From positions 1 through 64,000 of the forward strand of contig NZ_ATYW01000024.1 in NCBI RefSeq assembly GCF_000427885.1: a DNA stretch of 64,000 nt. Reading direction: 5' to 3'. A program made the position numbers and the translations under genes. Below are positions 1 through 64,000 of the stretch, in pieces. The notes beneath the pieces were generated by a model, which saw only the letters and a program-made list of their open reading frames with translations, searched no databases and had not been told where the DNA came from. The stretch is from Glycomyces tenuis DSM 44171 (GTDB lineage Bacteria; Actinomycetota; Actinomycetes; Mycobacteriales; Micromonosporaceae). The first letter of the stretch is position 1; each line of letters opens with the position of its first letter.

Positions 1-732
1 CTGGACCTGTGGCGCGCGCCCACCGACAACGACCGCCTCGGCTGGCACGGCAGCATCGCCGAACGCTGGCGCAAGGCAGGCCTGCACCGCCTAGAGCACA
101 AGGTGCTCGACGTGGCCGTCGGCGAGGACGAGCTCACCGTCGACACCAGGGTGGCCGCGGCGGCGACCGACGCCGCGATGCGCGCGGTCTACCGCTGGCG
201 GTGCTTCGCCGAAGCGCGGGAGCTGCTCTGGTTGTCCGTCGAGGTGACGCCCGAGGGCGAGTGGGACTTCCCGCTGCCGCGGCTGGGTCTCCGTGCCTCG
301 TTGCCGAGATATATTGATGATGTCACCTGGTTCGGTGGCGGGCCCGGCGAGGCCTACGCCGACACCCGCGCCGCCGCCCGCATCGGCCGCCACAGCGCCA
401 CCGTCGCCCAAATGCAGACCCCGTACGTCTTCCCGCAGGAGAACGGCTCCCGCACCGACGTCCGCTGGGCGACCCTGAGCGGCGAGGGCCCCGGCCTCAC
501 CGTGCACGGCGCCCCGCACTTCGCACTGACCGTGCGGCCGTGGACCTCCGAAGACCTCGACACGGCCGAGCACCCCACAGACCTGGTCGAACGCGACCGG
601 ATCTACGTCAACCTCGACGCGGCACTCCAGGGCATCGGCACAGCCTCATGCGGACCGGGCGTACTCCCACAACACCGGCTCACCCCCCGCCCGACCGCGT
701 TCACGGTCGGTTTCGAGGTGTCCGATCGCTAG
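1..732 (+). CDS. Beta-galactosidase, C-terminal part (GH2 family), 5' truncated by window edge
   Basis: The frame is open from base 1 and ends at TAG 730-732, giving about 243 C-terminal residues. It begins with WRAPTDND, the signature that opens the last (small-chain, domain 5) beta-sandwich of LacZ-type glycoside hydrolase family 2 enzymes. It continues through WFGGGPGEAYADT and PYVFPQENGSRTDVRW, which are typical of that domain. The family hydrolyses beta-galactosides, usually in the cytosol. The active-site barrel lies upstream of the window, so activity cannot be judged. A terminator hairpin follows at 737, and a LacI-type regulator lies directly downstream on the same strand and may control this sugar gene. 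Family assignment is firm; substrate is inferred. Confidence 0.9.
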   Translation: MDLWRAPTDNDRLGWHGSIAERWRKAGLHRLEHKVLDVAVGEDELTVDTRVAAAATDAAMRAVYRWRCFAEARELLWLSVEVTPEGEWDFPLPRLGLRASLPRYIDDVTWFGGGPGEAYADTRAAARIGRHSATVAQMQTPYVFPQENGSRTDVRWATLSGEGPGLTVHGAPHFALTVRPWTSEDLDTAEHPTDLVERDRIYVNLDAALQGIGTASCGPGVLPQHRLTPRPTAFTVGFEVSDR

Positions 733-736
733 CCGA

Positions 737-776
737 GGGCCGCGGCATCACTCCGAACTGGGCGATGCCGCGGCCC
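737..776 (+). terminator. Hairpin terminator after the beta-galactosidase gene
   Basis: A perfect 13-bp GC-rich stem (737-749 with 764-776) encloses a 14-nt loop and starts 4 nt after the stop codon. A short T-containing stretch (taattt) follows. This suits an intrinsic terminator that separates the beta-galactosidase gene from the LacI gene. Confidence 0.7.
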
Positions 777-822
777 GTAATTTAGGCTGAGAGGGACAAC
801 AGCCCTGAAGGAAAGGCGTCCC

Positions 823-1890
823 GTGCCGAAGAAGTCGAAGCCCGACGGCGAGAAGCGCCCCACGATCCGGGATGTGGCGGCGCTGGCGGGGGTGTCCGTG
901 CCGACGGTGTCGCGCGTGCTGGCCGGGAACTACCCGGTGGCGCCCGCGACGCGTGCCAAGGTGCTGCGGGCGATGCGCGAGCTCGACTACGTGGTGAACG
1001 CGCACGCCCGGGCGCTGGCAGGGGCGACGACGAAGACCGTGGCGTTCGTCGTCGACGACGTGACCGGGCCGTTCTACGCCTTCATCGCGCGCGGGGTGGA
1101 GCAGCAGGCGGCCTCGGAGGGGCGGCTGTGCCTGCTGTGCACGACGCACGGCGACCCCGAGCGGGAGCTGGCAGTGGTTGAGTTGATGCGCGAGCAGCAC
1201 GCCGAGGCCGTCATCGTCGTCGGCGGGGCGTGGGACAGGGAGCAGTACCGCGAGCGGATGCGGTACTTCGCCACGGCGCTCGACAAGTCCGGTTCGCGGC
1301 TGGTGCTGTGCGGGCGGCCCTCCTTGGGCGAGAACGTCCCGGCGACAGTGGTCCACTACGACAACGAGGGCGGGGCCTATGCGATGACCTCGCATCTGCT
1401 GTCGGTGGGGCACCGGAGGATCGGCTACCTCGGCCGCGCGCTCGGCCTGTCGACCACCGATGAGCGCGTGGCGGGCCTGCGGCGGGCCTACGCCGACTTC
1501 GGGGTCGAGTTCGACGAGTCGCTCGTGATGCCCGGCGAGTTCACCAAGGCCAGCGGCTACGAGCTGGCCAAGGAGCTGCTGGCCGGACGCGACGACGTGA
1601 CGGCGGTGTTCGCGGCCACGGACATGGTCGCCGCCGGAGTGCTGCGGGCCTTGCGGGAGGCGGGTCTGCGCGTCCCCGAGGACATGTCGGTGGTCGGTTT
1701 CGACGACATCCCGCTGGCCTCCGATCTCACCCCGGCGTTGACGACCGTCCATGTGCCGCATGAGGAGTTGGGCAAGGAAGCGGTGCGGCTCGGCCTGCGC
1801 CGCGCCGACACGGGCGCCGAGCCGGTGGTCCTGGGCACGCACATCGTGGTGCGCGAGTCGGTGGCGCCGCCGAAGCGGCCCGCCGCCTGA
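823..1890 (+). CDS. LacI-family transcriptional regulator
   Basis: 355 residues, the usual length of the family. An N-terminal helix-turn-helix at residues 14-33 (TIRDVAALAGVSVPTVSRVL) is followed by the hinge helix region and a periplasmic-binding-protein-like effector domain (about 65-350) containing VVGFDDIPLASDLTPALTT. Such proteins bind palindromic operators as dimers and release on sugar binding. The GTG start at 823 has GAAGGAAAG about 6 nt upstream. The gene follows the beta-galactosidase gene after a terminator, so it is probably transcribed separately and regulates that or a neighbouring sugar-use gene. I see no clear operator. The ligand is unknown. Confidence 0.93.
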   Translation: MPKKSKPDGEKRPTIRDVAALAGVSVPTVSRVLAGNYPVAPATRAKVLRAMRELDYVVNAHARALAGATTKTVAFVVDDVTGPFYAFIARGVEQQAASEGRLCLLCTTHGDPERELAVVELMREQHAEAVIVVGGAWDREQYRERMRYFATALDKSGSRLVLCGRPSLGENVPATVVHYDNEGGAYAMTSHLLSVGHRRIGYLGRALGLSTTDERVAGLRRAYADFGVEFDESLVMPGEFTKASGYELAKELLAGRDDVTAVFAATDMVAAGVLRALREAGLRVPEDMSVVGFDDIPLASDLTPALTTVHVPHEELGKEAVRLGLRRADTGAEPVVLGTHIVVRESVAPPKRPAA

Positions 1891-1967
1891 GCGGAGGAGC
1901 GGGGAGCTCGTGCGAGCCCTGCCGGACCGCCTCGTGGAGACGACGGCGATGATCGTCCCGGACTAGG

Positions 1968-3029
1968 GTGGTCGATGTGAACCACACCCCCACGGCAGTG
2001 CGAGATCGACGGATCGTCTCGGAGATCAACCGGCGCACGGGCGCCGGCTTGACGATGACCGGCCGGTCGCTGTTCGGGAGGCTCGGGGGCGCGGTCTACG
2101 CCGAGTGGCCGGACGGGCGACCGGCCGTGGTCACCCGATTCCTGGGTTCGCTCGCCGAGGCGAGGCGGACCGCCGGAGTCCTGGCCCACGTGCGGGACAG
2201 TGGTCTGCCGGTGCCGCGGCACGAGTTGGTCGTCCAGCTCGACGACGGCGTGTTCTTCGTGCAAGAGCGGCTGCCGAGCGCGTCGCCGCAGCGGCTGAGC
2301 CCCGCGAGAATGGAGGCGATCGTGGGGATCAACGACCGATTCGCGGACGCGCTCGCGGCCCGGCCCGAGGTGCCGGCGCCGCCGCAGTGCAGCCCTCGCG
2401 GGGGCGGCTCGGATCCGCGGCACGAGGTCCTGGCCGGCCACGGTCCTCGCAGCCGTCGCGTACTCGAGCAGATCGTTCGCATCACCGAACGGGCGCCTGA
2501 TGGAATGGTCGGCGCCGACCTGGTCCACGTCGACCTGTCCGGCGCGAACGTCCTCTTCGACGAGAGCGGCGCCGCGACGGGCGTGGTGGACTGGAACCTG
2601 GGGGCCTACCGCGGCGATCGGCTTTTCGCCCTCGTCCAGACCCGGTTCGACCGGGAATGGTTCGTGCGGTCGCCCGACGCCGACCCCGTGGAGACCGCGG
2701 CGGCGTTCCGTCTGGACGAGATCCTCGCCGAGCGTATCCCTCCGGACACCTTGCGGCTGTACTGGGCGTGGTGGATGCTCCGGCAACTGGCTCGGGCGAT
2801 TCGCACCGCTTCGCCCGAGGCCGTCGACTGGCATCTCGACTTGGCGGAGTCCCGGCTCGGGTTACGGCTCGGCGACGACCCCGCGCTCAGCCCGATCATG
2901 GGGCATGATGGAGCGTCGCGGCGGCCCGGAATCCGTCCGGGCGGTTCGCGGCGGCTCGTCTCGGGAGCGGGACCGCGCCGTTCACGCCGCTCGTCTTCCG
3001 GCGGGCCGTCAGCGGGAGTCGTCGCGTGA
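1968..3029 (+). CDS. Aminoglycoside phosphotransferase (APH) family kinase
   Basis: 353 residues in the APH/choline-kinase fold. The catalytic loop is seen at about residue 186 as HVDLSGANVLFDE (Brenner-type HxDxxxxN), followed near 205 by GVVDWNLG, the metal-binding D of the family. The substrate cannot be read from the sequence; many such chromosomal proteins phosphorylate metabolites rather than antibiotics. GTG 1968 is used here; GTG 1977 is an in-frame alternative. The last 45 or so residues are an Arg/Ser/Gly-rich tail unlike the rest, running over the 3' end of convergent mnhG by 21 nt. The original stop may have lain near 2905. Confidence 0.75.
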   Translation: MVDVNHTPTAVRDRRIVSEINRRTGAGLTMTGRSLFGRLGGAVYAEWPDGRPAVVTRFLGSLAEARRTAGVLAHVRDSGLPVPRHELVVQLDDGVFFVQERLPSASPQRLSPARMEAIVGINDRFADALAARPEVPAPPQCSPRGGGSDPRHEVLAGHGPRSRRVLEQIVRITERAPDGMVGADLVHVDLSGANVLFDESGAATGVVDWNLGAYRGDRLFALVQTRFDREWFVRSPDADPVETAAAFRLDEILAERIPPDTLRLYWAWWMLRQLARAIRTASPEAVDWHLDLAESRLGLRLGDDPALSPIMGHDGASRRPGIRPGGSRRLVSGAGPRRSRRSSSGGPSAGVVA

Positions 3030-3383
3030 CTTGTCGGTGAACTTGTCCGCGTCCGGCGCGAGTTCGTCGGCCAGCAGTAGCTCGGCGCGGACGCGGCCTT
3101 CCCGGTAGGCCGCCCGGCCGACCATGTGGGCCGCCACCGGGGCCGTCGCGAGCTGGAACACCGCGATCAGCACCATCGTCGTGATGTCGATGACCGTCCC
3201 GATCCTGATGGCGCAGCCGGTGAGGATCAGCAGCAGTCCGAGCACCTGCGGTTTCGCCGCGGCGTGCATGCGGCTGAGCAGGTCCGGGAAGCGCAGCAGG
3301 GCGACCCCGGCGGACAGGCTCAGCACGGCCCCCGCGACCATGCAGACCGCGGCGATCGCGTCGAGGACGCCCGCGACCGTCAC
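3009..3383 (-). CDS. mnhG: Na+/H+ antiporter subunit G (MnhG/MrpG)
   Basis: 124 residues with three hydrophobic segments and the family motif LLRFPDLLSRMHAAAK. It is the last gene of the six-gene Mrp operon and one of the small membrane subunits needed to assemble the multi-subunit cation/proton antiporter. Start chosen at GTG 3383, because this gives a 4-nt GTGA overlap with the mnhF stop, the same coupling seen along the operon. The C-terminus is charged and cytoplasmic (ADKFTDKSRDDSR). Its 3' end overlaps the tail of the convergent kinase gene. Confidence 0.9.
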   Translation of the reverse strand: MTVAGVLDAIAAVCMVAGAVLSLSAGVALLRFPDLLSRMHAAAKPQVLGLLLILTGCAIRIGTVIDITTMVLIAVFQLATAPVAAHMVGRAAYREGRVRAELLLADELAPDADKFTDKSRDDSR

Positions 3384-3640
3384 GGCTTCTCCCTGGTGAT
3401 GAAGCGGGAGACGGCGACCGAGCCGGTGAACCCGAGGATCGCCAGGACCACCAGGACCGGCAGCGAGGTCGGGTCCCTGGTGAACGCGGCTTCGGCGGCG
3501 ATGGCCGAGGCGGTGATCGCCAGCAGGACCTCGGTGGCGACGATCCTGTCCAGCGTGGACGGCCCGCGGACGATCCTGATGAGGGTCAGCGCACCGGCGG
3601 CGGTGAGCAGGGCGGCCACGGCGATGGCGGCGACGGTCAC
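3380..3640 (-). CDS. mnhF: Na+/H+ antiporter subunit F (MnhF/MrpF)
   Basis: 86 residues with three predicted membrane helices; RIVRGPSTLDRIVATE is the conserved MrpF signature. It is a small hydrophobic subunit of the Mrp antiporter complex. GTG 3640 is preferred over upstream ATG 3679 because it overlaps the mnhE stop by 4 nt (GTGA) and begins at the hydrophobic segment; the longer form would add a charged extension lying inside mnhE. Part of the mnhA-C-D-E-F-G operon. Confidence 0.9.
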   Translation of the reverse strand: MTVAAIAVAALLTAAGALTLIRIVRGPSTLDRIVATEVLLAITASAIAAEAAFTRDPTSLPVLVVLAILGFTGSVAVSRFITREKP

Positions 3641-4215
3641 GATCGGCGCTCCTTTCGTTCGCTCGGGTCGATGCCGCACCTGCGCAGCTCCTCATCGGAG
3701 CCCAGAGCCCGCGCGAGGCGGTCCTCCAGCCGCAGCACGTGCTCCCGGAGCCGCTCCAGGTGCTCCTCGTCCTCGACGCCGAGCATGTGGATGTAGAGGG
3801 TCGTGGTCTCGTGGTCGGCCTCGACGATGAGGCTGCCGGGGATCAGCGAGACCGCCTCGGCGACGAGCGTCATGTTCAGGTCCGAGCGGATGCGCAGCGG
3901 CACCGCCACGATCGCGCTGGTCGGCCGATGCCCGAAGCGGAAGGCGAGCACGGCGACCTGGACACTGGCGGCCACGAGGTCGGCGATGAACCGCAGCGCG
4001 AAGTTGAGCAGGCCGAGCGGGCGCACGCGGCCGTCGAACTCGACCGGCGGGAGCGGGAAGAAGATCACGACGGCCGCCGACACCAGGATGCCGCTGAACA
4101 GGTTCGCCCACGTGAACGCGCCCCACAGGAGGTTCCACACCACGGTCAGGGCGATCACGGCCATGACCTGGGTGCGAATGCGGTCGCGCCGGGTCGGCGG
4201 ATTGGCGGCCCTCAT
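3637..4215 (-). CDS. mnhE: Na+/H+ antiporter subunit E (MnhE/MrpE)
   Basis: 192 residues. An N-terminal pair of membrane helices (VIALTVVWNLLWGAFTWANL onward) is followed by a soluble region typical of MrpE, with SDLNMTLVAEAVSLIPGSL near residues 111-129. It is required for assembly of the Mrp complex. ATG 4215 overlaps the mnhD stop (ATGA). The C-terminal 45 residues are charged and helical (EHLERLREHVLRLEDRLARA), somewhat longer than in minimal MrpE proteins. Confidence 0.9.
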   Translation of the reverse strand: MRAANPPTRRDRIRTQVMAVIALTVVWNLLWGAFTWANLFSGILVSAAVVIFFPLPPVEFDGRVRPLGLLNFALRFIADLVAASVQVAVLAFRFGHRPTSAIVAVPLRIRSDLNMTLVAEAVSLIPGSLIVEADHETTTLYIHMLGVEDEEHLERLREHVLRLEDRLARALGSDEELRRCGIDPSERKERRS

Positions 4216-5750
4216 GGCGCACCGTCCGGGAAGACCGCCTCGATGTACGGCGTCCGGGTCAGGAGGTCCTCGGCGGCCTCGGAGGTGAACTCGAACAGCG
4301 GACCGGCCACGAAGGTGAGCGCGACGCTGAACGCGACCAGCGCGCACGTGGGGGCCACCATCAGCTTCGGCAGCATCGGCGTGGACTGCTCGGGCTCGGC
4401 TTCGGCCTCGGCCTCGTCGCGGGGCACGTCGGGGTGGGGGGCGCGCCAGAACGCCAGGTTCCAGACCCGGCCGATCGCGTACAGCGTCAACAGGCTCGTG
4501 AGGACCCCGCCGGCGACGACGACCCACGCGAGCGGCCCGGCGTCGTCCACACCGGCCTGGAGCAGGCCGAGCTTGCCGAGGAAGCCCGAGAACGGCGGTA
4601 TCCCGGCGAGGTTGAGCGCCGGGACGAAGAACAGGACGGACAGCAGCGGAGCGACCCGGGCCAGGCCGCCGAGCCGTTCGAGGGAGGTCGTGCCGCCGCG
4701 CCGCTCCACCAGGCCCGCGGCGAGGAACAGCGCGGTCTGGATCGTGATGTGGTGCGCGATGTAGAAGATCGCGCCGGACAGGCCGGAGACGCTGGTCAGC
4801 GCGACTCCGAAGACCATGTACCCGATGTGGCTGATGAGCGTGAAGGACAGCAGACGTTTGATGTCGGACTGCGCGACGGCGCCGAGGATCCCGACGACCA
4901 TCGTCAGCAGCGCGATCACCATGAGGACGTCGGTGATCCGCCCGTCGGGGAACAGGAGCGTCTCGGTGCGGATGATGGCGTAGACGCCGACCTTCGTCAG
5001 CAGGCCGGCGAACACGGCGGTGACGGGCGCGGGCGCGGTCGGGTAGCTGTCGGGCAGCCACGCCGAGAGCGGGAACACCGCGGCCTTGATGCCGAAGGCC
5101 AGCAGCAGCATCCCCTGGAGGATCAGGCGCAGGTTGTCCGGCAGCTCGTCGAAGCGGCCCGCGAGCTGGGCCATGTTCAGCGTGCCGGTCGAGGCGTACA
5201 CCAGCCCGAGGGCGCTGAGAAAGATCACCGAGGACAGCAGACTGACGACGACGTACGTGGTCCCGGCTCTGATGCGGTTCTCGGTGCTGCCGAGGGTGAG
5301 CAGCACGTAGCTCGCCACGAGCAGGACCTCGAAGCCGACGTACAGGTTGAACAGGTCGCCCGACAGGAAGGCGTTGGTGACGCCGGCGGTCAGGACGAGG
5401 TAGGTCGGGTGGTAGATCGACAGCGGCGTCTCGTCGCTGCCGTCGGCCAGGCCCTGCCCGATCGAGTAGACCAGGACGCACAGCGTCACCGCGGCCGAGA
5501 CCACCAGCATGAGCGCGGCGAGCTTGTCGGCGACGAGGACGATCCCCAGCGGCGGCGCCCAGCCGCCGACGGCCACGACCTGCGGGCCCTCGACGAACGT
5601 CACCGCCAGCAGCGCCGCGGCGACGACGAGCGTGGCCGTCAGCGCGATCACGCTCACCGCGCGCTGGGCGCGCGGGGCGCGCGCCATCATCAGCGTCAGC
5701 GCGGCCCCCAGCAGGGGGATGATCACCGGGAGCGGGACGAGGTGGCTCAT
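4212..5750 (-). CDS. mnhD: Na+/H+ antiporter subunit D (MnhD/MrpD)
   Basis: 512 residues, polytopic, homologous to the NuoM/NuoN proton-translocating subunits of complex I. Visible signatures include FNLYVGFEVLLVASYVLLTL, the region KAAVFPLSAWLPDSYPTAPAP with the conserved lysine, and GGTTSLERLGGLARVAPLL. It is one of the two large proton/cation-conducting subunits of the Mrp antiporter in the cytoplasmic membrane. It overlaps mnhC and mnhE by 4 nt each, so translation is coupled. The length is normal. Confidence 0.95.
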   Translation of the reverse strand: MSHLVPLPVIIPLLGAALTLMMARAPRAQRAVSVIALTATLVVAAALLAVTFVEGPQVVAVGGWAPPLGIVLVADKLAALMLVVSAAVTLCVLVYSIGQGLADGSDETPLSIYHPTYLVLTAGVTNAFLSGDLFNLYVGFEVLLVASYVLLTLGSTENRIRAGTTYVVVSLLSSVIFLSALGLVYASTGTLNMAQLAGRFDELPDNLRLILQGMLLLAFGIKAAVFPLSAWLPDSYPTAPAPVTAVFAGLLTKVGVYAIIRTETLLFPDGRITDVLMVIALLTMVVGILGAVAQSDIKRLLSFTLISHIGYMVFGVALTSVSGLSGAIFYIAHHITIQTALFLAAGLVERRGGTTSLERLGGLARVAPLLSVLFFVPALNLAGIPPFSGFLGKLGLLQAGVDDAGPLAWVVVAGGVLTSLLTLYAIGRVWNLAFWRAPHPDVPRDEAEAEAEPEQSTPMLPKLMVAPTCALVAFSVALTFVAGPLFEFTSEAAEDLLTRTPYIEAVFPDGAP

Positions 5751-6190
5751 CGGCCCGCCCGCCCGGGGGCCACGTCGTCGACGGGGGTCGGCGGGTCGTC
5801 GGAGTCGTGCTCCTTGGCGTGCGGCCCCTCGTCGCGTTCGGCGAGGTCCATGATGCGGCGGTCCTCCGCGTCGTCCTGCACCTCGTCGTGCCCGAGAAGC
5901 TGCCAGCTCCGGTAGGCGAGCGCGAGGAGGAACGCGGTGATTCCGAGCGTGATCACGATGGCGGTCAGGATCATCGCCTGCGGCAGCGAGTCGCTCATGC
6001 GGTCCTGGGCGGTCTCGCCGACGATCGGCGGTGTCCCGGGCATGCCGCCCATGAGGATGAGCACGTTGACGCCGTTGCCGAGCAGGATCACGCCGATCAG
6101 CACCCGGGTGAGGGTGCGCTCCAGCAGCAGCGACACTCCGGCGCCGAACAGCACGCCGATCACGATCACGTACACCAGGTTCGGGGTCAT
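5747..6190 (-). CDS. mnhC: Na+/H+ antiporter subunit C (MnhC/MrpC)
   Basis: 147 residues; a NuoK-like three-helix protein with RTLTRVLIGVILLGNGVN and DSLPQAMILTAIVITLGITA, both typical of MrpC. The C-terminal 45 residues are an acidic, hydrophilic tail (HAKEHDSDDPPTPVDD) beyond the conserved core. ATG 6190 overlaps the stop of the upstream fused mnhA gene by 4 nt, and its own stop overlaps the mnhD start. Confidence 0.93.
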   Translation of the reverse strand: MTPNLVYVIVIGVLFGAGVSLLLERTLTRVLIGVILLGNGVNVLILMGGMPGTPPIVGETAQDRMSDSLPQAMILTAIVITLGITAFLLALAYRSWQLLGHDEVQDDAEDRRIMDLAERDEGPHAKEHDSDDPPTPVDDVAPGRAGR

Positions 6191-9081
6191 GCGGCCTCCT
6201 TCTCGGGCACGGGCATCGTGCCGGTGCCGCTCTCGGGCTCGTCTCCGGACTCGTGGTGGCGGTCGAGCTCGGCGCCGAGGCTGCGCAGGATGTCCAGGAC
6301 CAGTCCGATGACGATCAGGTAGACGCCGATGTCGAAGAAGACCGAGGTCACGAAGTGGACGTGCCCGATCAGCGGCAGGTGGAAGTCGAGGACGGCGCTC
6401 TGAAGCACCTCGCCGCCCAGCAGCATCGCCGCGGCGCCGGTGCCGACCGAGATGAGCAGGCCGGTGCCGAGGAGCCGCCCGGCGTCGACGGGGGCGGCGG
6501 CGTTGAGCTCGGCGCGTCCGCCGGCCAGGTAGCGGACCGCCAGCGCCAGCCCCGCCACGAGTCCCCCGGCGAAGCCGCCTCCGGGGTCGTTGTGCCCGGT
6601 GAACAGCAGGTAGATCGAGAACAGGACGATGGTGTGGAACAGCAGGCGCGTCACGACCTGGAGGATGATCGCCTGGCGGCTGCCCTCCGGTTCGGGCCGG
6701 GCGAGCCAGCGGACGTGCTCACCGGTCTTCGGCGGCGCGGGGCGGGAGCCGCCGCGGCGCAGCAGCGCCCGGTCGCGTCCGAAGATCAGGCTCGCCACGC
6801 CGGTGGCGGCGACCAGGAGCACCGCGATCTCCCCCATCGTGTCCCAAGCGCGGATGTCGACCAGGATCACGTTGACGATGTTCTCGCCGCCGCCGTAGGA
6901 GACGGCCAGGTCGGGGAAGAGCGTCGAGACGGGCTCGTCCTGCCGGGCGCCGACCGCCACGTAGGCCATGCCCGCGGCGACGACGCCGACCGCTATGCCG
7001 ATGGCGACGCGGAAGCGCCGCACCTTCTTCAGGGGCCGCTCCGAGAACCGGGCCGGCAGGCGGCGCAGCACCAGCACGAACATGACCATGGTGACGGTCT
7101 CGACGAGGAACTGGGTGAGCGCCAGGTCGGGGGCGCCGTGGAGGACGAACAGCGCGGCCACGCCGTAGCCGGAGACGCCGGCGAGGATCATCGCGGTGAG
7201 GCGCCGCCGGGCGAGCGCGGCCGAGACGACCGCGGCGACGATGGCGCCGCCCGCCGCCAGCTGGAGCGGGGTGTCGAACAGGCGCGCCTCGAGCGGCCAG
7301 GGGCCGCCGGCGATCAACAGGCCCCCGCCGAGCGCGACGAGGGCGATGAGGATGACGCCGAGGTAGAACGGCAGGGAACCGCGCTGGGTGCCGCCGGTCA
7401 GCTCGACCGCCAGCCGGTCGACGCCGCCGATGGCGCGTCGGTACACCTCCTTGGCGGTCAAGGGCATCCGCACCGACTTCCACGCCTCGGTCCGGTTGGT
7501 CGCCAGGTAGATCAGGAGGCCCGCGGCGAAGACCGCCGCGGACATGGCGAGGGCGGGCGTGAGGCCGTGCCACAGTGCCAGGTGGTAGATGTGGCCGGTG
7601 CCGGGGTAGCGGCCGGCGTAGACCGACAGGATGCCGTCGGGGCCGGCGGCGAGCCCGGCCGTGAGGCCCGCGGCGAGCCCGGCGAGCGCCAGCAGCGCCG
7701 CCGGGGAGAGGAATCCGAGGCCGACCCGCTCGGCGGGGCTGTCGTCCAGGCCGGGCTTCCGGGCGAAGGCGCCCCACAGGAAGCGCAGCCCGTAGGCGAC
7801 GGTCAGCGCGGACCCGGCGATGAGGCACACCAGCATCACCCGGTACCAGGCGTCGCCCTCCCAGAACGCCTCCAGCATCGCCTCTTTGGCGACGAAGCCG
7901 AAGGTCGGCGGCAGGCCGATCATCGAGGCGACGGCGAGGACGGCGACGGCGGCCAAGGCGGGCCTGCGGGCGCCGAGCCCGCTGAGCGAGTGGATCTGGC
8001 GGGTGCCGGTCGACTTGTCGACGATGCCGACCACGAGGAACAGCGTGGCCTTGAACAGGGCGTGGGCGGCCAGGAGGGCGGCCCCGGCGAGCGCGGCGGT
8101 ACGGGTGCCGCCCGCGAGCACGATGCCGATCATGCCCAGTTGGCTGACCGTCCCGTAGGCGAGCATGAGCTTCAGGTCCGTCTGGCGCAGCGCCGTCCAC
8201 CCTCCGAAGAGGAACGCGAGCGCGCCGCAGACCCAGATGATCTGCTGCCACGGCGAGTCCGAGGCGAACACGGGGGTGAGCACGCCGATCAGGAAGACGC
8301 CGGCCTTGACCATGGCGGCGGCGTGGAGATAGGCGCTGACCGGCGTCGGCGCGGCCATGGCGGCGGGCAGCCAGAAGCTGAACGGGAAGAGGGCCGACTT
8401 CGACAGGGCGCCCAGGAGGATCAGGACGAGGGCGACCACCAGGTAGGCGCCGCCGGGCAGGTGGTCGACCACCGTCGACAGGCGGTAGGAGTCGGCGTGC
8501 TGGCCGAGCATGATGAAGCCCACGAGCATCGCCAGGCCGCCGAAGGTGGTCACCATGAGCGCCTGCATCGCCGCCCAGCGGCTCGCGCGCCTGGTCGGGT
8601 CGTGGCCGATCAGGAGGTAGGAGAAGACGGTGGTCAGCTCCCAGAAGACGTAGAGCAGGAGCAGGTCGTCGGCGACGACCAGGCCGAACATGGCGCCGGC
8701 GAAGGCGAGGAAGACGGCGGCGAACCGGCCCAGCCCCCATTCGTCGGCCGCGAAGTAGTGGGCGCTGTAGGCGAGCACGAGGGCGCCGACGCCGCTGACG
8801 AGGAGCACCATGACCCATGGGAAGGCGGTCATGCGGAACGCGAGCTCCTGGCCGAGCTGCGGCACCCACGGGTAGGTCTCGGTCACCGCGGCGCCCGAGC
8901 GGATCGTGCCGGTGTGCGTCAGCGCCCAGGCGAAGGTCGCCGCCGGAACGAGCGCGACCGCGTACATCGCTTTGCGTCCCCACCAGCGCACGAGGGCAGG
9001 GGCGAGCACCGAAACCGCGGCATAGCCGGCAAGCAGCCCGAGCAAACGACCCCCAAGGAAATGATCACGCCGATCTGGCAC
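6187..9081 (-). CDS. mnhA: Na+/H+ antiporter subunit A with fused subunit B domain (MnhAB/MrpAB)
   Basis: 964 residues. The N-terminal 500 or so residues are NuoL-like, with LLYVFWELTTVFSYLLIGHD and KSALFPFSFWLPAAMAAPTP. A middle hydrophobic domain (VSGYGVAALFVLHGAPDLAL) precedes a C-terminal MrpB domain (IYLLFTGHNDPGGGFAGGLV). This fusion explains why no separate mnhB exists in the operon. It is the largest ion-conducting subunit. GTG 9081 is the farthest start; a TTG about 12 codons later with GGGGG just upstream would place the start exactly at the first membrane helix and is a good alternative. First gene of the operon. Confidence 0.92.
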   Translation of the reverse strand: MPDRRDHFLGGRLLGLLAGYAAVSVLAPALVRWWGRKAMYAVALVPAATFAWALTHTGTIRSGAAVTETYPWVPQLGQELAFRMTAFPWVMVLLVSGVGALVLAYSAHYFAADEWGLGRFAAVFLAFAGAMFGLVVADDLLLLYVFWELTTVFSYLLIGHDPTRRASRWAAMQALMVTTFGGLAMLVGFIMLGQHADSYRLSTVVDHLPGGAYLVVALVLILLGALSKSALFPFSFWLPAAMAAPTPVSAYLHAAAMVKAGVFLIGVLTPVFASDSPWQQIIWVCGALAFLFGGWTALRQTDLKLMLAYGTVSQLGMIGIVLAGGTRTAALAGAALLAAHALFKATLFLVVGIVDKSTGTRQIHSLSGLGARRPALAAVAVLAVASMIGLPPTFGFVAKEAMLEAFWEGDAWYRVMLVCLIAGSALTVAYGLRFLWGAFARKPGLDDSPAERVGLGFLSPAALLALAGLAAGLTAGLAAGPDGILSVYAGRYPGTGHIYHLALWHGLTPALAMSAAVFAAGLLIYLATNRTEAWKSVRMPLTAKEVYRRAIGGVDRLAVELTGGTQRGSLPFYLGVILIALVALGGGLLIAGGPWPLEARLFDTPLQLAAGGAIVAAVVSAALARRRLTAMILAGVSGYGVAALFVLHGAPDLALTQFLVETVTMVMFVLVLRRLPARFSERPLKKVRRFRVAIGIAVGVVAAGMAYVAVGARQDEPVSTLFPDLAVSYGGGENIVNVILVDIRAWDTMGEIAVLLVAATGVASLIFGRDRALLRRGGSRPAPPKTGEHVRWLARPEPEGSRQAIILQVVTRLLFHTIVLFSIYLLFTGHNDPGGGFAGGLVAGLALAVRYLAGGRAELNAAAPVDAGRLLGTGLLISVGTGAAAMLLGGEVLQSAVLDFHLPLIGHVHFVTSVFFDIGVYLIVIGLVLDILRSLGAELDRHHESGDEPESGTGTMPVPEKEAA

Positions 9082-9273
9082 TCAGACTATCCGTTCCGAG
9101 ACCGTCACCGCCAAACTCGGCGCCCCGGACTTTCGAGCGTCTACTGAGTCCGATCCGATATGGTGCGGGTCCGTCCGCGCAGCGGACAGTGATGCTCGTC
9201 GCCGCTCCGGCCGGGTCCCGTCACGCGGACAAGGCGGGTGCGGAACGTCGCCTCGGTGAGCGAGAATGCCTCC

Positions 9274-9786
9274 ATGCGAGAACCCTCTTCCCCCGTCTTC
9301 GCGATCCGGCCGGTGAGCGAGGCCGAGCACGCGGTGCTCGGCGACATGATCGTGAGCGCCTATCTCAAGGACGGCTTCCTGCGCGGCGCGGACGATCCGT
9401 ACGCCGCCTTCCTGCGGGACGTCGGCTCACGCGTCGTCGGGGGCGCCGAGGTGCTCGTGGCCGCCGACGGCGACCGGGTGCTCGGCGGCGTGACGCTGGT
9501 GCCGCCCGGCAGCCCCCTGGCCGAGCTCGCCGGGGCCGGGGAGGCCGAGATCCGCGCGCTCGCGGTCGATCCGGCGGGGCGGACGCGCGGGGTCGGCACG
9601 GCGCTCGCCACGGCCTGCGTCGAACGCGCCCGGCGGGCCGAGGCAAAGCGCGTCGTCCTGTGCAGCCAGCGGGAGATGAAGGCGGCGCACCGGATCTACG
9701 AGCGGCTCGGCTTCGAGCGCGCGCCGCGGCTCGACTGGAGGCCGCTGCCGGACGTGCTGCTGTGGGGGTACGCGCTCGAACTCTAG
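9274..9786 (+). CDS. GNAT-family N-acetyltransferase
   Basis: 170 residues from ATG 9274; GTG 9238 would add 12. The acetyl-CoA binding motif A is seen as AEIRALAVDPAGRTRGVGTA, followed by AAHRIYERLGFERA, a standard GNAT C-terminal strand-helix. These cytosolic enzymes move an acetyl group from acetyl-CoA to an amine; the acceptor is unknown. Its TAG stop shares a CTAG with the stop of the convergent sulfotransferase gene, so the two genes meet tail to tail without a gap. It is divergent from mnhA. Confidence 0.85.
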   Translation: MREPSSPVFAIRPVSEAEHAVLGDMIVSAYLKDGFLRGADDPYAAFLRDVGSRVVGGAEVLVAADGDRVLGGVTLVPPGSPLAELAGAGEAEIRALAVDPAGRTRGVGTALATACVERARRAEAKRVVLCSQREMKAAHRIYERLGFERAPRLDWRPLPDVLLWGYALEL

Positions 9787-10982
9787 GCGAGCCCGGCGAT
9801 GAAGCGGCGGTAGTCGCCGAAGGCCCGCTCGATCTCGGCGTCGGTGATGCCGTAGCGGGACAGCTCGTAGTGGTGGCCGCTGCCGCCGGGCCGGTCGAGG
9901 AGCCCTTCGAGGCTGCGCCGCTCCTCCTCGCCCCAGGTGGCGCCGAGGCGTTCGAACAGCTCGGGCAGCCGCCTGCCGGGCGCCTCGGTCAGGTGCCGGT
10001 GGGGCACGTCGACGAGGGTGTCCTCGGGCAGCTCCCGGCGGGCGGCGAAGGCCCGGCCGACGCCGGTGGCGAGCACCCCGAGCCAGGTCCGGCCGATCTG
10101 GTGCGGGTCGACGCGGTGCATGTGCACGGACATGCTGGTCTCGGCCAGGGAGCACATGGAGCCCAGGACCGCGGCCGGGTCGCGGTGGGTCCACACCACC
10201 TGCGCGTCGGGGAAGACCTTGAGCAGCACGTCGAGGTTCCACAGGTGCGCCGGGGACTTGAGGACCCAGCGGCGGCGTTCGCGCCCGTGCTGGAGGACCT
10301 GGAGGGCCTGCTTGAGGTACTGGTAGTCGGGCGTGTAGTCGCGGTCGAGCATCCACTGCTCGTAGCGGGGCATGTGGGCGCGCACGAGGTAGAGCAGGCC
10401 GTGGGGCAGCACGAACACGCACTCCTCGGGGTGCTCGGCGCCGAGCAGGTGGATGTGGCGCATGATCGGCGCGGCCTTGACCGCGCCCTCGGCCACCCGG
10501 GCGGCCCGCTTGATGTACTCGGCTCTGGTCTCCTCCGGGATGTCGCCGAGGTCGGTGTGCAGGAGCTCCCACATCAGCGGGGCGCGGTGCGCGGCGGGCG
10601 AGGCGAGGACGTGGTGGGTGACGGTGGTGCCGGTGCGGGGCATGCCGACGACGACGATGGGGCGCTCGATCGGCTCGTCGGCGATCTCGGGGTGGCGGGC
10701 GTGGAGCCTGCGGATGCGGAAGCGGTTCTCCAGCCGGGTGGTGACGTCCCCGACGGTGCCCGCCCAGCCGCTGGGGGTGAGCCCGTCGACCTCGGCGAAG
10801 CAGCCGAGGAGGAAGCGCATCTCCTCGATGAAGCGCTCGTCGCCCGAGGCGGTGCCGTCGGTCTTCGCCTCGGCCGTGCGGACGGCCCGCTCGACGACCT
10901 TGTCGACCTTGCCCCGCCGGCCCGCGACGGTGGGGGCGAGCACGGTGTTGACGGCCTTGAGCCAAGGGGCGACTCGGTGCAT
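9783..10982 (-). CDS. Sulfotransferase family protein (PAPS-dependent type)
   Basis: 399 residues. The 5'-phosphosulfate-binding P-loop is clear as GMPRTGTT (residues 113-120), and the 3'-phosphate side as VWTHRDPAAVLGSMCSL with the conserved R and S. RRRWVLKSPAHLWNL precedes it, as in the bacterial sulfotransferase family. It probably moves sulfate from PAPS to a lipid, sugar or small-molecule hydroxyl; the acceptor is unknown. ATG 10982 has AAAGGAG about 10 nt upstream. The OafA-like acyltransferase gene lies just upstream on the same strand (86 nt gap), which suggests joint modification of a surface glycan or glycolipid. Confidence 0.85.
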   Translation of the reverse strand: MHRVAPWLKAVNTVLAPTVAGRRGKVDKVVERAVRTAEAKTDGTASGDERFIEEMRFLLGCFAEVDGLTPSGWAGTVGDVTTRLENRFRIRRLHARHPEIADEPIERPIVVVGMPRTGTTVTHHVLASPAAHRAPLMWELLHTDLGDIPEETRAEYIKRAARVAEGAVKAAPIMRHIHLLGAEHPEECVFVLPHGLLYLVRAHMPRYEQWMLDRDYTPDYQYLKQALQVLQHGRERRRWVLKSPAHLWNLDVLLKVFPDAQVVWTHRDPAAVLGSMCSLAETSMSVHMHRVDPHQIGRTWLGVLATGVGRAFAARRELPEDTLVDVPHRHLTEAPGRRLPELFERLGATWGEEERRSLEGLLDRPGGSGHHYELSRYGITDAEIERAFGDYRRFIAGLA

Positions 10983-11068
10983 TGCGGCTTCTCCTTTGGC
11001 GGGCCTTAACGGTGAAGCCAGCTTACATTTGAACGCCCCAATATGGAACCTCTTGCGGGCCAAGGCGT

Positions 11069-13243
11069 TCACCCCGCCTCGGCCCCTCCGGACTCGTCTT
11101 CGAACGGCAGGGCGGCGGCGAGCTGCGGGGCGAGCTCCGCGGCGAAGCGCGAGGACAGGTGGTTGTCGTCGCGGTAGACCAGGAGGTTGCCCACCACGAC
11201 GGGGCACTTGCCCTCTTCGGTGTCGCAGATCCACGGGACCGGGTCGATCACCTGCGCCCCGGCCTCCTCGACCGCCTCCATGGCCCGCTCCCGGCGTTCG
11301 GGGAAGAGCACGGCGTCGTCGAGGTCGTTGACGCACTCGGTGGCGTCCTCCGGATGCTGGGAGAGGCAGTCGGGCACGTTGCCCACGCCCCAGGCGGTGT
11401 CGGCCATGACGTAGACCTCGCCGGCGGCCTCGGTGAGCCGCTCGGTGGTCTCGGTCCAGCCGTCGACCCACGCCTGGTCGGGGTCGTCCTCGAGCAGCTC
11501 CTTGTTGTCCGAGGTGGATGCGAAGACGAGGTCGGGGGCGATGTCGTCGATCTCGTCGAGCGCGTTCTCGCGCCACTCGGTGCACTCGGTGTACTCGCGG
11601 CCGCGCTCGGAGTTGTACTCCTCGACCTCGGGCACGGCGCACGCGGCCTTGGAGAGGACGAGCATCTTCCAGCCCGAGACCTCCGCCAGCTGGTTGAGCG
11701 GCGGGAACCACTGGACCGCGTGGGAGTCGCCGAAGACCACCATGGTCTTGTCGCCGTCGGGGTCGCCGTACCAGCAGTCCTCGGCCAGCTCGGTGGGCTC
11801 CTGCATGGTCACGCAGCCGTCGGCGTAGGGCAGCGGCTTGTCCTCGCGGGCGTTGTCGAGCGGCGGCGTCAGGTTGGCCGGCACATCCCCCACGTCGGAG
11901 GAGTCGTCGATGAGCTGCCACACGGTCAGGTCGTCGCCGGTGACCTCGGCGGCCGTCTCCGCGTCCTGGTTCTGGACGGGCTGGGTGACGGCGATGAACG
12001 AGGCCGCCAGCGCGCACACCATGAGCCCGCCGCCCATGGCGAGGGCGCGCGAGGGCACCTGCACCAGCGGCCTGCGGGTCCGGATCGGGTTCTCGACCAG
12101 GTGGTAGGTGGCGACGGCGAGGATGAACGCGACGACCATCAGCATCAGGAGGTGGCGCACGCGCGGGTCGTCGAGGCCGAGCACGACCGGGCCGATCATG
12201 ATGAGCGGCCAGTGCCACAGGTACAGGCCGTAGGAGATCTTGCCGACGTACTGGGCGGGCGCGATGCCGAGCAGCACCGTCGCGCCGCCGCGGTGGGGGA
12301 CGCATCCGGCGGCGATGACCAGGGCGGCGCCCGCGACGGGGAGGGCGGCGGCGTAGCCGGGGAAGATCGTGCGCTCGTCGAGGACGAACACGGAGGCGAC
12401 GACGAGGGCCAGGCCCGCCCAGGAGGCGAGCGCGGCGAGCGGCGCGGGGACGCGCCGGAGGCGGGCCGCGCCGAGGGCGATGAGCGCGCCGACGGCGAGT
12501 TCCCAGGCGCGCGTGTGGATGCCGAAGTAGGACCAGACGGGGTCGTCGATGGTCTGGGTGGCGCTCAGGTAGAACGAGCCGGCGGCGACGGCGGCCAGGA
12601 ACGCGGCTATGACCACGGTGCGGACGGCACCGCGGTTCGGGCGGGCCTGGAACCTGCCGGGCTTGCCGAACTTGGCGCCGAGCAGGGCGATGGCCAGCAG
12701 GATCAGCGGCCACGCGAGGTAGAACTGCTCTTCGACCGCGAGCGACCAGAAGTGCTGCAGCGGTGAGGGCTCGACGTCCGCGTTGAGGTAGTCGGTGCCC
12801 TCGGCGGCCAGGCGGATGTTGACGACGTTGAGCGCGGCGGCGGCGGTGTCGGCGGCGATCTCGCCGAGTCTGGTGCGCGGCAGCCAGATCCAGGCGGCCG
12901 TGAGCGTCGCCAGCAGGACGACCGCGGCGGCGGGCAGGAGCCGCACGGCACGGCGGGCGTAGAAGCCCGCCAGGGAGATGCGGCCGGTGCGGTCGATCTC
13001 GCGCAGCAGCAGCGAGGTGATCAGGAAGCCGGAGATCACGAAGAACACGTCGACGCCGATGAAGCCGCCCGCCATGTAGGGGAAGCCGATGTGCGCGGCG
13101 ATGACGACGCCCACGGCCACGGCCCGCATGCCCTCGATGTCGGGGCGCCAGTGGCTCGGCCGTTCCTTCGCGGCCGGTTCCTCGGCGGCCTCGCCGTCGT
13201 TCTGCGGTTGTGTCGTCGCTCGTGGTGCGTTGGTCAGACGCAT
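11069..13243 (-). CDS. Membrane O-acyltransferase, OafA/YrhL type with SGNH domain
   Basis: 724 residues. A hydrophilic 30-residue start leads to an acyltransferase-3 domain of about ten membrane helices (about 32-400) opening with RPDIEGMRAVAVGVVI, then GGFIGVDVFFVISGFLIT and FWSLAVEEQFYLAWPL. The extracytoplasmic C-terminal SGNH hydrolase-like domain has the catalytic serine in GDSHAVQW (about residue 503) and the DxxH pair in DDNHLSS (about 690). Such two-part enzymes bring acyl groups across the membrane and put them on surface polysaccharide or lipid sugars. ATG 13243 has CGGAGA upstream. Neighbour: a sulfotransferase gene. Confidence 0.92.
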   Translation of the reverse strand: MRLTNAPRATTQPQNDGEAAEEPAAKERPSHWRPDIEGMRAVAVGVVIAAHIGFPYMAGGFIGVDVFFVISGFLITSLLLREIDRTGRISLAGFYARRAVRLLPAAAVVLLATLTAAWIWLPRTRLGEIAADTAAAALNVVNIRLAAEGTDYLNADVEPSPLQHFWSLAVEEQFYLAWPLILLAIALLGAKFGKPGRFQARPNRGAVRTVVIAAFLAAVAAGSFYLSATQTIDDPVWSYFGIHTRAWELAVGALIALGAARLRRVPAPLAALASWAGLALVVASVFVLDERTIFPGYAAALPVAGAALVIAAGCVPHRGGATVLLGIAPAQYVGKISYGLYLWHWPLIMIGPVVLGLDDPRVRHLLMLMVVAFILAVATYHLVENPIRTRRPLVQVPSRALAMGGGLMVCALAASFIAVTQPVQNQDAETAAEVTGDDLTVWQLIDDSSDVGDVPANLTPPLDNAREDKPLPYADGCVTMQEPTELAEDCWYGDPDGDKTMVVFGDSHAVQWFPPLNQLAEVSGWKMLVLSKAACAVPEVEEYNSERGREYTECTEWRENALDEIDDIAPDLVFASTSDNKELLEDDPDQAWVDGWTETTERLTEAAGEVYVMADTAWGVGNVPDCLSQHPEDATECVNDLDDAVLFPERRERAMEAVEEAGAQVIDPVPWICDTEEGKCPVVVGNLLVYRDDNHLSSRFAAELAPQLAAALPFEDESGGAEAG

Positions 13244-13506
13244 GTATATAGGTCTCCGAACGGTTCACCGGGCAGGGTTTCCCAGTCGGGCATCACTGGG
13301 CTGACAATCGGGGGATCGATACCGGGCGCGGTTGGTGACCATACCATTTTCAACCCATTGGTAACGAGCGGATCGGAGATCGTGGTATTCATCTCATTTG
13401 CACGCCTATGCGATCGCGCCGACCGCTGCGCGGCCGGCGGTCCTCGTCAGTCGGCGTCGTAAGGAAGGAGCGGCGGCCGTATGCCGAAGGAACCGTCCCG
13501 GCGCCG

Positions 13507-13944
13507 TCAATCCACGTCGTAGGGGAGGATCTTGAACGCGTCGAACCCGGCGGTCAGCGGCTTGATCGCCCTGAAGTCGCGCTGGTCGAGGGTGAAGATC
13601 TCGTTCGTGCCATACCGATGAGCCAGGGCTACGCCGATGGTGTCCGCGAGGTCCAGCTCCAGACCGGCGTATTCACCCCGAACCTCATAGGCAGTTTCGA
13701 AATCGTCGACGTCTACCTTGGCAAGGCTGTAGAAGCCGCTTTTGAAGCGGCTCAGCATCGTCTCGAGCACCGCCGTCGCGAAGCCGAACCCCCTTTCCCT
13801 CCTTGTGAGGTAATCAAGTTCGGTGAGCACCAACGGGGAGATCAGCAGCGTCCTGGTGTCCACGACGCGCGCGGCCGCCTCGTGCACCTGGTCGTTCTCG
13901 TCAAAGGCGGCCAGGAGCCCGGAAGTGTCGGCGACCACGATCAC
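13507..13944 (-). CDS. vapC: PIN-domain toxin (VapC family)
   Basis: 145 residues with the PIN RNase fold. The acidic residues are seen at VVADTSGLLAAF (D6), PLVLTELDYL (E), and ELDLADTIGVALAHRYG plus TLDQRDF (C-terminal Asp cluster). VapC toxins cut tRNA or rRNA under stress; the target is unknown. GTG 13944 overlaps the antitoxin stop (GTGA), so the pair is translationally coupled in the usual antitoxin-first order. GC is slightly lower than in the surrounding genes, as expected for a mobile module. Confidence 0.88.
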   Translation of the reverse strand: MIVVADTSGLLAAFDENDQVHEAAARVVDTRTLLISPLVLTELDYLTRRERGFGFATAVLETMLSRFKSGFYSLAKVDVDDFETAYEVRGEYAGLELDLADTIGVALAHRYGTNEIFTLDQRDFRAIKPLTAGFDAFKILPYDVD

Positions 13945-14186
13945 CGCTTGGACACCCGCCGCTTCATGCTCTGGTAGATCGCCTCGTCCATCTCCTCGAC
14001 AGTCATGGGCTTCATGCTCTTGAACGTGGGAAACGGCTTCGGACGCTCCTCTCGCCGGGCTTCCTCGATGCCCTTGGCCAGGTAGCGCCGAATGAGCTCG
14101 GCCTTGGTCACTCCGGTGGAGCGAGCGATCGCCGCGAGGCGAAGCTCCATCTCCTCATCGAGGTAAACCGTGTTTTTGCGTCTCAT
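13941..14186 (-). CDS. vapB: Ribbon-helix-helix antitoxin (VapB-like)
   Basis: 81 residues. The N-terminal part (KNTVYLDEEMELRLAAIA, then TGVTKAELIRRYLAKGIEEA) is a ribbon-helix-helix DNA-binding dimer. The C-terminal half, rich in Lys/Pro/Met, would wrap the toxin. It neutralises the downstream PIN protein and probably represses its own promoter through the dyad at 14194-14228, which lies just upstream of the ATG. The first gene of a two-gene operon; a 4-nt overlap with vapC. Confidence 0.85.
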   Translation of the reverse strand: MRRKNTVYLDEEMELRLAAIARSTGVTKAELIRRYLAKGIEEARREERPKPFPTFKSMKPMTVEEMDEAIYQSMKRRVSKR

Positions 14187-14193
14187 GAGTGAA

Positions 14194-14228
14194 TGGTACC
14201 ACCCATAGGCATCGCATAGGTGGTACCA
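14194..14228 (-). promoter_or_regulatory. Dyad operator upstream of the vapBC pair
   Basis: Perfect 10-nt inverted repeats TGGTACCACC (14194-14203) and GGTGGTACCA (14219-14228), separated by 15 nt, lie 8 nt before the antitoxin ATG on the minus strand. Position and symmetry fit an autoregulatory operator for the ribbon-helix-helix antitoxin. The arms are themselves centred on a GGTACC palindrome. Confidence 0.7.
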
Positions 14229-14239
14229 GCCTTCAAACG

Positions 14240-14282
14240 GCGAGAGGGGGCGGCCCGCCTGCGGCGGGCCGCCCCCTCTCGC
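14240..14282 (-). terminator. Strong hairpin downstream of tesB
   Basis: A perfect 20-bp GC-rich stem with a 3-nt loop lies 16 nt beyond the tesB stop, before the vapBC operator. No T-tract is present, as is common for GC-rich actinobacterial terminators. It ends the pyk-tesB transcript. Confidence 0.75.
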
Positions 14283-14298
14283 TGATCGGCTGCTCGGT

Positions 14299-15195
14299 CT
14301 ACGGCACGCCCGGCGGCATCTCCGGGGTCTCGCGCAGCAGGCCCTCCTGGGTGGCCGAGGCGATGTGGAGGCCGTCGCGGTCGAAGAAGCGGCCCTGGGC
14401 CAGGCCGCGGCCGCCGGAAGCCGTCGGCGACTCGGCGTCGTACAGGATCCACTCGTCGGCGCGGAAGGGCCGGTGGAACCACAGCGCGTGGTCCAGGCTC
14501 GTCCCCAGGTAGCCGCCGGGGCCCCACACCGCGCCGTGGCGGCTCAGCACCGAGTCCAGCAGCGTCAGGTCCGAGGCGTAGGTCAGCACGCACACGTGGA
14601 TGAGCGGGTCGTCGGGCAGTTTCCCGTCGGCCTTCATCCACACCCGCTGCCTGGGCTCGGCCGGGCGCTCACCGGAGCGGAAGTAGCCCGATCCGCCCAG
14701 GTAGCGCACGTCGATCGGGCGCGGGATGCGCGCCCACATGCTCAGGCGGTCCGGGTCGGCCTTGAGGCGCTCGGCGATCGTCGGCACGGCCTCGGGGGCC
14801 GGCAGGCCCTCGGGTGCGCCGTCGCCGTGCTCCAGGCCGTCCTCGCCGGTGTGGAAGGACGCCGACATGAAGAAGATCGTGCGCCCGCCCTGGAGGGCCA
14901 CCGTGCGGCGGACCGAGAAGGAGCGGCCGTCGCGGATGTTCTCCACCTGGTAGAGGATCGGCTTCGAAGAGTCCCCCGGCCGCACGAAGTAGCCGTGCAG
15001 GGAGTGGACGCGCCGCTCGGGGGCGACGGTGCGTCCGGCGGCGACGAGCGCCTGCCCGGCCACCTGGCCGCCGAAGACGCGCTGAAGGCCGACCTCGGCC
15101 CGCGGCCCGCGGTACAGGCCGGTGTCGATCTGTTCGAGGTCGAGGACGCCGAGGAGCGAGTCCACGGCGTCCTGGCCGACGAGTACCTCGCCCAC
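14299..15195 (-). CDS. tesB: Acyl-CoA thioesterase II (TesB type)
   Basis: 298 residues, a double hotdog fold. HSLHGYFVRPGDSSKPILYQ and SLDHALWFHRPFRADEWILY are diagnostic, and the catalytic Asp/Thr/Gln set is represented by the D of LDHALWF, the SPTASGGRG segment and the Q of SATQEGLLR. It hydrolyses medium to long acyl-CoA to the fatty acid and CoA in the cytosol. The start is taken as GTG 15195, which overlaps the pyk TAG by one base (TAGTG), so translation should be coupled to pyk. Confidence 0.92.
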   Translation of the reverse strand: MGEVLVGQDAVDSLLGVLDLEQIDTGLYRGPRAEVGLQRVFGGQVAGQALVAAGRTVAPERRVHSLHGYFVRPGDSSKPILYQVENIRDGRSFSVRRTVALQGGRTIFFMSASFHTGEDGLEHGDGAPEGLPAPEAVPTIAERLKADPDRLSMWARIPRPIDVRYLGGSGYFRSGERPAEPRQRVWMKADGKLPDDPLIHVCVLTYASDLTLLDSVLSRHGAVWGPGGYLGTSLDHALWFHRPFRADEWILYDAESPTASGGRGLAQGRFFDRDGLHIASATQEGLLRETPEMPPGVP

Positions 15196-16604
15196 TACGA
15201 GCCGATCTGGTGGACCCGGACGGTGTTGGTCGAGCCCGGCGTGCCGGCCGGGGTGCCCGCCACGATGACGACCAGGTCGCCGGGGGCGGCCAGTCCGTGC
15301 TCCTGCATGGTCTTGTCGACCAGCTGGAACATGGCGTCGGTGTGGTCGACGTGCTCGACGAGGTAGGACTCGGTGCCCCACGACAGCGCCATCTGGTTGC
15401 GCACCGACTCGATCGAGGTCATGCCCACGATCGGCAGGTTCGGCTTGAGGCGGGCCAGGCGCTTGACGGTGTCGCCGGTCTGCGTGAACGCCGCGAGGGC
15501 CTTCGCGCCGATCGAGTCGGCGATCTGGGCGGCGGCGGCGGTGATGGCACCGGGCTTGGTCTTCGGGTCGTGCTCCATGTGGACGACGCCGATGGGGCCG
15601 CTCTCGGTGGTCTCGACGATCTTGGCCATCGTGCGGACGGTCCCGATCGGGTACTTGCCGACCGAGGTCTCGCCGGAGAGCATGACCGCGTCGGTGCCGT
15701 CGAGGACGGCGTTGGCGACGTCGGAGACCTCGGCGCGGGTGGGCCGGGCGTTCTCGATCATCGAGTCGAGCATCTGGGTGGCGACGATGACCGGCTTGGC
15801 GTTCTCGCGGCAGAGGCGGACGATCTCCTTCTGCACGATCGGCACCTCGTCGAGGGGCATCTCGACGCCCAGGTCGCCGCGGGCGACCATGACGCCGTCG
15901 AAGGCGCGCACGACCTCCTCGAGGCGGTCAACGGCCTCGGGCTTCTCGACCTTGGCGATGATCGGGCGCCGCACGCCGACCTCGTCCATGACCTTGTGGC
16001 CGAGGCGGACGTCGTCGGGGTGGCGCACGAACGACATGGCGATGAGGTCCACGCCCAGGTTGAGCGCGAACTTCATGTCGGAGATGTCCTTCTCCGAGAG
16101 GGCGGGCACGGAGATGGCCACGTTCGGCAGGGACAGGCCCTTGTGGTTCGAGACGGGGCCGCCCTCGACGACGAGGCATTCGACGTCGGTCTCGTCGGCG
16201 CCGAGGACCTCCAGGGCCAGCTTGCCGTCGTCGACCAGGAGCCGGTCGCCCTTGGTGACCTCGCCGGGGAGCTTCTTGTAGGTGCACGAGACGCGGTCGT
16301 GGGTGCCCTCGACGTCCTCGGAGGTGATGCGGACGCGGTCGCCGGCGTCCCATTGCTCGGAACCGGTCTCGAAGGTGCCGAGGCGGATCTTGGGGCCCTG
16401 CATGTCGGCCAGGATGGCGACGGGCTTGCCGGCGGCCTCGGCCGCCTCGCGGACCATTTGATAGACGGCCTCGTGATCGGACTGAGTGCCGTGGCTGAAG
16501 TTCATTCGGGCGACGTTCATACCGGCGTCGATCAGGCCGGCCATGCGATCGGGCGTGGCCGTCGCGGGCCCGATGGTGCAGACGATTTTTGCTCTACGAG
16601 TCAC
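15195..16604 (-). CDS. pyk: Pyruvate kinase
   Basis: 469 residues, the normal length. It converts phosphoenolpyruvate plus ADP to pyruvate plus ATP. The N-terminus TKIVCTIGPA-type sequence (RRAKIVCTIGPAT), the substrate/metal loop MNFSHG, the active-site segment IIAKVEKPEAVDRLEEVV with the catalytic Lys, VARGDLGVEMP and the C-terminal regulatory domain are all present. GTG 16604 lacks a strong ribosome site, but TATAAG on the minus strand ends 8 nt upstream, so the transcript may be leaderless or nearly so. It is followed by tesB in an operon. Confidence 0.97.
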   Translation of the reverse strand: MTRRAKIVCTIGPATATPDRMAGLIDAGMNVARMNFSHGTQSDHEAVYQMVREAAEAAGKPVAILADMQGPKIRLGTFETGSEQWDAGDRVRITSEDVEGTHDRVSCTYKKLPGEVTKGDRLLVDDGKLALEVLGADETDVECLVVEGGPVSNHKGLSLPNVAISVPALSEKDISDMKFALNLGVDLIAMSFVRHPDDVRLGHKVMDEVGVRRPIIAKVEKPEAVDRLEEVVRAFDGVMVARGDLGVEMPLDEVPIVQKEIVRLCRENAKPVIVATQMLDSMIENARPTRAEVSDVANAVLDGTDAVMLSGETSVGKYPIGTVRTMAKIVETTESGPIGVVHMEHDPKTKPGAITAAAAQIADSIGAKALAAFTQTGDTVKRLARLKPNLPIVGMTSIESVRNQMALSWGTESYLVEHVDHTDAMFQLVDKTMQEHGLAAPGDLVVIVAGTPAGTPGSTNTVRVHQIGS

Positions 16605-16710
16605 CTTGCGAGCTTATATCGGACGCCGATTCGCACTCGCGAGGTCACCGCAGTTGAGAGGTGGAATTCACCGGGGGGCGAATGGGGTCGGACTGCACAT
16701 TGGAGATAGG

Positions 16711-16818
16711 CGGAATTGCGCGCGGGCGGGCGTGCCGAATGGGCGGCCGTGAAAGCGCCGTCCGGTGGCGGTGGCGCTCGCGGGCCCGAATTCGGCGGGC
16801 CTCCCGCGCGCAATTCCG
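16711..16818. repeat. Inverted repeat between gltD and pyk
   Basis: A perfect 16-nt inverted repeat (16711-16726 with 16803-16818; left arm CGGAATTGCGCGCGGG) encloses about 76 nt. The similarity continues inward with gaps (GCCGAAT-type segments), so the two arms look like inverted copies of a roughly 28-nt unit. It starts 10 nt past the gltD stop and could act as a gltBD terminator, but its long loop is unusual. Confidence 0.6.
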
Positions 16819-16828
16819 GTATTCGCGT

Positions 16829-18298
16829 TCATGCGGTGAGCGGCTGCGCGTCGACGGTGACCGGCTCGGGAAGCGCCACTTCGCCTCCGAGGTACCGGTG
16901 GGCCGCCGCGGCGGCGGCGCGGCCCTCGGCGATCGCCCACACGATCAGCGAGGCGCCGCGGTGGGCGTCGCCGGCCACGAACACGCCGGGCGCGTCGGTC
17001 TGCCAGTCGTCGCCGCACTCGAGGACGCCGCGGCGGTTGCGCTCGATGCCGAGCTGGCGCAGCAGCTGCTGGTCCTCGGTGCCGGCGAAGCCGATCGCCA
17101 GCAGGACCAGGTCGGCCGGGACGATCCGCTCGGTGCCGGGCACCGGGGTGACGACGCGGCGGCCCGAGGACTTGTCGACGGTGACCTCGCTCAGGCGCAT
17201 CTGGCGGACGTGGCCGCGCTCGTCGCCGATGAACTCGGCGGCGGCGCTGCCGTAGTTCCGCTCCCCGCCCTCCTCGTGGGCCGGGTAGTCGCGCACGATG
17301 ACCGGCCAGGTCGGCCACGGGTCGCTCCCGGCGTCCCGCTCCTCGGGCGGCATCGGGTACAGGTCGAGCTGGCGCACCGAGGCCGCGCCCTGCCGGTGGG
17401 CCACGCCCAGGCAGTCCGCGCCGGTGTCGCCGCCGCCGATGATGACCACGTGCTTGCCGCGCGCGTCGATGGGCGCGAACGGGGCCTTGCCCGCCACGAC
17501 CTGGTTGGCGCCGACGAGGTGCTCCATGGCCTGGTGGATCCCGGCGAGCTCGCGGCCGCTCTGGTCGGTCTCGCGGCCTTCGAGGGCGCCGACGGCCAGG
17601 ATGACGGCGTCGTGGCGTTCGCGCAGGTCGTCGGCGGACAGGTCGAAGCCGACGTTGACGCCGCAGGCGAACTCCACCCCCTCGGCCCGCATCTGCGCCA
17701 CGCGGCGGTCGATGTGGTGCTTCTCGAGCTTGAAGTCGGGGATGCCGTAGCGCAGCAGGCCACCGGGCGCGTCATCGCGCTCGTAGACGGTGACGGCGTG
17801 TCCGGCGCGCGCCAGCTGCTGGGCGGCGGCCAGGCCGGCCGGTCCCGAGCCGACGACGGCGACGGACTTGCCGGTGGACCGCTCGGCCGGGCGCGACACG
17901 ACGTTCTGGTCGTCGAAGGCGCGGTCGATGATCTCGACCTCGATGTTCTTGATCGTCACCGGGTCGTCGCCGATGCCGAGCACGCAGGCGGCCTCGCACG
18001 GGGCGGGGCAGAGCCTGCCGGTGAACTCGGGGAAGTTGTTGGTGGCGTGGAGCTGCTCGATCGCGGCGCCCCACTGGTCGGTGCGGGCCAGGTCGTTCCA
18101 CTCCGGGATCCGGTTGCCCAGGGGGCAGCCGTTGTGGCAGAACGGGATGCCGCAGTCCATGCACCTGGAGGCCTGGGCCTTGACCAGTTCGCCGTCGGCG
18201 CGCTCGTAGACCTCGCGGTTGTCGAGGACGCGCAGCGGGATCGGCCGCTTCTTGGGCACTTGGCGGCCGTGTCGGAGGAATCCGCTCGGGTCAGGCAT
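16829..18298 (-). CDS. gltD: Glutamate synthase, small (beta) subunit
   Basis: 489 residues. The N-terminal 4Fe-4S cysteines are in [19 protein letters not shown] and [12 protein letters not shown]. An FAD-binding [17 protein letters not shown] follows near residue 150, then an NADPH-binding [11 protein letters not shown] near 285, and the C-terminal FAD segment [19 protein letters not shown]. It passes electrons from NADPH to the large subunit for making glutamate from glutamine and 2-oxoglutarate. ATG 18298 overlaps the gltB stop by 8 nt, so the two subunits are coupled. Confidence 0.96.
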
Positions 18299-21200
18299 GC
18301 TGCGCCTCCTTCTCTTGTTCCTGGGCGGCGAGCACGGCCTTGTACTCGGTGGGAATGACCTTGGTGAAGCCGCCGGCGGCCTTGGGCCAGTTGCCGAGCA
18401 GCTCGGCGGCCACGGCCGAGCCGGTGGCGCGGCCGTGGCGCAGCAGCAGGTTGTGCACCAGGTCGATGTCGGCGGCGCCGAGCTCGTCGAGGTCGACCAG
18501 CGCGGTGTTGGTGCGGCCCTCGTCCAGGCGCCACACGTAGGCGACGCCGCCGGACATGCCGGCGGCGAAGTTGCGTCCGGTGGGCCCGAGGACGAGGACG
18601 GTGCCGCCGGTCATGTACTCGCAGCCGTGGTCGCCGACGCCTTCGACGACGGCGACGGCCCCGGAGTTGCGGACGGCGAAGCGCTCGCCGACCTTGCCGC
18701 GGATGTAGACCTCGCCGGAGGTGGCGCCGTAGAGGATGGTGTTCCCGGCGATGATGTTGTCCTCGGCGCGGAAGGGCGCCCCGGCGTCGGGCCGCACCAC
18801 GATGCGGCCGCCCGAGAGGCCCTTGGCGAGGTAGTCGTTGGCGTCGCCGACGAGCTTGAACGTGGCCCCGCGGGTGAGGAAGGCCCCGAAGGACTGCCCG
18901 GCGGTGCCGCGGAAGACCAGGTCGACCGAGCCGTCCGGCAGGCCCTCGCGGTGGGCGCGGCTGACCGCGGCGCCCAGGAGCGCGCCGACCGAGCGGTCGG
19001 TGTTGCGGATCGCGAGCTCGGCGGCGACGGTGCGGCCCTCCTCGATGGCGGGCCTGGCGATCTCGACCAGCTCGGCGCCCAGGGTCCGCTCGACCTCGTG
19101 GTCCTGCTCGCGGACGCGGACGCGCGGGCCCTCGACGGGCGCGGCGATGACGTTCGACAGGTCGATGCGGGCGGCCTTGCGGCCCTCCCCGGGGATCTGG
19201 CGCAGCCGCTCGACGTTGCCGACGGCCTCGTCGAGGGAGCGGTAGCCGAGGGCGGCGAGCAGCTCGCGGACCTCTTGGGCGATGTAGCGGAAGAAGTTGA
19301 CCACGTGCTCGGCCTGGCCGTTGTAGCGCTCGCGCAGGATCGGGTCCTGGGAGGCCACGCCCACCGGGCAGGTGTCGAGGTGGCACACGCGCATCATGAC
19401 GCATCCGGCGACGACCAGCGGCGCGGTGGCGAAGCCGTAGCCCTCGGCGCCGAGGAGCGCGGCGATGACCACGTCGCGGCCGGTCTTCATCGCGCCGTCC
19501 ACCTCGACCTTGACGCGGTCGCGCAGGCCGTTGCGGATGAGGGTCTGCTGGGCCTCGGCGAGGCCGATCTCCCAGGGCGTCCCGGCGTGCTTGACCGAGT
19601 TGGCCGGGGCCGCGCCGGTGCCGCCGTCGTGGCCGGAGATGAGGATCGTGTCGGCCTTGGCCTTGGAGACGCCCGCGGCGACGGTGCCGACGCCGACTTC
19701 GCTGACGAGCTTCACGTGGACCTCGGCGTCGCCGCCTCCGGCGTGCTTGAGGTCGTGGATGAGCTGCGCGAGGTCCTCGATCGAGTAGATGTCGTGGTGC
19801 GGCGGCGGGCTGATGAGCCCCACGCCCGGCGTGGCGTTGCGGGTCTTCGCGATCCACGGGTGGACCTTCTTGCCCGACAGCTGGCCGCCCTCGCCGGGCT
19901 TGGCGCCCTGGGCCATCTTGATCTGGATGGCGTCGGCCGTGGCCAGGTACTCGCTGGTGACGCCGAAGCGGCCGGAGGCGACCTGCTTGATGGCGCTGCG
20001 CCGCTCGGGGTCGTAGAGGCGGTCGACGTCCTCGCCGCCCTCGCCGGAGTTCGAGCGCCCGCCGAGACGGTTCATGGCGATCGCGAGGGTCTCGTGCGCC
20101 TCCTGGGAGAGCGCGCCGTAGGACATGGCGCCGGTGTGGAACCGCTTGACGATGTCCTCGACCGGTTCGACCTCGTCGACCGGGATCGGCTCCCGTGAGG
20201 CGGTGTCGAAGTCGAGCATGCCGCGCAGGAGACCCGAGTCGGCCGCCAGGGAGTTGACCTTCTCGGTGTAGCGCTTGAAGACGTCGTACTGGCCGGACTT
20301 GGTGGCGTGCTGGAGCAGGAACACCGTCTCGGGGTTGAACAGGTGGATCTCGCCGTCGCGGCGCCACTGGTAGTCGCCGCCGGGCGGCAACGGCTGGACG
20401 GGGTCGACGGCCCGCTCGTAGGCGCGGCGGTGCCGTTCGGCGACCTCCTTGCTGAGCGTCTGGAGGCCGATGCCGCCGATGCGGGAGTCGGTGCCCTTGA
20501 AGTAGCGGCCGACGAAGTCGGCGTCGAGGCCAACGGCCTCGAAGACCTGGGCGCCGGTGTAGGAGGCGATGGTGGAGATGCCCATCTTGGACATCACCTT
20601 GAGCACGCCCTTGCACAGGCCCTCGATGTAGTTGCGCACGGCCTGGGCGGGCTCGGCGTCGATGACGCCGGAGTCGCACAGTTCCTCGATGGAGTCGAAC
20701 GCGAGGTACGGGTTGACGGCGGCGGCGCCGTAGCCGAGGAGGACCGCGGCGTGGTGGACGGTGCGGCAGTCGCCGGTCTCGACCAGGAGCGCGACCTTGG
20801 TGCGGGTCTGCTCGCGCACCAGGTGCTGATGGACGGCGGCGGTGAGCAGCAGCGAGGGGATCGGCGCGAGGTCGGCCGTGGAGTCGCGGTCGGACAGCAC
20901 CAGGATGCGCACGCCGTCCTCGATGGCCTCGGAGACGTGGCGGCAGATCTCGGTCAGGCGGTCCTTCATGCCGCGCGAGCCGTGGCGGACCTTGTAGACG
21001 CCGGAAACGCGCACGGCCTTGAAGCCGGGCATGTCGCCGTCGTCGTCGATGTGGAGGATCTTGGCGAGCTCGTCGTTGTCGAGGACGGGGCGGGCCAGCT
21101 CGATCTGGCGGCACGAGTGCGGCCCGGGCTCGAGGATGTTCCCTTCGGGGCCGATCATGGTGCCCAGGGCGGTGACCAGCTGCTCGCGGATGGCGTCGAG

Positions 21201-22775
21201 CGGCGGGTTGGTGACCTGCGCGAACAGCTGCGTGAAGTAGTCGTACAGCAGCTTGGGGCGCTTGGACAGGCCCGCGACGGGCGTGTCCGAGCCCATGGAG
21301 ACGACCGGCTCGGCGCCGGAGGCGGCCATGGGCGCGAGGATGAGGCGCAGCTCCTCGTCGGTGTAGCCGAAGGTGAGCTGGCGGCGGCGCACCGACTCGG
21401 CGGTGTAGGTGACGTGCTCGCGCTCGGGCAGCTCCTCGAGCCGGATGAGCCCGGCGTGGAGCCAGTCGCCGTAGGCGTGCTCGCCGGCGAGCTCGTCCTT
21501 GATCTCCTCGTCGTCGACGATGCGGCCGGCGGCCGTGTCGACCAGGAACATGCGGCCGGGCGTCAGGCGGCCCTTCTCGGCGACCTGGCTGGGCTCGAAG
21601 TCGACGACGCCGGCCTCGGAGGCGAGGACGACGAGGTCGTCGGTGGTGCGCCACCAGCGGGCGGGGCGCAGACCGTTGCGGTCGAGGACGGCGCCGATCT
21701 GGGTGCCGTCGGTGAAGCAGACCGCGGCCGGGCCGTCCCACGGCTCCATGATCGCGGCGTGGTAACGGTAGAAGTCGCGCCGCTTGGGGTCCATGGTCGC
21801 GTTGTGTTCCCAGGCCTCGGGCATCATCATGAGCATCGCGTGGGGCAGGCTCCGCCCGCCCAGGTGCAGCAGCTCGACGACCTCGTCGAACGCGAGGGAG
21901 TCGGAGCCGCCGGGCGTGTTGACCGGGAACAGGCGCCGCAGGCGCCCGGGCAGGTGCTCGCTGGCGAGCTCGGCCTGGCGGGCGGTCATCCAGTTGCGGT
22001 TGCCGCGGATCGTGTTGATCTCTCCGTTGTGGGCGACCATCCGGAACGGGTGGGCCAGCGGCCAGGACGGGAAGGTGTTCGTGGAGAAGCGGGAGTGGAC
22101 CAGAGCGATGGCGCTGACGAGCCGCTCGTCGCGCAGGTCGGGATAGAACTGCGGCACCTGGGCGGGGGTCAGCATGCCCTTGTACACGATGGTGCGGGCG
22201 GAGAGGCCGACGATGGCGGCGCCGTCGAGCCGGCGCTCGCGGATCTCGCGCTCGGCCTGCTTGCGCACGGCGTAGGCGAGCCGGTCGAGCTCGATCCCGG
22301 CCGCGGCCTCGTCCTCGGCGGCGAGGAAGACCTGGCTGACGCTCGGCATGGAGGCCAGGGCGCCGGCGCCGAGGCCGGCGGGGTCGACGGGCACCTCGCG
22401 CCAGCCGACGACGCGGCAGCCTTCGGCGACGGCGTACTTCTCGACGATGGCGCGCGCGCGGGCGGCGGCGTCCTCGTCGTCGACGGGGGTGAAGACCAGC
22501 CCGGCGGCGTAGTGGCCGGGCGCGGGCAGGGTGAAATCGACCACGTCGCGGTAGAAGGCGTCGGGGATCTGGAGCATGATGCCGGCGCCGTCGCCCGAGT
22601 CGGGATCGGGGGCGGTGGCGCCGCGGTGCTCCATGCGGACGAGAGCGGAGAGGCCGCGCTCGACTACGCTGTGGGCGGCCCGGCCTTGCATGTCCGCAAC
22701 GAAGGCGACGCCGCAGGCGTCGTGTTCCCATTCGGGGCGGTAAAGACCTGGTTCGTTGTTCAGGGCAGAACGCAA
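18291..22775 (-). CDS. gltB: Glutamate synthase, large (alpha) subunit
   Basis: 1494 residues from TTG 22775, chosen because AAGGAGG lies 6 nt upstream; ATG 22826 would add an Arg-rich stretch with no family similarity. A 20-residue propeptide would be cleaved before Cys21 ([15 protein letters not shown]), the glutaminase nucleophile. Domains in order: class II amidotransferase (about 21-430), central domain, FMN-binding synthase domain with [18 protein letters not shown] and [18 protein letters not shown], 3Fe-4S region ([15 protein letters not shown]) and the C-terminal beta-helix (GGIVVR-type). It makes two glutamates from glutamine and 2-oxoglutarate with gltD. Confidence 0.96.
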
Positions 22776-23259
22776 CCTTGGCCTCCTTCGTCGTCGAGGG
22801 CTCCAGCTCGTGGGGCGCTGGAACACGGCGGTATTTCATACGGGACGACGTCGGCCCGAAAGAATGCAAAGTGTCAGACGAGTGTAATGCATCGCTCATC
22901 TAGCGGACACCATCGTCCTACTATCCGAGCAGCTCCGGCCGTTTTCCGCCCGCGTGTCGCGCCCACTGCCCGATCGTGCCGTCATGGGCGTGTAACGCGT
23001 GTTTTACGAGTGGGATCGGCGCGCGGCGGCATTGCGGCCAATGGTTAGAGTGTTGTGATCGCACGGCGCCCATCACCGTGATCGAGGCACCTGCCGTGGT
23101 GGAACCGGCTAGCCGCCCCTGGCACTCCAGGGTGAAACCTGTCGGTCCCCCCTGGGAGGGTCATGGCGACGTTCGCAAGCCACCCCTGGCACAGCCATGG
23201 CGACAGCCGCCGACCATCGTCGGCACTGCAACAGTACGTTTTCAAGGAGCTATTCACCA
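22776..23259. other. 484-bp intergenic region between gltB and a divergent Pro-rich membrane protein gene
   Basis: This contains the gltB ribosome site (minus strand, 22782-22788), no convincing open reading frame, and presumably two divergent promoters; I could not pick -35/-10 boxes with confidence. Its right half (23094-23192) holds diverged copies of the 32-34-nt repeat seen elsewhere in the window, and the ribosome site AAGGAG for the plus-strand gene lies at 23244-23249. I see no GlnR-like box that I would call. Confidence 0.6.
23094..23192 (+). repeat. Diverged intergenic repeat array (locus E of the 32-34-nt family)
   Basis: About three degenerate units with roughly 32-35-nt spacing, the outer two ending in CCCCTGGCAC. 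The best unit reads CATGGCGACGTTCGCAAGCC (23162-23181) and matches the family core GGYGAAGCTTGCGAGCCGT at most positions. It lies 70 nt upstream of the gene at 23260, in the same orientation. This is the weakest of the five loci. Confidence 0.5.
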
Positions 23260-24177
23260 ATGACCTATCCCCCACCCGGCGGTAACCCTCCGCCCCCTGG
23301 TTACGGCCAGCAGCCTCAGCAGCCGGGATTTCCCCCGCAGCAGGGTGGGTACGCCCCGCAGCAGCCCGGCTACGGCCAGCAGCAGCCCGGGTACCCGCCG
23401 CCTCAGCAGCCCGGCGGCGGTTACGGCGCTCCCCCGCCGCCCATGCCTCCGGCGCCGAGCGGCGGCAAGGGCGGCGGCTTCACCGCCAAGATCCTGGGCG
23501 CCGTCGGCACCATCGTGGTGATCGGCATCGTCATCGCCGTGCGCGTCTTCATGAACGACAGCGGCTCGAGCGACGACGCCGGCGACACGACGCTCAGCAA
23601 CGAGGAGGCCGAGGCGGCCGAGCAGGCCCAAGAGGGCGACTGCATGCCGCAGGAGCCCGGTGTCGCCACCGACGCCGACTTCATCGTCGAGTGCTCCGAC
23701 CCGTCGGCGTTCTGGACCATCACGACGGTCGACAACGAGGCGAGCGTCATGATCTCCGGCGGCGACGTCATGGACGTCGCGGACGCGCAGGGCATCTGCG
23801 GCGAGAACGTGGCCTCGCGGATCCCCGGCCAGCCGTGGACCGACTACAACTTCGTGTACGACCAGACGACCAGCATGACCGACCAGTTCTTCTGCCTGGA
23901 GGCCATCCAGGAGCCGAACGAGTCGGACCAGCTCCCCAAGACGCCGGACGTGGGCGACTGCTTCGACGACTCGAGCGACTGGTGGACCGTCGACTGCAGC
24001 TCGGCCAGCGCGGTGTACGAGGTCGTCGACGCGATCCCGGTCGACCCGCCCGTCGAGATGACCGACGCGGACGCCGAGGCCGAGGCGGCCAACTGCTCCG
24101 GCGGCGCCTACTACTGGCCGGTCACCGACCTGCTGGGGCGCACCGGCGGCATCATCTGCGCCGACGACGCCGTCTAG
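23260..24177 (+). CDS. Pro/Gln-rich single-pass membrane protein with two four-cysteine modules
   Basis: 305 residues from ATG 23260 (AAGGAG 10 nt upstream). Residues 1-70 are a cytoplasmic Pro/Gly/Gln/Tyr-rich tail with PGYGQQ repeats; 77-98 is one membrane helix. The outside part contains two tandem modules, each with four Cys (128,145,180,212 and 234,246,279,300) and a GDC...V(E/D)CS start (VGDCFDDSSDWWTVDCSSAS in the second). This resembles extracytoplasmic domains of actinobacterial LppU/septum-formation-type proteins; the function is not known. A related one-module protein follows at 24393. The evidence for a real gene is strong; the role is open. Confidence 0.8.
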   Translation: MTYPPPGGNPPPPGYGQQPQQPGFPPQQGGYAPQQPGYGQQQPGYPPPQQPGGGYGAPPPPMPPAPSGGKGGGFTAKILGAVGTIVVIGIVIAVRVFMNDSGSSDDAGDTTLSNEEAEAAEQAQEGDCMPQEPGVATDADFIVECSDPSAFWTITTVDNEASVMISGGDVMDVADAQGICGENVASRIPGQPWTDYNFVYDQTTSMTDQFFCLEAIQEPNESDQLPKTPDVGDCFDDSSDWWTVDCSSASAVYEVVDAIPVDPPVEMTDADAEAEAANCSGGAYYWPVTDLLGRTGGIICADDAV

Positions 24178-24252
24178 CAGAGCCGGGCATGCGGGCCGTT
24201 TCGGTCTTCGATGAGGCGGCCCGCACCGCTGTCGTCAGCACCGTGTGCTGAC

Positions 24253-24314
24253 CGCGAAAACGACCGGGGCGGCCCCGATTCCGCGGAATCGGGGCCGCCC
24301 CGGTCGTTTTCGCG
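24253..24314. terminator. 62-nt perfect palindrome, probable bidirectional-type terminator
   Basis: The 62 nt are fully self-complementary, centred between 24283 and 24284, with GTTTTCGCG at the right end. As RNA this gives a stem of about 28 bp with a small CCGCGG loop region and a U-run at the 3' side. It sits 75 nt past the 23260 gene stop and upstream of its paralogue at 24393, and would end the first transcript. Confidence 0.8.
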
Positions 24315-24392
24315 TGAGTCGCACGCGCCTCATATGATTGACCGTGGGCCTCAGTCCACGCCCCTGCCCGGCGCGATGCAACGGAGAACCAC

Positions 24393-25160
24393 ATGAGCTA
24401 CCCGCCCCCGAACCCCTATGACCCGGGTCAGCAGCAGCCCGGGTACGGCCAGCCCTCGCAGCCCCAGCACTTCAACACCGACGCCGACCCCTACGCCCGC
24501 CCCGACTCGTACGGCCAGCCGTCCTACGGCCAGCCCGGCTACCCGACGAACCCGCCGATGAGCGTCGCGCCCGGCAGCGTGCCCCCCAACCAGGGGTACC
24601 CGACGACGGGGCAGGCGTTCCAGCCGGGGCAGCCCGCGCCCGCGCCGCCGAGCGGATCGTCGAACACGCCGCTGATCGCGACCCTCATCGTCGTGGTCGT
24701 GGCCATCGCGGCCGGGGCGATCATCATCGGCATGACCTTCGGCGGCGATGAGGAGGAGGACCCGGTCATCGCCGACGACGCCACCAGCGAGTCGGCGAGC
24801 CCCTCCGAAGAAGAGGAGACGACCGAGGACGAGCCCAGCCCCGAGGAGACGACCACCGACCCCGACGAGGCCGTCTACCGCGCGCCCGAGGTCGACGAGT
24901 GCATCGAGAACGTCGAAGAGGGCTTCTACGTCGTCCCCTGCGACTCCGAGACCGCCTACTGGCTGGTGCTCCACATCGCACAGAGCCCCGAGGACCCCGA
25001 CCCCGAGGACGAGTGGCACGCGGTCGCGGCCAACGACGCCTGCGAGGGCTACGAGTGGGACCAGTACTACTTCACCGACACCGCCGTGTCGGCCGGTCGC
25101 GAGTGGGACCCCGAGATCGACTCGATCACCGCGATCTACTGCGTCCAGCGCGTGGAGTGA
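24393..25160 (+). CDS. Pro/Gln-rich single-pass membrane protein with one four-cysteine module
   Basis: 255 residues. Residues 1-90 are Pro/Gly/Gln/Tyr-rich (QQQPGYGQPSQPQ), 93-115 is a membrane helix, and 118-165 is a very acidic linker of Glu/Thr/Ser. The C-terminal domain has four Cys (170,183,217,250) spaced like a single module of the neighbouring 23260 protein. The topology is the same, so the two genes are paralogues in which one has a duplicated or lost module. The function is unknown; an envelope role is inferred from topology. It is separated from its paralogue by a terminator, so it probably has its own promoter. Confidence 0.8.
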   Translation: MSYPPPNPYDPGQQQPGYGQPSQPQHFNTDADPYARPDSYGQPSYGQPGYPTNPPMSVAPGSVPPNQGYPTTGQAFQPGQPAPAPPSGSSNTPLIATLIVVVVAIAAGAIIIGMTFGGDEEEDPVIADDATSESASPSEEEETTEDEPSPEETTTDPDEAVYRAPEVDECIENVEEGFYVVPCDSETAYWLVLHIAQSPEDPDPEDEWHAVAANDACEGYEWDQYYFTDTAVSAGREWDPEIDSITAIYCVQRVE

Positions 25161-25220
25161 CGAACGGGGCGCGCATTCGCTCCTTCGCCGGTGTCGCCCG
25201 CGCGCGGTTAGGATCGATCC

Positions 25221-26165
25221 ATGTCGCTGCGTTCGCAAGAGGTCGATCTCTTCGAGGCCTCCAGGGCACGCCTGGGGGCCATCGCCTACCGCCTGCTCGG
25301 CTCCGCGAGTGAGGCCGAGGACGCCGTCCAGGAGACCTTCCTCCGCTGGGACGCCGCCGACCGGGACCAGATCGAGGTGCCCGAGGCGTGGCTGACCAAG
25401 GTGCTCACCAACCTGTGCCTGACGCAGCTGACCTCGGCGCGGGCCAGGCGGGAGGCCTATGTGGGCGAGTGGCTGCCCGAGCCGGTCCTCGACGGCGACC
25501 CGATGCTCGGCCCGGCCGACACCGCCGAGCAGCGCGAGTCGGTGTCCCTCGCCATGCTCCTGCTCATGGAGCGGCTCTCCCCCAACGAGCGCGCCGTCTA
25601 CGTCCTGCGCGAGGTCTTCGCCTACCCGCACGCCGAGATCGCCGAGATCCTCGACGTCACCGAGGCCGGCAGCCAGCAGACCTACCACCGCGCCAAGCGG
25701 CACATCGCCGACGGCCGCTCCCGCGCCGAGATCGATCCGGCCGCGGCCCGGCGCGTCGTCGAGGAGTTCCTCGCCGCCGCCGCCACCGGGCAGACCGAGC
25801 CGCTGCTCAAGCTCCTGACCGACGACGCGATCAGCATCGGCGACGGCGGCGGCAAGGTCCCCGCACGCGCCAAGGTCGTGGTCGGCGCCTTGGAGGTGGC
25901 GAAGTTCATACGCGGCCTGTTCAAGCCCTCCGCGGGCAAACGCGACATGCTCGGCGGCAGGCCCGCCGTCTACGCCGCGGTCGTCAACGGCGAGGCGGCG
26001 GCGCTGGCCGTCGTCGACGGCCGGGTCGTCGGCGTCATGTCGCTGGAGTGGACACCCGAGGGCATCAGCGGGGTCCGCAACCAGGTCAACCCGGACAAGC
26101 TCGACCGCATCACGCGCCGGTGGACGGCGTCCGACCACGGGGAGCCGCTGCTGCACGCCTGGTGA
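25221..26165 (+). CDS. ECF RNA polymerase sigma factor, ECF41 (SigJ-like) family
   Basis: 314 residues. Region 2 covers about 8-75 and region 4 about 105-165 (SPNERAVYVLREVFAYPHAE). The fused C-terminal SnoaL-like domain covers about 175-295. All three ECF41 marker motifs are visible: WLPEP (84-88), DGGGK (208-212) and NPDKL (290-294). In this group the C-terminal extension itself controls activity in place of a separate anti-sigma factor. The next gene on the same strand is an FAD oxidoreductase, one of the partner types (carboxymuconolactone decarboxylase, oxidoreductase or epimerase) typical for the group. Confidence 0.93.
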   Translation: MSLRSQEVDLFEASRARLGAIAYRLLGSASEAEDAVQETFLRWDAADRDQIEVPEAWLTKVLTNLCLTQLTSARARREAYVGEWLPEPVLDGDPMLGPADTAEQRESVSLAMLLLMERLSPNERAVYVLREVFAYPHAEIAEILDVTEAGSQQTYHRAKRHIADGRSRAEIDPAAARRVVEEFLAAAATGQTEPLLKLLTDDAISIGDGGGKVPARAKVVVGALEVAKFIRGLFKPSAGKRDMLGGRPAVYAAVVNGEAAALAVVDGRVVGVMSLEWTPEGISGVRNQVNPDKLDRITRRWTASDHGEPLLHAW

Positions 26166-26257
26166 CGCCCATGTGACTGTCTTCATACCCCGCGCCTGTC
26201 AGGAATCGCGCCGCCGTCCGGTTCAGGAGGTGCACACGCCAAGACAGGAGCAGCACC

Positions 26258-27451
26258 ATGAAGCACCGCATCGTCGTCCTCGGAGCCGGATACGCCGGGG
26301 CCATCGCCGCCGGTCGACTCGCCAAGCGGCTGAGCCGCGAGGATGTGCACATCACTCTCGTCAACGCCGAACCCGACTTCGTGGAGCGGGTCCGCATGCA
26401 CCAGCTGGTCGCCGGCCAGGACCTCAAGCCGCGCCCGCTCGCCGACATGTTCGCGGGCACCGGCGTCGAGCTGCGACTCGCGAAGGTCACGGCGGTCGAC
26501 GCCGACCGCAAGGCCGTCGCCGTCATAGACGCGGACGGCTCCGCCGAACTCGCCTACGACACGCTCGTCTACGCGCTCGGCAGCGGCTGGAACGACCAGG
26601 ACGTCCCCGGTACCGCCGAGCACGCCCACCAGATCGCCGGCCGGTCCGGCGCGCTGCGCCTGCGCGAACGGCTCGCCCGTCTCGAGGCCGGGAAGACCGT
26701 GACCGTCGTCGGCGGCGGGCTCACCGGCATCGAGGCGGTGACCGAGCTCGCCGAGGCCCGGCCGGACCTGAACGTGGCCATCGCGGTCCGCGGCGAGTTC
26801 GGTGACTGGCTCTCGCCGAAGGGCCGGGAGCACCTGCGCAAGGTCGCCGACCGGCTCGGCATCGCCGTTCACGAGCACGCCGCCGTGACCACGGTCGAGA
26901 CCGACGCCGTCAGGACCGAGGACGGGACGGTCCCCTCGGCGGTCACGGTGTGGACCACCGGCTTCGCGGTGCACCCGATCGCCGCGGCGTCCACGATGAA
27001 GGTGACCGACCGAGGTCAGATCGTCGTTGACGGCACCATGCGCTCGGTCTCGCATCCGGACGTGTACGCCGTCGGCGACGCCGGGTTCGCGATCGGCGCG
27101 AAGGGCAGGCCGCTGCGGATGTCGTGCGCCTCGGGCATCCCGATGGCCTGGCAGGCGGCCGACGCGATCGCCGCGCGGCTGACCGGCGGGAAGCTCCCGA
27201 ACGCGCCGCTGCGGTACGTCAACCAGTGCATCTCGCTGGGCCGCAGGGAGGGCCTGATCCAGTACGTGACCGCCGACGACAGGGCCGTGAACGCCACGCT
27301 CCGGGGCCGCGCGGCCGCGGTCTACAAGGAGCTGGTCTGCAAGGGCGCGGCCTGGAGCGCGGCCCACCCGACCCTGGGCATGCCGGTGCGCCGCAGGCGG
27401 GTCGCCGAGCGGCGGGCCGAGACGGGCTCGAGCGTCGAGGCGATCGCCTAG
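26258..27451 (+). CDS. NAD(P)/FAD-dependent oxidoreductase (NDH-like), partner of the ECF41 sigma factor
   Basis: 397 residues. The N-terminal FAD site is VVLGAGYAGAIAAGRLAKRL, the second dinucleotide site is VTVVGGGLTGIEAVTELAEA (about residue 150), and the C-terminal FAD ATG-type motif is DVYAVGDAGFAIG. The arrangement matches NADH dehydrogenase/ferredoxin-reductase-like enzymes of the pyridine nucleotide-disulfide oxidoreductase fold. ATG 26258 has ACAGGAGCA upstream. It lies 92 nt after the ECF41 gene and is its likely regulatory target. The electron acceptor is unknown. Confidence 0.9.
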   Translation: MKHRIVVLGAGYAGAIAAGRLAKRLSREDVHITLVNAEPDFVERVRMHQLVAGQDLKPRPLADMFAGTGVELRLAKVTAVDADRKAVAVIDADGSAELAYDTLVYALGSGWNDQDVPGTAEHAHQIAGRSGALRLRERLARLEAGKTVTVVGGGLTGIEAVTELAEARPDLNVAIAVRGEFGDWLSPKGREHLRKVADRLGIAVHEHAAVTTVETDAVRTEDGTVPSAVTVWTTGFAVHPIAAASTMKVTDRGQIVVDGTMRSVSHPDVYAVGDAGFAIGAKGRPLRMSCASGIPMAWQAADAIAARLTGGKLPNAPLRYVNQCISLGRREGLIQYVTADDRAVNATLRGRAAAVYKELVCKGAAWSAAHPTLGMPVRRRRVAERRAETGSSVEAIA

Positions 27452-27453
27452 CG

Positions 27454-27506
27454 CGACGCGGCGGAGCGGGCGCCCTCGGTTCGAGGGCGCCCGCTCCGCC
27501 GCGTCG
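27454..27506. terminator. Hairpin terminator between convergent oxidoreductase and hisS genes
   Basis: A perfect 25-bp stem (27454-27478 with 27482-27506) with a 3-nt loop fills almost the whole gap between the two convergent stops. It can serve both strands. Confidence 0.85.
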
Positions 27507-27508
27507 GA

Positions 27509-28831
27509 CTATTCGGCGACGATGCGGGGGTGCAGGTCCTCGGCGGGAGGCTCCCAGGAGTCGAGGTCGACCGGGACCTGCTCCCCCGAGCGGATGTCCC
27601 GCATCTGGTGCCCGTCCTCCCCCGAGAAGAGCACGAAGGGGATGCCGCGCCGGTCGGCGAACTTGATCTGCTTGCCGTACTTGGCCGCCGAGGGCGAGAC
27701 CTGCGTCGGGATGCCGCGGGCGCGCAGGCGCTGCGCGATCGCGTTCGACGCCGAGCGGTCCTCCTCGCCGGCCACCGCCACCAGCACGCAGGTGGGGACC
27801 TCCCGGGTGGCCGTGAGCCTCCCCGACTGGAGCAGCGGCACCAGCAGCCGCGAGACGCCGATGGACAGGCCCACGCCGGGATAGGTGTGCTTGCCGTCCG
27901 AGGCGAGCGTGTCGTAGCGGCCGCCCGAGCAGACCGAGCCGAGGCCCTCGTGGCCCTCGAGGAAGGTCTCGTAGACCGTGCCGGTGTAGTAGTCGAGGCC
28001 GCGGGCGATCTTCAGGTCGGCGACGACCAGGCCGGGGGCCTCGGCCGCGGCGGCCTCGACGACGGCCGCCAGCTCGCTCAGCCCCTCCTCGAGCAGCGGG
28101 TTCGCGACGCCGAGGGCCTTGACCTCGTCGACGAACGAGGCGTCCGCCGAGGTGATCTCGGCGAGCCTCAGGCACGCCTCCGCCTGCTCGGGGCCGACCC
28201 CGAGCTCGTCCATGAGGAGCTTCGCGACGGCCTCGGCGCCGATCTTGTCGAGCTTGTCGATGATGCGGAGGGCCTCTTCGGTGTCGTCGATGCCGAGGCC
28301 CTGATAGAAGCCCTGGGAGAGCTTGCGGTTGTTGACGTGCATGCGCACCGGCGGCAGCGGCAGGCCGCGCAGCGCGTCCGCGATGACGAGCGGGATCTCG
28401 ACCTCGTAGTGGGCGGGCAGCTCGCCCTGGTCGACGATGTCGATGTCGGCCTGCAGGAACTCGCGGTAGCGGCCCTCCTGGGGGCGCTCGCCGCGCCAGC
28501 ACGGCTGGATCTGGTAGCGGCGGAACGGGAACTGGAGCTTCCCGGCGTTCTCCAGGACGTAGCGCGCGAAGGGCACGGTCAGGTCGAAGTGGAGCCCGAG
28601 CCCGGCGTCGCCCGAGCCGGAGTCGGCCTGGAGCCGGCGCAGCACGTAGACCTCTTTCGACGTCTCGCCCTTGCGGAGCAGCTGATCCATGGGCTCGACG
28701 GCGCGCGTCCGGACGTTCGCGAAGCCGTGCAGCTCGAAGGCCCGGCGGAGATGGTCGACCACCTGCTGCTCGACGATGCGCTGCCGGGGCAGCAGTTCGG
28801 GGAAACCCGAGAGCGGCTGGGGTCGTGGCAT
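27509..28831 (-). CDS. hisS: Histidine--tRNA ligase
   Basis: 440 residues. Class II motif 2 is seen in CWRGERPQEGRYREFLQADI, the HisA-type loop in ARGLDYYTGTVYETFL, motif 3 in GVGLSIGVSRLL, and an anticodon-binding domain covers about 340-430. It charges tRNA-His in the cytosol. ATG 28831 has GAGGAG about 8 nt upstream. The N-terminus (LSGFPELLPRQRIVEQQ) differs from the E. coli type and belongs to a variant present in actinobacteria. It follows the glyoxalase II-like gene, as in the conserved hisS region of mycobacteria. Confidence 0.95.
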   Translation of the reverse strand: MPRPQPLSGFPELLPRQRIVEQQVVDHLRRAFELHGFANVRTRAVEPMDQLLRKGETSKEVYVLRRLQADSGSGDAGLGLHFDLTVPFARYVLENAGKLQFPFRRYQIQPCWRGERPQEGRYREFLQADIDIVDQGELPAHYEVEIPLVIADALRGLPLPPVRMHVNNRKLSQGFYQGLGIDDTEEALRIIDKLDKIGAEAVAKLLMDELGVGPEQAEACLRLAEITSADASFVDEVKALGVANPLLEEGLSELAAVVEAAAAEAPGLVVADLKIARGLDYYTGTVYETFLEGHEGLGSVCSGGRYDTLASDGKHTYPGVGLSIGVSRLLVPLLQSGRLTATREVPTCVLVAVAGEEDRSASNAIAQRLRARGIPTQVSPSAAKYGKQIKFADRRGIPFVLFSGEDGHQMRDIRSGEQVPVDLDSWEPPAEDLHPRIVAE

Positions 28832-28890
28832 GGCTGTCTCCTCGTTCGGACTGGCTGCGATCGGATTGCCGCGGTCGCGGCGGGCGGCGC

Positions 28891-29568
28891 TCAGCGATGG
28901 AGCCGCGCCGCCACCTGCTTGAGGTAGGGGTTCGTGGCGCGCTCGGTCGCCATGGTGGTGCGCGGGCCGTGGCCGGGCAGGACGACGACCTCGTCGGCCA
29001 GCGGCAGGACCTTGCGCTCGAGGCTGTCCCACATCTGGGCGTCGCTGCCGCCGGGCAGGTCGGTGCGGCCGATGGCGCCGGCGAAGAGGACGTCGCCGGA
29101 GAGCGTGTAGGGCGCCTCGGCGCCCGAGGTGTGGAACAGGATGGACCCGGCGGTGTGGCCGGGCGCGTGGTCGATCGTGAAGCGCATGCCGGCCAGCTCG
29201 ACGTCGGCGCCGTCCTCGAGCACGGCCACGTCGTCCGGTTCGGTCCACTCCAGGCCGGTGCCGAACATGGCGCTGGTGCCCGGACCGAAGCCCCGGGCCG
29301 GGTCGGCGAGCAGGTGCTCGTCGTCCGAGTGGATGTAGGCGGGGACCTCGTGCGAGCCGCACACGGGCGTCACCGAGAAGGTGTGGTCGAGGTGCCCGTG
29401 GGAGAGCAGCACCGCCACCGGCTTGAGCCGGTGCTCGGACAGGACGTCCTCGAGACGCGGGGCGATGCCGATGCCGGGGTCGACGACGACGCACTCCGAA
29501 CCGCGGCCGTCGGCCAGCACATAGCAGTTCGTGCCGAACGCATCGGCCACAAGCGTCTCGATGAGCAC
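28891..29568 (-). CDS. Metallo-beta-lactamase fold hydrolase (glyoxalase II-like)
   Basis: 225 residues. The metal site is SHGHLDH (H57, H59, D61, H62), with further ligands in DHAPGHTAGS, LSGDVLF and LPGHGPRTTM. It is similar to hydroxyacylglutathione hydrolase; actinobacteria lack glutathione, so the real thioester is probably of another thiol (mycothiol is a guess). It is encoded just upstream of hisS, the usual place for this gene in actinobacteria. Divergent from the 29698 gene. Confidence 0.9.
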   Translation of the reverse strand: MLIETLVADAFGTNCYVLADGRGSECVVVDPGIGIAPRLEDVLSEHRLKPVAVLLSHGHLDHTFSVTPVCGSHEVPAYIHSDDEHLLADPARGFGPGTSAMFGTGLEWTEPDDVAVLEDGADVELAGMRFTIDHAPGHTAGSILFHTSGAEAPYTLSGDVLFAGAIGRTDLPGGSDAQMWDSLERKVLPLADEVVVLPGHGPRTTMATERATNPYLKQVAARLHR

Positions 29569-29697
29569 CCGCTCCCCCTTCCCTCGCGGGCCTCAGGATA
29601 CACCCGGCGGCCAGCAGTGACCCGTCTGACAGAGCCGGATACACTGCCATTCGCGTAACCCCCAGTACGAGCAATGGTCAACCGAGGAGGCCCCGCA

Positions 29698-30012
29698 GTG
29701 CCCGCCAAGTCCAAGCACATGGAGCGGCGCAAGCAGCGCATCGCGAACGCGAAGAAGAACGCGCGCCTGGCGGGCAAGCTGCGCCGCCGCCGGAGGCTCC
29801 AGGCCACGTTCGGACTGCTGGCCATCATCGTGCTCGTGGGCGCCGGGTACCTGTGGCAGAGCGGATTCTTCGAGTCCGACGAGCCCGCCGACGACCCGGC
29901 CGTGACCGAGACCCCCACCTCCGACGTCAGCGGCTCGCCCACCGCGGAGCCGACGGACGGGGCGAGCGAGGCGCCGACCGGCGAGACGCCGACCGCGGAG
30001 ACGACCGAATAA
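29698..30012 (+). CDS. Small single-pass membrane protein, basic N-terminus and acidic C-terminus
   Basis: 104 residues from GTG 29698, chosen because GAGGAGG is 7 nt upstream; ATG 29674 would lie before that site. The first 40 residues are strongly basic (MERRKQRIANAKKNARLAGK), followed by a membrane helix (about 41-63) and a Thr/Glu/Pro/Ala-rich acidic tail. The family is not recognised. The same basic-helix-acidic layout opens the peptidyl-prolyl isomerase encoded 36 nt downstream, so the two are probably one operon and may be related in their N-termini. Confidence 0.75.
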   Translation: MPAKSKHMERRKQRIANAKKNARLAGKLRRRRRLQATFGLLAIIVLVGAGYLWQSGFFESDEPADDPAVTETPTSDVSGSPTAEPTDGASEAPTGETPTAETTE

Positions 30013-30048
30013 CCCCTGACAGACGACGAATTCGAAGGAGACCCGACG

Positions 30049-30885
30049 GTGGCGTCGAAACAATCGCAACGCATGGCCGCCCGCCAGCAGCTTCAGCAGC
30101 GCATGGCGGAGAAGGCGGAGCGCGAGCGCAAGCAGCGCACCGTCTGGTGGAGCATCGGCGGCGTCGGCGCGCTCGTCGTGCTGGGGCTCCTGGCGTGGGT
30201 CGCCTTCACCGTGTTCGCGCCCGATGAGGAGAGCGACTCCGCTTCGGACGACACCGCGTCCACCGCCCCCAGCGAGGAGGAGTCCCCCGCCACCGTCCCC
30301 GACGGCGTGCCGGTCGAGCCGGTCATCATCGACTCGATGACCATGAGCGAGCCCGAGTCGGGCGAGACCGCCGAGTGCGCGTACACGCCCACCACCGGCA
30401 CCGAGACGCCGCCCGCCGAGCAGCCCGCCTCCGGGGTGCAGGAGATGACCATCGAGACCGGTCTGGGGACGATCACCGCCGAGATCGACACCGCGAACGC
30501 CCCGTGCACCGCCGGCTCGTTCACCTACCTCGCCGGCCAGGGCTACTTCGACGGCTCGCAGTGCCACCGGCTGACCACCGAGGGCATCTTCGTCCTCCAA
30601 TGCGGTGATCCCGACGCGCGCGCCGCGCTCGAGTCGGGCAACCCGCAGGGCGCGGGCATGGGCGGCCCCGGCTACCAGATGGCCGAGGAGAACCTGCCCG
30701 AGGAGGCCGAGAACAACTACCCGGCCGGGACCCTCGCGATGGCGAACGCCGGGGCGGGCACCACCGGCAGCCAGTTCTTCCTCGTCTACGAGGACACGAG
30801 CCTGCCCGCCGACTACACGATCCTGGGGCAGATCACCTCCGGCCTCGAGGTCGTGCAGGAGGTCGCCGCGGCCGGCGCCATGTGA
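30049..30885 (+). CDS. Peptidyl-prolyl cis-trans isomerase, cyclophilin type, membrane-anchored
   Basis: 278 residues. The N-terminus is basic (residues 1-38), with one membrane helix at about 39-62 and a Ser/Glu linker, then a cyclophilin domain (about 138-278) with GYFDGSQCHRLTTEGIFVLQ, GGPGYQMAEENLPE and GTTGSQFFLVYEDT. It catalyses proline isomerisation outside the membrane. The catalytic Arg of typical cyclophilins (FHRVI) appears here as CHRLTT. GTG 30049 has AAGGAG 8 nt upstream. This matches the ppi gene usually next to relA and hisS. Confidence 0.9.
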   Translation: MASKQSQRMAARQQLQQRMAEKAERERKQRTVWWSIGGVGALVVLGLLAWVAFTVFAPDEESDSASDDTASTAPSEEESPATVPDGVPVEPVIIDSMTMSEPESGETAECAYTPTTGTETPPAEQPASGVQEMTIETGLGTITAEIDTANAPCTAGSFTYLAGQGYFDGSQCHRLTTEGIFVLQCGDPDARAALESGNPQGAGMGGPGYQMAEENLPEEAENNYPAGTLAMANAGAGTTGSQFFLVYEDTSLPADYTILGQITSGLEVVQEVAAAGAM

Positions 30886-30893
30886 TCCACGAG

Positions 30894-30916
30894 CCGGGGG
30901 CCGATGCTGGCCCCGG
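30894..30916 (+). terminator. Hairpin downstream of the cyclophilin gene
   Basis: CCGGGGGCC (30894-30902) pairs with GGCCCCGG (30909-30916), with one bulge and a 6-nt loop, starting 9 nt after the stop codon. GTTA follows. A probable terminator before the repeat array and relA. Confidence 0.55.
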
Positions 30917-30956
30917 TTACCATGGGAACCTAAGCTTGATGAGCGATACCGGCACC

Positions 30957-31089
30957 TACGGCGAAGTTCGCGGGGCCTGAACGGGTACCCCGGGGCGACG
31001 CTCGCGAGCCGCAAACGGGTACCCACGGCGACGCTTGCGAGCCGTAAATTGGCACCCACGGTGAAGCTTGCGAGCCGTAAATTGGCACA
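30957..31089 (+). repeat. Tandem intergenic repeat, four units of 33-34 nt (locus A)
   Basis: Units begin near 30957, 30991, 31024 and 31057. The last two are nearly identical and read C-ACGGYGAMGCTTGCGAGCCG followed by TAAATTGGCAC. Unit spacing is 33 nt for the last two steps and 34 for the first. The array fills most of the space between the cyclophilin terminator and relA and ends about 10 nt before the relA ribosome site. Copies in other intergenic regions are listed separately. Confidence 0.85.
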
Positions 31090-31110
31090 GCGAGTCATGA
31101 GGAGGCGACG

Positions 31111-33483
31111 GTGGTGACCGAACGAGCCGCAGGGCCCGACGGGAGGATCTCGGACACCGAGACGCAGGCCTCCGGCTCGGAGGCCGTCTCGGTCGGTCCG
31201 CCCACGGGTCGGCGCATGCGCGCCCGCCTGGCGCGGTTCAACGCGCCCTGGCAGTCCTCGACGCTGCCCGAGGTCCTCGAACCCCTGGTGGCGACCCACC
31301 GGGCCGCCCACCCGCGGGCCGACGTGCGGCTACTCCAGCAGGCGTACACGCGGGCCGAGCAGCTGCACAGCGGCCAGTTCCGCAAGTCCGGCGACCCGTA
31401 CATCACGCATCCGCTCGCGGTGGCCTCGATCCTGGCCGAGCTCGGCATGGACACGAACACGCTGGTCGCGGCGCTGCTGCACGACACGGTCGAGGACACC
31501 GAGTACACGCTCGACGAGCTCGCCGACGAGTTCGGCGGCGAGGTCGCGCTCCTCGTCGACGGCGTCACCAAGCTCGACAAGGTGAAGCTCGGGGACGCGG
31601 CCAAGGCCGAGACCATCCGCAAGATGGTCGTGGCGATGGCCAAGGACCCCCGCGTGCTGGTCATCAAGCTCGCCGACCGGCTGCACAACATGCGCACGCT
31701 GACGTTCCTGGCGCCCGAGAAGCAGGAGCAGAAGGCCCGCGAGACGCTCGAGATCCTCGCCCCGCTGGCCCACCGCCTCGGGATGAACACCATCAAATGG
31801 GAGCTCGAGGACCTCTCCTTCGCGACGCTGTACAAGAAGCGGTACTCCGAGATCGCCCGCCTGGTCTCCGAGCACTCCCCGCAGCGGGAGATGCTCCTCC
31901 AGCAGGTGACCGCGCAGGTCAAGGAGCAGCTGAAGGACTCCCGGATCAAGGCGGACGTGTCGGGCCGGCCGAAGCACCTGTACTCGATCTACCAGAAGAT
32001 GATCGTGCGCGGCCGCGACTTCAACGACATCTACGACCTCGTCGGCCTGCGGATCCTGGTCGAGAACGAGCGGGACTGCTATGCGGCCCTCGGGGTGATC
32101 CACGCGTCCTGGCAGCCGGTTCCCGGCCGCTTCAAGGACTACATCGCGATGCCGAAGTTCAACATGTACCAGTCGCTGCACACGACGGTCATCGGGCCGA
32201 ACGGCAAGCCGGTCGAGATGCAGATCCGCACCTGGGCGATGCACCGCACCGCCGAGTACGGCATCGCGGCGCACTGGAAGTACAAGGAGACGAAGAACTC
32301 CACCGTCGCGGGCCCGCCCGCGCACATCGACGACATGGCGTGGCTGCGCCAGCTGCTGGACTGGCAGCGGGAGGCGGCCGACCCCTCGGAGTTCCTCGAC
32401 GCGCTGCGCTTCGACCTGGCCTCCTCGGAGGCGTACGTGTTCACCCCCAAGGGCGACGTGATCGCGCTGCCGGCGGGCTCGACGCCGGTCGACTTCGCCT
32501 ACGCCGTCCACACCGAGGTCGGCAGGCGGTGCATCGGCGCGCAGGTGAACGGCAAGATCGTGCCGCTGGAGTCGACGCTGTCGAACGGCGACGTGGTCGA
32601 GGTGTTCACCTCGAACTCGGAGACCGCCGGTCCGAGCGAGGACTGGCTGAACTTCGTCAAGAGTCCGCGGGCCCGCACCAAGATCAAGCAGTACTTCAAG
32701 AAGGAGCGCCGCGAGGAGGCGATCGAGCTCGGCAAGGACGAGCTCACGCGCGCGATGCGCAAGCGGCGGCTGCCGCTGCAGCGGATGCTCACGCACGACA
32801 ATCTGACCTCGCTCGCGAAGGACTTGAACCTCAAGGACGTCGAGGCGCTGTACGCCGCGCTGGGCGAGCGCCACATCTCGCCGACGCACGTGGTGACGCG
32901 CCTGCTGGAGGTCCAGGGCGGCGCCGAGGGCGCCACCGAGGACATGGCGGAGGCGACGGCGCCGACGCAGCCGGCGAGGATCGTGCCCGAGGCGCACGGC
33001 GACATCCACGTCGCGGTGACGGTGGCGGGCATGGACGAGGGCGAGATGCCGGTGCGGCTCGCCCACTGCTGCAACCCGATCCCGGGCGATTCGATCATCG
33101 GCTTCGCGACGCGCTACCACGTGATCAGCATTCACCGGCGGGACTGCGAGAACGCCGAGGAGCGCATCGAGCTGCAACCGGACCGGGTGCTGGAGGTCCG
33201 CTGGTCCGACGAGGACGACCAGGCGACCTTCGTGGCGACGGTGCAGGTCGAGGCGCTGGACCGCCATCGTCTGCTGGCCGACGTGACGCAGGTGCTGTCG
33301 GGCGAGCGCGTGTCGATCCTGTCGGCGACGGTGACGACGACGAGGGACCGGGTCGCGCTGTCGCGCTTCACTTTCGAGATGGCGACGCCCGAGCACCTGG
33401 ACCACATCATCAAGGTGATCCGCAAGGTCGACGGCGTCTACGACGCCTACCGCCTCACCGGCGCCGAGTCGTCCAGGCCCTGA
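31111..33483 (+). CDS. relA: Bifunctional (p)ppGpp synthetase/hydrolase RelA/SpoT
   Basis: 790 residues. The HD hydrolase domain has [12 protein letters not shown] (about residue 128). The synthetase domain has [20 protein letters not shown] (about 353) and [16 protein letters not shown] domain ([15 protein letters not shown], about 445), a helical region with a conserved zinc-finger-like segment ([18 protein letters not shown]) and a C-terminal ACT domain (about 710-785) follow. It makes and degrades the stringent-response alarmone. GAGGAGG lies 5 nt before GTG 31111 and 8 nt before GTG 31114, either of which may be used. It is on the plus strand, opposite to secD/secF. Confidence 0.96.
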
Positions 33484-33696
33484 GCGGTACGGCGAACCGG
33501 CTCCCGTTCGTCGCAGCCGTTCGCGAAGTCGACGACGGCGGCATCGCCTCGTGTCACGGTTCGGGCCTACCGCATATGAGGTGCGATCGGCCGGTTTCGT
33601 GGCGTACGTCAGGCTTCGCGCCCCAGGGCGGCGGTGGTTCCGAGGGTCGCTATATGTTTGGGGCGATTCCCTGGTGGCACAACCGAAAGCGTGGCG

Positions 33697-34176
33697 ATGA
33701 CGACACTCTCCGATTTCAGCGAAGACGAACGGGCCCTCATCCTGGACGCTCCGGGGGCGGTGCTCAACGCCACCGTCGTCTCCGACGGGCGGCCGAGCCC
33801 CCTGGAGTTCCTCAAGGAGCTCTCCGCGGGCGCCAAGGTGTTCCGGGAGGCGCAGCGGGACGAGAACCGATTCGTGCGGGCCGTCGCGAACGCGATCCGC
33901 GAACGCGGAAGCGACAGTTCGGGCGGCCAGGGCCTCCCCGACTCGGAGGAGGCGATGTCCGCGGCGCTCGACCAGGCCGGGCGGGCGCTCACGCTGCTGC
34001 GGGAGCGGGCCGACGGCGACGACGCCGAGGAGTACGGCGCGTGGCTGGTCCGCATCGCCGTGCACGTCAGCGAGGCGTCCAAGTCCAAGCTCGGAGGACT
34101 CTTCAGCAAGAAGGTCGCCGTCACCCCCGGCGAGCAGGCCTTCATCGAGCGGCTCACCGAGGCCGTCAAGGACTAA
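33697..34176 (+). CDS. Conserved-looking hypothetical protein, 159 residues
   Basis: The family is not recognised. It is a soluble, helical, acidic protein: DFSEDERALILDAPGAVLNA at the start, a KELSAGAKVFREAQRDENRF segment and a C-terminal VTPGEQAFIERLTEAVKD. ATG 33697 has GAAAG 7 nt upstream; ATG 33634 would add 21 residues of unlike composition. Strong third-position GC supports coding. Its TAA stop lies exactly opposite the point where the convergent monooxygenase gene should end. The general look resembles small cytosolic proteins that some actinobacteria carry near stress genes, but I do not assign a role. Confidence 0.65.
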   Translation: MTTLSDFSEDERALILDAPGAVLNATVVSDGRPSPLEFLKELSAGAKVFREAQRDENRFVRAVANAIRERGSDSSGGQGLPDSEEAMSAALDQAGRALTLLRERADGDDAEEYGAWLVRIAVHVSEASKSKLGGLFSKKVAVTPGEQAFIERLTEAVKD

Positions 34177-35379
34177 GGCCGCGGCCTCCCAGTCGATGTC
34201 GTAGGCGTACTGCCAGGCGGTCTTCTCCGGAGTGTTGAACTTCTCGAGGAAGAAGGGCATGAGGAGGTCGCGGAACCTCGCCGCCAGCGGGCCCGCGGCC
34301 TTGGCCCGGTTGGTCCTGGCCGCCGCGGCGATGACGCGTTCGACGCGCTCGCGGCGCCGCCGCCGGTAGGCCTGGAAGGCCGCCTCCGGCGGGAGGTCGC
34401 GCAGGCACAGGGCCAGTTCGACGGCCGACTCCGCCGCGAGCGAGGCCCCCTGCCCCGAGGACGGCGAGGTGGCGTGCGCGGCGTCGCCGACCAGGACCAT
34501 CCGGCCCTTCGACCACCGCGGCAGGCGCGGCAGGTCCTCGAGCTTGTGCGCCGGGGCGAAGTCCTCCGGTGTCACGCGGTCGAGGATCGCCGTCGCCGGG
34601 CCGTGGTCGCGCGCGAAGGCGAGGCGCAGGCGCCGCATCCAGGTCTCGACGTCGGTCTCCCGCAGCTCGTCACGATCGATGCGCCTGATCGGGAGGTTGG
34701 CGAACCAACCGCATTCGTCCCCTTCGATCTGGTATCCGAAGAAGGCCGTGCGGCCGAACACGAAGTGCTGGGCGCCGCCGGTGTCTGGCAGGCCGTCGCC
34801 CTCGACGTAGCCGCCGAAGCTGACCAGGCCGGTGTAGCGCGGCTCGGGCGCCTTGGGGTCGATGCGGGTGCGCACGGCCGAGTGGATGCCGTCGCAGCCG
34901 ATGAGGACGTCGGCTTCGGCGGTGGTGTGGTCGTCGAACTGGGCTATGACGCTGCGCCCGGTGTCGACGGCGTCGACGAAGCGTTTGCCGTACACGAACT
35001 CGACGCCTTCGGCCGCGGCGTGGCGCTGGAGCTCGGCGGTCAGGGTGCCGCGCGGGAGCGTGAGGCGGGGACGCAGCTCGGGGAGGTCGCTCATCTCGCC
35101 GAGGACCTTGCCGGTGTAGCTCTGGACGATGAACCGGGGCGTGGGCGCGGCGAGGCCGTCGAGCAGGTGGTCGGCGCCGACGAGGGCGAGCGCGGCCCGG
35201 CCGTTGGGGGCGATCGAGAGCGGCCCGCCCGCGGTTCCCGAACCGGGGCGGCGGGCCTCGTGGACGACCGCTTCGATGCCGGCCCTGCGCAGCGCGAGCG
35301 CGGCCGTCGGGCCGGCCACGCCCCCGCCGATGATGATCGCGGTCTTGGCCTTGGCCTGGGGTTTCGCTGTGTCGGTCAT
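34174..35379 (-). CDS. FAD-dependent monooxygenase (class A flavoprotein), apparent loss of stop codon
   Basis: About 401 family-like residues from ATG 35379. The FAD Rossmann motif is IIIGGGVAGPTAALALRRAG (15-34), the DG motif is LIGCDGIHSAVR, and the GD motif is MVLVGDAAHATSPSSGQGAS (about 294-313). These NAD(P)H-dependent enzymes hydroxylate aromatic or other organic substrates. The conserved part ends at YDIDWEAAA, but no stop follows: the frame stays open through the whole 33697 gene and into antisense relA, down to 31330. Removing one A from CTAAG at 34173-34177 would restore TAG. The given left end is the expected natural end, not a real stop. Confidence 0.8.
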
Positions 35380-35573
35380 GTCGGTCTCCGCTGGTCGATG
35401 TGCGTTGCGGCCACGGTATGGCGGAGTTCGGGCGCGGCGAATCGGCCTGGAGTCGCGTCCGGGGATCGACCGGGGTTGTACGCGGGGCCCGGGTGCGCTC
35501 TTCCGCGAGTGCGCCCCTGGGGCGCCTTGGAGCCTTTATATTGAACGTCACTCACGCACAAAGGGGGATTACC

Positions 35574-35771
35574 GTGGGTATGGACGACAAGTTCAACGAG
35601 ATGAAGGACAAGGCCCGGGACAAGGCCGACGAGGCCAAGGACAAGGGCAGCGAGATGTTCAACCGCGACAAGGACTCGCCGGAGGACGACGAGCAGGGCG
35701 GCGGTCGCATGGACGACCTCAAGGAGCGGGGCCAGGACGCCGCCTCGAGGTTCCAGGACCGGGGCGAGTAG
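35574..35771 (+). CDS. Small charged stress-type protein (CsbD/antitoxin-like composition)
   Basis: 65 residues from GTG 35574 (GGGGG 6 nt upstream); ATG 35580 is also possible. It is almost entirely charged helix: DDKFNEMKDKARDKADEAKD, then GSEMFNRDKDSPEDDEQ and a C-terminal DLKERGQDAASRFQDRG. This composition is shared by CsbD-like stress proteins and by small actinobacterial proteins annotated as antitoxins; I cannot decide between them. A TATATT hexamer at 35537-35542 could be the -10 box. A terminator follows at 35798. Divergent from the monooxygenase gene. Confidence 0.65.
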   Translation: MGMDDKFNEMKDKARDKADEAKDKGSEMFNRDKDSPEDDEQGGGRMDDLKERGQDAASRFQDRGE

Positions 35772-35797
35772 CCGGGCGGTCTCACCGAAAGCGCGAG

Positions 35798-35830
35798 GGG
35801 CGGGCGGATCCGATTCGGATCCGCCCGCCC
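35798..35830. terminator. Hairpin terminator between the small charged protein gene and secF
   Basis: 16-nt complementary arms (35798-35813 and 35815-35830) around one base form a hairpin of about 14 bp with a small loop, followed by tcttgtt. It lies 26 nt after the plus-strand stop and 24 nt from the secF stop, so it can serve both. Confidence 0.8.
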
Positions 35831-35854
35831 TCTTGTTCGCGTCTGGAGCGCGGT

Positions 35855-37030
35855 CTAACGGCGCTTCTTGCGGCGCTGCGGGCGCGGGCCGCCCGAGCCG
35901 GCGCCTGCCGTGGCCTTGGGCTCATCGAGCAGTTCGAGCGGGATCTCGTCGGTCTTCGCGGTGCGGAGCCGGTCGTCGTCCTCGTCGTCCGCGTCGCGGT
36001 CCTCGGCTTTGCCCCGCTCCTCGGTCCCGTCCGAGCGCTTGTTGGCGATCTTCTGGTTGTGACGCCGGTAGGCGGCGCTCCGTTCGGCCATGTCGACCAC
36101 CCACGGCGCGGCCAGGAAGATCGAGGAGTAGGTGCCGACGACCATGCCGATGAACAGCACCAGCGCCAGGTCCTTCAGGGTGCCGACGCCGAGCATGCCC
36201 ACGCCGACGACCAGGAGCGCCGCCACCGGCAGCACGCCGATGATGGTCGTGTTGATCGAGCGCATGAGGGTCTGGTTGACCGCGTCGTTGACGGCCTCGG
36301 CGAAGGTCTTCTGCCGCGTCTGGAGCAGGTTCGCGGTGTTCTCCTGGACCTTGTCGAAGACGACGACGGTGTCGTACAGGGAGTAGCCCAGGATCGTCAG
36401 GATGCCGACGATGGTCGACGGCGTGACCTCGAAGCCGGACAGGGCGTAGATGCCGGCGGTGAGGACCAGGTCGTGCAGCAGCGCCCCGATGGACGCGATC
36501 GCCATGCGCCGCTCGTAGCGGATCCAGATGAACGCGGAGACGAGCACCAGGAACACGCCGAGCGCGATGAGCGCCTGGTTGGAGACGGCCGCGCCCCAGG
36601 TCCCGGAGACCGTGGAGACCGAGATCTCCTGTGGGTCGACGCCGGCCGCCTCGGCCATGGCCTCGCGGATGTCCTGGGACTGCTCGTCGTCGACCTCGGC
36701 GATGCGGACGATGTAGGAGGCGCCGTCGCCGGTGCCGGCGACCTGGGCGGAGGCGATCTCGGCTCCGACGCCCTCGGCGGCGTCCTCGACCTCGGTCAGC
36801 GAGGTGCCTGAAGTGGAGGGTACGTTGTACTGGTTGCCGCCGGCGAAGTCGATGCCGAGGACGAAGCCCTTGGTGAGCATGACGACGACGCAGCCGAGGA
36901 TCACGACCGCCGAGACGAGGTACCAGCGCTTGCGGTTCGGGACGAACTGGATGTCCGTCTCGCCCCGGTAGAGCTTGCTCCAGATGGACAGCCGCTCGGG
37001 CTTGTCGGCTTGCTTCTGCTTGGTGCTCAT
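35855..37030 (-). CDS. secF: Protein translocase subunit SecF
   Basis: 391 residues with six membrane helices. FVLGIDFAGGNQYNVPSTSG near residue 70 is the conserved first periplasmic motif, and the SecD/SecF core is seen in GYSLYDTVVVFDKVQENTAN and LMRSINTTIIGVLPVAALLV. With SecD it uses the proton gradient to help the Sec channel export proteins. The C-terminal 60 residues are cytoplasmic, acidic, then Lys/Arg-rich (RPQRRKKRR). The secD stop and the secF ribosome site (AAGGAG) overlap, with ATG 10 nt later, so the two are coupled. Confidence 0.96.
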   Translation of the reverse strand: MSTKQKQADKPERLSIWSKLYRGETDIQFVPNRKRWYLVSAVVILGCVVVMLTKGFVLGIDFAGGNQYNVPSTSGTSLTEVEDAAEGVGAEIASAQVAGTGDGASYIVRIAEVDDEQSQDIREAMAEAAGVDPQEISVSTVSGTWGAAVSNQALIALGVFLVLVSAFIWIRYERRMAIASIGALLHDLVLTAGIYALSGFEVTPSTIVGILTILGYSLYDTVVVFDKVQENTANLLQTRQKTFAEAVNDAVNQTLMRSINTTIIGVLPVAALLVVGVGMLGVGTLKDLALVLFIGMVVGTYSSIFLAAPWVVDMAERSAAYRRHNQKIANKRSDGTEERGKAEDRDADDEDDDRLRTAKTDEIPLELLDEPKATAGAGSGGPRPQRRKKRR

Positions 37031-37039
37031 CGGTGCTCC

Positions 37040-38914
37040 TTAGCCGCGCGCGGCGGCCTTCTTGCCGTGGACCGGGATCGCCTTGGTGTGGAGCCCGGAG
37101 AGGTGGACGTTGTTGAGGACTCTGCCGCGCGCCATCCATTCGGCGATCGGGTGCGTGAACAGGAAGACCACAACGAGGTCCACCACCGTGGACAGGCCGA
37201 GGGTGAAGGCGAAGGCGCGGACCGGGCCGATGGCCAGGATGTAGAGCACCACCGCCGAGATCACTGAGACGGCGTTGGCGGAGAGGATCGTCCGGCGGGT
37301 CCGCACCCAGGCGCGCGAGACCGCGGAGCGCACGGATCTGCCCCCGACCATCTCCTCTTTGATGCGTTCGAAGTACACCACGAAGGAGTCGGCGGTGATG
37401 CCGATGGCGACCGCGAAGCCGGCGACGCCGGCGAGGGTGAGGGTCATGCCGATCTGGGAGCCGAGCAGCGCCACGGTCGGATAGAGGATCGCCGCGGAGG
37501 TCACGAGGCTGCCGAGGACGATCAGGCTGATCACGCGGTAGTAGAACACGCAGTACACGAGGACCAGGCCCACGCCGATCGCGGCGGCGACCATGCCCGC
37601 CTCGAGCTGCTCGACGCCGAGGGTGGCGGTGACCTCGTTGAGGGTCTGGACGACGAACGTGGTCGGCAGGGAGCCGAAGTTGAGCTGGTCGGCCAGTTGG
37701 TTGGCCTCCTCGGCGGTGAAGTCACCGGTGATCGAAGTGGAGTTGGTGGAGGCCTCCTGGATGTTCGGCGCGCTCACCACCTCGTTGTCGAGGACGATGG
37801 CGACCTGCTGGCCGACGTTCTCGCTGGTGAGGGCGCCCCACTTCTCTGCGCCCGCAGTGGTGAACTGGACGTTGACCATGAACGCGTTGAGGTTGGCCTG
37901 GTCGCTGCCGACGTCGGCCTGCGAGACGTCGGAGCCGAGCACGGTGGAGGGCGCGAGCAGGTACTTCGTGGAGAAGGTCAGGTCGGGCGAGTCTTCGGCG
38001 ATCGGCTCGGGCGGCGAGCACGCGACGACATCGAGGTCGGCCTGCTGGACCGAGCCGGGCGGGCGGTTGTCGAGCTGCTCGCAGGTGATCGAGGGGACGT
38101 AGAACTGCACATTCGGGGGCAGGAGCCCGACCTCTTCGGGGGTGAGCTCGCCGAAGGGCTCGAGGGCGGCGATGGAGGCCTCGTCGGTGGGGGCGGCGGT
38201 CAGGCTCTGGGCGAGCCCGGCGGCCTCCTCGCCGACCTTGGCCCACACGTCTTCGATGGTGAGATCCTCGTCGGAGGTGGCGACCTGGGGCGAGCCCGCG
38301 GTCTCCTCCTCGGAGGACTCCTCGGTGGCTTCGGCCGTGGGCTCTTCAGCGGTGGCTTCGGAGGTGGGCTCTTCGGTGGCCCCCCCGTCGGTGGCTTCGG
38401 CGGTGGGCTCGGAGGTGGCCTCCTCTTCGGCGGCCTCCTGCTCGGCCGCGGCCTCCTCCTCCGCCGCCGAGTAGTCGGGCAGAGAGTCGGTGACGATGCG
38501 GAAGCGCAGTTCGGCGGGGGCGCCGACGTCACGCAGCGCCTCCTCGTCGGTGTCGGTGCCCGCGACGTTGACCACGATGTTCTGGTCGCCTTCGACGTAG
38601 ACCTCGGGCTCGGCGACGCCGGTGGAGTTGACGCGGCCCTCGATGATCTGGCGGGCCTGCTCCATCGTCTCCGCGCTCGGCGGCTCATCGGAGTCCTGCT
38701 GGTAGGCGGTGAGCGTCATCGACAGCCCGCCCTGGAGGTCGAGACCGAGCTTCGGCGTCGGGAACTTCCACCCGGCGCCGGCCAGCGAGGCGGCCCAGAG
38801 GATGCCTATGACGGCCAGCAGCGCCAGGAAATAGGGGGCGACGGGCAGGCGCTTTCGCTGGATCTTCTTCCGCGGGCGGTCAGCGCCCGTGGTTGCACCC
38901 ATGTTCGACGGCAA
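37040..38914 (-). CDS. secD: Protein translocase subunit SecD
   Basis: 624 residues. An N-terminal helix is followed by GLDLQGGLSMTLTAYQQ, the large periplasmic P1 domain, and the C-terminal six-helix core with FGSLPTTFVVQTLNEVTATL, GITADSFVVYFERIKEEM and STVVDLVVVFLFTHPIAEWM. TTG 38914 is preferred by the AGGAAGAG site 8 nt upstream; ATG 38902 is an alternative. P1 contains a roughly 60-residue Glu/Ala/Thr-rich insert (about residues 150-210) encoded by short DNA repeats, not part of the usual fold. Works with SecF and YajC, encoded on both sides. Confidence 0.96.
   Translation of the reverse strand: MPSNMGATTGADRPRKKIQRKRLPVAPYFLALLAVIGILWAASLAGAGWKFPTPKLGLDLQGGLSMTLTAYQQDSDEPPSAETMEQARQIIEGRVNSTGVAEPEVYVEGDQNIVVNVAGTDTDEEALRDVGAPAELRFRIVTDSLPDYSAAEEEAAAEQEAAEEEATSEPTAEATDGGATEEPTSEATAEEPTAEATEESSEEETAGSPQVATSDEDLTIEDVWAKVGEEAAGLAQSLTAAPTDEASIAALEPFGELTPEEVGLLPPNVQFYVPSITCEQLDNRPPGSVQQADLDVVACSPPEPIAEDSPDLTFSTKYLLAPSTVLGSDVSQADVGSDQANLNAFMVNVQFTTAGAEKWGALTSENVGQQVAIVLDNEVVSAPNIQEASTNSTSITGDFTAEEANQLADQLNFGSLPTTFVVQTLNEVTATLGVEQLEAGMVAAAIGVGLVLVYCVFYYRVISLIVLGSLVTSAAILYPTVALLGSQIGMTLTLAGVAGFAVAIGITADSFVVYFERIKEEMVGGRSVRSAVSRAWVRTRRTILSANAVSVISAVVLYILAIGPVRAFAFTLGLSTVVDLVVVFLFTHPIAEWMARGRVLNNVHLSGLHTKAIPVHGKKAAARG
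38324..38420. repeat. Degenerate tandem repeat inside secD
   Basis: Several copies of GGTGGCTTCGGNGGTGGGCTC (with changes) occur at about 24-nt spacing, which translate on the minus strand to (E)PTAEATEE/ATAEEPTSE-like octads. The segment is in frame and length changes in steps of three would keep SecD intact. It lies in the periplasmic insert. Confidence 0.65.
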
Positions 38915-39192
38915 TGGTCAGTCTCTTCCTCATTCGATGCGGAGCGGACGCAGGGAGAGCCCGGTCCGACAGTGCCGGCCTCCGGGGCTCCGCCCGATGG
39001 GGACGGGCGCCGACCGGAGGGAGTGGCCTTGCACACGTAGTGTCGGCGCGGCTCATTCTAGACGGCCGCGATCGGCGGCTTTGTCCGCCCTGACCGCGGG
39101 CCGCGGGCGCGGTGGGGCCGAACCGGCCCCCGTGCGGGGGTTCGAGCGCGCCCCGGCCGGTTCACGGTCCGAACACACGGCCGCGGGCGCCG

Positions 39193-39633
39193 CTAGTACT
39201 CCTTGCGGTCGGACTTGCCGGTGTGCTTGTCGTCGCCGTCGTCGGCGGAGCGCAGTTTCTCGAGGTCCTCGTCGGTGAGCGTGGTGTCTTCCTCGGTGAT
39301 CGGGGCCTCGGCCTCGGGCTGGCCCTCCTCCTCGGAGGGCAGGACGCGGGCGATGGCCTGGCGCGCGAACACCAGGAAGACGTCGTCGGAGGCCTCCAGG
39401 GTCACGGTCTCCTCGTCGGAGTCCACGACAGTGCCGTACAGGCCGCCGATGGTCATGACGCGGGCGCCCGGTTCGACGTTGTTCTGCATGTCCTGCTGCT
39501 CGCGCTGGCGCTTCTTCTGCGGCCGGATCATGACGAAGTACATCAGGAGGATGAAACCGACGATCATGATCAGGAAGAGCATGTTGCTGCCTCCGGCGCC
39601 TTCTTGAGCGAGGACGTCTACGGCTGAGAGCAC
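39193..39633 (-). CDS. yajC: Preprotein translocase subunit YajC
   Basis: 146 residues. One membrane helix (about 18-36) leads into the conserved IRPQKKRQREQQDMQNNVEP and GARVMTIGGLYGTVV. GTG 39633 has AAAGG 7 nt upstream. The C-terminal 50 residues are an acidic extension beyond the typical 85-110 residue family length. YajC joins SecD/SecF in the membrane. It is first in the yajC-secD-secF group, with a 278-nt gap to secD. Confidence 0.93.
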   Translation of the reverse strand: MLSAVDVLAQEGAGGSNMLFLIMIVGFILLMYFVMIRPQKKRQREQQDMQNNVEPGARVMTIGGLYGTVVDSDEETVTLEASDDVFLVFARQAIARVLPSEEEGQPEAEAPITEEDTTLTDEDLEKLRSADDGDDKHTGKSDRKEY

Positions 39634-39778
39634 GGCGGTGCCTTTCGTCGTTGGTGGTCACTTGAGACGTGGGCGGAGTCTATCTCGCGCGCCCCGGCGT
39701 CCGGTTCGCGCCGCCCGCGCCTTTCGGCCCGTCCGTGCGGGACGGGGAGGAGCTGAGCTCCTGCTTGTACTCCCAACC

Positions 39779-40846
39779 CTACGCGTCGCCGGCGCCGAAG
39801 AGCCCTTCGGTGCTCGGGGGCGCCAGGCCGAGGTGCCGCCAGCCGGCGGCGGTGGCGACGCGGCCTCGCGGCGTGCGGGCCAGGAGCCCGGCGCGGACCA
39901 GGTAGGGCTCGCTGACCTCCTCGACGGTGTCGGACTGCTCCCCCACGGCCACCGCGAGGGTCGCCAGGCCGACCGGGCCGCCGCCGAAGGTCTTGACCAG
40001 GGCGCCGAGGACCGCCCGGTCGAGGCGGTCGAGGCCGAGCTCGTCGACGTCGTAGAGCGCCAAGGCGCTTTCGGCGACGGTCTTGGTGATGGTGCCGTCG
40101 GCTCGGACCTGCGCGAAGTCGCGGACGCGGCGCAGCAGCCGGTTGGCGATGCGGGGCGTGCCCCTCGAACGCGAGGCGATCTCGACGGCGCCGTCGTCGG
40201 TGATCGCGACGTCGAGGATCCCGGCCGAGCGCTGCACGATCGCCTCGAGCTCGGCGTCGCCGTAGAACTCGAGCTGGCCGAGGAAGCCGAAGCGGTCGCG
40301 CAGCGGGCCGGTGAGCAGGCCCGCGCGGGTGGTGGCGCCGACGAGCGTGAACGGCTCGAGTTCGAGCGGGATGGCGGTGGCGCCGGGGCCCTTGCCGACG
40401 ATGACGTCGACTCGGAAGTCCTCCATGGCGGTGTAGAGGAGCTCCTCGGCGGGGCGGGCGATGCGGTGGATCTCGTCGATGAACAGGACTTCGCCCGGCG
40501 CGAGGCTGGTGAGGATCGCCGCGAGGTCGCCGGAGCGCTCGATGGCCGGGCCGGAGGTCTGGCGCAGGCCGACGCCGAGCTCGGCGGCGACGATCATCGC
40601 GAGGGTGGTCTTGCCGAGACCGGGCGGGCCGGACAGGAGCAGGTGGTCCGGGGAGGCGCCGCGGCGGCGGGCCCCTTCGAGGAGAAGGCCGATCTGCTCG
40701 CGGACGCGGGTCTGCCCGATGACGTCGTCGAGCTTGCCGGGGCGGATGCCGGCCTCGACGAGGCGGTCGAGCTCGGTGGCCTCGGCGGCGGTGAGGGCCG
40801 CGTCCCACTCTTCGGCGGTGTACTCGGGTTCGTCCTTCTCGTCCAT
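39779..40846 (-). CDS. ruvB: Holliday junction branch-migration helicase RuvB
   Basis: 355 residues. The AAA+ Walker A is [20 protein letters not shown], Walker B is [20 protein letters not shown], and sensor 1 lies in [22 protein letters not shown]-terminal winged-helix domain includes [17 protein letters not shown]. It is the ATP-driven hexamer that moves Holliday junctions with RuvA. ATG 40846; three nt after the ruvA stop, in the ruvC-ruvA-ruvB operon. Confidence 0.97.
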
Positions 40847-40849
40847 GGG

Positions 40850-41446
40850 CTATCGCTTCCCGAGGAGTCGGATGGCTTGCTTGAGCAGCGTGGGCACGTC
40901 CGAGCCGTCGACGCCTTCGGCGTCGAGCTTCTCGATGGCGGTCTCGGCGTCCTTGGCCGACCAGCCGAGCGCCTGGAGGCCCTGGCCGACCTGGGTGCGC
41001 CAGCCGCCCGGGCGCTGGGCGGCCCGCCCCGGGGAGCCGATGTCGACCGGGCCGATCTTGTCGGCCAGGTCGAGGACGATCCGCTCGGCGCTCTTCTTGC
41101 CCACGCCGGGGATCCGCGAGAGCGTGGCGGTGTCGCCGGTGGCGATGGCGCGCCGGATGACGTCGGGCCGCAGGACCTCGACGGCGTCGCGGGCGATGCG
41201 CGGGCCGATCTTCTGCGCGGTCTGGAGCAGCTCGAACAGGTCGCGCTCGGCGGCGCTGTTGAAACCGAACAGGGTGATCGAGTCCTCGCGGACGATCGTG
41301 GAGACGTGGAGGACGACCTGGGAGCCGACCTTCAGGTTGGCGAGCGTGTGCGCCCCGGCGTGCACGGCGTAGCCGACCCCGCCGACGTCGACGACGGCGT
41401 ACGACTCCCCTACCGCGGCCACTGATCCGGTGAGCTGCGCGATCAT
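40850..41446 (-). CDS. ruvA: Holliday junction branch-migration protein RuvA
   Basis: 198 residues from ATG 41446 ([12 protein letters not shown]). The N-terminal OB fold has [14 protein letters not shown]; helix-hairpin-helix segments are [20 protein letters not shown] and [20 protein letters not shown] flexible linker and the C-terminal domain that contacts RuvB ([20 protein letters not shown]) follow. It binds the four-way junction as a tetramer. The start overlaps the ruvC stop by 4 nt, so translation is coupled. Confidence 0.96.
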
Positions 41447-41982
41447 CGCGGTCCTCCCTTCCTCGGCGGCGGCGTCCGCGAGCCGTCGGCGGCGGCGAGC
41501 CTGGCCTTCATGCCGCCTCTCCAAAGGTGACAGATGGCGATGGCCAGCGCGTCGGCGGCGTCGGCGGGTCTGGGCGCTTCGCTCAGGCGGAGGATGCGGG
41601 TGACCATGGCGGTCACCTGCCGCTTGTCGGCGGTGCCGTTGCCGCAGATGGCGGCCTTGGCCTCCGAGGGGGTGTAGGTGGCGGTGGGGAGCCCGGCCCG
41701 GGCGGCGGCGAGGAGGGCGACGCCGGAGGCCTGGGCCGTGCCGATGACGCTGGCGACGTTGTGCTGGCTGAAGACCCGCTCGACGGCGACGGTCTCGGGC
41801 CGGTGCGACTCGATGTGGCGGCGCAGGCCCTCGTCGAGGGCGAGCAGGCGGTCGGCAAGGGGCGCTTCGGGATCGGTGCGGACGACGTCGACGGCGATCA
41901 TGCGGCCCGGCGCGCCGGGCCTTCCCTCGACGACGCCGACGCCGCAGCGGGTCAGCCCCGGATCGATCCCCATGACGCGCAC
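41443..41982 (-). CDS. ruvC: Crossover junction endodeoxyribonuclease RuvC
   Basis: 179 residues. Catalytic acids are visible at [10 protein letters not shown] (D), [19 protein letters not shown] (E) and [12 protein letters not shown] (two D). It cuts Holliday junctions as a dimer. GTG 41982 is 5 nt from GGAGG; ATG 41973 (MGIDPGLT) is an alternative. The C-terminus beyond the fold is a short basic/Pro tail. First gene of ruvCAB. Confidence 0.95.
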
Positions 41983-42139
41983 TCGCCCCTCCGTTCCGTC
42001 GTTCGCGTCAGCTTATCCGGGCGGGGTGACAGGTGTGTTCCGTGACGCCCGTGGCATGGCCCATAAACCACTTGCCGGGCGGCTAGGCGCGGGGTTACCT
42101 TGATAATGGCCGGGAGCCGACGACGATGTCGCCCTACCG

Positions 42140-42162
42140 CACGGCGAACCCTGCGAGCCGTA
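42140..42162 (+). repeat. Single copy of the intergenic repeat (locus C)
   Basis: CACGGCGAACCCTGCGAGCC (42140-42159) followed by GTA differs from the relA-proximal unit at only three of 23 positions. It lies 50 nt upstream of the preferred MFS start, in the same orientation as the gene. Confidence 0.75.
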
Positions 42163-42212
42163 CGTCGACCTCCCGCTCCCCATCCTGTTCTCCCCGAGAC
42201 GTTCTTTGTGAG

Positions 42213-43466
42213 ATGCCTGTGTCTGCCGCTGCGCTTCATTCCCCCGCCCTCCCAGGCGGCCACTCGCGCCGCTCCATCGCCACGATGGTCTTCGTGCTCG
42301 GCGCGCTCTCGGCGACCGCGCCGATCGCCATCGACCTCTACCTGCCGGCCTTCCCGGACATGGCCGGCGCACTCGGAACGCCGGAGGCCCGCATCCAGCT
42401 CACCCTGACGTCGATGATGGTCGGCATGGGCATCGGCCAGGCGTTCATCGGACCGCTCTCCGACCGCATCGGCCGCCGCAAGCCGCTGCTCATCGGCATG
42501 GTCCTGTTCACCCTCACCTCGCTCGTGTGCGCGGTCGCGACCAGCGCGGACCTGCTCATCGCGATGCGCTTCCTGCAGGGTCTGAGCGGCGCGGCCGGCG
42601 TGGTCGTCGCCCGCGCGGTCATCCGCGACCACTTCCAGGGCGACGACATGACCCGCTTCACGGCCAAGATGATGTTCGTCACGATGCTCGCGCCGATGCT
42701 CGGCCCGATCATCGGGGCGCAGCTCATCCGCTTCGGCCCGTGGCCGGTGGTCTTCGTGTTCATGGCGGTGCTGTCCACGCTGTCGACGTTCCTGGTGTGG
42801 AAGTTCCTGCCCGAGAGCCTTCCGGCCGTCGAGCGGCGCTCGATGGGCATGCGCGAGTTCGGCGCCTCGGTCGTCGCGCTGGTGCGCGACGCGAGCTTCA
42901 TCGCGCCGACGCTCATCGTGATCATGAACTTCTCGATGCTGTTCACCTACGTCTCGACGTTCAGCTTCATCTCGCAGAACGAGCTCGGCGCCTCCGCGGG
43001 CTTCTACTCGCTGCTGTTCGCCGCGGGCACGCTGGCGCTCCTCGCCGGGAACCAGACGAACATGCTCATGATCGACCGCAGCGACTCGAACCACCGGATG
43101 GTCATCGGCATGGGGATCTCGCTGACCGGTGTCGCGTGGCTGGCCGGGGTGCAGCTCGCCGGAGCCGAGAACCTGTGGACGGTCACGGCGGGGATCATCG
43201 TGATGATGTTCGGCTGCGGCGTGGTCTTCCCGAACGCGGGCGCGGCCGCGATGTCCTCGCAGCCGCCGCAGGTCGCGGGCACTGCGTCGGCGTTCATGGG
43301 CGCACTCCAGATGGGGGCGGGCGGGGCGCTGCCCGCGCTGGCGACCATCGGCGGCGTGACGCTCGCGAACATGACGTTGGGCATCTCGGTCTACGCCGTC
43401 GCCACGGCTCTGGCGGTGGTCTGGACGATCCGGGTCTACCGGCGGAAGCCGGCGCTCGCCGACTGA
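42213..43466 (+). CDS. MFS drug-efflux permease, Bcr/CflA family
   Basis: 417 residues from ATG 42213, 12 membrane helices. FVLGALSATAPIAIDLYLPA is the typical first helix of the Bcr/CflA group, followed by the MFS loop motif GPLSDRIGRRKPLLIG and FLQGLSGAAGVVVARAVIRD. It exports drugs or other small molecules by proton antiport; the substrate is unknown. ATG 42126 would add a Ser/Arg/Pro stretch with poor codon bias that runs across a repeat copy, so I prefer 42213, although its ribosome site is weak. A terminator follows at 43479. Inserted between ruvC and yebC relative to the usual actinobacterial order. Confidence 0.9.
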   Translation: MPVSAAALHSPALPGGHSRRSIATMVFVLGALSATAPIAIDLYLPAFPDMAGALGTPEARIQLTLTSMMVGMGIGQAFIGPLSDRIGRRKPLLIGMVLFTLTSLVCAVATSADLLIAMRFLQGLSGAAGVVVARAVIRDHFQGDDMTRFTAKMMFVTMLAPMLGPIIGAQLIRFGPWPVVFVFMAVLSTLSTFLVWKFLPESLPAVERRSMGMREFGASVVALVRDASFIAPTLIVIMNFSMLFTYVSTFSFISQNELGASAGFYSLLFAAGTLALLAGNQTNMLMIDRSDSNHRMVIGMGISLTGVAWLAGVQLAGAENLWTVTAGIIVMMFGCGVVFPNAGAAAMSSQPPQVAGTASAFMGALQMGAGGALPALATIGGVTLANMTLGISVYAVATALAVVWTIRVYRRKPALAD

Positions 43467-43478
43467 CACTCGCTCGGC

Positions 43479-43506
43479 GCGGCCGGTCCCCACGGGGGCC
43501 GGCCGC
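43479..43506 (+). terminator. Hairpin terminator after the MFS gene
   Basis: A 12-bp GC-rich stem with one G-U pair (43479-43490 with 43495-43506) and a 4-nt loop starts 13 nt past the stop codon and is followed by gtcgttt. Confidence 0.65.
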
Positions 43507-43544
43507 CGTCGTTTAACCGGGCCACCGGGGGGCATCTCCCCTGG

Positions 43545-44195
43545 ATGCCGAACCGGGTCTTCCGCGATCGAAGCGACGCCGGGCACGCACTGGCCGCCCT
43601 GCTCGACGGCTACCGGGGCCGCTCCGACACACTCGTCCTGGCGCTGCCGCGCGGCGGCGTGCCGGTGGCCTTCGAAGTCGCCCGGGCGCTGGGGGCGCCG
43701 CTGGACGTCTTCACGGTCCGCAAACTCGGCGTGCCGGGGCACGCCGAACTGGCGATGGGCGCCATCGCCAGCGGCGGCGTCAAGGTGCTGAACGACCAGG
43801 TGGTGCGCCTCAGCGGGGTCGACGAGGCGGCGATCGCCAGGGTCGCCGAGCACGAGAGCGCCGAATTGCACCGCCGCGAGCGGGCCTACCGCGGCGACCG
43901 GCCGCCGCCGGAGCTGGAGGGCAGGACGGTGCTGCTCGTCGACGACGGCCTGGCGACCGGCTCGACGATGCGGGCCGCGATCCAGGCGGTGCGCGGCCTC
44001 GGCCCGGCGAACCTCGTCGTCGCCGTGCCCACCGGCGCGGCCTCGACGTGCCGGGAGCTGGGCGCCCTGGTCGACGAGATGGTGTGCGCGACGAACCCCG
44101 AGCCGTTCTACGCGGTCGGCCAGTCCTACCGGCGATTCGAGCAGACGTCCGACGACGAGGTCCGGGAACTCCTCGGCAGGAGCTTGGCCGCCTGA
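43545..44195 (+). CDS. Phosphoribosyltransferase-domain protein
   Basis: 216 residues. The PRPP-binding loop is VLLVDDGLATGSTMRAAI (about 127-144), preceded by TLVLALPRGGVPVAFEVARA and KLGVPGHAELAMGAIASGG. This matches a family of type I phosphoribosyltransferase-fold proteins in actinobacteria (Rv0571c-like) often near stress genes; the base used, if any, is not known. ATG 43545 has GGGGGG about 13 nt upstream. It is not apt: length and motifs differ. Convergent with the PIN toxin gene. Confidence 0.85.
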   Translation: MPNRVFRDRSDAGHALAALLDGYRGRSDTLVLALPRGGVPVAFEVARALGAPLDVFTVRKLGVPGHAELAMGAIASGGVKVLNDQVVRLSGVDEAAIARVAEHESAELHRRERAYRGDRPPPELEGRTVLLVDDGLATGSTMRAAIQAVRGLGPANLVVAVPTGAASTCRELGALVDEMVCATNPEPFYAVGQSYRRFEQTSDDEVRELLGRSLAA

Positions 44196-44214
44196 ATCAC
44201 GGCGACACCGCGCG

Positions 44215-44631
44215 TCAGCCGGTCAGACCCGGTGAAGCCACTTTCATGCCCTCAGCCTCGGCCGCAGCGGCCTGGCGCTTGTCGTAAGTGAGGAAGTACC
44301 CCAGTGCCTCGCCCAGGCCGCCTGCCACCGCCACGTGGATCGCGTCCAACGAGCGCAGAGGAGATCCTGCTTGAAGGTCCCCGGCCGCATCGAACACTTC
44401 GGTCGGCAGCGCGACCACCGCGGTGCGCTCCAACCAATGCAGCGCCTGCGCCCGCGCGTCGGCCTGCGCGCCCGCCGCGTGCAGCCCTCTGCGCACTTCA
44501 GTTCGCGTCAGCTTCGAGGTGATCTGGCGATCTTCAACACGGCGCGCAAGCCACTCCTCCAAGTCCTCGGAGCACTCTTCGTCGAGGAAGAGCTTCATCG
44601 CCGCCGAGGAGTCCAAATAGTGGAACCGCAT
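44215..44631 (-). CDS. PIN-domain toxin (second toxin-antitoxin pair)
   Basis: 138 residues. PIN acidic residues are seen in HYLDSSAAMKLFL (D7), SKLTRTEVRRGL (E), RSLDAIHVAVA (D) and LTYDKRQAAAA (D). It is probably an RNase toxin inhibited by the protein encoded upstream. ATG 44631 overlaps the antitoxin stop TCA/TGA at 44631-44633 by one base. Lower GC than neighbours in places. Target RNA unknown. Confidence 0.88.
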   Translation of the reverse strand: MRFHYLDSSAAMKLFLDEECSEDLEEWLARRVEDRQITSKLTRTEVRRGLHAAGAQADARAQALHWLERTAVVALPTEVFDAAGDLQAGSPLRSLDAIHVAVAGGLGEALGYFLTYDKRQAAAAEAEGMKVASPGLTG

Positions 44632-44948
44632 CAGAACTCTCGCTCTTCTCGCAGGCGATCGATCGCTTCGCTTCCGCGGTTCGTGCCCGGAGGGGAGGGT
44701 TCGCGCACGATGTTGCGCGCTTCAGGCCCGGTGGGGAGCCTGTCGAGGACCGCGGGATCAAGCAGTCCGGCCGCGATGGCCCTGTCGATTGCGATATTGG
44801 CGGGATCCGGCGGGGTGATCTGGCCGACCACTTCGCCCCACCGGGTGACGAGCACGGTGTGCCCCTCCTGAACACGCTTGAAGATCTCGGCGGCGTTCCG
44901 CTGGAGCTCTCGGATGGTCACGTGTTCTTCGGTCATGACGTCAATCAT
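44631..44948 (-). CDS. Phd/YefM-type antitoxin
   Basis: 105 residues from ATG 44948; ATG 44936 (MTEEHVTIRELQRNAAE) is also possible, and the annotated start is uncertain because no ribosome site is clear and the transcript may be leaderless. EHVTIRELQRNAAEIFKRVQ and GHTVLVTRWGEVVGQITPP form the Phd fold that binds DNA and pairs with a PIN toxin. The C-terminal arm is intrinsically disordered in type. A dyad over the start region (44932-44951) is a likely autoregulatory operator. Confidence 0.82.
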   Translation of the reverse strand: MIDVMTEEHVTIRELQRNAAEIFKRVQEGHTVLVTRWGEVVGQITPPDPANIAIDRAIAAGLLDPAVLDRLPTGPEARNIVREPSPPGTNRGSEAIDRLREEREF

Positions 44949-44951
44949 GAC
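44932..44951 (-). promoter_or_regulatory. Dyad operator over the Phd-type antitoxin start
   Basis: A perfect inverted repeat GTCATGA (44932-44938) and TCATGAC (44945-44951) with a 6-nt spacer covers both candidate start codons. An AT-rich CAAAATAT stretch on the minus strand immediately upstream could be the -10 region. Position fits autorepression by the antitoxin/toxin complex. Confidence 0.6.
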
Positions 44952-45060
44952 GCATATTTTGACCAGCATGTCAGGCGAATTTCGAAAATGACTCGCCGAT
45001 CTGACTGTCGGGTGGACGACACACGGTGCTCGTCTCCGAAGGCGGGACTGCGTTCGGCGT

Positions 45061-45705
45061 TCAGGGCGTGACGCCGCCCAGGTGCTCGTTGAACCAGTCG
45101 CGGGCGAGCTCGGCGACGGATTCCAGGGCGCCCGGCTCCTCGAACAGGTGCGTCGCGCCCTGGACGACCGCCACCCGGTTCGGCCCGCCGAGGTGGCGCT
45201 GCGCGTCGTAGTTCAGGCTCAGGACGTCTTCGTCGCGCTCGCCGACGATCAGGAGCGTCGGCGTCCTGACGTTCGGGAGGTCGTCGGCGGCCAGGTCGGG
45301 GCGCCCGCCGCGGGAGACGACGGCGCGCACTTCGACGCCGGGGGCCGTGGCGGCCCGCAGCGCGGCGGCCGCGCCGGTGCTGGCCCCGAAGTAGCCGATC
45401 CACTCGTTCTCCGGGCCCGGACGGTCCTGGAGCCAGTTGGTCACCTCGGTGAGCCGCTCGGCCAGCAGCCCGATGTCGAAGACCTTGTCCCGGTCGTCGG
45501 CCTCCTCGAGCGTGAGCAGGTCGAACAGGAGCGTCCCGAGCCCGGCCCCGCGCAGGGCCTCGGCGACGAAGCGGTTGCGCCTGCTGTGGCGGCTGCTGCC
45601 GCTGCCGTGGGCGAACACCACCACACCCGCGGCGTCGTCGGGGACGTCCAGGAGGGCCTCGAGCCGCACCGGCCCGGCCGGGATCGTCAGCGTCTCTTCG
45701 CTCAT
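45061..45705 (-). CDS. Alpha/beta hydrolase (dienelactone hydrolase-like)
   Basis: 214 residues from ATG 45705. The oxyanion strand is VVVFAHGSGSSRHSRRNRFV; the nucleophile elbow is GYFGASTGAAAAL (Ser); acid LIVGERDEDVL (Asp) and base QGATHLFEEPGALE (His) complete the triad. A small cytosolic esterase-type hydrolase with unknown substrate, related to hydrolases often fused to or near phosphoribosyltransferases of the type at 43545. Downstream of yebC on the same strand with a 35-nt gap. No strong ribosome site. Confidence 0.87.
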   Translation of the reverse strand: MSEETLTIPAGPVRLEALLDVPDDAAGVVVFAHGSGSSRHSRRNRFVAEALRGAGLGTLLFDLLTLEEADDRDKVFDIGLLAERLTEVTNWLQDRPGPENEWIGYFGASTGAAAALRAATAPGVEVRAVVSRGGRPDLAADDLPNVRTPTLLIVGERDEDVLSLNYDAQRHLGGPNRVAVVQGATHLFEEPGALESVAELARDWFNEHLGGVTP

Positions 45706-45740
45706 CCGGCAGACGTACCCCGGCCGGAGGCCGCTAAGCG

Positions 45741-46499
45741 TCAGGCGTCGAGCTCGGCGAGGACCTCGTCGGAGACGTCGACGTTGGTGTACACGTTCTG
45801 GACCTCGTCGGAGTCCTCCAGGGCGTCGACCACGCGGAAGACCTTGCGGGCGCCCTCGGCGTCCACGGCGATGCTCGTGGACGGCTGGAACCCGGCCTCG
45901 GCCGAGTCGTAGTCGATCCCGGCCTCCTGGAGCGCGGTGCGCACCGCGACCAGGTCGGTCGGCTCGCACAGCACCTCGAAGCCGCCCTCGCCGAGGTCGT
46001 TGACCTCTTCGGCGCCCGCGTCGAGCACGGCCATGAGGATGTCGTCCTCGCTCAGGCCCTCGGCCTGCGGGACCACGATGACGCCCTTGCGCGCGAACAG
46101 GTAGCCGACGCTCCCGGCCTCGCCGAGGGACCCGCCGTTGCGGGTCAGGGCGACCCGGACCTCGGAGGCGGCCCGGTTGCGGTTGTCGGTCAGGCACTCG
46201 ATGAGCACCGCGACGCCGCCGGGCGCGTAGCCCTCGTACATGATCGTCTCGTAGTCGACGCCGCCGCCGTCGAGGCCGCCGCCGCGCTTGACGGCCCGGT
46301 CGATGTTGTCATTGGGGACCGAGCTCTTCTTGGCCTTCTGGATCGCGTCGAAGAGCGTGGGGTTGCCGGCGGGGTCGGGACCACCGGTGCGCGCGGCGAC
46401 CTCGATGTTCTTGATCAGCTTGGCGAATATCTTGCCTCGCTTGGCGTCGATCGCGGCCTTCTTGTGCTTGGTCGTCGCCCACTTGGAGTGGCCACTCAT
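45741..46499 (-). CDS. YebC/PmpR-family DNA-binding regulatory protein
   Basis: 252 residues, full length. [20 protein letters not shown] is the family opening, followed by [31 protein letters not shown] and [20 protein letters not shown]. Members act as transcription factors or, for the YebC2 type, help translation of proline-rich stretches; which applies here cannot be seen. Lies between pdxT and ruvC, the normal actinobacterial position. Confidence 0.95.
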
Positions 46500-46520
46500 C
46501 CCGGCGTTCCCCTTGTCGTT

Positions 46521-47159
46521 CTATTCAACCGCTCCGGCGCCGGAGCGCCGGACCATGTCCACGAAGTACTGGTGCACCCGCGCGTCCGGCGTCACCTCCG
46601 GGTGGAAGGAGGTGGCCATGCAGGCGCCCGCGCGTACGGCGACGATCCTACCGCCCGCCTCGTCGGCCGGTCCGTCCCCGCTGTTGACGCGGCCCAGGAC
46701 CTCGACGCCCTCGCCGACGCGCTCGACCCAGGGGGCGCGGATGAACACGCCGTGGAACGGGCCGCCCACCATGCCCTCCAAGTCGATCGGCGCTTCGAAG
46801 GAGTCGACTTGGCGGCCGAAGGCGTTGCGGCGCACCGTCATGGGGATGGCCCCGAAGGAGCGCTGGTCGGGTCGGCCGTCGAGCACCTCGTCGGCGAGCA
46901 TGATCATGCCGGCGCAGGAGCCGAACGCGGGCATCCCGGCGTCCAGGCGCTTCTGGAGGGGCTCGAACAGCTCGAAGACGGCCAGCAGCTTGCTCATGGT
47001 GGTCGACTCGCCGCCGGGTATGACGAGGCCGTCGACCGAGTCGAGCTCGGATTCACGGCGGACCGGCACCGCGCGGGCTCCGGCGGCCTCGACCGCGCGC
47101 ATGTGGTCGACGACGTCGCCTTGGAGGGCGAGCACGCCGATCTCGGGCACGATTCCCAT
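46521..47159 (-). CDS. pdxT: Pyridoxal 5'-phosphate synthase glutaminase subunit PdxT
   Basis: 212 residues. [20 protein letters not shown] opens the class I amidotransferase fold; [16 protein letters not shown] is diagnostic; the nucleophile is in [13 protein letters not shown] and the His/Glu pair in [10 protein letters not shown]. It releases ammonia from glutamine for PdxS. Unusually, PdxS is encoded 2 kb away, with five unrelated genes in between. ATG 47159; a repeat copy (47177) lies just upstream. Confidence 0.96.
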
Positions 47160-47176
47160 TCAGGGCACTCCTCTCA

Positions 47177-47196
47177 GCGGTGAAGTCCGCGAGCCG
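47177..47196 (+). repeat. Single copy of the intergenic repeat (locus D)
   Basis: GCGGTGAAGTCCGCGAGCCG matches the family core GGYGAAGCTTGCGAGCCGT at 15 of 18 aligned positions. It lies 18 nt upstream of the pdxT start but points toward the plus-strand gene at 47387. Confidence 0.6.
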
Positions 47197-47386
47197 CGCG
47201 TGGGCGGACGGCGCTCGCGGTCCGCGGAACGGTCCGGCGTGCCGCGTTCAGCGGGCGATTCAAGGGTAGTTCGAGCGCCCCGCACTGCCTACCTGGGCAA
47301 TCGGACTGTGACCGGCTTCGGGTCCCTGGGTGTGATCCGTTAGGCTCTGCGGGCGAAAGTGCCGCACCCCTAGGAGCAAGAGGACC

Positions 47387-47797
47387 ATGCCTGAGATAGT
47401 GAAGCGCAACCCCATGCCCCGTTCGGTCCGCGCCGGACGCAACGCCATGTGGTTCCAGACGGCGATCAGCCTCGCCGTGGGCGGACTGATCGTGCTGCTG
47501 CACCACACCGCCCGCGACTTCGTTCCGCCCGCCGCCGAGCACGACGTCTACCGGGGCGCGGTCGGCCTCGGCGCCCTCGCGTTGTGGCTGGTCCTGGCCG
47601 TGCTCCTGCTGCGCACCCAGTGGCGCGTCCTGTGGATCCTGATCCTGCTCAGCCAGGTTCTGAGCCTCGCCGGCCTGGCCTGGCTCATGGTCACCGGCGG
47701 ACTGTACTGGGCGTTGTGCATCGCGTTGGCTATCGTTCCAATCATCATCATCGGAACATTGACCGAGCGGTTCGCCCGCCGCTGGTTCAACCACTGA
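47387..47797 (+). CDS. Four-helix membrane protein, unknown function
   Basis: 136 residues with a short basic start (KRNPMPRSVRAGRNAMWFQ) and four membrane helices at about 23-40, 55-75, 80-102 and 106-126. No family recognised. AGGAGCAAGAGGACC precedes ATG 47387. The next gene (47819) is also a membrane protein whose start contains a similar RIALWVQTAF segment (compare AMWFQTAIS), so the two may be distant paralogues in one operon. Confidence 0.7.
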   Translation: MPEIVKRNPMPRSVRAGRNAMWFQTAISLAVGGLIVLLHHTARDFVPPAAEHDVYRGAVGLGALALWLVLAVLLLRTQWRVLWILILLSQVLSLAGLAWLMVTGGLYWALCIALAIVPIIIIGTLTERFARRWFNH

Positions 47798-47818
47798 CCA
47801 CCCCGGAAGGCTGACGCG

Positions 47819-48385
47819 ATGCTCCCGCAACCGAACTTCGGTCCCACCTCCTCAGGCCCCCCTGACGACAACGACGAGGCCGACGAGGGGCCGCCGAGGA
47901 AGCTCGGCCGGTTGCGGATCGCCCTGTGGGTCCAGACCGCCTTCGCCGTCCTGGCGGGCAACTACCTGGTCCTGTCGGTGTTCTCGGCCAGGCAGGCCAC
48001 GCTCGACCAGCTCATCGAGCTCTCTGCCGAGGCCGAGGTCGAATCGCCCACCGAGGCCGGGCAGGAGCTGTTCGACTTCTACAACTCGACCCAGTTCCTC
48101 GTCGCGAACCTGATCCCCGCGGGCATCATGGTCATCGCCGCCGTCCTCTCGGCGCTGTGCGCCGTCAGGCTGAAGACGCGGTTGAAGACCGTGCGCCGCG
48201 TGGCGATCGCGACCTCCATCGTGCTGCTGCTGCTCGCCATGCTCACCACGCTCATGGTCCCGGCCTTCTTCCTCATACTGATGATCTGGGTGTTCGCCTC
48301 GATCCTGGCGGTGTGGTGGCTGTTCTCCGGTGACGTCAAGGACTGGATGTCGGAGTCGACGCCGCCCGCGCCCGAGGAGTCGTAA
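47819..48385 (+). CDS. Membrane protein, unknown function
   Basis: 188 residues. A hydrophilic Pro/Asp-rich start (about 1-32), then helices at about 33-52, 98-118, 132-152 and 150-172, a periplasmic segment (QATLDQLIELSAEAEVESPT), and a short hydrophilic tail. No family recognised. ATG 47819 lies 22 nt after the 47797 stop, following ACCCCGGAAGG, so both genes are probably one transcript. Its TAA stop is opposite the apparent end of the minus-strand gene at 48386. Confidence 0.72.
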   Translation: MLPQPNFGPTSSGPPDDNDEADEGPPRKLGRLRIALWVQTAFAVLAGNYLVLSVFSARQATLDQLIELSAEAEVESPTEAGQELFDFYNSTQFLVANLIPAGIMVIAAVLSALCAVRLKTRLKTVRRVAIATSIVLLLLAMLTTLMVPAFFLILMIWVFASILAVWWLFSGDVKDWMSESTPPAPEES

Positions 48386-48691
48386 GTCCTCGGTCGGCGG
48401 GGGCTTCGTGTCGTCCCCGCCCTTGGCGAGGTAGTCGATGAACCGGGCTCGCGCCAGCGGCTCGGCCTCGCCCCATTCGCCTTCGGTCATCTGGCGCCAC
48501 ATCGCGACGAGGTCGTCGATGGCCACGCCGATCTCGGCGACGTCGGGGTCGAGGCTGTCGGCCTGTCCGGCGGCGGGGGTGTGGCGGAACAGGTCGATGA
48601 AGAACACCCAGTCGCGGCGGTGGCGCGCCAGCGCGAACGCCCGATGCTGGAGTTCGGCGGTGGACAGCTGGTCGAGGTCGTCTTCGCTCAT
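48386..48691 (-). CDS. Small conserved-type actinobacterial protein, no clear stop codon
   Basis: The first 102 residues (DDLDQLSTAELQHRAFALAR, then WVFFIDLFRHTPAAG and DDLVAMWRQMTEGEW, ending RFIDYLAKGGDD) look like a known kind of short helical actinobacterial protein of about 90-130 residues with unknown role. The frame does not stop there; it continues antisense through the 47819 gene to 47852, where residues become Arg/His/Pro/Gly-rich and unlike protein. The left end given is the last plausible residue. At this point the plus-strand TAA reads as TTA (Leu). Confidence 0.55.
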
Positions 48692-48769
48692 GCCATCAGC
48701 CTAAGGCGGGCGGGCGATCCGGGTGTGTCGATGGGGTTTTGCGGCGCTCCGGCTCCTTAGGATCGCGGG

Positions 48770-49198
48770 ATGGTCAAGAAGCTCTCGCGCGCTCTCGCCG
48801 TCCTCGGCCCGGCGGCGTTCGCCGTGTTCACCGCCACCGGAGCGGTTGGAGCGCAAGCACAGCCGTCGCACCCGGTCGAACCGCTGCAAGGCGGGTCCGC
48901 CTATTACGTGGAAGTCGAGTTCTCCGACGGCGCCGCGTACGACGCCGTGCTGATGTGCCCGGGAGGCGGCGGCCACCCGCACGGGGCCGAGGTCTGCGCG
49001 CAGCTCACCGAGGTCGACGGCGACATCGGATCGCTGGGGGCGAGCGACGGCCTGTGCACCATGGACTACCGGCCGGTGACCGTGCGGGCGCACGGCCTGT
49101 GGAACGGCGACTTCCACTCGTACGAGGGCCAGTTCGGCAACTACTGCGCGGCCGTCGGCCACACCGGCGGGCGGCTGTTCGACATCGTGCCGCGGTAG
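48770..49198 (+). CDS. Subtilisin inhibitor-like (SSI family) secreted protease inhibitor
   Basis: 142 residues. A signal peptide (about 1-30: KKLSRALAVLGPAAFAVFTA) precedes a roughly 110-residue SSI domain with the four conserved cysteines (63, 76, 96, 126), so two disulfides. The reactive-site loop is CTMDYRPVTV, placing P1 at Met98 and P1' at Asp99 by comparison with the SSI CPM-V loop. Such proteins block subtilisin-like proteases outside the cell. The family is mainly known from streptomycetes. Flanked by hairpins and inserted between pdxT and pdxS. Confidence 0.9.
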   Translation: MVKKLSRALAVLGPAAFAVFTATGAVGAQAQPSHPVEPLQGGSAYYVEVEFSDGAAYDAVLMCPGGGGHPHGAEVCAQLTEVDGDIGSLGASDGLCTMDYRPVTVRAHGLWNGDFHSYEGQFGNYCAAVGHTGGRLFDIVPR

Positions 49199-49217
49199 CG
49201 GCGGCCTGGAAGACGAG

Positions 49218-49245
49218 GAGGCCCCGGCCGGGCGGCCGGGGCCTC
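49218..49245. terminator. Hairpin terminator between the inhibitor gene and pdxS
   Basis: A perfect 12-bp stem (49218-49229 with 49234-49245) with a GGGC loop, 19 nt past the inhibitor stop and 17 nt from the pdxS stop; it can serve both convergent genes. Confidence 0.8.
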
Positions 49246-49262
49246 ACACGTGTGCTCGCGGG

Positions 49263-50183
49263 CTACCAGCCGCGCTTGGCGAGCTTCTGCTCCTCGGTGA
49301 GGGTGTCGACGTTGATGCCGACCATGGCCTCGCCCAGGCCGCGGGAGACCTCGGCGATGACCTTCGGGTCGTCGTACATGGCGGTGGCCTTGACGATCGC
49401 GGCGGCCCGCTTGGCGGGGTCGCCGGACTTGAAGATGCCCGAGCCGACGAAGACGCCTTCGGCGCCGAGCCGCATCATCATGGCCGCGTCGGCGGGGGTG
49501 GCGATGCCGCCGGCGGTGAACAGCACCACCGGGAGCCTCCCGAGCCTGGCGACCTCGGCGACCAGTTCGTAGGGGGCGCGCAGTTCCTTCGCGGCGGCGT
49601 AGAGCTCGGTACCGTCGAGCGCCTTCAGGCGGCCGATGTCGGCGCGGATCTGCCGCATGTGGCGGGTGGCCTCGACGACGTTGCCGGTGCCGGCCTCGCC
49701 CTTGGAGCGGATCATGGCCGCGCCTTCGGCGATGCGGCGCAGCGCCTCGCCGAGGTTGGTCGCCCCGCACACGAACGGCACGGTGAACTGCCACTTGTCG
49801 ACGTGGTTGGCCTCGTCGGCGGGAGTGAGGACCTCGGACTCGTCCACGTAGTCGACGCCGAGGGTCTCCAGGACCTGGGCTTCGACGAAGTGGCCGATGC
49901 GGGCCTTGGCCATCACGGGGATGGAGACGGCCTCGATGATGCCGTCGATCATGTCGGGGTCCGACATGCGCGAGACGCCGCCCTCGGCACGGATGTCGGC
50001 GGGGACGCGCTCGAGCGCCATGACCGCCACGGCTCCGGCGTCCTCGGCGATCCTGGCCTGCTCGGGCGTGACGACGTCCATGATGACGCCGCCCTTCAGC
50101 ATGTCGGCCATGCCGCGCTTGACGCGGGCGGTCCCGACCTCGGCCTCGGTCTTCTGGGTCTCTGACACGGTCACCGGCTCCAT
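49263..50183 (-). CDS. pdxS: Pyridoxal 5'-phosphate synthase subunit PdxS
   Basis: 306 residues. The (beta/alpha)8 barrel has [20 protein letters not shown], the substrate-binding lysines in [10 protein letters not shown] and [14 protein letters not shown], and the phosphate loop [19 protein letters not shown]. It makes PLP from ribose 5-phosphate, glyceraldehyde 3-phosphate and PdxT-supplied ammonia. ATG 50183. The length is normal. Confidence 0.97.
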
Positions 50184-50283
50184 CTGCTGGTCTCGACATG
50201 TAGGGGTGCCTGACCTGGTCGATTCTACGCCGCGACGGGCCTCACAGCGCCGTGGCGGAACGCACGTCCAGGCGGGGTCCGCG

Positions 50284-50790
50284 CTAGTGGAGCGGGTCCT
50301 CGATGTCCCAGTACTGCGGGCGGGGCAGGCGGTGGTGGAGGCGCAGCATGACGGCGACGGGCAGGGACCGGGAGGCGACGGCGTCGCGCACGAAGTCGGT
50401 GTGGATCTGGCGGGCCAGGGCGACGCGCCGGTTGGCGGCCTCCAGGTCCTCGGCCCCGGCGTGGCCGGGGTCGAGCTCGCGCAGCGCCCGCGTGAGGTCG
50501 TTCTCGGCGTATTCGCGCAGCTCGCGCTGGCGGCGGGTCTCGGCGGGAACGGCGACGACGGACAGGGCCAGGGCGACGGCCTCCTCGAAGCCGGGCCGTC
50601 CGACGAACTTGAGGACGGTCTCGGCGCGGTCGTCGAGCTTGGTCAGCAGCGCGGCCTCGGCGGTGCGGGCGCGCCGGTGCAGCCGTTCGACGCGCGTGAC
50701 CGTCCACGTCGCGTACGCGCCGACGGCCGCCACGATCGCTACGAGCACAGCCAGCCACCACATCGGGATCATCGTAATGCCGTACGGCAC
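50284..50790 (-). CDS. Conserved actinobacterial membrane-anchored protein in the pimA region
   Basis: 168 residues. A membrane helix (about 10-30, [18 protein letters not shown]) is followed by a helical cytoplasmic domain: [33 protein letters not shown] and [18 protein letters not shown], ending in PQYWDIED. This pattern resembles a protein commonly placed next to pimA in actinobacteria and looks slightly LemA-like; its role is unknown. ATG 50772 or 50763 are other possible starts. Same strand as pimA and pdxS. Confidence 0.75.
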
Positions 50791-50842
50791 GCGGGGCCGT
50801 CCCGGCCGATCGCGGTGTGGGCCGCGCGGAGGAGCCGGGCGC

Positions 50843-51967
50843 TCACCGGCGTTCGGCTCCTGCTTCGATGGCGGCGCGGTAGACCTCGACGACGCGGTCG
50901 GCGACCTCGGGCCAGTCGTAGCGGCGGACCCATTCGCTCGCGCGCTCGACGTAGGCGGATCTGAGGGCGTCGTCGTCGAGCAGGCGTCCGGCCTGCTCCG
51001 CGAGGTCGGCGGCGTCGCCGACGGCGAACAGGCCGCCGGCGCGGCCCTCGTCGAGGACGCTCTTGAACGCCTCGATGTCGCTGGCGAGCACGCAGGTGCC
51101 CGCGGCCATGGCCTCGGTGAGGATCATCCCGAACGACTCGCCGCCGGTGTTGGGGGCGATGTAGAGGTCGACGCTGGCGAGCATGCTCGCCTTCTCCTCG
51201 TTGGAGACCGCGCCGAGGAAGTGGACGCGCTCGGCGAGCCCGGCGTCGAGCCCGGCGAGGGCCTCGGCGGGCTCGCCGCGGCCGACGACGAGCAGATGGA
51301 GTTCGGGCCGGTCGGCGGCGAGGCGGGCGAAGGCGTCCCGCAGGATCCCGAAGCCCTTCCGGGGCTCGTTGTAGCGGCCCATGAAGCCGATGGTGGGCCC
51401 CTCCGGTTTGGCCACCAGCGGGGCGGCCTTGCGGTAGAAGGCGACCGGGACGCCGTTGGGGATCTCGACGGCCCCGCCGCCGAGGTGCTCGACCTGGACC
51501 TTGCGGGCGTAGGGGCTGACGGCGATGCGCGCGGAGAGGTTCTCCAGGACCAGTTGCGCCATGTTCTTCCCGGCCGCGAGCATCCGCGAGCGGGTGATGG
51601 CGGTGTGGAAGGTCGCCACGACCGGGCATCGGGCGGTGAGCACGGCCAGGCACGACAGGCTCGGGGTGAGCGGTTCGTGGACGTGGACGACGTCGAAGTC
51701 GCCGTCGAGGCACCAGCGCCGCACGCGCGCCGCCGAGCGCGGCCCGAAGGCCAGGCGGGCGATGGAGCCGTTGTAGGGGACGGCGACGGCCTTGCCGCCG
51801 GGGACGACGTAGTCGGGCAGCTCGGCGGTCTCGGTGGCCGGGGCGAGCACGGACACGTCGTGGCCGGCGTCGATGAGGGTCTCGGCGAGGTCGCGGATGT
51901 GGAACTGGACGCCGCCGGCCACATCGAAGGAGTACGGGCTCACGATCCCGATCCGCAGGTCCCCCAT
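50843..51967 (-). CDS. pimA: Phosphatidylinositol alpha-mannosyltransferase PimA
   Basis: 374 residues, GT4/GT-B fold. IGIVSPYSFDVAGGVQFHIR opens it; FDVVHVHEPLTPSLSCLAVL, IPNGVPVAFY and the C-terminal donor motif APNTGGESFGMILTEAMAAG follow. It transfers the first mannose from GDP-mannose to phosphatidylinositol on the inner face of the membrane. ATG 51967 overlaps the patA stop by 4 nt. Next to patA and pgsA, so the three make early PIMs. Confidence 0.94.
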   Translation of the reverse strand: MGDLRIGIVSPYSFDVAGGVQFHIRDLAETLIDAGHDVSVLAPATETAELPDYVVPGGKAVAVPYNGSIARLAFGPRSAARVRRWCLDGDFDVVHVHEPLTPSLSCLAVLTARCPVVATFHTAITRSRMLAAGKNMAQLVLENLSARIAVSPYARKVQVEHLGGGAVEIPNGVPVAFYRKAAPLVAKPEGPTIGFMGRYNEPRKGFGILRDAFARLAADRPELHLLVVGRGEPAEALAGLDAGLAERVHFLGAVSNEEKASMLASVDLYIAPNTGGESFGMILTEAMAAGTCVLASDIEAFKSVLDEGRAGGLFAVGDAADLAEQAGRLLDDDALRSAYVERASEWVRRYDWPEVADRVVEVYRAAIEAGAERR

Positions 51968-52881
51968 CAGGCCTCCGTGGCGTCGAGTGGCTCGGCCGGG
52001 GGCGGGGGCTCGAAGTCGGCGGCCCAGAACCGCTGGAGCATGTGCCAGTCGGCCGGGTGGGCGCGGATGCCCTCGGCGAAGGCGTCGGCCATGGCCTGAG
52101 TGGTGGAGGCGACCCGCTCGCGCAGGCGGCCGGTGCCGGTGTCGACCGGTCCGGTGATGCGGCAGACGGCGCGGTCGCTCTCGTAGTGGATGTGCGCGGT
52201 GAACAGTGGGACGTTGTTGCGGATCGCCAGCAGCGCCGGCCCCGAGGGGAAGGTGGTGGCCTCGTCGAAGAACTTGACCTCGACGCCGCTGCGGCCGAGG
52301 TCGCGGTCGGCGACCAGGGCGACGACGTGCCCGGCGTCGAGGGCCTCGCCCAGGAGCGTCTGCGGGTTGCGCTCGCCGCCGGAGGCGGGGACGATCGTCA
52401 TGCCCAGCGACTCGCGGTATTCGACGAAGCGGCGGAACACGCCTTCGGGTTTGAGGCGCTCGGCGACGGTGGTGAGCGGGTTCCCGGCGATCTGGGGCAC
52501 CCAGGCCCCGGCGAAGTCCCAGTTGCCCGAGTGCGGCAGGGCGACGACGCTGCCCTTGCCCTCGGCGGCGCGCTCGGCGACCGGCTCGTAGCCGTTCATC
52601 TCGAAATTGCGGGCCAGGGCCTCGCGGCTCATCGAGGGGAGCCGGAACGCCTCCATCCAGTAGCGGGCGTACGAGCGCAGGGCGTCGCGCACGAGCTCCT
52701 CGTCGGGTTCGCCGTCGACGACGCGGGCGAGGTTGCGGCGCAGCTGCCGGACGGAGCGGCCGTCCTTGGCCCAGGCGCGGTCGGCGAAGCGGCGGAACAT
52801 GGCCGCGGCGGAGCGCTCGGGCATGAGGCGGACGCCCCGCCAGGCGGCCAGGTAGCCCCATTCGGTGAGCTTCTCACGCAT
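51967..52881 (-). CDS. patA: Phosphatidylinositol mannoside acyltransferase (PatA, HtrB/LpxL-like)
   Basis: 304 residues. The HxxxxD acyltransferase motif is PHSGNWDFAG (about residue 117), with DRDLGRSGVEVKFFDEATTF and the C-terminal HPADWHMLQRFWAADF of the family. It acylates the 6-position of the mannose in PIM1 using acyl-CoA at the membrane. ATG 52881 overlaps the pgsA stop by 8 nt. Part of pgsA-patA-pimA. Confidence 0.93.
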   Translation of the reverse strand: MREKLTEWGYLAAWRGVRLMPERSAAAMFRRFADRAWAKDGRSVRQLRRNLARVVDGEPDEELVRDALRSYARYWMEAFRLPSMSREALARNFEMNGYEPVAERAAEGKGSVVALPHSGNWDFAGAWVPQIAGNPLTTVAERLKPEGVFRRFVEYRESLGMTIVPASGGERNPQTLLGEALDAGHVVALVADRDLGRSGVEVKFFDEATTFPSGPALLAIRNNVPLFTAHIHYESDRAVCRITGPVDTGTGRLRERVASTTQAMADAFAEGIRAHPADWHMLQRFWAADFEPPPPAEPLDATEA

Positions 52882-53503
52882 CGACGCGCTCCTCCAGGGC
52901 CTCCAGGGCGGCGTGGGCGTGGACGAGGCGCTGGACGACCGTGACGGACGCCAGCAGCGCCAGCAGCCCCATGCCGATCTCCATCGCGAAGGGGACGGTG
53001 AGCACTTCGGCCAGGACGCTCACGCCGGCGAGGATGAGGCGCTCGGGCCGCTCGCCGATGCCGACCTTGCATTCGGCGCCGAGGCTCTCGCAGCGGGCCT
53101 TGACGTAGGAGACGATCTGCGAGGCGATGAGCGCCCACAGCGCCAGCGCGCAGGCGGTGAAGCGCTCCTCGGTGAGCAGCCAGTAGGCCAGGCCGGCCAG
53201 GATCGCGCCGTCGGCGAGGCGGTCGCAGGTGGAGTCGAGCAGCGCGCCGAAGCGGCTCATGGTGCCCTTGACGCGGGCGATGGCCCCGTCGAGCAGGTCG
53301 GTGAAGGCGGTGAGCGTGACCACGATCAGGCCTGCCAGCAGGTGTCCTTGGGACAGCAGCAGGACCGAGGCGGCCACGATGACGGCGGTGCCCGCGATGG
53401 TGACGGCGTTGGCGGACACGCCGATGCGGATGAGGGCCTTCGCCGTGGCGTCGATGTAACGCCGCAGTCCTGCGCGGCCAGAGGTTCGAAGGAACTTCGC
53501 CAT
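52874..53503 (-). CDS. pgsA: Phosphatidylinositol phosphate synthase (CDP-alcohol phosphatidyltransferase)
   Basis: 209 residues with about six membrane helices. The CDP-alcohol phosphatidyltransferase motif is seen as DLLDGAIARV (residues about 73-82), then RFGALLDSTCDRLAD, i.e. DGxxAR-x8-Gx3Dx3D. Context with pimA and patA supports the actinobacterial enzyme that joins CDP-diacylglycerol and inositol 1-phosphate. ATG 53503; two repeat units of locus B lie directly upstream. Confidence 0.92.
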   Translation of the reverse strand: MAKFLRTSGRAGLRRYIDATAKALIRIGVSANAVTIAGTAVIVAASVLLLSQGHLLAGLIVVTLTAFTDLLDGAIARVKGTMSRFGALLDSTCDRLADGAILAGLAYWLLTEERFTACALALWALIASQIVSYVKARCESLGAECKVGIGERPERLILAGVSVLAEVLTVPFAMEIGMGLLALLASVTVVQRLVHAHAALEALEERVDA

Positions 53504-53522
53504 GGTCTCCTGATCCTGATCT

Positions 53523-53576
53523 ACGGCCCGCAGACTTCGCCGTGGTGCTGATCCACGGCTCGCAAGCTTCGCCGTG
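53523..53576 (-). repeat. Two tandem units of the intergenic repeat upstream of pgsA (locus B)
   Basis: On the minus strand the units read ACGGCGAAGCTTGCGAGCCGT-like (53555-53576) and ACGGCGAAGTCTGCGGGCCGT-like (53523-53544), spaced 32 nt. The first is nearly the same as the unit before relA 22 kb away. Both have the same orientation as pgsA, with the second unit ending about 20 nt from its ATG. Confidence 0.85.
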
Positions 53577-53650
53577 GCCGGCGTCGCCCATTGGGTGTTC
53601 GGGCACTGGGCTGGTGGTGGGTGCGCCTTGACTCTATAATGCGCCCCGGC

Positions 53651-54196
53651 TCAGGGGCGTCCCCAGGCGGCGGCCAGCTCGGTCCGGGTGTCGGCCAGCA
53701 GCTGCGGGAGGGTCTTGGTGCGGGCGATGATCGGCATGAAGTTCGCGTCGCCGCCCCATCTGGGCACGATGTGCTGGTGCAGGTGCCCGGCGATGCCGGC
53801 GCCGGCGACCTGGCCCTGGTTCATGCCGATGTTGAAGCCGTGGGCGCCCATGGCGGCGCGGATCACCCGCATCGCCTCCTGCGTGAGGGCGCCCATCTCG
53901 GCGACCTCGTCGGTGTCGAGGTCGGTGTAGTCGGGGACGTGCCGCAGCGGCACCACCATGAGGTGGCCGGAGTTGTAGGGGAACTTGTTCATGACGACGT
54001 ACATGGTGCGGCCCCGTGCGACGATGAGCCCGTCGGCGTCGCCGAGCTTGGGGATCTCGCAGAAGGGGCACCCTTCGATGTCGGAGTCGTCACCGGTCGG
54101 TTTGCCCTCGCCCTTGATGTAGGCCATCCGGTGCGGCGTCCACAGTCGCTCGTAATCGTCGGGGACACCGGCTCCTTCGGATGCAACTTGGCTCAC
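53651..54196 (-). CDS. HIT-domain protein
   Basis: 181 residues from GTG 54196 (AGGAT about 10 nt upstream); GTG 54202 adds two. The histidine triad HLHQHIVPRW (about residue 135) is intact; CPFCEIPKLGDADGLIVARG carries a zinc-type CPFC and NKFPYNSGHLMVVPLRHVPD is the family core. It binds nucleotides and acts as hydrolase or AMP phosphorylase of the Ap4A type. The usual neighbour of pgsA and thrS in actinobacteria; here two transporter genes lie between it and thrS. Confidence 0.9.
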   Translation of the reverse strand: MSQVASEGAGVPDDYERLWTPHRMAYIKGEGKPTGDDSDIEGCPFCEIPKLGDADGLIVARGRTMYVVMNKFPYNSGHLMVVPLRHVPDYTDLDTDEVAEMGALTQEAMRVIRAAMGAHGFNIGMNQGQVAGAGIAGHLHQHIVPRWGGDANFMPIIARTKTLPQLLADTRTELAAAWGRP

Positions 54197-54306
54197 GGAC
54201 ACGATCCTAAGCCACCGGCGCCGCGGCGTCGACCGAGACGAAACGCGGCGGCCTTCCCCGCCGCTTCGGGGCCAAACCATGGGGATTCACCCCTCGCGGC
54301 ACCGAT

Positions 54307-55812
54307 ATGCTGCGGAGCGTGACGTTGCCCCAGCTGTATCTCGCGCTGCTCATCGGCTGCGTCACCGTGCTCGTCTCCATCGCGGCCATCCGCGCCACCC
54401 ACCGTCTGGGGCTGCCGGCGCTGCTGGTGTTCCTCGGCGTGGGAATCCTGCTGGGCGAGGGCGTGGTGGGCATCGAGTTCGAGGACTTCGAGCTGGCGCA
54501 GGTCATCGGCACCTTCGCGCTGGCGCTCATCCTCATCGAGGGCGGCCTGTCGACCAGGTGGAACACGATCTCGGCCCAGTTGGCCCCCGCGAGCGTCCTG
54601 GCGACGTGCGGCGTGGTCGTCAGCGTCCTAGTCACGGCCGTCGGCACGCACTACCTGCTCGGCTTCTCCTGGCAGTTCTCCCTGGTGATCGGCGCGGTGA
54701 TCGGTTCGACCGACGCGGCAGCGGTGTTCTCGGAGCTGCGGGGCGTGGGCCTGCCGAAGCGGTTGAGCGGCCTGATCGAGGCCGAGTCGGGGCTCAACGA
54801 CGCCCCGGCGATGATCCTGGTGCTCGCCTTCGCCTCGGCGGCGGGCCTGCCGAGCGCGGGGAACCTGATCGGCACGCTGATCTGGCAGCTGGCGGCGGGC
54901 GCGTCGATCGGCCTGGCCGTCGGTCTCGCCGGGGCGTGGCTGCTCAGGCGGCTGGCGCTGCCGGTCTCGGGCCTGTACCCGCTGGCGGTGTTCAGCCTGG
55001 GCGTGGCGGCGTTCGCGGCGGCCGGGGCGCTCGACGCCTCCGGCCTCATCGCCGCGTACCTGGCGGCGCTGGTCCTGGGCAACTCGCATCTGCCGCACCG
55101 GGCGGCCACGCAGTCGTTCGCGACCGGGCTGGGCTGGATCGCGCAGTTGGGCATGTTCGTCATGCTCGGGATGCTGGCGAGCCCGGCGGGCCTGCTGGAC
55201 GCGGTGGTCCCGGCGCTGGTGATCGGGGCGGTGCTGACCTTGGCGGCCCGGCCGATCTCGGTGGCGCTGTGCCTGCTGCCGTTCCGCAGGCCGTGGCGGG
55301 AGCAGGTGTTCGTCTCCTGGGCGGGGCTGCGCGGGGCGGTGCCGATCGTGCTGGCCACCATCCCGCACTCCACGCGGCTGGAGGGCGCGCAGTCGCTGTG
55401 GGAGATCGTGTTCATCCTGGTCGCGGTGTACACGCTGCTCCAAGGGCCGCCCATGGCCTGGCTCGCCCGGCGCCTGCGGCTCGACGATCCGGGCGCCGTC
55501 CGGGAGATCGACATCGAGATCGCGCCGCTGGACGCGATCGACGGGGAGGTCCTGACCGCCACCGTGCCGAAGGGCTCGGGGCTGGCCGGGCTGCGCCTGT
55601 TCGAGCTGCGGCTGCCGGAGGGCAGCGTGATCGCGGCCGTGGTGCGCGAGGAGCGTCTGTTCGTGCCGGAGGTGGGCGAACGGCTGCGTTCGGGCGACCA
55701 GCTCATGGTGGTCACGCCGCCGCGTCTGCGCGAGGCCACCGAGCAGCGCCTGACGGCCCTGATGCGCGCGGGGCGCCTGGCGCGCTGGCTCGGGGAGAAC
55801 GGCAGGAGCTGA
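54307..55812 (+). CDS. K+(Na+)/H+ antiporter, CPA family with TrkA-C domain
   Basis: 501 residues. About 12 membrane helices (1-385) with GVGILLGEGVVGIEFEDFEL, the core STDAAAVFSELRGVGL and ESGLNDAPAMILVLAF, where the two acidic/charged ND positions of CPA1 exchangers are present. A C-terminal RCK_C/TrkA-C domain (about 410-480) follows, with GSGLAGLRLFELRLPEGSVI and RLRSGDQLMVVTPP. It resembles NhaP2/CvrA-type potassium/proton antiporters. ATG 54307. Divergent from the HIT gene. Confidence 0.9.
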   Translation: MLRSVTLPQLYLALLIGCVTVLVSIAAIRATHRLGLPALLVFLGVGILLGEGVVGIEFEDFELAQVIGTFALALILIEGGLSTRWNTISAQLAPASVLATCGVVVSVLVTAVGTHYLLGFSWQFSLVIGAVIGSTDAAAVFSELRGVGLPKRLSGLIEAESGLNDAPAMILVLAFASAAGLPSAGNLIGTLIWQLAAGASIGLAVGLAGAWLLRRLALPVSGLYPLAVFSLGVAAFAAAGALDASGLIAAYLAALVLGNSHLPHRAATQSFATGLGWIAQLGMFVMLGMLASPAGLLDAVVPALVIGAVLTLAARPISVALCLLPFRRPWREQVFVSWAGLRGAVPIVLATIPHSTRLEGAQSLWEIVFILVAVYTLLQGPPMAWLARRLRLDDPGAVREIDIEIAPLDAIDGEVLTATVPKGSGLAGLRLFELRLPEGSVIAAVVREERLFVPEVGERLRSGDQLMVVTPPRLREATEQRLTALMRAGRLARWLGENGRS

Positions 55813-55843
55813 GCCGCCGCTCCCAGTGGCTGGGACGGCGCGG

Positions 55844-55910
55844 TTGACAGCTCGCCGGTGATCGCGCATTCTTGCATCCAAGTAATCTACTAATGCTATA
55901 GGAATTATAG
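55844..55910 (+). promoter_or_regulatory. Promoter and dyad upstream of the TSUP permease gene
   Basis: TTGACA (55844-55849) and CATTCT (55867-55872) are separated by 17 nt, a good sigma-70-type pair. Downstream, in an unusually AT-rich stretch, CTATA-GGAAT-TATAG (55896-55910) is a perfect 5+5 dyad between the expected transcription start and the ribosome site. It is a candidate operator; the regulator is not identified. Confidence 0.55.
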
Positions 55911-55925
55911 GAAAGGATCGCCCCC

Positions 55926-56849
55926 GTGCGCACCCTCATCTTGCTCGGCCTGGTCGGTCTCGTCGCGCAACTCGTCGACGGCAGCCTCGGCATGGCCTAC
56001 GGCGTGACCTCGTCGACGCTGCTCCTGGCCATCGGCACCAGCCCGGCGGCGGCGTCGGCCACCGTCCACCTCGCCGAGATCGGCACCACGCTCGCCTCGG
56101 GCGCCTCGCATTGGCGCTTCGGCAACGTCGACTGGAAGGTCGTCGCGAAGATCGGCGTGCCCGGCGCCGTCGGCGCCTTCGCCGGAGCGACGTTCCTGTC
56201 CAGCCTGTCGACGGAGGTCGCCGGACCGGTCATGGCGGTGATCCTGTTCGGCCTCGGCGCCTACGTCCTGGTCAGGTTCACCTTCTTCGGGCTCAACCGG
56301 CACAACCTCGGCAAGCCGCTGCGGGGGCGCTTCCTCGGCCCACTGGGTCTGGTGGGCGGCTTCTTCGACGCCACCGGAGGCGGGGGCTGGGGCCCGGTCG
56401 GCACCCCGGCCCTGCTGGCCAGCGGCCGGATGGAGCCGCGCAAGGTCGTCGGCTCGATCGACACCTCCGAGTTCCTGGTCGCCGTGGCCGCCAGCATCGG
56501 CTTCCTGATCGGGCTGGGCGGCGAGGAGATCAACTTCTCCTGGGTCGGCGTGCTGCTGATCGGCGGCCTGATCGCCGCCCCGATCGCTGCCTGGCTCGTC
56601 CGGCACGTGCCGCCGCGGATCCTCGGGTCCCTGGTCGGCGGCGTCATCGTGTTCACCAATGCCCGGACGCTGCTGCGCAGCGACTGGATCGCCGCGCCGT
56701 CGGCCGTCGCGAACACGGTCTACGTGCTCGTCGCCCTCGCCTGGATCGGCGCGGTCGCCTACTCGGTGCGGGCCCACCGCCGTGACAGGGCCGCGGCCGC
56801 GGCGGAACCGGTCCCGGAGCGGACCGAGCCGGTGGCCGAGGACGCCTGA
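55926..56849 (+). CDS. TSUP-family permease (TauE/SafE, sulfite exporter-like)
   Basis: 307 residues with about eight membrane helices in two half-repeats. LVDGSLGMAYGVTSSTLLLA and VGGFFDATGGGGWGPVGTPA are the two family signature segments (DGxxGxGxG-type). It probably exports a sulfur anion or organic acid; the substrate is unknown. GTG 55926 has GAAAGGA about 8 nt upstream. The C-terminal 25 residues are charged. Downstream of the CPA antiporter but with its own promoter. Confidence 0.9.
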   Translation: MRTLILLGLVGLVAQLVDGSLGMAYGVTSSTLLLAIGTSPAAASATVHLAEIGTTLASGASHWRFGNVDWKVVAKIGVPGAVGAFAGATFLSSLSTEVAGPVMAVILFGLGAYVLVRFTFFGLNRHNLGKPLRGRFLGPLGLVGGFFDATGGGGWGPVGTPALLASGRMEPRKVVGSIDTSEFLVAVAASIGFLIGLGGEEINFSWVGVLLIGGLIAAPIAAWLVRHVPPRILGSLVGGVIVFTNARTLLRSDWIAAPSAVANTVYVLVALAWIGAVAYSVRAHRRDRAAAAAEPVPERTEPVAEDA

Positions 56850-57076
56850 ACCGAGCGGAGCGGCGGCCTGCGGCTGCGATCCTGCGCCGTTTCGGCGGTC
56901 GGCGCGGCGCGGGGGGGTTCCGCGGGCTCGGCGCCGGTGCGGCCGCAGGCGCGGTCGAAGCGCTCGGTGAGCCGGTGCGCGTCGGCCCAGAGGTTGTTGT
57001 AGCGGTCGCGCGGGCCGCCGCTCGAGAGGCCCTTCGAGTCGACGTGATCGGCGGGCGGCGAGCACCGCGCGACCAA
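56759..57076 (-). pseudogene. Possible gene remnant or small hypothetical gene after thrS
   Basis: 105 residues from TTG 57076. Codons from about 57050 to 56900 have almost only G/C at the third position and encode a plausible helix (DRYNNLWADAHRLTERFDRA), but the frame has no ATG/GTG start or ribosome site and stays open further upstream. The C-terminal 30 residues overlap the TSUP gene antisense and are low complexity. It could be the 3' remnant of a lost gene. No family recognised. Confidence 0.35.
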
Positions 57077-57143
57077 CTGTTGTCGGATAGGCGACAGGAG
57101 CGGTTCCCGGCGGCGGGCGGGCCGCCGCCGGGTTCGGGCGGTC

Positions 57144-59171
57144 CTACTCCCCCGCCGCCGAGGGGCCCGTGTTGACGCGGGATTCGACGACGTCGACGAC
57201 GTGGGCGAGGGCCTCGTCGACGGGGACGCCGTTGCGCTGGGAGCCGTCCCTGTAGCGGAAGGAGACGGTGCCGGCGTTCTGGTCCTCGTCGCCGACGATC
57301 ACCATGAACGGGATCTTCTGGAGCTGGGCGTTGCGGACCTTCTTCTGCATCCGGTCGTCGGAGTGGTCGACCTCGCAGCGGATGCCGCGCTCGCGGAGCC
57401 TGGCGAAGAAATCGTCGAGGTAGTCGGCGTTCTCGTCGCGGACGGGGATGCCGACGGCCTGCACCGGGGACAGCCACGCGGGGAACGCGCCCGCGTAGTG
57501 CTCGGTGAGGACCCCGAAGAACCGCTCGATGGAGCCGAACAGGGCCCGGTGGATCATGACCGGCTGCCTGCGGGTGCCGTCGGCCGCGGAGTACTCCAGG
57601 GCGAAGCGCGCCGGCTGGTTGAAGTCCAGTTGGATGGTCGACATCTGCCAGGTCCGGCCGATGGCGTCCCTCGCCTGCACCGAGATCTTCGGACCGTAGA
57701 ACGCCGCCCCGCCGGGGTCGGGCACCAGATCGAGCCCGGAGGACTCGGCGACCTCGCGCAGCGTGGCGGTGGCCTGCTCCCACAGGGCGTCGTCGCCGAT
57801 GAACTTCGACGAGTCGTCCTTGGTGGAGAGCTCCAGGTAGAAGTCGCTGAGGCCGTAGTCGCGCAGCAGCTCCAGCACGAAGGACAGCAGGCTCGCGATC
57901 TCCCCGGGCGCCTGCTCCTCGGTGCAGTAGATGTGCGCGTCGTCCATGGTCAGGCCGCGGACACGGGTGAGCCCGTGGACCACGCCGGACTTCTCGTAGC
58001 GGTACACCGACCCGAACTCCGACAGGCGCAGCGGCAGCTCCCGGTAGGAGCGTCCCCGCGACTTGTAGATCAGGTTGTGCATCGGGCAGTTCATGGACTT
58101 GAGGTAGTAGTCCGCGCCCTCGAACTCCATGGGCGGGAACATCGAGTCCGCGTAGTACGGCAGGTGCCCGGAGGTCTCGAACAGGACCGACTTGGTGATG
58201 TGCGGGGTGTTGACCAGCTCGTACCCGGCGGCCTTCTGCCGCTCGCGCAGGTAGGACTCCATCTCCTGGCGGATGATGCCGCCCTTGGGATGGAAGACCG
58301 GCAGGCCGCTGCCGAGCTCCTCGGGGAAGCTGAACAGGTCGAGCTGCTGGCCCAGCTTGCGGTGGTCGCGCTTGGCGGCCTCCTCCAGGCGCTGGAGGTA
58401 GTCCTTCTGCTCGGCCTTGCTCGGCCAGGCGGTGCCGTAGATCCGCTGGAGCTGCGGGTTCTTCTCCGAGCCCATCCAGTAGGCCGCGGCCGAGCGCATG
58501 ACCTTGACCGCCCCGATGAGGCGGGTCGAGGGCAGGTGCGGGCCGCGGCACAGGTCCGACCAGACGCGCTCGCCGCTCTTGGGGTCGAGGTTGTCGTAGG
58601 CGGTGAGCTCGCCGCCGCCGACCTCCATGACCTCGTCGGCGTCGGTGCCCTCGCCCTTGGTCTCGATCAGCTCGAGCTTGTAGGGCTCGTGCGCGAGCTC
58701 GGCGCGGGCCTCGTCGAGCGAGGCGTACTTGCGGCGGCGGAAGGGCTGCCCCTGCTTGATGATCTGAAGCATCCGCTTCTCGATCTGCTTGAGGTCATCG
58801 GGGGTGAACGGCTCGGCGACGTCGAAGTCGTAGTAGAAGCCGTCGGTCACCGGCGGGCCGATGCCGAGCTTGGCCTCGCGCAGCTCCTGGACGGCCTGGG
58901 CCATGACGTGCGCGGCCGAGTGGCGCATGACGCTGAGCCCGTCGGGGCTGTTCAGCGGCACCGGCTCGACCTTGGCGTCGGCCTCGGGGACCCACGCGAG
59001 GTCCCTCAGGCGGCCGTCGGCGTCGCGGACGACGACGATCGCGTTCGGGCCGTGGACGGGGAGACCGGCCTCGGCCACCGCGTCGGCGCACGTAGTGCCA
59101 GCCGTCACCCAGAGCGGTTCGGTCGCGCTCACGGCGGGGACTGGACTGGTGTTCGGCGCTGCGGATGCCAC
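57144..59171 (-). CDS. thrS: Threonine--tRNA ligase
   Basis: 675 residues. The N-terminal TGS domain (about 15-75) precedes the editing domain with [12 protein letters not shown], the catalytic core with motif 2 ([17 protein letters not shown]), the zinc ligands in [22 protein letters not shown] and [13 protein letters not shown], and the anticodon-binding domain (about 570-665). Complete and of normal length. It charges tRNA-Thr. The start at 59171 is preceded by GGGAGAACC. Confidence 0.97.
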
Positions 59172-59303
59172 GGTTCTCCCTCAATCGTTCGGCCGAGCGG
59201 GGCTCGGCGCTCATTTCGCGTCAATGGTAGTCGCCGTCGGGGAACGGGCTCCAACGCATTACCGGCGCGACCTCCCCCGCCGGAAGTTTTCCCGGGCGCG
59301 GAC

Positions 59304-59334
59304 TTGACCTTAGAGCCGACTCCAAGGTTTACGG
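59304..59334 (+). promoter_or_regulatory. MerR-type promoter/operator, probably leaderless
   Basis: TTGACC (59304-59309) and TTACGG (59329-59334) are 19 nt apart, the overlong spacer typical of MerR-controlled promoters. The spacer is filled by a dyad ACCTT-A-GAG....CTC-C-AAGGT (59307-59328). The -10 box ends 7 nt before the ATG of the MerR gene, with no ribosome site between, so the transcript probably starts at or next to the start codon. Confidence 0.85.
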
Positions 59335-59341
59335 TCGATCC

Positions 59342-59776
59342 ATGACCACCGCAACCGCACCGCTCACCGTCGGGAAGGTCGCCGAGGCCGTGGGCGTCTC
59401 GGCCGACACCATCCGCCACTGGGAGCACGAGGGCCTGTTCCCGGCCGCCGGGCGCAGCGCGGCCGGCTACCGGCGCTACGGCCCCGAGGCGATCGACCGG
59501 GCACGGTTCATCCGCACCTGCCAGGGCGCGGGGCTGCGGCTCGGCGACATCGCCGACCTGCTGGCCGTGCGCGACACCGGCGTGTGCCCGTGCGAGCCGG
59601 CCGAGCAGCACCTGGAGCGGCGCATCGGCGAGATCAGCGCCGAGATCGCCAGGCTCGAGGGCTTGCGGTCCCAGCTCACGTCGATGCTGCGGGCGGTCGA
59701 GGACGGGGGCTGCGGCGAGCCGCTGCCCGCGAACTGGTGCCCGCCCGAGCAATGCGAGGAGGGAGGTGCGACATGA
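59342..59776 (+). CDS. MerR-family heavy-metal-responsive regulator
   Basis: 144 residues. The winged helix begins TVGKVAEAVGVSADTIRHWE and GYRRYGPEAI; a dimer helix (about 88-118) follows. Metal-type cysteines are at 60, 82, 84, 124, 133 and 138 (GVCPCEPAE and CGEPLPANWCPPEQC), as in ZntR/CadR-like sensors. It likely twists its own promoter (see 59304) when metal binds. It autoregulates together with a 15-residue Cys-rich ORF whose ATG overlaps its stop. The metal cannot be decided from sequence. Confidence 0.9.
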   Translation: MTTATAPLTVGKVAEAVGVSADTIRHWEHEGLFPAAGRSAAGYRRYGPEAIDRARFIRTCQGAGLRLGDIADLLAVRDTGVCPCEPAEQHLERRIGEISAEIARLEGLRSQLTSMLRAVEDGGCGEPLPANWCPPEQCEEGGAT

Positions 59777-59820
59777 ACGAGGAATGCTGCCCGTGCTGCG
59801 GCCCCGGCTGCTGCGGCTGA
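59773..59820 (+). CDS. 15-residue cysteine-rich peptide (MNEECCPCCGPGCCG), metallothionein-like composition
   Basis: The ATG overlaps the MerR stop in ATGA, with GAGGAGGGAGG ending 6 nt upstream, the best ribosome site in this part of the window. The product has six Cys in 15 residues (5, 6, 8, 9, 13, 14) in three CC pairs, plus two Glu, and nothing else of note. TGA at 59818-59820. Translational coupling to a metal sensor and the Cys arrangement suggest a metal-binding micropeptide. No family known to me has this form; peptide expression is not proven by sequence. Confidence 0.6.
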   Translation: MNEECCPCCGPGCCG

Positions 59821-59899
59821 CCGTGCCCGCGGGTTCCGACCCCGCGCCCGTCCGCTGTCGCGGGCGGGCGCGGCCGGCGCTAGGGGCCGCACCAGCCCG

Positions 59900-60868
59900 T
59901 CAAGCGGTGGTCAGGACGATCTTCCCGAGGTGCCCTCCGGCGCCCATGACGCGGTGCGCCTCGTCCGCGTCGGTCAGCGGCACGCGAGTGGTGACCACCG
60001 GTTTGACCAGGCCGTCGTCGAGGGCGGGCCAGACGTGCTCGAAGAGCTCGGCGAGGATGCTCCGGCGCTGTTCGAGCGGGCGGGCGCGCAGCGTCGTGCC
60101 GGCGACGGTGTGGCGTTTGGACAGGAGCCTGCCCAGGTCGATCTCGGCGGTGCGGCCCTGCTGGAGGCCGATGACGACGAGGCGCCCGTCGGTGTCGAGG
60201 GCCTTGAGGTTGTCCTCGAAGTAGGCCGCGCCGACGACGTCCAGGATGGCCTTCGCGCCTCCGGCGGCCTGGAGTTCGGCCGAGAAGTCCTCACTGCGGT
60301 AGTCGAGGACGCGTTCGGCGCCGAGCGCCTTGAGCTCTTCGGCGAACTCGGATCGGGCGGTGGTCCAGACCTCGGCGCCGACGAGTCGGTGGACGTACTG
60401 GATCGCGAAGGTCCCGATGCCGCCCGATCCGCCGTGGACCAGCACCCGAGGCGGGCGTTCGGGGGATCTCGGCCCGATCAGGTAGCCGAGGTTGGAGTGG
60501 ACGGTGGCGGCGACCTCGGGCAGGGCCGCGGCGTCGACGAGGTCGACGCCTTCGGGCTTCGGCAGCACGAGCCCGGCGTCGACGGCGACGAGTTCGGCGT
60601 AGCCGCCGCCGGAGAGCAGGGCGCACACCTCGGTGCCGACGAGGGCGGCGTTCTCCTCGCCGCCGACGGCGACGATCGTCCCGGACACCTCGAGGCCGGG
60701 CCAGGCGGGCGCCCCGGCGGGGGGTGGGTAGTGGCCCGCGACCTGGAGGAGGTCGGCGCGGTTCACGCCGGCCGCGGCCACCTCGATGAGCACTTCTTCG
60801 GGGCCGGCTTCGGGGTCGGGCACGGTGTCGGCGATCAGTTTCCCGTCGGCGACGGTCATGGCGAGCAT
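59900..60868 (-). CDS. NADPH:quinone oxidoreductase-like zinc-independent MDR enzyme
   Basis: 322 residues of the medium-chain dehydrogenase/reductase superfamily. The N-terminal GroES-like domain has AAAGVNRADLLQVAGHYPPP; the Rossmann domain has RVLVHGGSGGIGTFAIQYVH and ALGAERVLDYRSEDFS. It lacks the cysteine cluster of the zinc-binding alcohol dehydrogenases, so it is most like QOR/PIG3. Reduces quinones or enones with NADPH. ATG 60868; ATG 60859 possible. A hairpin separates it from the ferredoxin reductase gene. Confidence 0.88.
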   Translation of the reverse strand: MLAMTVADGKLIADTVPDPEAGPEEVLIEVAAAGVNRADLLQVAGHYPPPAGAPAWPGLEVSGTIVAVGGEENAALVGTEVCALLSGGGYAELVAVDAGLVLPKPEGVDLVDAAALPEVAATVHSNLGYLIGPRSPERPPRVLVHGGSGGIGTFAIQYVHRLVGAEVWTTARSEFAEELKALGAERVLDYRSEDFSAELQAAGGAKAILDVVGAAYFEDNLKALDTDGRLVVIGLQQGRTAEIDLGRLLSKRHTVAGTTLRARPLEQRRSILAELFEHVWPALDDGLVKPVVTTRVPLTDADEAHRVMGAGGHLGKIVLTTA

Positions 60869-60946
60869 TCCCGCATCCTAAGACCCTGGTGGCGGGCAGG
60901 GGCATGACACCCGGACATTTTCCCGCCATTGTGGGAAGTGGGGCGT

Positions 60947-60971
60947 GAAGCCCTTGCAGTGCAACGGCTTC
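60947..60971 (-). terminator. Hairpin downstream of the ferredoxin-NADP reductase gene
   Basis: 12-nt arms (60947-60958 and 60960-60971) with a single C-C mismatch, just past the reductase stop. The RNA would form a stem of about 10 bp with a short loop. No T-tract. Confidence 0.5.
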
Positions 60972-60976
60972 GTCCC

Positions 60977-61954
60977 TCAGGGTCCTTCGCTGGAGTGGCC
61001 GGGGAAGAGGTGCGCCTCGGGGTCGATGGCGACCGCGGCGTTGTTCACGGCGGTGGCCGCCTCGCCGAAGCCGGTGGCGATGAGCCGGACCTTGCCGGGG
61101 TACTGCGCGATGTCCCCGGCGGCGAAGACGCGGGGCAGGTTCGTCGCCATCGAGGAGTCGACGAGGACGCAGCGCTTCTCGATGTCCAGGCCCCATTCGG
61201 TGATCGGCCCGAGGTCGGCGGTGAAGCCGAGGGCGGCGACGATGGTGTCCGCCGGGAGCAGGCGCGATTCGTCCTCGCCTTTGACGATCACCTCCACGCC
61301 GGTGACGCGCTCGTCGCCGAGCAGGCGGGCCACCTGGGCGTTGACGATGATCGGGACATTGAGGCGGCGGACGCGGGCGATGGTGCCCTCGTGGGCGCGG
61401 AACTTCTCGCGGCGGTGGACGAGGGTGACGCTGCGGGCGAGGGGGTGCAGGGCCAGCGCCCAGTCGAAGGCGGAGTCGCCGCCGCCGACGACCACGACGT
61501 CGTGGCCCTCGTGGGCGGCGAGCTCGGGGACGAAGTAGACCACGCCTTCGCCGCCGAAGTCGGCCGCGGCCGGGAGCGGCCGGGAGGTGAAGCTGCCGAG
61601 GCCGCCGGTGATGATGACGGCGCCGCAGCGGACGCGGGTGCCGTCGTCGAAGTCGAGCACGGGCGCGCCCTCGACGTGGTCGAGCTTCTCGGCGCGGCGT
61701 CCGAGCAGGTAGTCCGGTTCGAACGGGGCGGCCTGGCGGACCAGGTTGTCGACGAGGTCGCGGCCCTTGATCTCGGGGAAGCCGCCGACGTCGAAGATGA
61801 GCTTCTCGGGGTACATGGCGGTGATCTGGCCGCCGGGCTCGGGCAGCGCGTCGGCCACCACTGTCGACAGTCCGCGGAAGCCCGCGTAGTAGGCCGCGTA
61901 GAGGCCGGTCGGCCCGGCACCGACGATCACGAGGTCGACTGAGATTTCCGGCAC
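60977..61954 (-). CDS. Ferredoxin--NADP+ reductase, type 2 (thioredoxin reductase-like)
   Basis: 325 residues. FAD site VDLVIVGAGPTGLYAAYYAG at the start, NADPH site DVVVVGGGDSAFDWALALH (about 160), and the C-terminal FAD site RVFAAGDIAQYPGKVRLIAT. It has no CxxC disulfide of thioredoxin reductase, and the PEKLIFDVGGFPEIKGRDLV segment is typical of ferredoxin/flavodoxin-NADP reductases of this group. GTG 61954; a dyad lies 20 nt upstream. Confidence 0.92.
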   Translation of the reverse strand: MPEISVDLVIVGAGPTGLYAAYYAGFRGLSTVVADALPEPGGQITAMYPEKLIFDVGGFPEIKGRDLVDNLVRQAAPFEPDYLLGRRAEKLDHVEGAPVLDFDDGTRVRCGAVIITGGLGSFTSRPLPAAADFGGEGVVYFVPELAAHEGHDVVVVGGGDSAFDWALALHPLARSVTLVHRREKFRAHEGTIARVRRLNVPIIVNAQVARLLGDERVTGVEVIVKGEDESRLLPADTIVAALGFTADLGPITEWGLDIEKRCVLVDSSMATNLPRVFAAGDIAQYPGKVRLIATGFGEAATAVNNAAVAIDPEAHLFPGHSSEGP

Positions 61955-61974
61955 CTGGCATCACCGACTTCGTC

Positions 61975-61991
61975 GTCATGGCTTTCATGAC
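61975..61991. promoter_or_regulatory. Dyad between the ferredoxin reductase and GNAT genes
   Basis: GTCATG-gcttt-CATGAC is a perfect 6+6 inverted repeat, 21 nt before the reductase start codon. Same arms as the Phd operator at 44932 but a different spacer, so probably unrelated. Possible operator of the reductase. Confidence 0.35.
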
Positions 61992-62022
61992 ATCGTAGCC
62001 AGTGATCGTCCTCTATGCGGTT

Positions 62023-62052
62023 TTGACCGTGAACCGGCTCGGACCTTATACT
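62023..62052 (+). promoter_or_regulatory. Sigma-70-type promoter for a leaderless GNAT gene
   Basis: TTGACC (62023-62028) and TATACT (62047-62052) with an 18-nt spacer. The -10 box ends 7 nt before the ATG at 62060 and no ribosome site fits, so the transcript should be leaderless. Confidence 0.7.
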
Positions 62053-62059
62053 GCTTCCA

Positions 62060-62506
62060 ATGCAGTCCACGAGGATCGAGCGCGCCGGCGCACGGGACGC
62101 GGACCGCCTGACCGCCCTCGTCCAGTCGTCCGGTGCCTACCGGGGCAGGTACTACTCCATCATCGACGGCTACCGCCTGGCCCCCGAGTACGTCGAACAC
62201 CACCAGGTCTTCATGTCCCTCGACGCCGCCGGAGACCTTCTCGGCTTCTACGCGCTCGTCCTCGACCCGCCCGAGCTGGACCTGGCGTTCGTCGCCGACC
62301 ACGCCCAGGGCATGGGGGTCGGGCGGCGCCTGGTGGAGCACATGATCGCCCGCGCGAGGGCCTTCGGCCTGCGCGAGGTGCGGGTGGTCTCCCATCCCCC
62401 GGCCGAGCAGTTCTACCGCCGGCTCGGCGCCGAGCCGGTCGGCACGGTCCCGCCCTCGCCGCCGGAGATCGGCTGGGAGCGCCCCGAGCTGCGGTTCACG
62501 ATCTGA
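62060..62506 (+). CDS. GNAT-family N-acetyltransferase
   Basis: 148 residues. The acetyl-CoA site is FVADHAQGMGVGRRLVEHMI (about 75-95), followed by LREVRVVSHPPAEQFYRRLG. A single GNAT fold with unknown acceptor. ATG 62060 follows a good promoter directly (see 62023). Divergent from the ferredoxin reductase gene and followed after 81 nt by gmd. Confidence 0.87.
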   Translation: MQSTRIERAGARDADRLTALVQSSGAYRGRYYSIIDGYRLAPEYVEHHQVFMSLDAAGDLLGFYALVLDPPELDLAFVADHAQGMGVGRRLVEHMIARARAFGLREVRVVSHPPAEQFYRRLGAEPVGTVPPSPPEIGWERPELRFTI

Positions 62507-62587
62507 GATCGAGGCCGCCGGGCGGACCGGGCGCTGCATTAGACTCGGCGGGCGCACATCGGCAACCGACGCCCGCGGAGTGGTGAA

Positions 62588-63580
62588 TTGGCACGATCGG
62601 CATTGATCACCGGCATCACCGGTCAGGACGGGTCGTACCTGACCGAGCTGCTGCTGTCCAAGGGCTACGAGGTCCACGGGATCGTCCGGCACACCTCGTC
62701 GCTGATCGCCAACACGACCCGGTTGGACGCGGTCTACCAGGACCCGCACGAGTCGGGGCGGCGGCTCTTCCTCCACAAGGGCGATGTGACCGATGCCGGC
62801 CTCATGGTCAACCTCGTCCGCGACATCGCGCCCGACGAGATCTACAACCTCGCCGCGCAGAGCCACGTCCGGGTCAGCTTCGACCTGCCCGAGTACACCG
62901 CGAACGTCACCGCGCTCGGCGCGGTCCGGCTGCTGGAGGCCGTCCGCGCCTCGGGGATCGACACCCGGATCTACCAGGCCTCGTCCTCCGAGATGTTCGG
63001 CCTGACCACCCCGCCGCAGGACGAGACGGCCCCGTTCCATCCCAGGAGCCCCTACGGTGTGGCGAAGCTGTACGCGCACTGGGCGACGGTGAACTACCGC
63101 GAGTCCTACGGGATGTTCGCCGCGAGCGGGATCGCGTTCAACCACGAGAGCCCCCGCCGCGGCGAGACGTTCGTGACCCGCAAGATCACCAGAGCGGTCG
63201 CCCGCATCGCGGCCGGGATCGAGAAGAAGGTCTACCTGGGGAATCTCGACGCGGTCCGGGACTGGGGCTACGCGCCCGAGTACGCCGAGGCGATGTGGCT
63301 GATGCTCCAGCGGTCCGAGCCGGTCGACTACGTCGTCGCCACCGGGCGGCCCGCGACCGTCCGCGACTTCGCGGAGGCGGCGTTCGCGCACGCCGGACTC
63401 GACTGGCGCGACCACGTCGAACACGACGACCGCTACGAGCGGCCCGCCGAGGTGCCCGAGCTCATCGGGAATCCCGCCAAGATCGGGCGCGAGGCCGGCT
63501 GGGCGGCCAAGGTGCACTGGGACGAGTTGGCGCGCATCATGGTCGACGCCGACCGCGCCGCTCTGCGCATGGACGCGTGA
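62588..63580 (+). CDS. gmd: GDP-mannose 4,6-dehydratase
   Basis: 330 residues from TTG 62588 (GGAG about 7 nt upstream; no closer ATG or GTG in frame). The NADP-binding [19 protein letters not shown], the active-site [20 protein letters not shown], catalytic SSSEMFG and the [13 protein letters not shown] (Tyr/Lys) are all present, with [20 protein letters not shown] typical of Gmd. It makes GDP-4-keto-6-deoxymannose, the first step to GDP-fucose or GDP-rhamnose for envelope sugars. Confidence 0.94.
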
Positions 63581-63633
63581 CGGTTCGAACATATCGGGCC
63601 TCGCGGCCCGCGCGGGTGGATACGATCGCGGGC

Positions 63634-64000
63634 ATGACTGATCTCAGCGCACCGATCCGACTAGGCGACGGCGTCTCCATCCCCCGTCTCGGCTACGGGA
63701 CCTACAAGGTCGGCGACGAGGAGGCCCGCCGGGCCGTCGAGACGGCGCTGGAGCTGGGGTACCGGCTGGTGGACACCGCCGAGATGTACGGCAACGAGGC
63801 GGGCGTCGGGGACGCGATCGCCGCCTCCGGCATCCCGCGCGGGCAGATCTTCCTGACCACGAAGGTCTGGAACGACCACCACGGCCGCGACCGGGCGCGG
63901 GCGGCCCTGGAGGCCTCGCTGGAGCGCCTCGGCACCGACTACCTGGACCTGTACCTCATCCACTGGCCGTCCCCGAAGCAGGGCCTGTACGTCGAGACCT
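63634..64000 (+). CDS. Aldo/keto reductase, 3' truncated by window edge
   Basis: The first 122 residues of an aldo/keto reductase from ATG 63634. IPRLGYGTYKVGDEEARRAV starts the barrel; the catalytic set is seen as DTAEMYGNEAGVG (Asp, Tyr), TTKVW (Lys) and YLDLYLIHWPSP (His). NADPH-dependent reduction of aldehydes or ketones. The C-terminal cofactor-binding part lies beyond the window. Confidence 0.9.
   Translation, partial: MTDLSAPIRLGDGVSIPRLGYGTYKVGDEEARRAVETALELGYRLVDTAEMYGNEAGVGDAIAASGIPRGQIFLTTKVWNDHHGRDRARAALEASLERLGTDYLDLYLIHWPSPKQGLYVET

Follow-up and report, generated by a model that had tools for sequence, protein, structure and literature searches.

The metallothioneins SmtA and MymT are about 55 residues long, and plants make their phytochelatins, which are very short thiolate chains, enzymatically. 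Metallothioneins of actinobacteria were reportedly described in silico by Schmidt et al. in 2010, and Canestrari is said to have described poly-Cys leader ORFs of mycobacteria in 2020. The gene of SmtA adjoins that of the metal sensor SmtB (PMC7387436), and short ORFs rich in Cys codons are known in actinobacteria (Shell 2015, PMC4633059; PMC9094748). Among open-licence papers, we found no description of a Cys-rich peptide behind a merR gene. Here we describe such an arrangement in Glycomyces tenuis DSM 44171, which we read, with a probability of about 0.7, as a two-gene metal-response operon in which a metal-induced micro-metallothionein is co-transcribed with an autoregulated MerR. The locus lies in a stretch of 64,000 nucleotides (positions 1 to 64,000 of contig NZ_ATYW01000024.1; hereafter the window) and has the following features.

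57144..59171, minus strand: divergent gene upstream of merR, which we take to be thrS-like
59304..59335, plus strand: predicted MerR-type operator-promoter, made up of TTGACC, a 20-nt spacer with the dyad ACCTTAGAGCCGACTCCAAGGT, and TACGGT
59342..59776, plus strand: merR-family metal sensor of 144 residues, with Cys82 and Cys84 (CPC), Cys124 and Cys133
59760..59768, plus strand: Shine-Dalgarno sequence AGGGAGGTG of the peptide ORF, inside the merR 3′ end
59773..59820, plus strand: peptide ORF MNEECCPCCGPGCCG, 15 codons, overlapping merR at ATGA
59842..59873, plus strand: G+C-rich hairpin of 14 bp, 3′ of the peptide, a probable terminator without a U tract
59900..60868, minus strand: convergent gene downstream of the peptide, presumably quinone-oxidoreductase-like

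An earlier note on this DNA had placed at 59756-59820 a 15-residue, six-cysteine peptide with three CC pairs, starting inside the merR stop codon behind a ribosome site that ends 6 nt upstream, and the sequence bears out each of these points. The 15 residues of MNEECCPCCGPGCCG include six Cys arranged as three CC pairs. The merR 3′ end reads ...GCGACATGA, and the merR TGA (59774-59776) is overlapped by the ATG of the peptide (59773-59775), whose own stop TGA is at 59818-59820. The GGAGG core of the ribosome site lies at 59762-59766, leaving 6 nt between its end and the ATG. The span given in the note is correct, the ORF proper taking up 59773-59820.

For a wider comparison, we took as related-merR loci the window and the best 80 of 137 candidates from one scan in which a 13-row MerR alignment was run against named genomes; the 13 rows had been chosen after peptides were seen behind them, and many of the 81 loci are closely related. 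A Cys-rich mini-ORF was defined by a length of 9-45 residues, at least four Cys, at least 20% Cys and a start between −20 and +60 of the merR stop. Such an ORF is present at 75 of the 81 loci, compared with none of the 522 other genes called at these loci (crude ORF calls) and 8 of 4050 dinucleotide-shuffled copies of the downstream sequence. At two loci (L077 and L117), the merR frame is broken in the record and was read from the match end. The earlier note had named a lack of conservation of the mini-ORF and its ribosome site behind orthologous merR genes as the outcome that would speak against it; with 75 of 81 loci positive, the proposal came through. A strong Shine-Dalgarno sequence by a strict pattern precedes 72 of the 75 peptides and, by a slightly wider pattern, a GGAGG-like core lies 6-11 nt ahead of the chosen start at all 75, counts that lean upwards since the start with the better ribosome site was picked among alternatives. 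The chosen starts span −17 to +38 relative to the merR stop and fall beyond +2 at 36 of the 75 loci. The six loci lacking the peptide are L107 and L111, whose MerR has WR instead of WC, L118-L120, which have distant MerRs, and L047, where the ORF is truncated.

The module is widespread but patchy. Rows of the MerR tree described below that carry the peptide belong to 13 named families (Glycomycetaceae, Micromonosporaceae, Pseudonocardiaceae, Geodermatophilaceae, Nocardioidaceae, Propionibacteriaceae, Micrococcaceae, Ornithinimicrobiaceae, Allobogoriellaceae, Jiangellaceae, Nocardiopsidaceae, Sporichthyaceae and Egibacteraceae), and the peptide also occurs in an Acidimicrobiia MAG (L116) and on a Rhodococcus plasmid (L151). 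A related MerR was found in 41 of 396 phylum-sample genomes at E ≤ 1e-30 and in 6 of 394 class-sample genomes at E ≤ 1e-40, numbers that may be low because only the best few candidates were scored per genome; the four new loci from the class sample (L158-L161) all have the peptide. In 200 genomes of the family, there are 33 merR matches above 130 bits (L003-L035), and the mini-ORF is present at all of them except L011; at L030 a stop lies inside the merR frame and the mini-ORF is found further downstream. Five further family matches of lower score were read as well, L036 with a mini-ORF and L037-L040 without.

Within the genus, an orthologous merR was found at high score in 17 of 22 Glycomyces genomes, this genome included, the other five having weak MerR matches. 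Among the best 80 of the 137 candidates, the named orthologue nearest to the window merR is that of G. arizonensis, at 94% identity. A Cys-rich ORF follows merR in 16 of the 17 orthologues. In twelve, the peptide is about 28 residues long and has ten Cys (for example MSDECCNCCNDDACQCAGEDCCHGCCEK), and in four, the window among them, it has 15-18 residues and 5-6 Cys, the window ORF being a short version of the 10-Cys peptide of about 28-30 codons found in the 12. At the exception, L011, whose sequence is the same as that of L047 (G. lechevalierae), the ORF passes into unlike sequence after CRCAG, an apparent recent loss of the peptide.

The 12 long forms were used for a test of reading frame, which left out the four short forms and the truncated one. 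Their pN/pS is 0.28 in frame, compared with 1.34 and 1.53 in the shifted frames, and is 0.42 when the Cys codons are removed. Across the 26-codon core, variable columns number 7, 8 and 15 at codon positions 1, 2 and 3, respectively. The ten Cys are identical in 12 of 12 long forms, a result to be read with the fact that the pattern excising the core demands them (12 of 12 tried passed). Frame-specific constraint together with fixed Cys therefore bears the mark of a translated and selected peptide, and both the coding nature of the mini-ORF and its linkage to merR are well shown.

The 75 peptides have 11-32 residues and 4-10 Cys, high Cys content having been a search criterion. The final Cys is at the C-terminus or at most two residues from it in all 75, and 51 end in Cys. 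CC is found in 71 and CxC in 64; 72 are net acidic (D+E minus K+R), 60 lack F, Y and W, the other 15 contain an aromatic residue, and 13 have His. Apart from its Cys, the peptide changes rapidly from family to family. In small size, high Cys fraction, CC and CxC motifs and few aromatics, the set has the sequence traits of metallothioneins. Scans of Pfam and NCBIfam with six peptides of at least 20 residues returned no family at E ≤ 10, and two peptides had no match in the PDB, short queries that carry little power; by these scans the peptides fall into no known metallothionein family, MNEECCPCCGPGCCG being too short to scan. In the one peptide-bearing plasmid record examined, no gene is listed in the gap downstream of merR, the gene table being incomplete. 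Both results fit the suggestion in the earlier note that relatives could be missed by gene finders: the six peptides matched no Pfam or NCBIfam family, and the one plasmid gap has no annotation.

Upstream of merR, the window reads TTGACC-TTAGAGCCGACTCCAAGGTT-TACGGT, with 6 nt from TACGGT to the merR ATG. By its sequence, this is the layout of a regulated promoter, with a dyad between the −35 and −10 hexamers and a 20-nt spacer, longer than usual. A consensus promoter scan of the locus gave no match, as expected because a MerR promoter has a long spacer. Across the loci, the consensus is an element like TTGACCTTGGAGNNNNCTCCAAGGTYTACCGTCG ahead of merR. At a threshold of at least 16 of 24 consensus positions, the element precedes merR at 76 of 81 loci and none of 461 control genes taken from them (again crude ORF calls). 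Since the consensus was derived from the very loci on which it was scored, part of the match rate is built in; the zero among the controls is not. Five loci (L111, L115, L117, L118 and L119) fall below the threshold. Because L107, L120 and L047 have the element without the peptide, the element tracks the sensor and not the peptide alone. In this genome, the operator occurs once at up to three mismatches, at the merR site, a search that weaker sites would escape. The merR-site operator is present in all 17 Glycomyces genomes that have the orthologue. Six Glycomyces genomes (G132, G049, G099, G117, G166 and G085) have a second, different operator-like site with a core of the GGAG-GC-CTCCA type. 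The first in-frame ATG or GTG lies 6-7 nt past the −10 hexamer at 71 of the 76 operator loci, a distance from which a leaderless merR mRNA is therefore predicted; in the window, where merR starts 6 nt past the hexamer, the mRNA is probably leaderless as well.

The sensor itself carries the MerR_1 and MerR-DNA-bind domains well above their curated cut-offs (PF13411, 62.9 bits against 21.6; PF09278, 52.4 against 25.4). Against the NCBIfam equivalogs for ZntR, CadR-PbrR and MerR it scores 70.8-71.5 bits, with cut-offs of 143-168, and against that for CueR 60.4 bits, with a cut-off of 147.4. The description of the sensor as ZntR/CadR-type therefore holds as a likeness to MerR proteins for divalent metals and not as membership, the scores being far under the NCBIfam cut-offs. 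C82, C84, C124 and C133 are invariant among 13 aligned MerR orthologues. Aligned by eye with MerR and CadR chains, C84 falls on their sensor Cys; the alignments stop before C124 and C133. The nine-residue spacing of C124 and C133 is that of C117 and C126 in Tn501 MerR. Taken together, the sensor features point to a soft divalent metal, without naming which.

Neighbouring genes bear on the metal as well. At nine of 80 loci, a gene of an LMWPc (ArsC-like) cluster is no more than about 4 kb from merR, and at six there is one of an SBF-permease cluster; the identities of these ars-type neighbours come from Pfam runs on eight proteins from five of the loci. The nine LMWPc-near loci are L064, L065, L074, L086, L088, L089, L090, L098 and L109, and some of them also have SBF-type permease and ArsR genes. 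Because of the ArsC-like and SBF-permease neighbours, As(III) is kept as a candidate. These ars neighbours and the cadmium-type ATPase described next indicate different metals, which counts against our best explanation.

We placed the sensors in a MerR tree of 112 rows, 85 with the peptide, three with a Cys stretch in frame with merR and 24 without, a quick tree from few columns in which 46 of 109 inner branches are open. The peptide label changes 11 times on this tree against a shuffled mean of 25, where 13 of the 24 peptide-less rows are an outgroup picked among MerRs already seen without a peptide. A peptide-less subgroup, made up of L107, L152 and L153, is nested in the main peptide clade. 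In L152 and L153, both on annotated plasmids, merR is divergent from a gene for a heavy-metal P-type ATPase. The two ATPases reach 464.9 and 453.3 bits for the cadmium subfamily and less, 417.8 and 416.0 bits, for that of copper, with both subfamilies over the cut-off; in L107, an ORF of equal length (671 codons) occupies the position of the ATPase gene. Related sensors thus adjoin either a pump or the peptide.

Other variants were seen in the same survey. Behind merR in L126, L130 and L132 are two tandem Cys-rich mini-ORFs, and one tandem mini-ORF is nearly identical (CPCCGCPCGDCGG) in several loci. L122, L137 and L141 have a Cys-rich stretch that shares the reading frame of merR and could be a sensor tail or have an internal start. 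Related MerRs without a mini-ORF of this kind were found in the phylum sample at L127, L128, L134, L136, L140 and L145. Behind these distant MerRs are larger Cys-rich proteins in L145 (63 residues) and L134 (98 residues), neither in a Pfam family, another Cys-rich reading frame in L136, and a CxxC protein in L128 and L140, that of L128 matching thioredoxin/glutaredoxin families; Pfam was run on the next genes of L128, L134 and L145. The gene next to merR in L127 is not thiol-rich. As judged from these gene arrangements, relatives of the module appear to have lost the peptide with an efflux ATPase in its stead, joined it in frame to the sensor, or doubled it in tandem.

At the 3′ side of the window ORF, a 91-nt stretch with the hairpin folds with a z-score of −2.2. 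A consensus scan for U-tract terminators found none, as expected because the hairpin is G+C-rich. No co-oriented gene follows the peptide in the window, the convergent gene at 59900-60868 coming next. The cluster of the upstream neighbour (57144-59171) recurs at at least 12 of 15 Glycomyces loci. Rfam gave no match in 59200-60000 at E ≤ 0.1, and on this result a known RNA element at the locus was ruled out. Several Micromonosporaceae loci (among L020-L032) share a hairpin loop, CCGAGCGCGCCGGCGG, downstream of the peptide; it occurs 30-77 times per genome at up to one mismatch in four genomes, with 4-18 occurrences of the reversed control, and was set aside, being a genome-wide repeat and not an element specific to the module.

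A metal-binding role fits what the peptide sequence, the operator and the sensor cysteines suggest. In the circuit that we infer, MerR would sit on the operator inside its own promoter, and a soft metal bound via C84, C124 and C133, perhaps also C82, would switch it to activation. The metal would most likely be a divalent d10 ion (Zn, Cd, Pb or Hg), As(III) or Cu(I) being possible. One short mRNA carrying merR and the peptide would be made, with merR translated from the leaderless 5′ end and the peptide from the strong ribosome site at the merR stop; with a strong site behind a leaderless merR, the peptide would therefore probably be in excess. As a short acidic thiolate chain, the peptide would hold the metal and lower its free pool, thereby also switching the sensor off. 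Weighing against this circuit are the rapid change of the peptide outside its Cys, the related MerRs that lack it and its scattered occurrence. A further limit is that, by thiolate chemistry, 15 residues with six Cys hold one or two metals at most.

The peptide might instead act in trans on its own MerR, stripping or delivering metal, for signal resetting and not for detoxification. Peptides of 4-6 Cys would offer little bulk capacity, the tight adjacency to one MerR clade and the three loci with a Cys-rich stretch in frame with merR would suit such a partner, and yet separate translation is common, given the starts beyond +2 at 36 of 75 loci, and the strong ribosome site behind a probably leaderless merR suggests excess peptide; we hold resetting alone to be possible but unlikely. 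The same three in-frame cases (L122, L137 and L141) might also indicate that the ORF is a C-terminal extension of MerR, reached by frameshift or readthrough, with no free peptide. That reading fails because of the GGAGG-like sites 6-11 nt before the chosen start at 75 of 75 loci and because the starts vary from −17 to +38, and it is extremely improbable. A precursor that ribosomes make and enzymes then modify, or a secreted metal chelator, would also be in keeping with peptides that are small and dense in Cys and that end in Cys in 51 of 75 cases, but no signal or leader sequence was seen by eye and no single neighbour family adjoins the peptide in most loci, some clusters recurring across families, which makes a product of this kind quite improbable.

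The abundance of Cys codons raises the further possibility of a cysteine-responsive attenuator, in which ribosomes stalled at these codons under cysteine shortage control a downstream gene. Short Cys-codon-rich ORFs are known in actinobacteria (PMC4633059; PMC9094748), and at 29 of 74 peptide loci the next called gene shares the strand of the peptide, whereas it is on the opposite strand at 44 and missing at one (crude calls). In the window, the ORF is the last gene, followed by the 14-bp hairpin and the convergent gene, and does not lie upstream of a gene to be controlled on the same transcript; it stands behind a metal sensor and not ahead of cysteine genes, and its relatives are also constrained at their non-Cys codons (pN/pS 0.42). 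We rejected the attenuator at the window locus on the hairpin and the convergent gene and regard it as unlikely elsewhere, which leaves it highly improbable as an account of the module. Finally, 15 codons are short and TGC is common in G+C-rich DNA, where such an ORF could arise by chance, but the difference between 75 of 81 loci and the gene and shuffle controls (0 of 522 and 8 of 4050), with the frame-specific constraint in the 12 Glycomyces sequences, gives chance next to no prospect of being right, and we rejected it.

Beyond the micro-metallothionein operon, our preferred reading of this locus, there is a broader one to which we give even odds: that actinobacteria have a phylum-wide, overlooked set of micro-metallothioneins, 11-32 residues long, which serve as the chief product of a MerR circuit dedicated to them and are a gene-encoded counterpart of phytochelatins. 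To our knowledge, at 11-32 residues these would be the shortest metallothioneins yet proposed. If this is true, metal buffering by peptides of this size occurs across many actinobacterial families, where gene finders do not see it, and the lower size limit of metallothioneins is well below what has been assumed. Each merR promoter would offer a ready metal-inducible test. The module would combine sensor and buffer in compact form and allow negative feedback through sequestration to be measured, and its relatives form a natural set of peptides with varied Cys spacings for work on metal selectivity.

Compared with described systems, the peptides resemble bacterial metallothioneins (SmtA of cyanobacteria, the Pseudomonas MTs and MymT of M. 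tuberculosis) in being small and Cys-rich with CC and CxC motifs, and differ from SmtA and MymT in being far shorter, at 11-32 residues. Like SmtA, the peptide lies beside its metal sensor, but the sensor here is a MerR-type activator in the same operon, whereas that of SmtA-SmtB is a divergent repressor. The sensor shares with ZntR, CadR, PbrR, MerR and CueR the MerR DNA-binding domains, a TTGACC-dyad-TAnnnT promoter with a 20-nt spacer, and aligned sensor Cys; unlike them, it falls below all equivalog cut-offs, has an extra CPC, and is partnered by a tiny peptide in place of a pump or reductase. The poly-Cys leader ORFs of mycobacteria are likewise short and Cys-codon-rich, but they precede cysteine-related or other genes, whereas the window ORF comes last in a metal-sensor operon. 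As phytochelatins do, the peptides here would buffer soft metals, although they would be gene-encoded. With the in silico metallothioneins of Schmidt and colleagues, they share the phylum and the predicted role. On this comparison, the module would work like a metallothionein operon, but one without a match to a known metallothionein and with an activator of the MerR kind as its partner.
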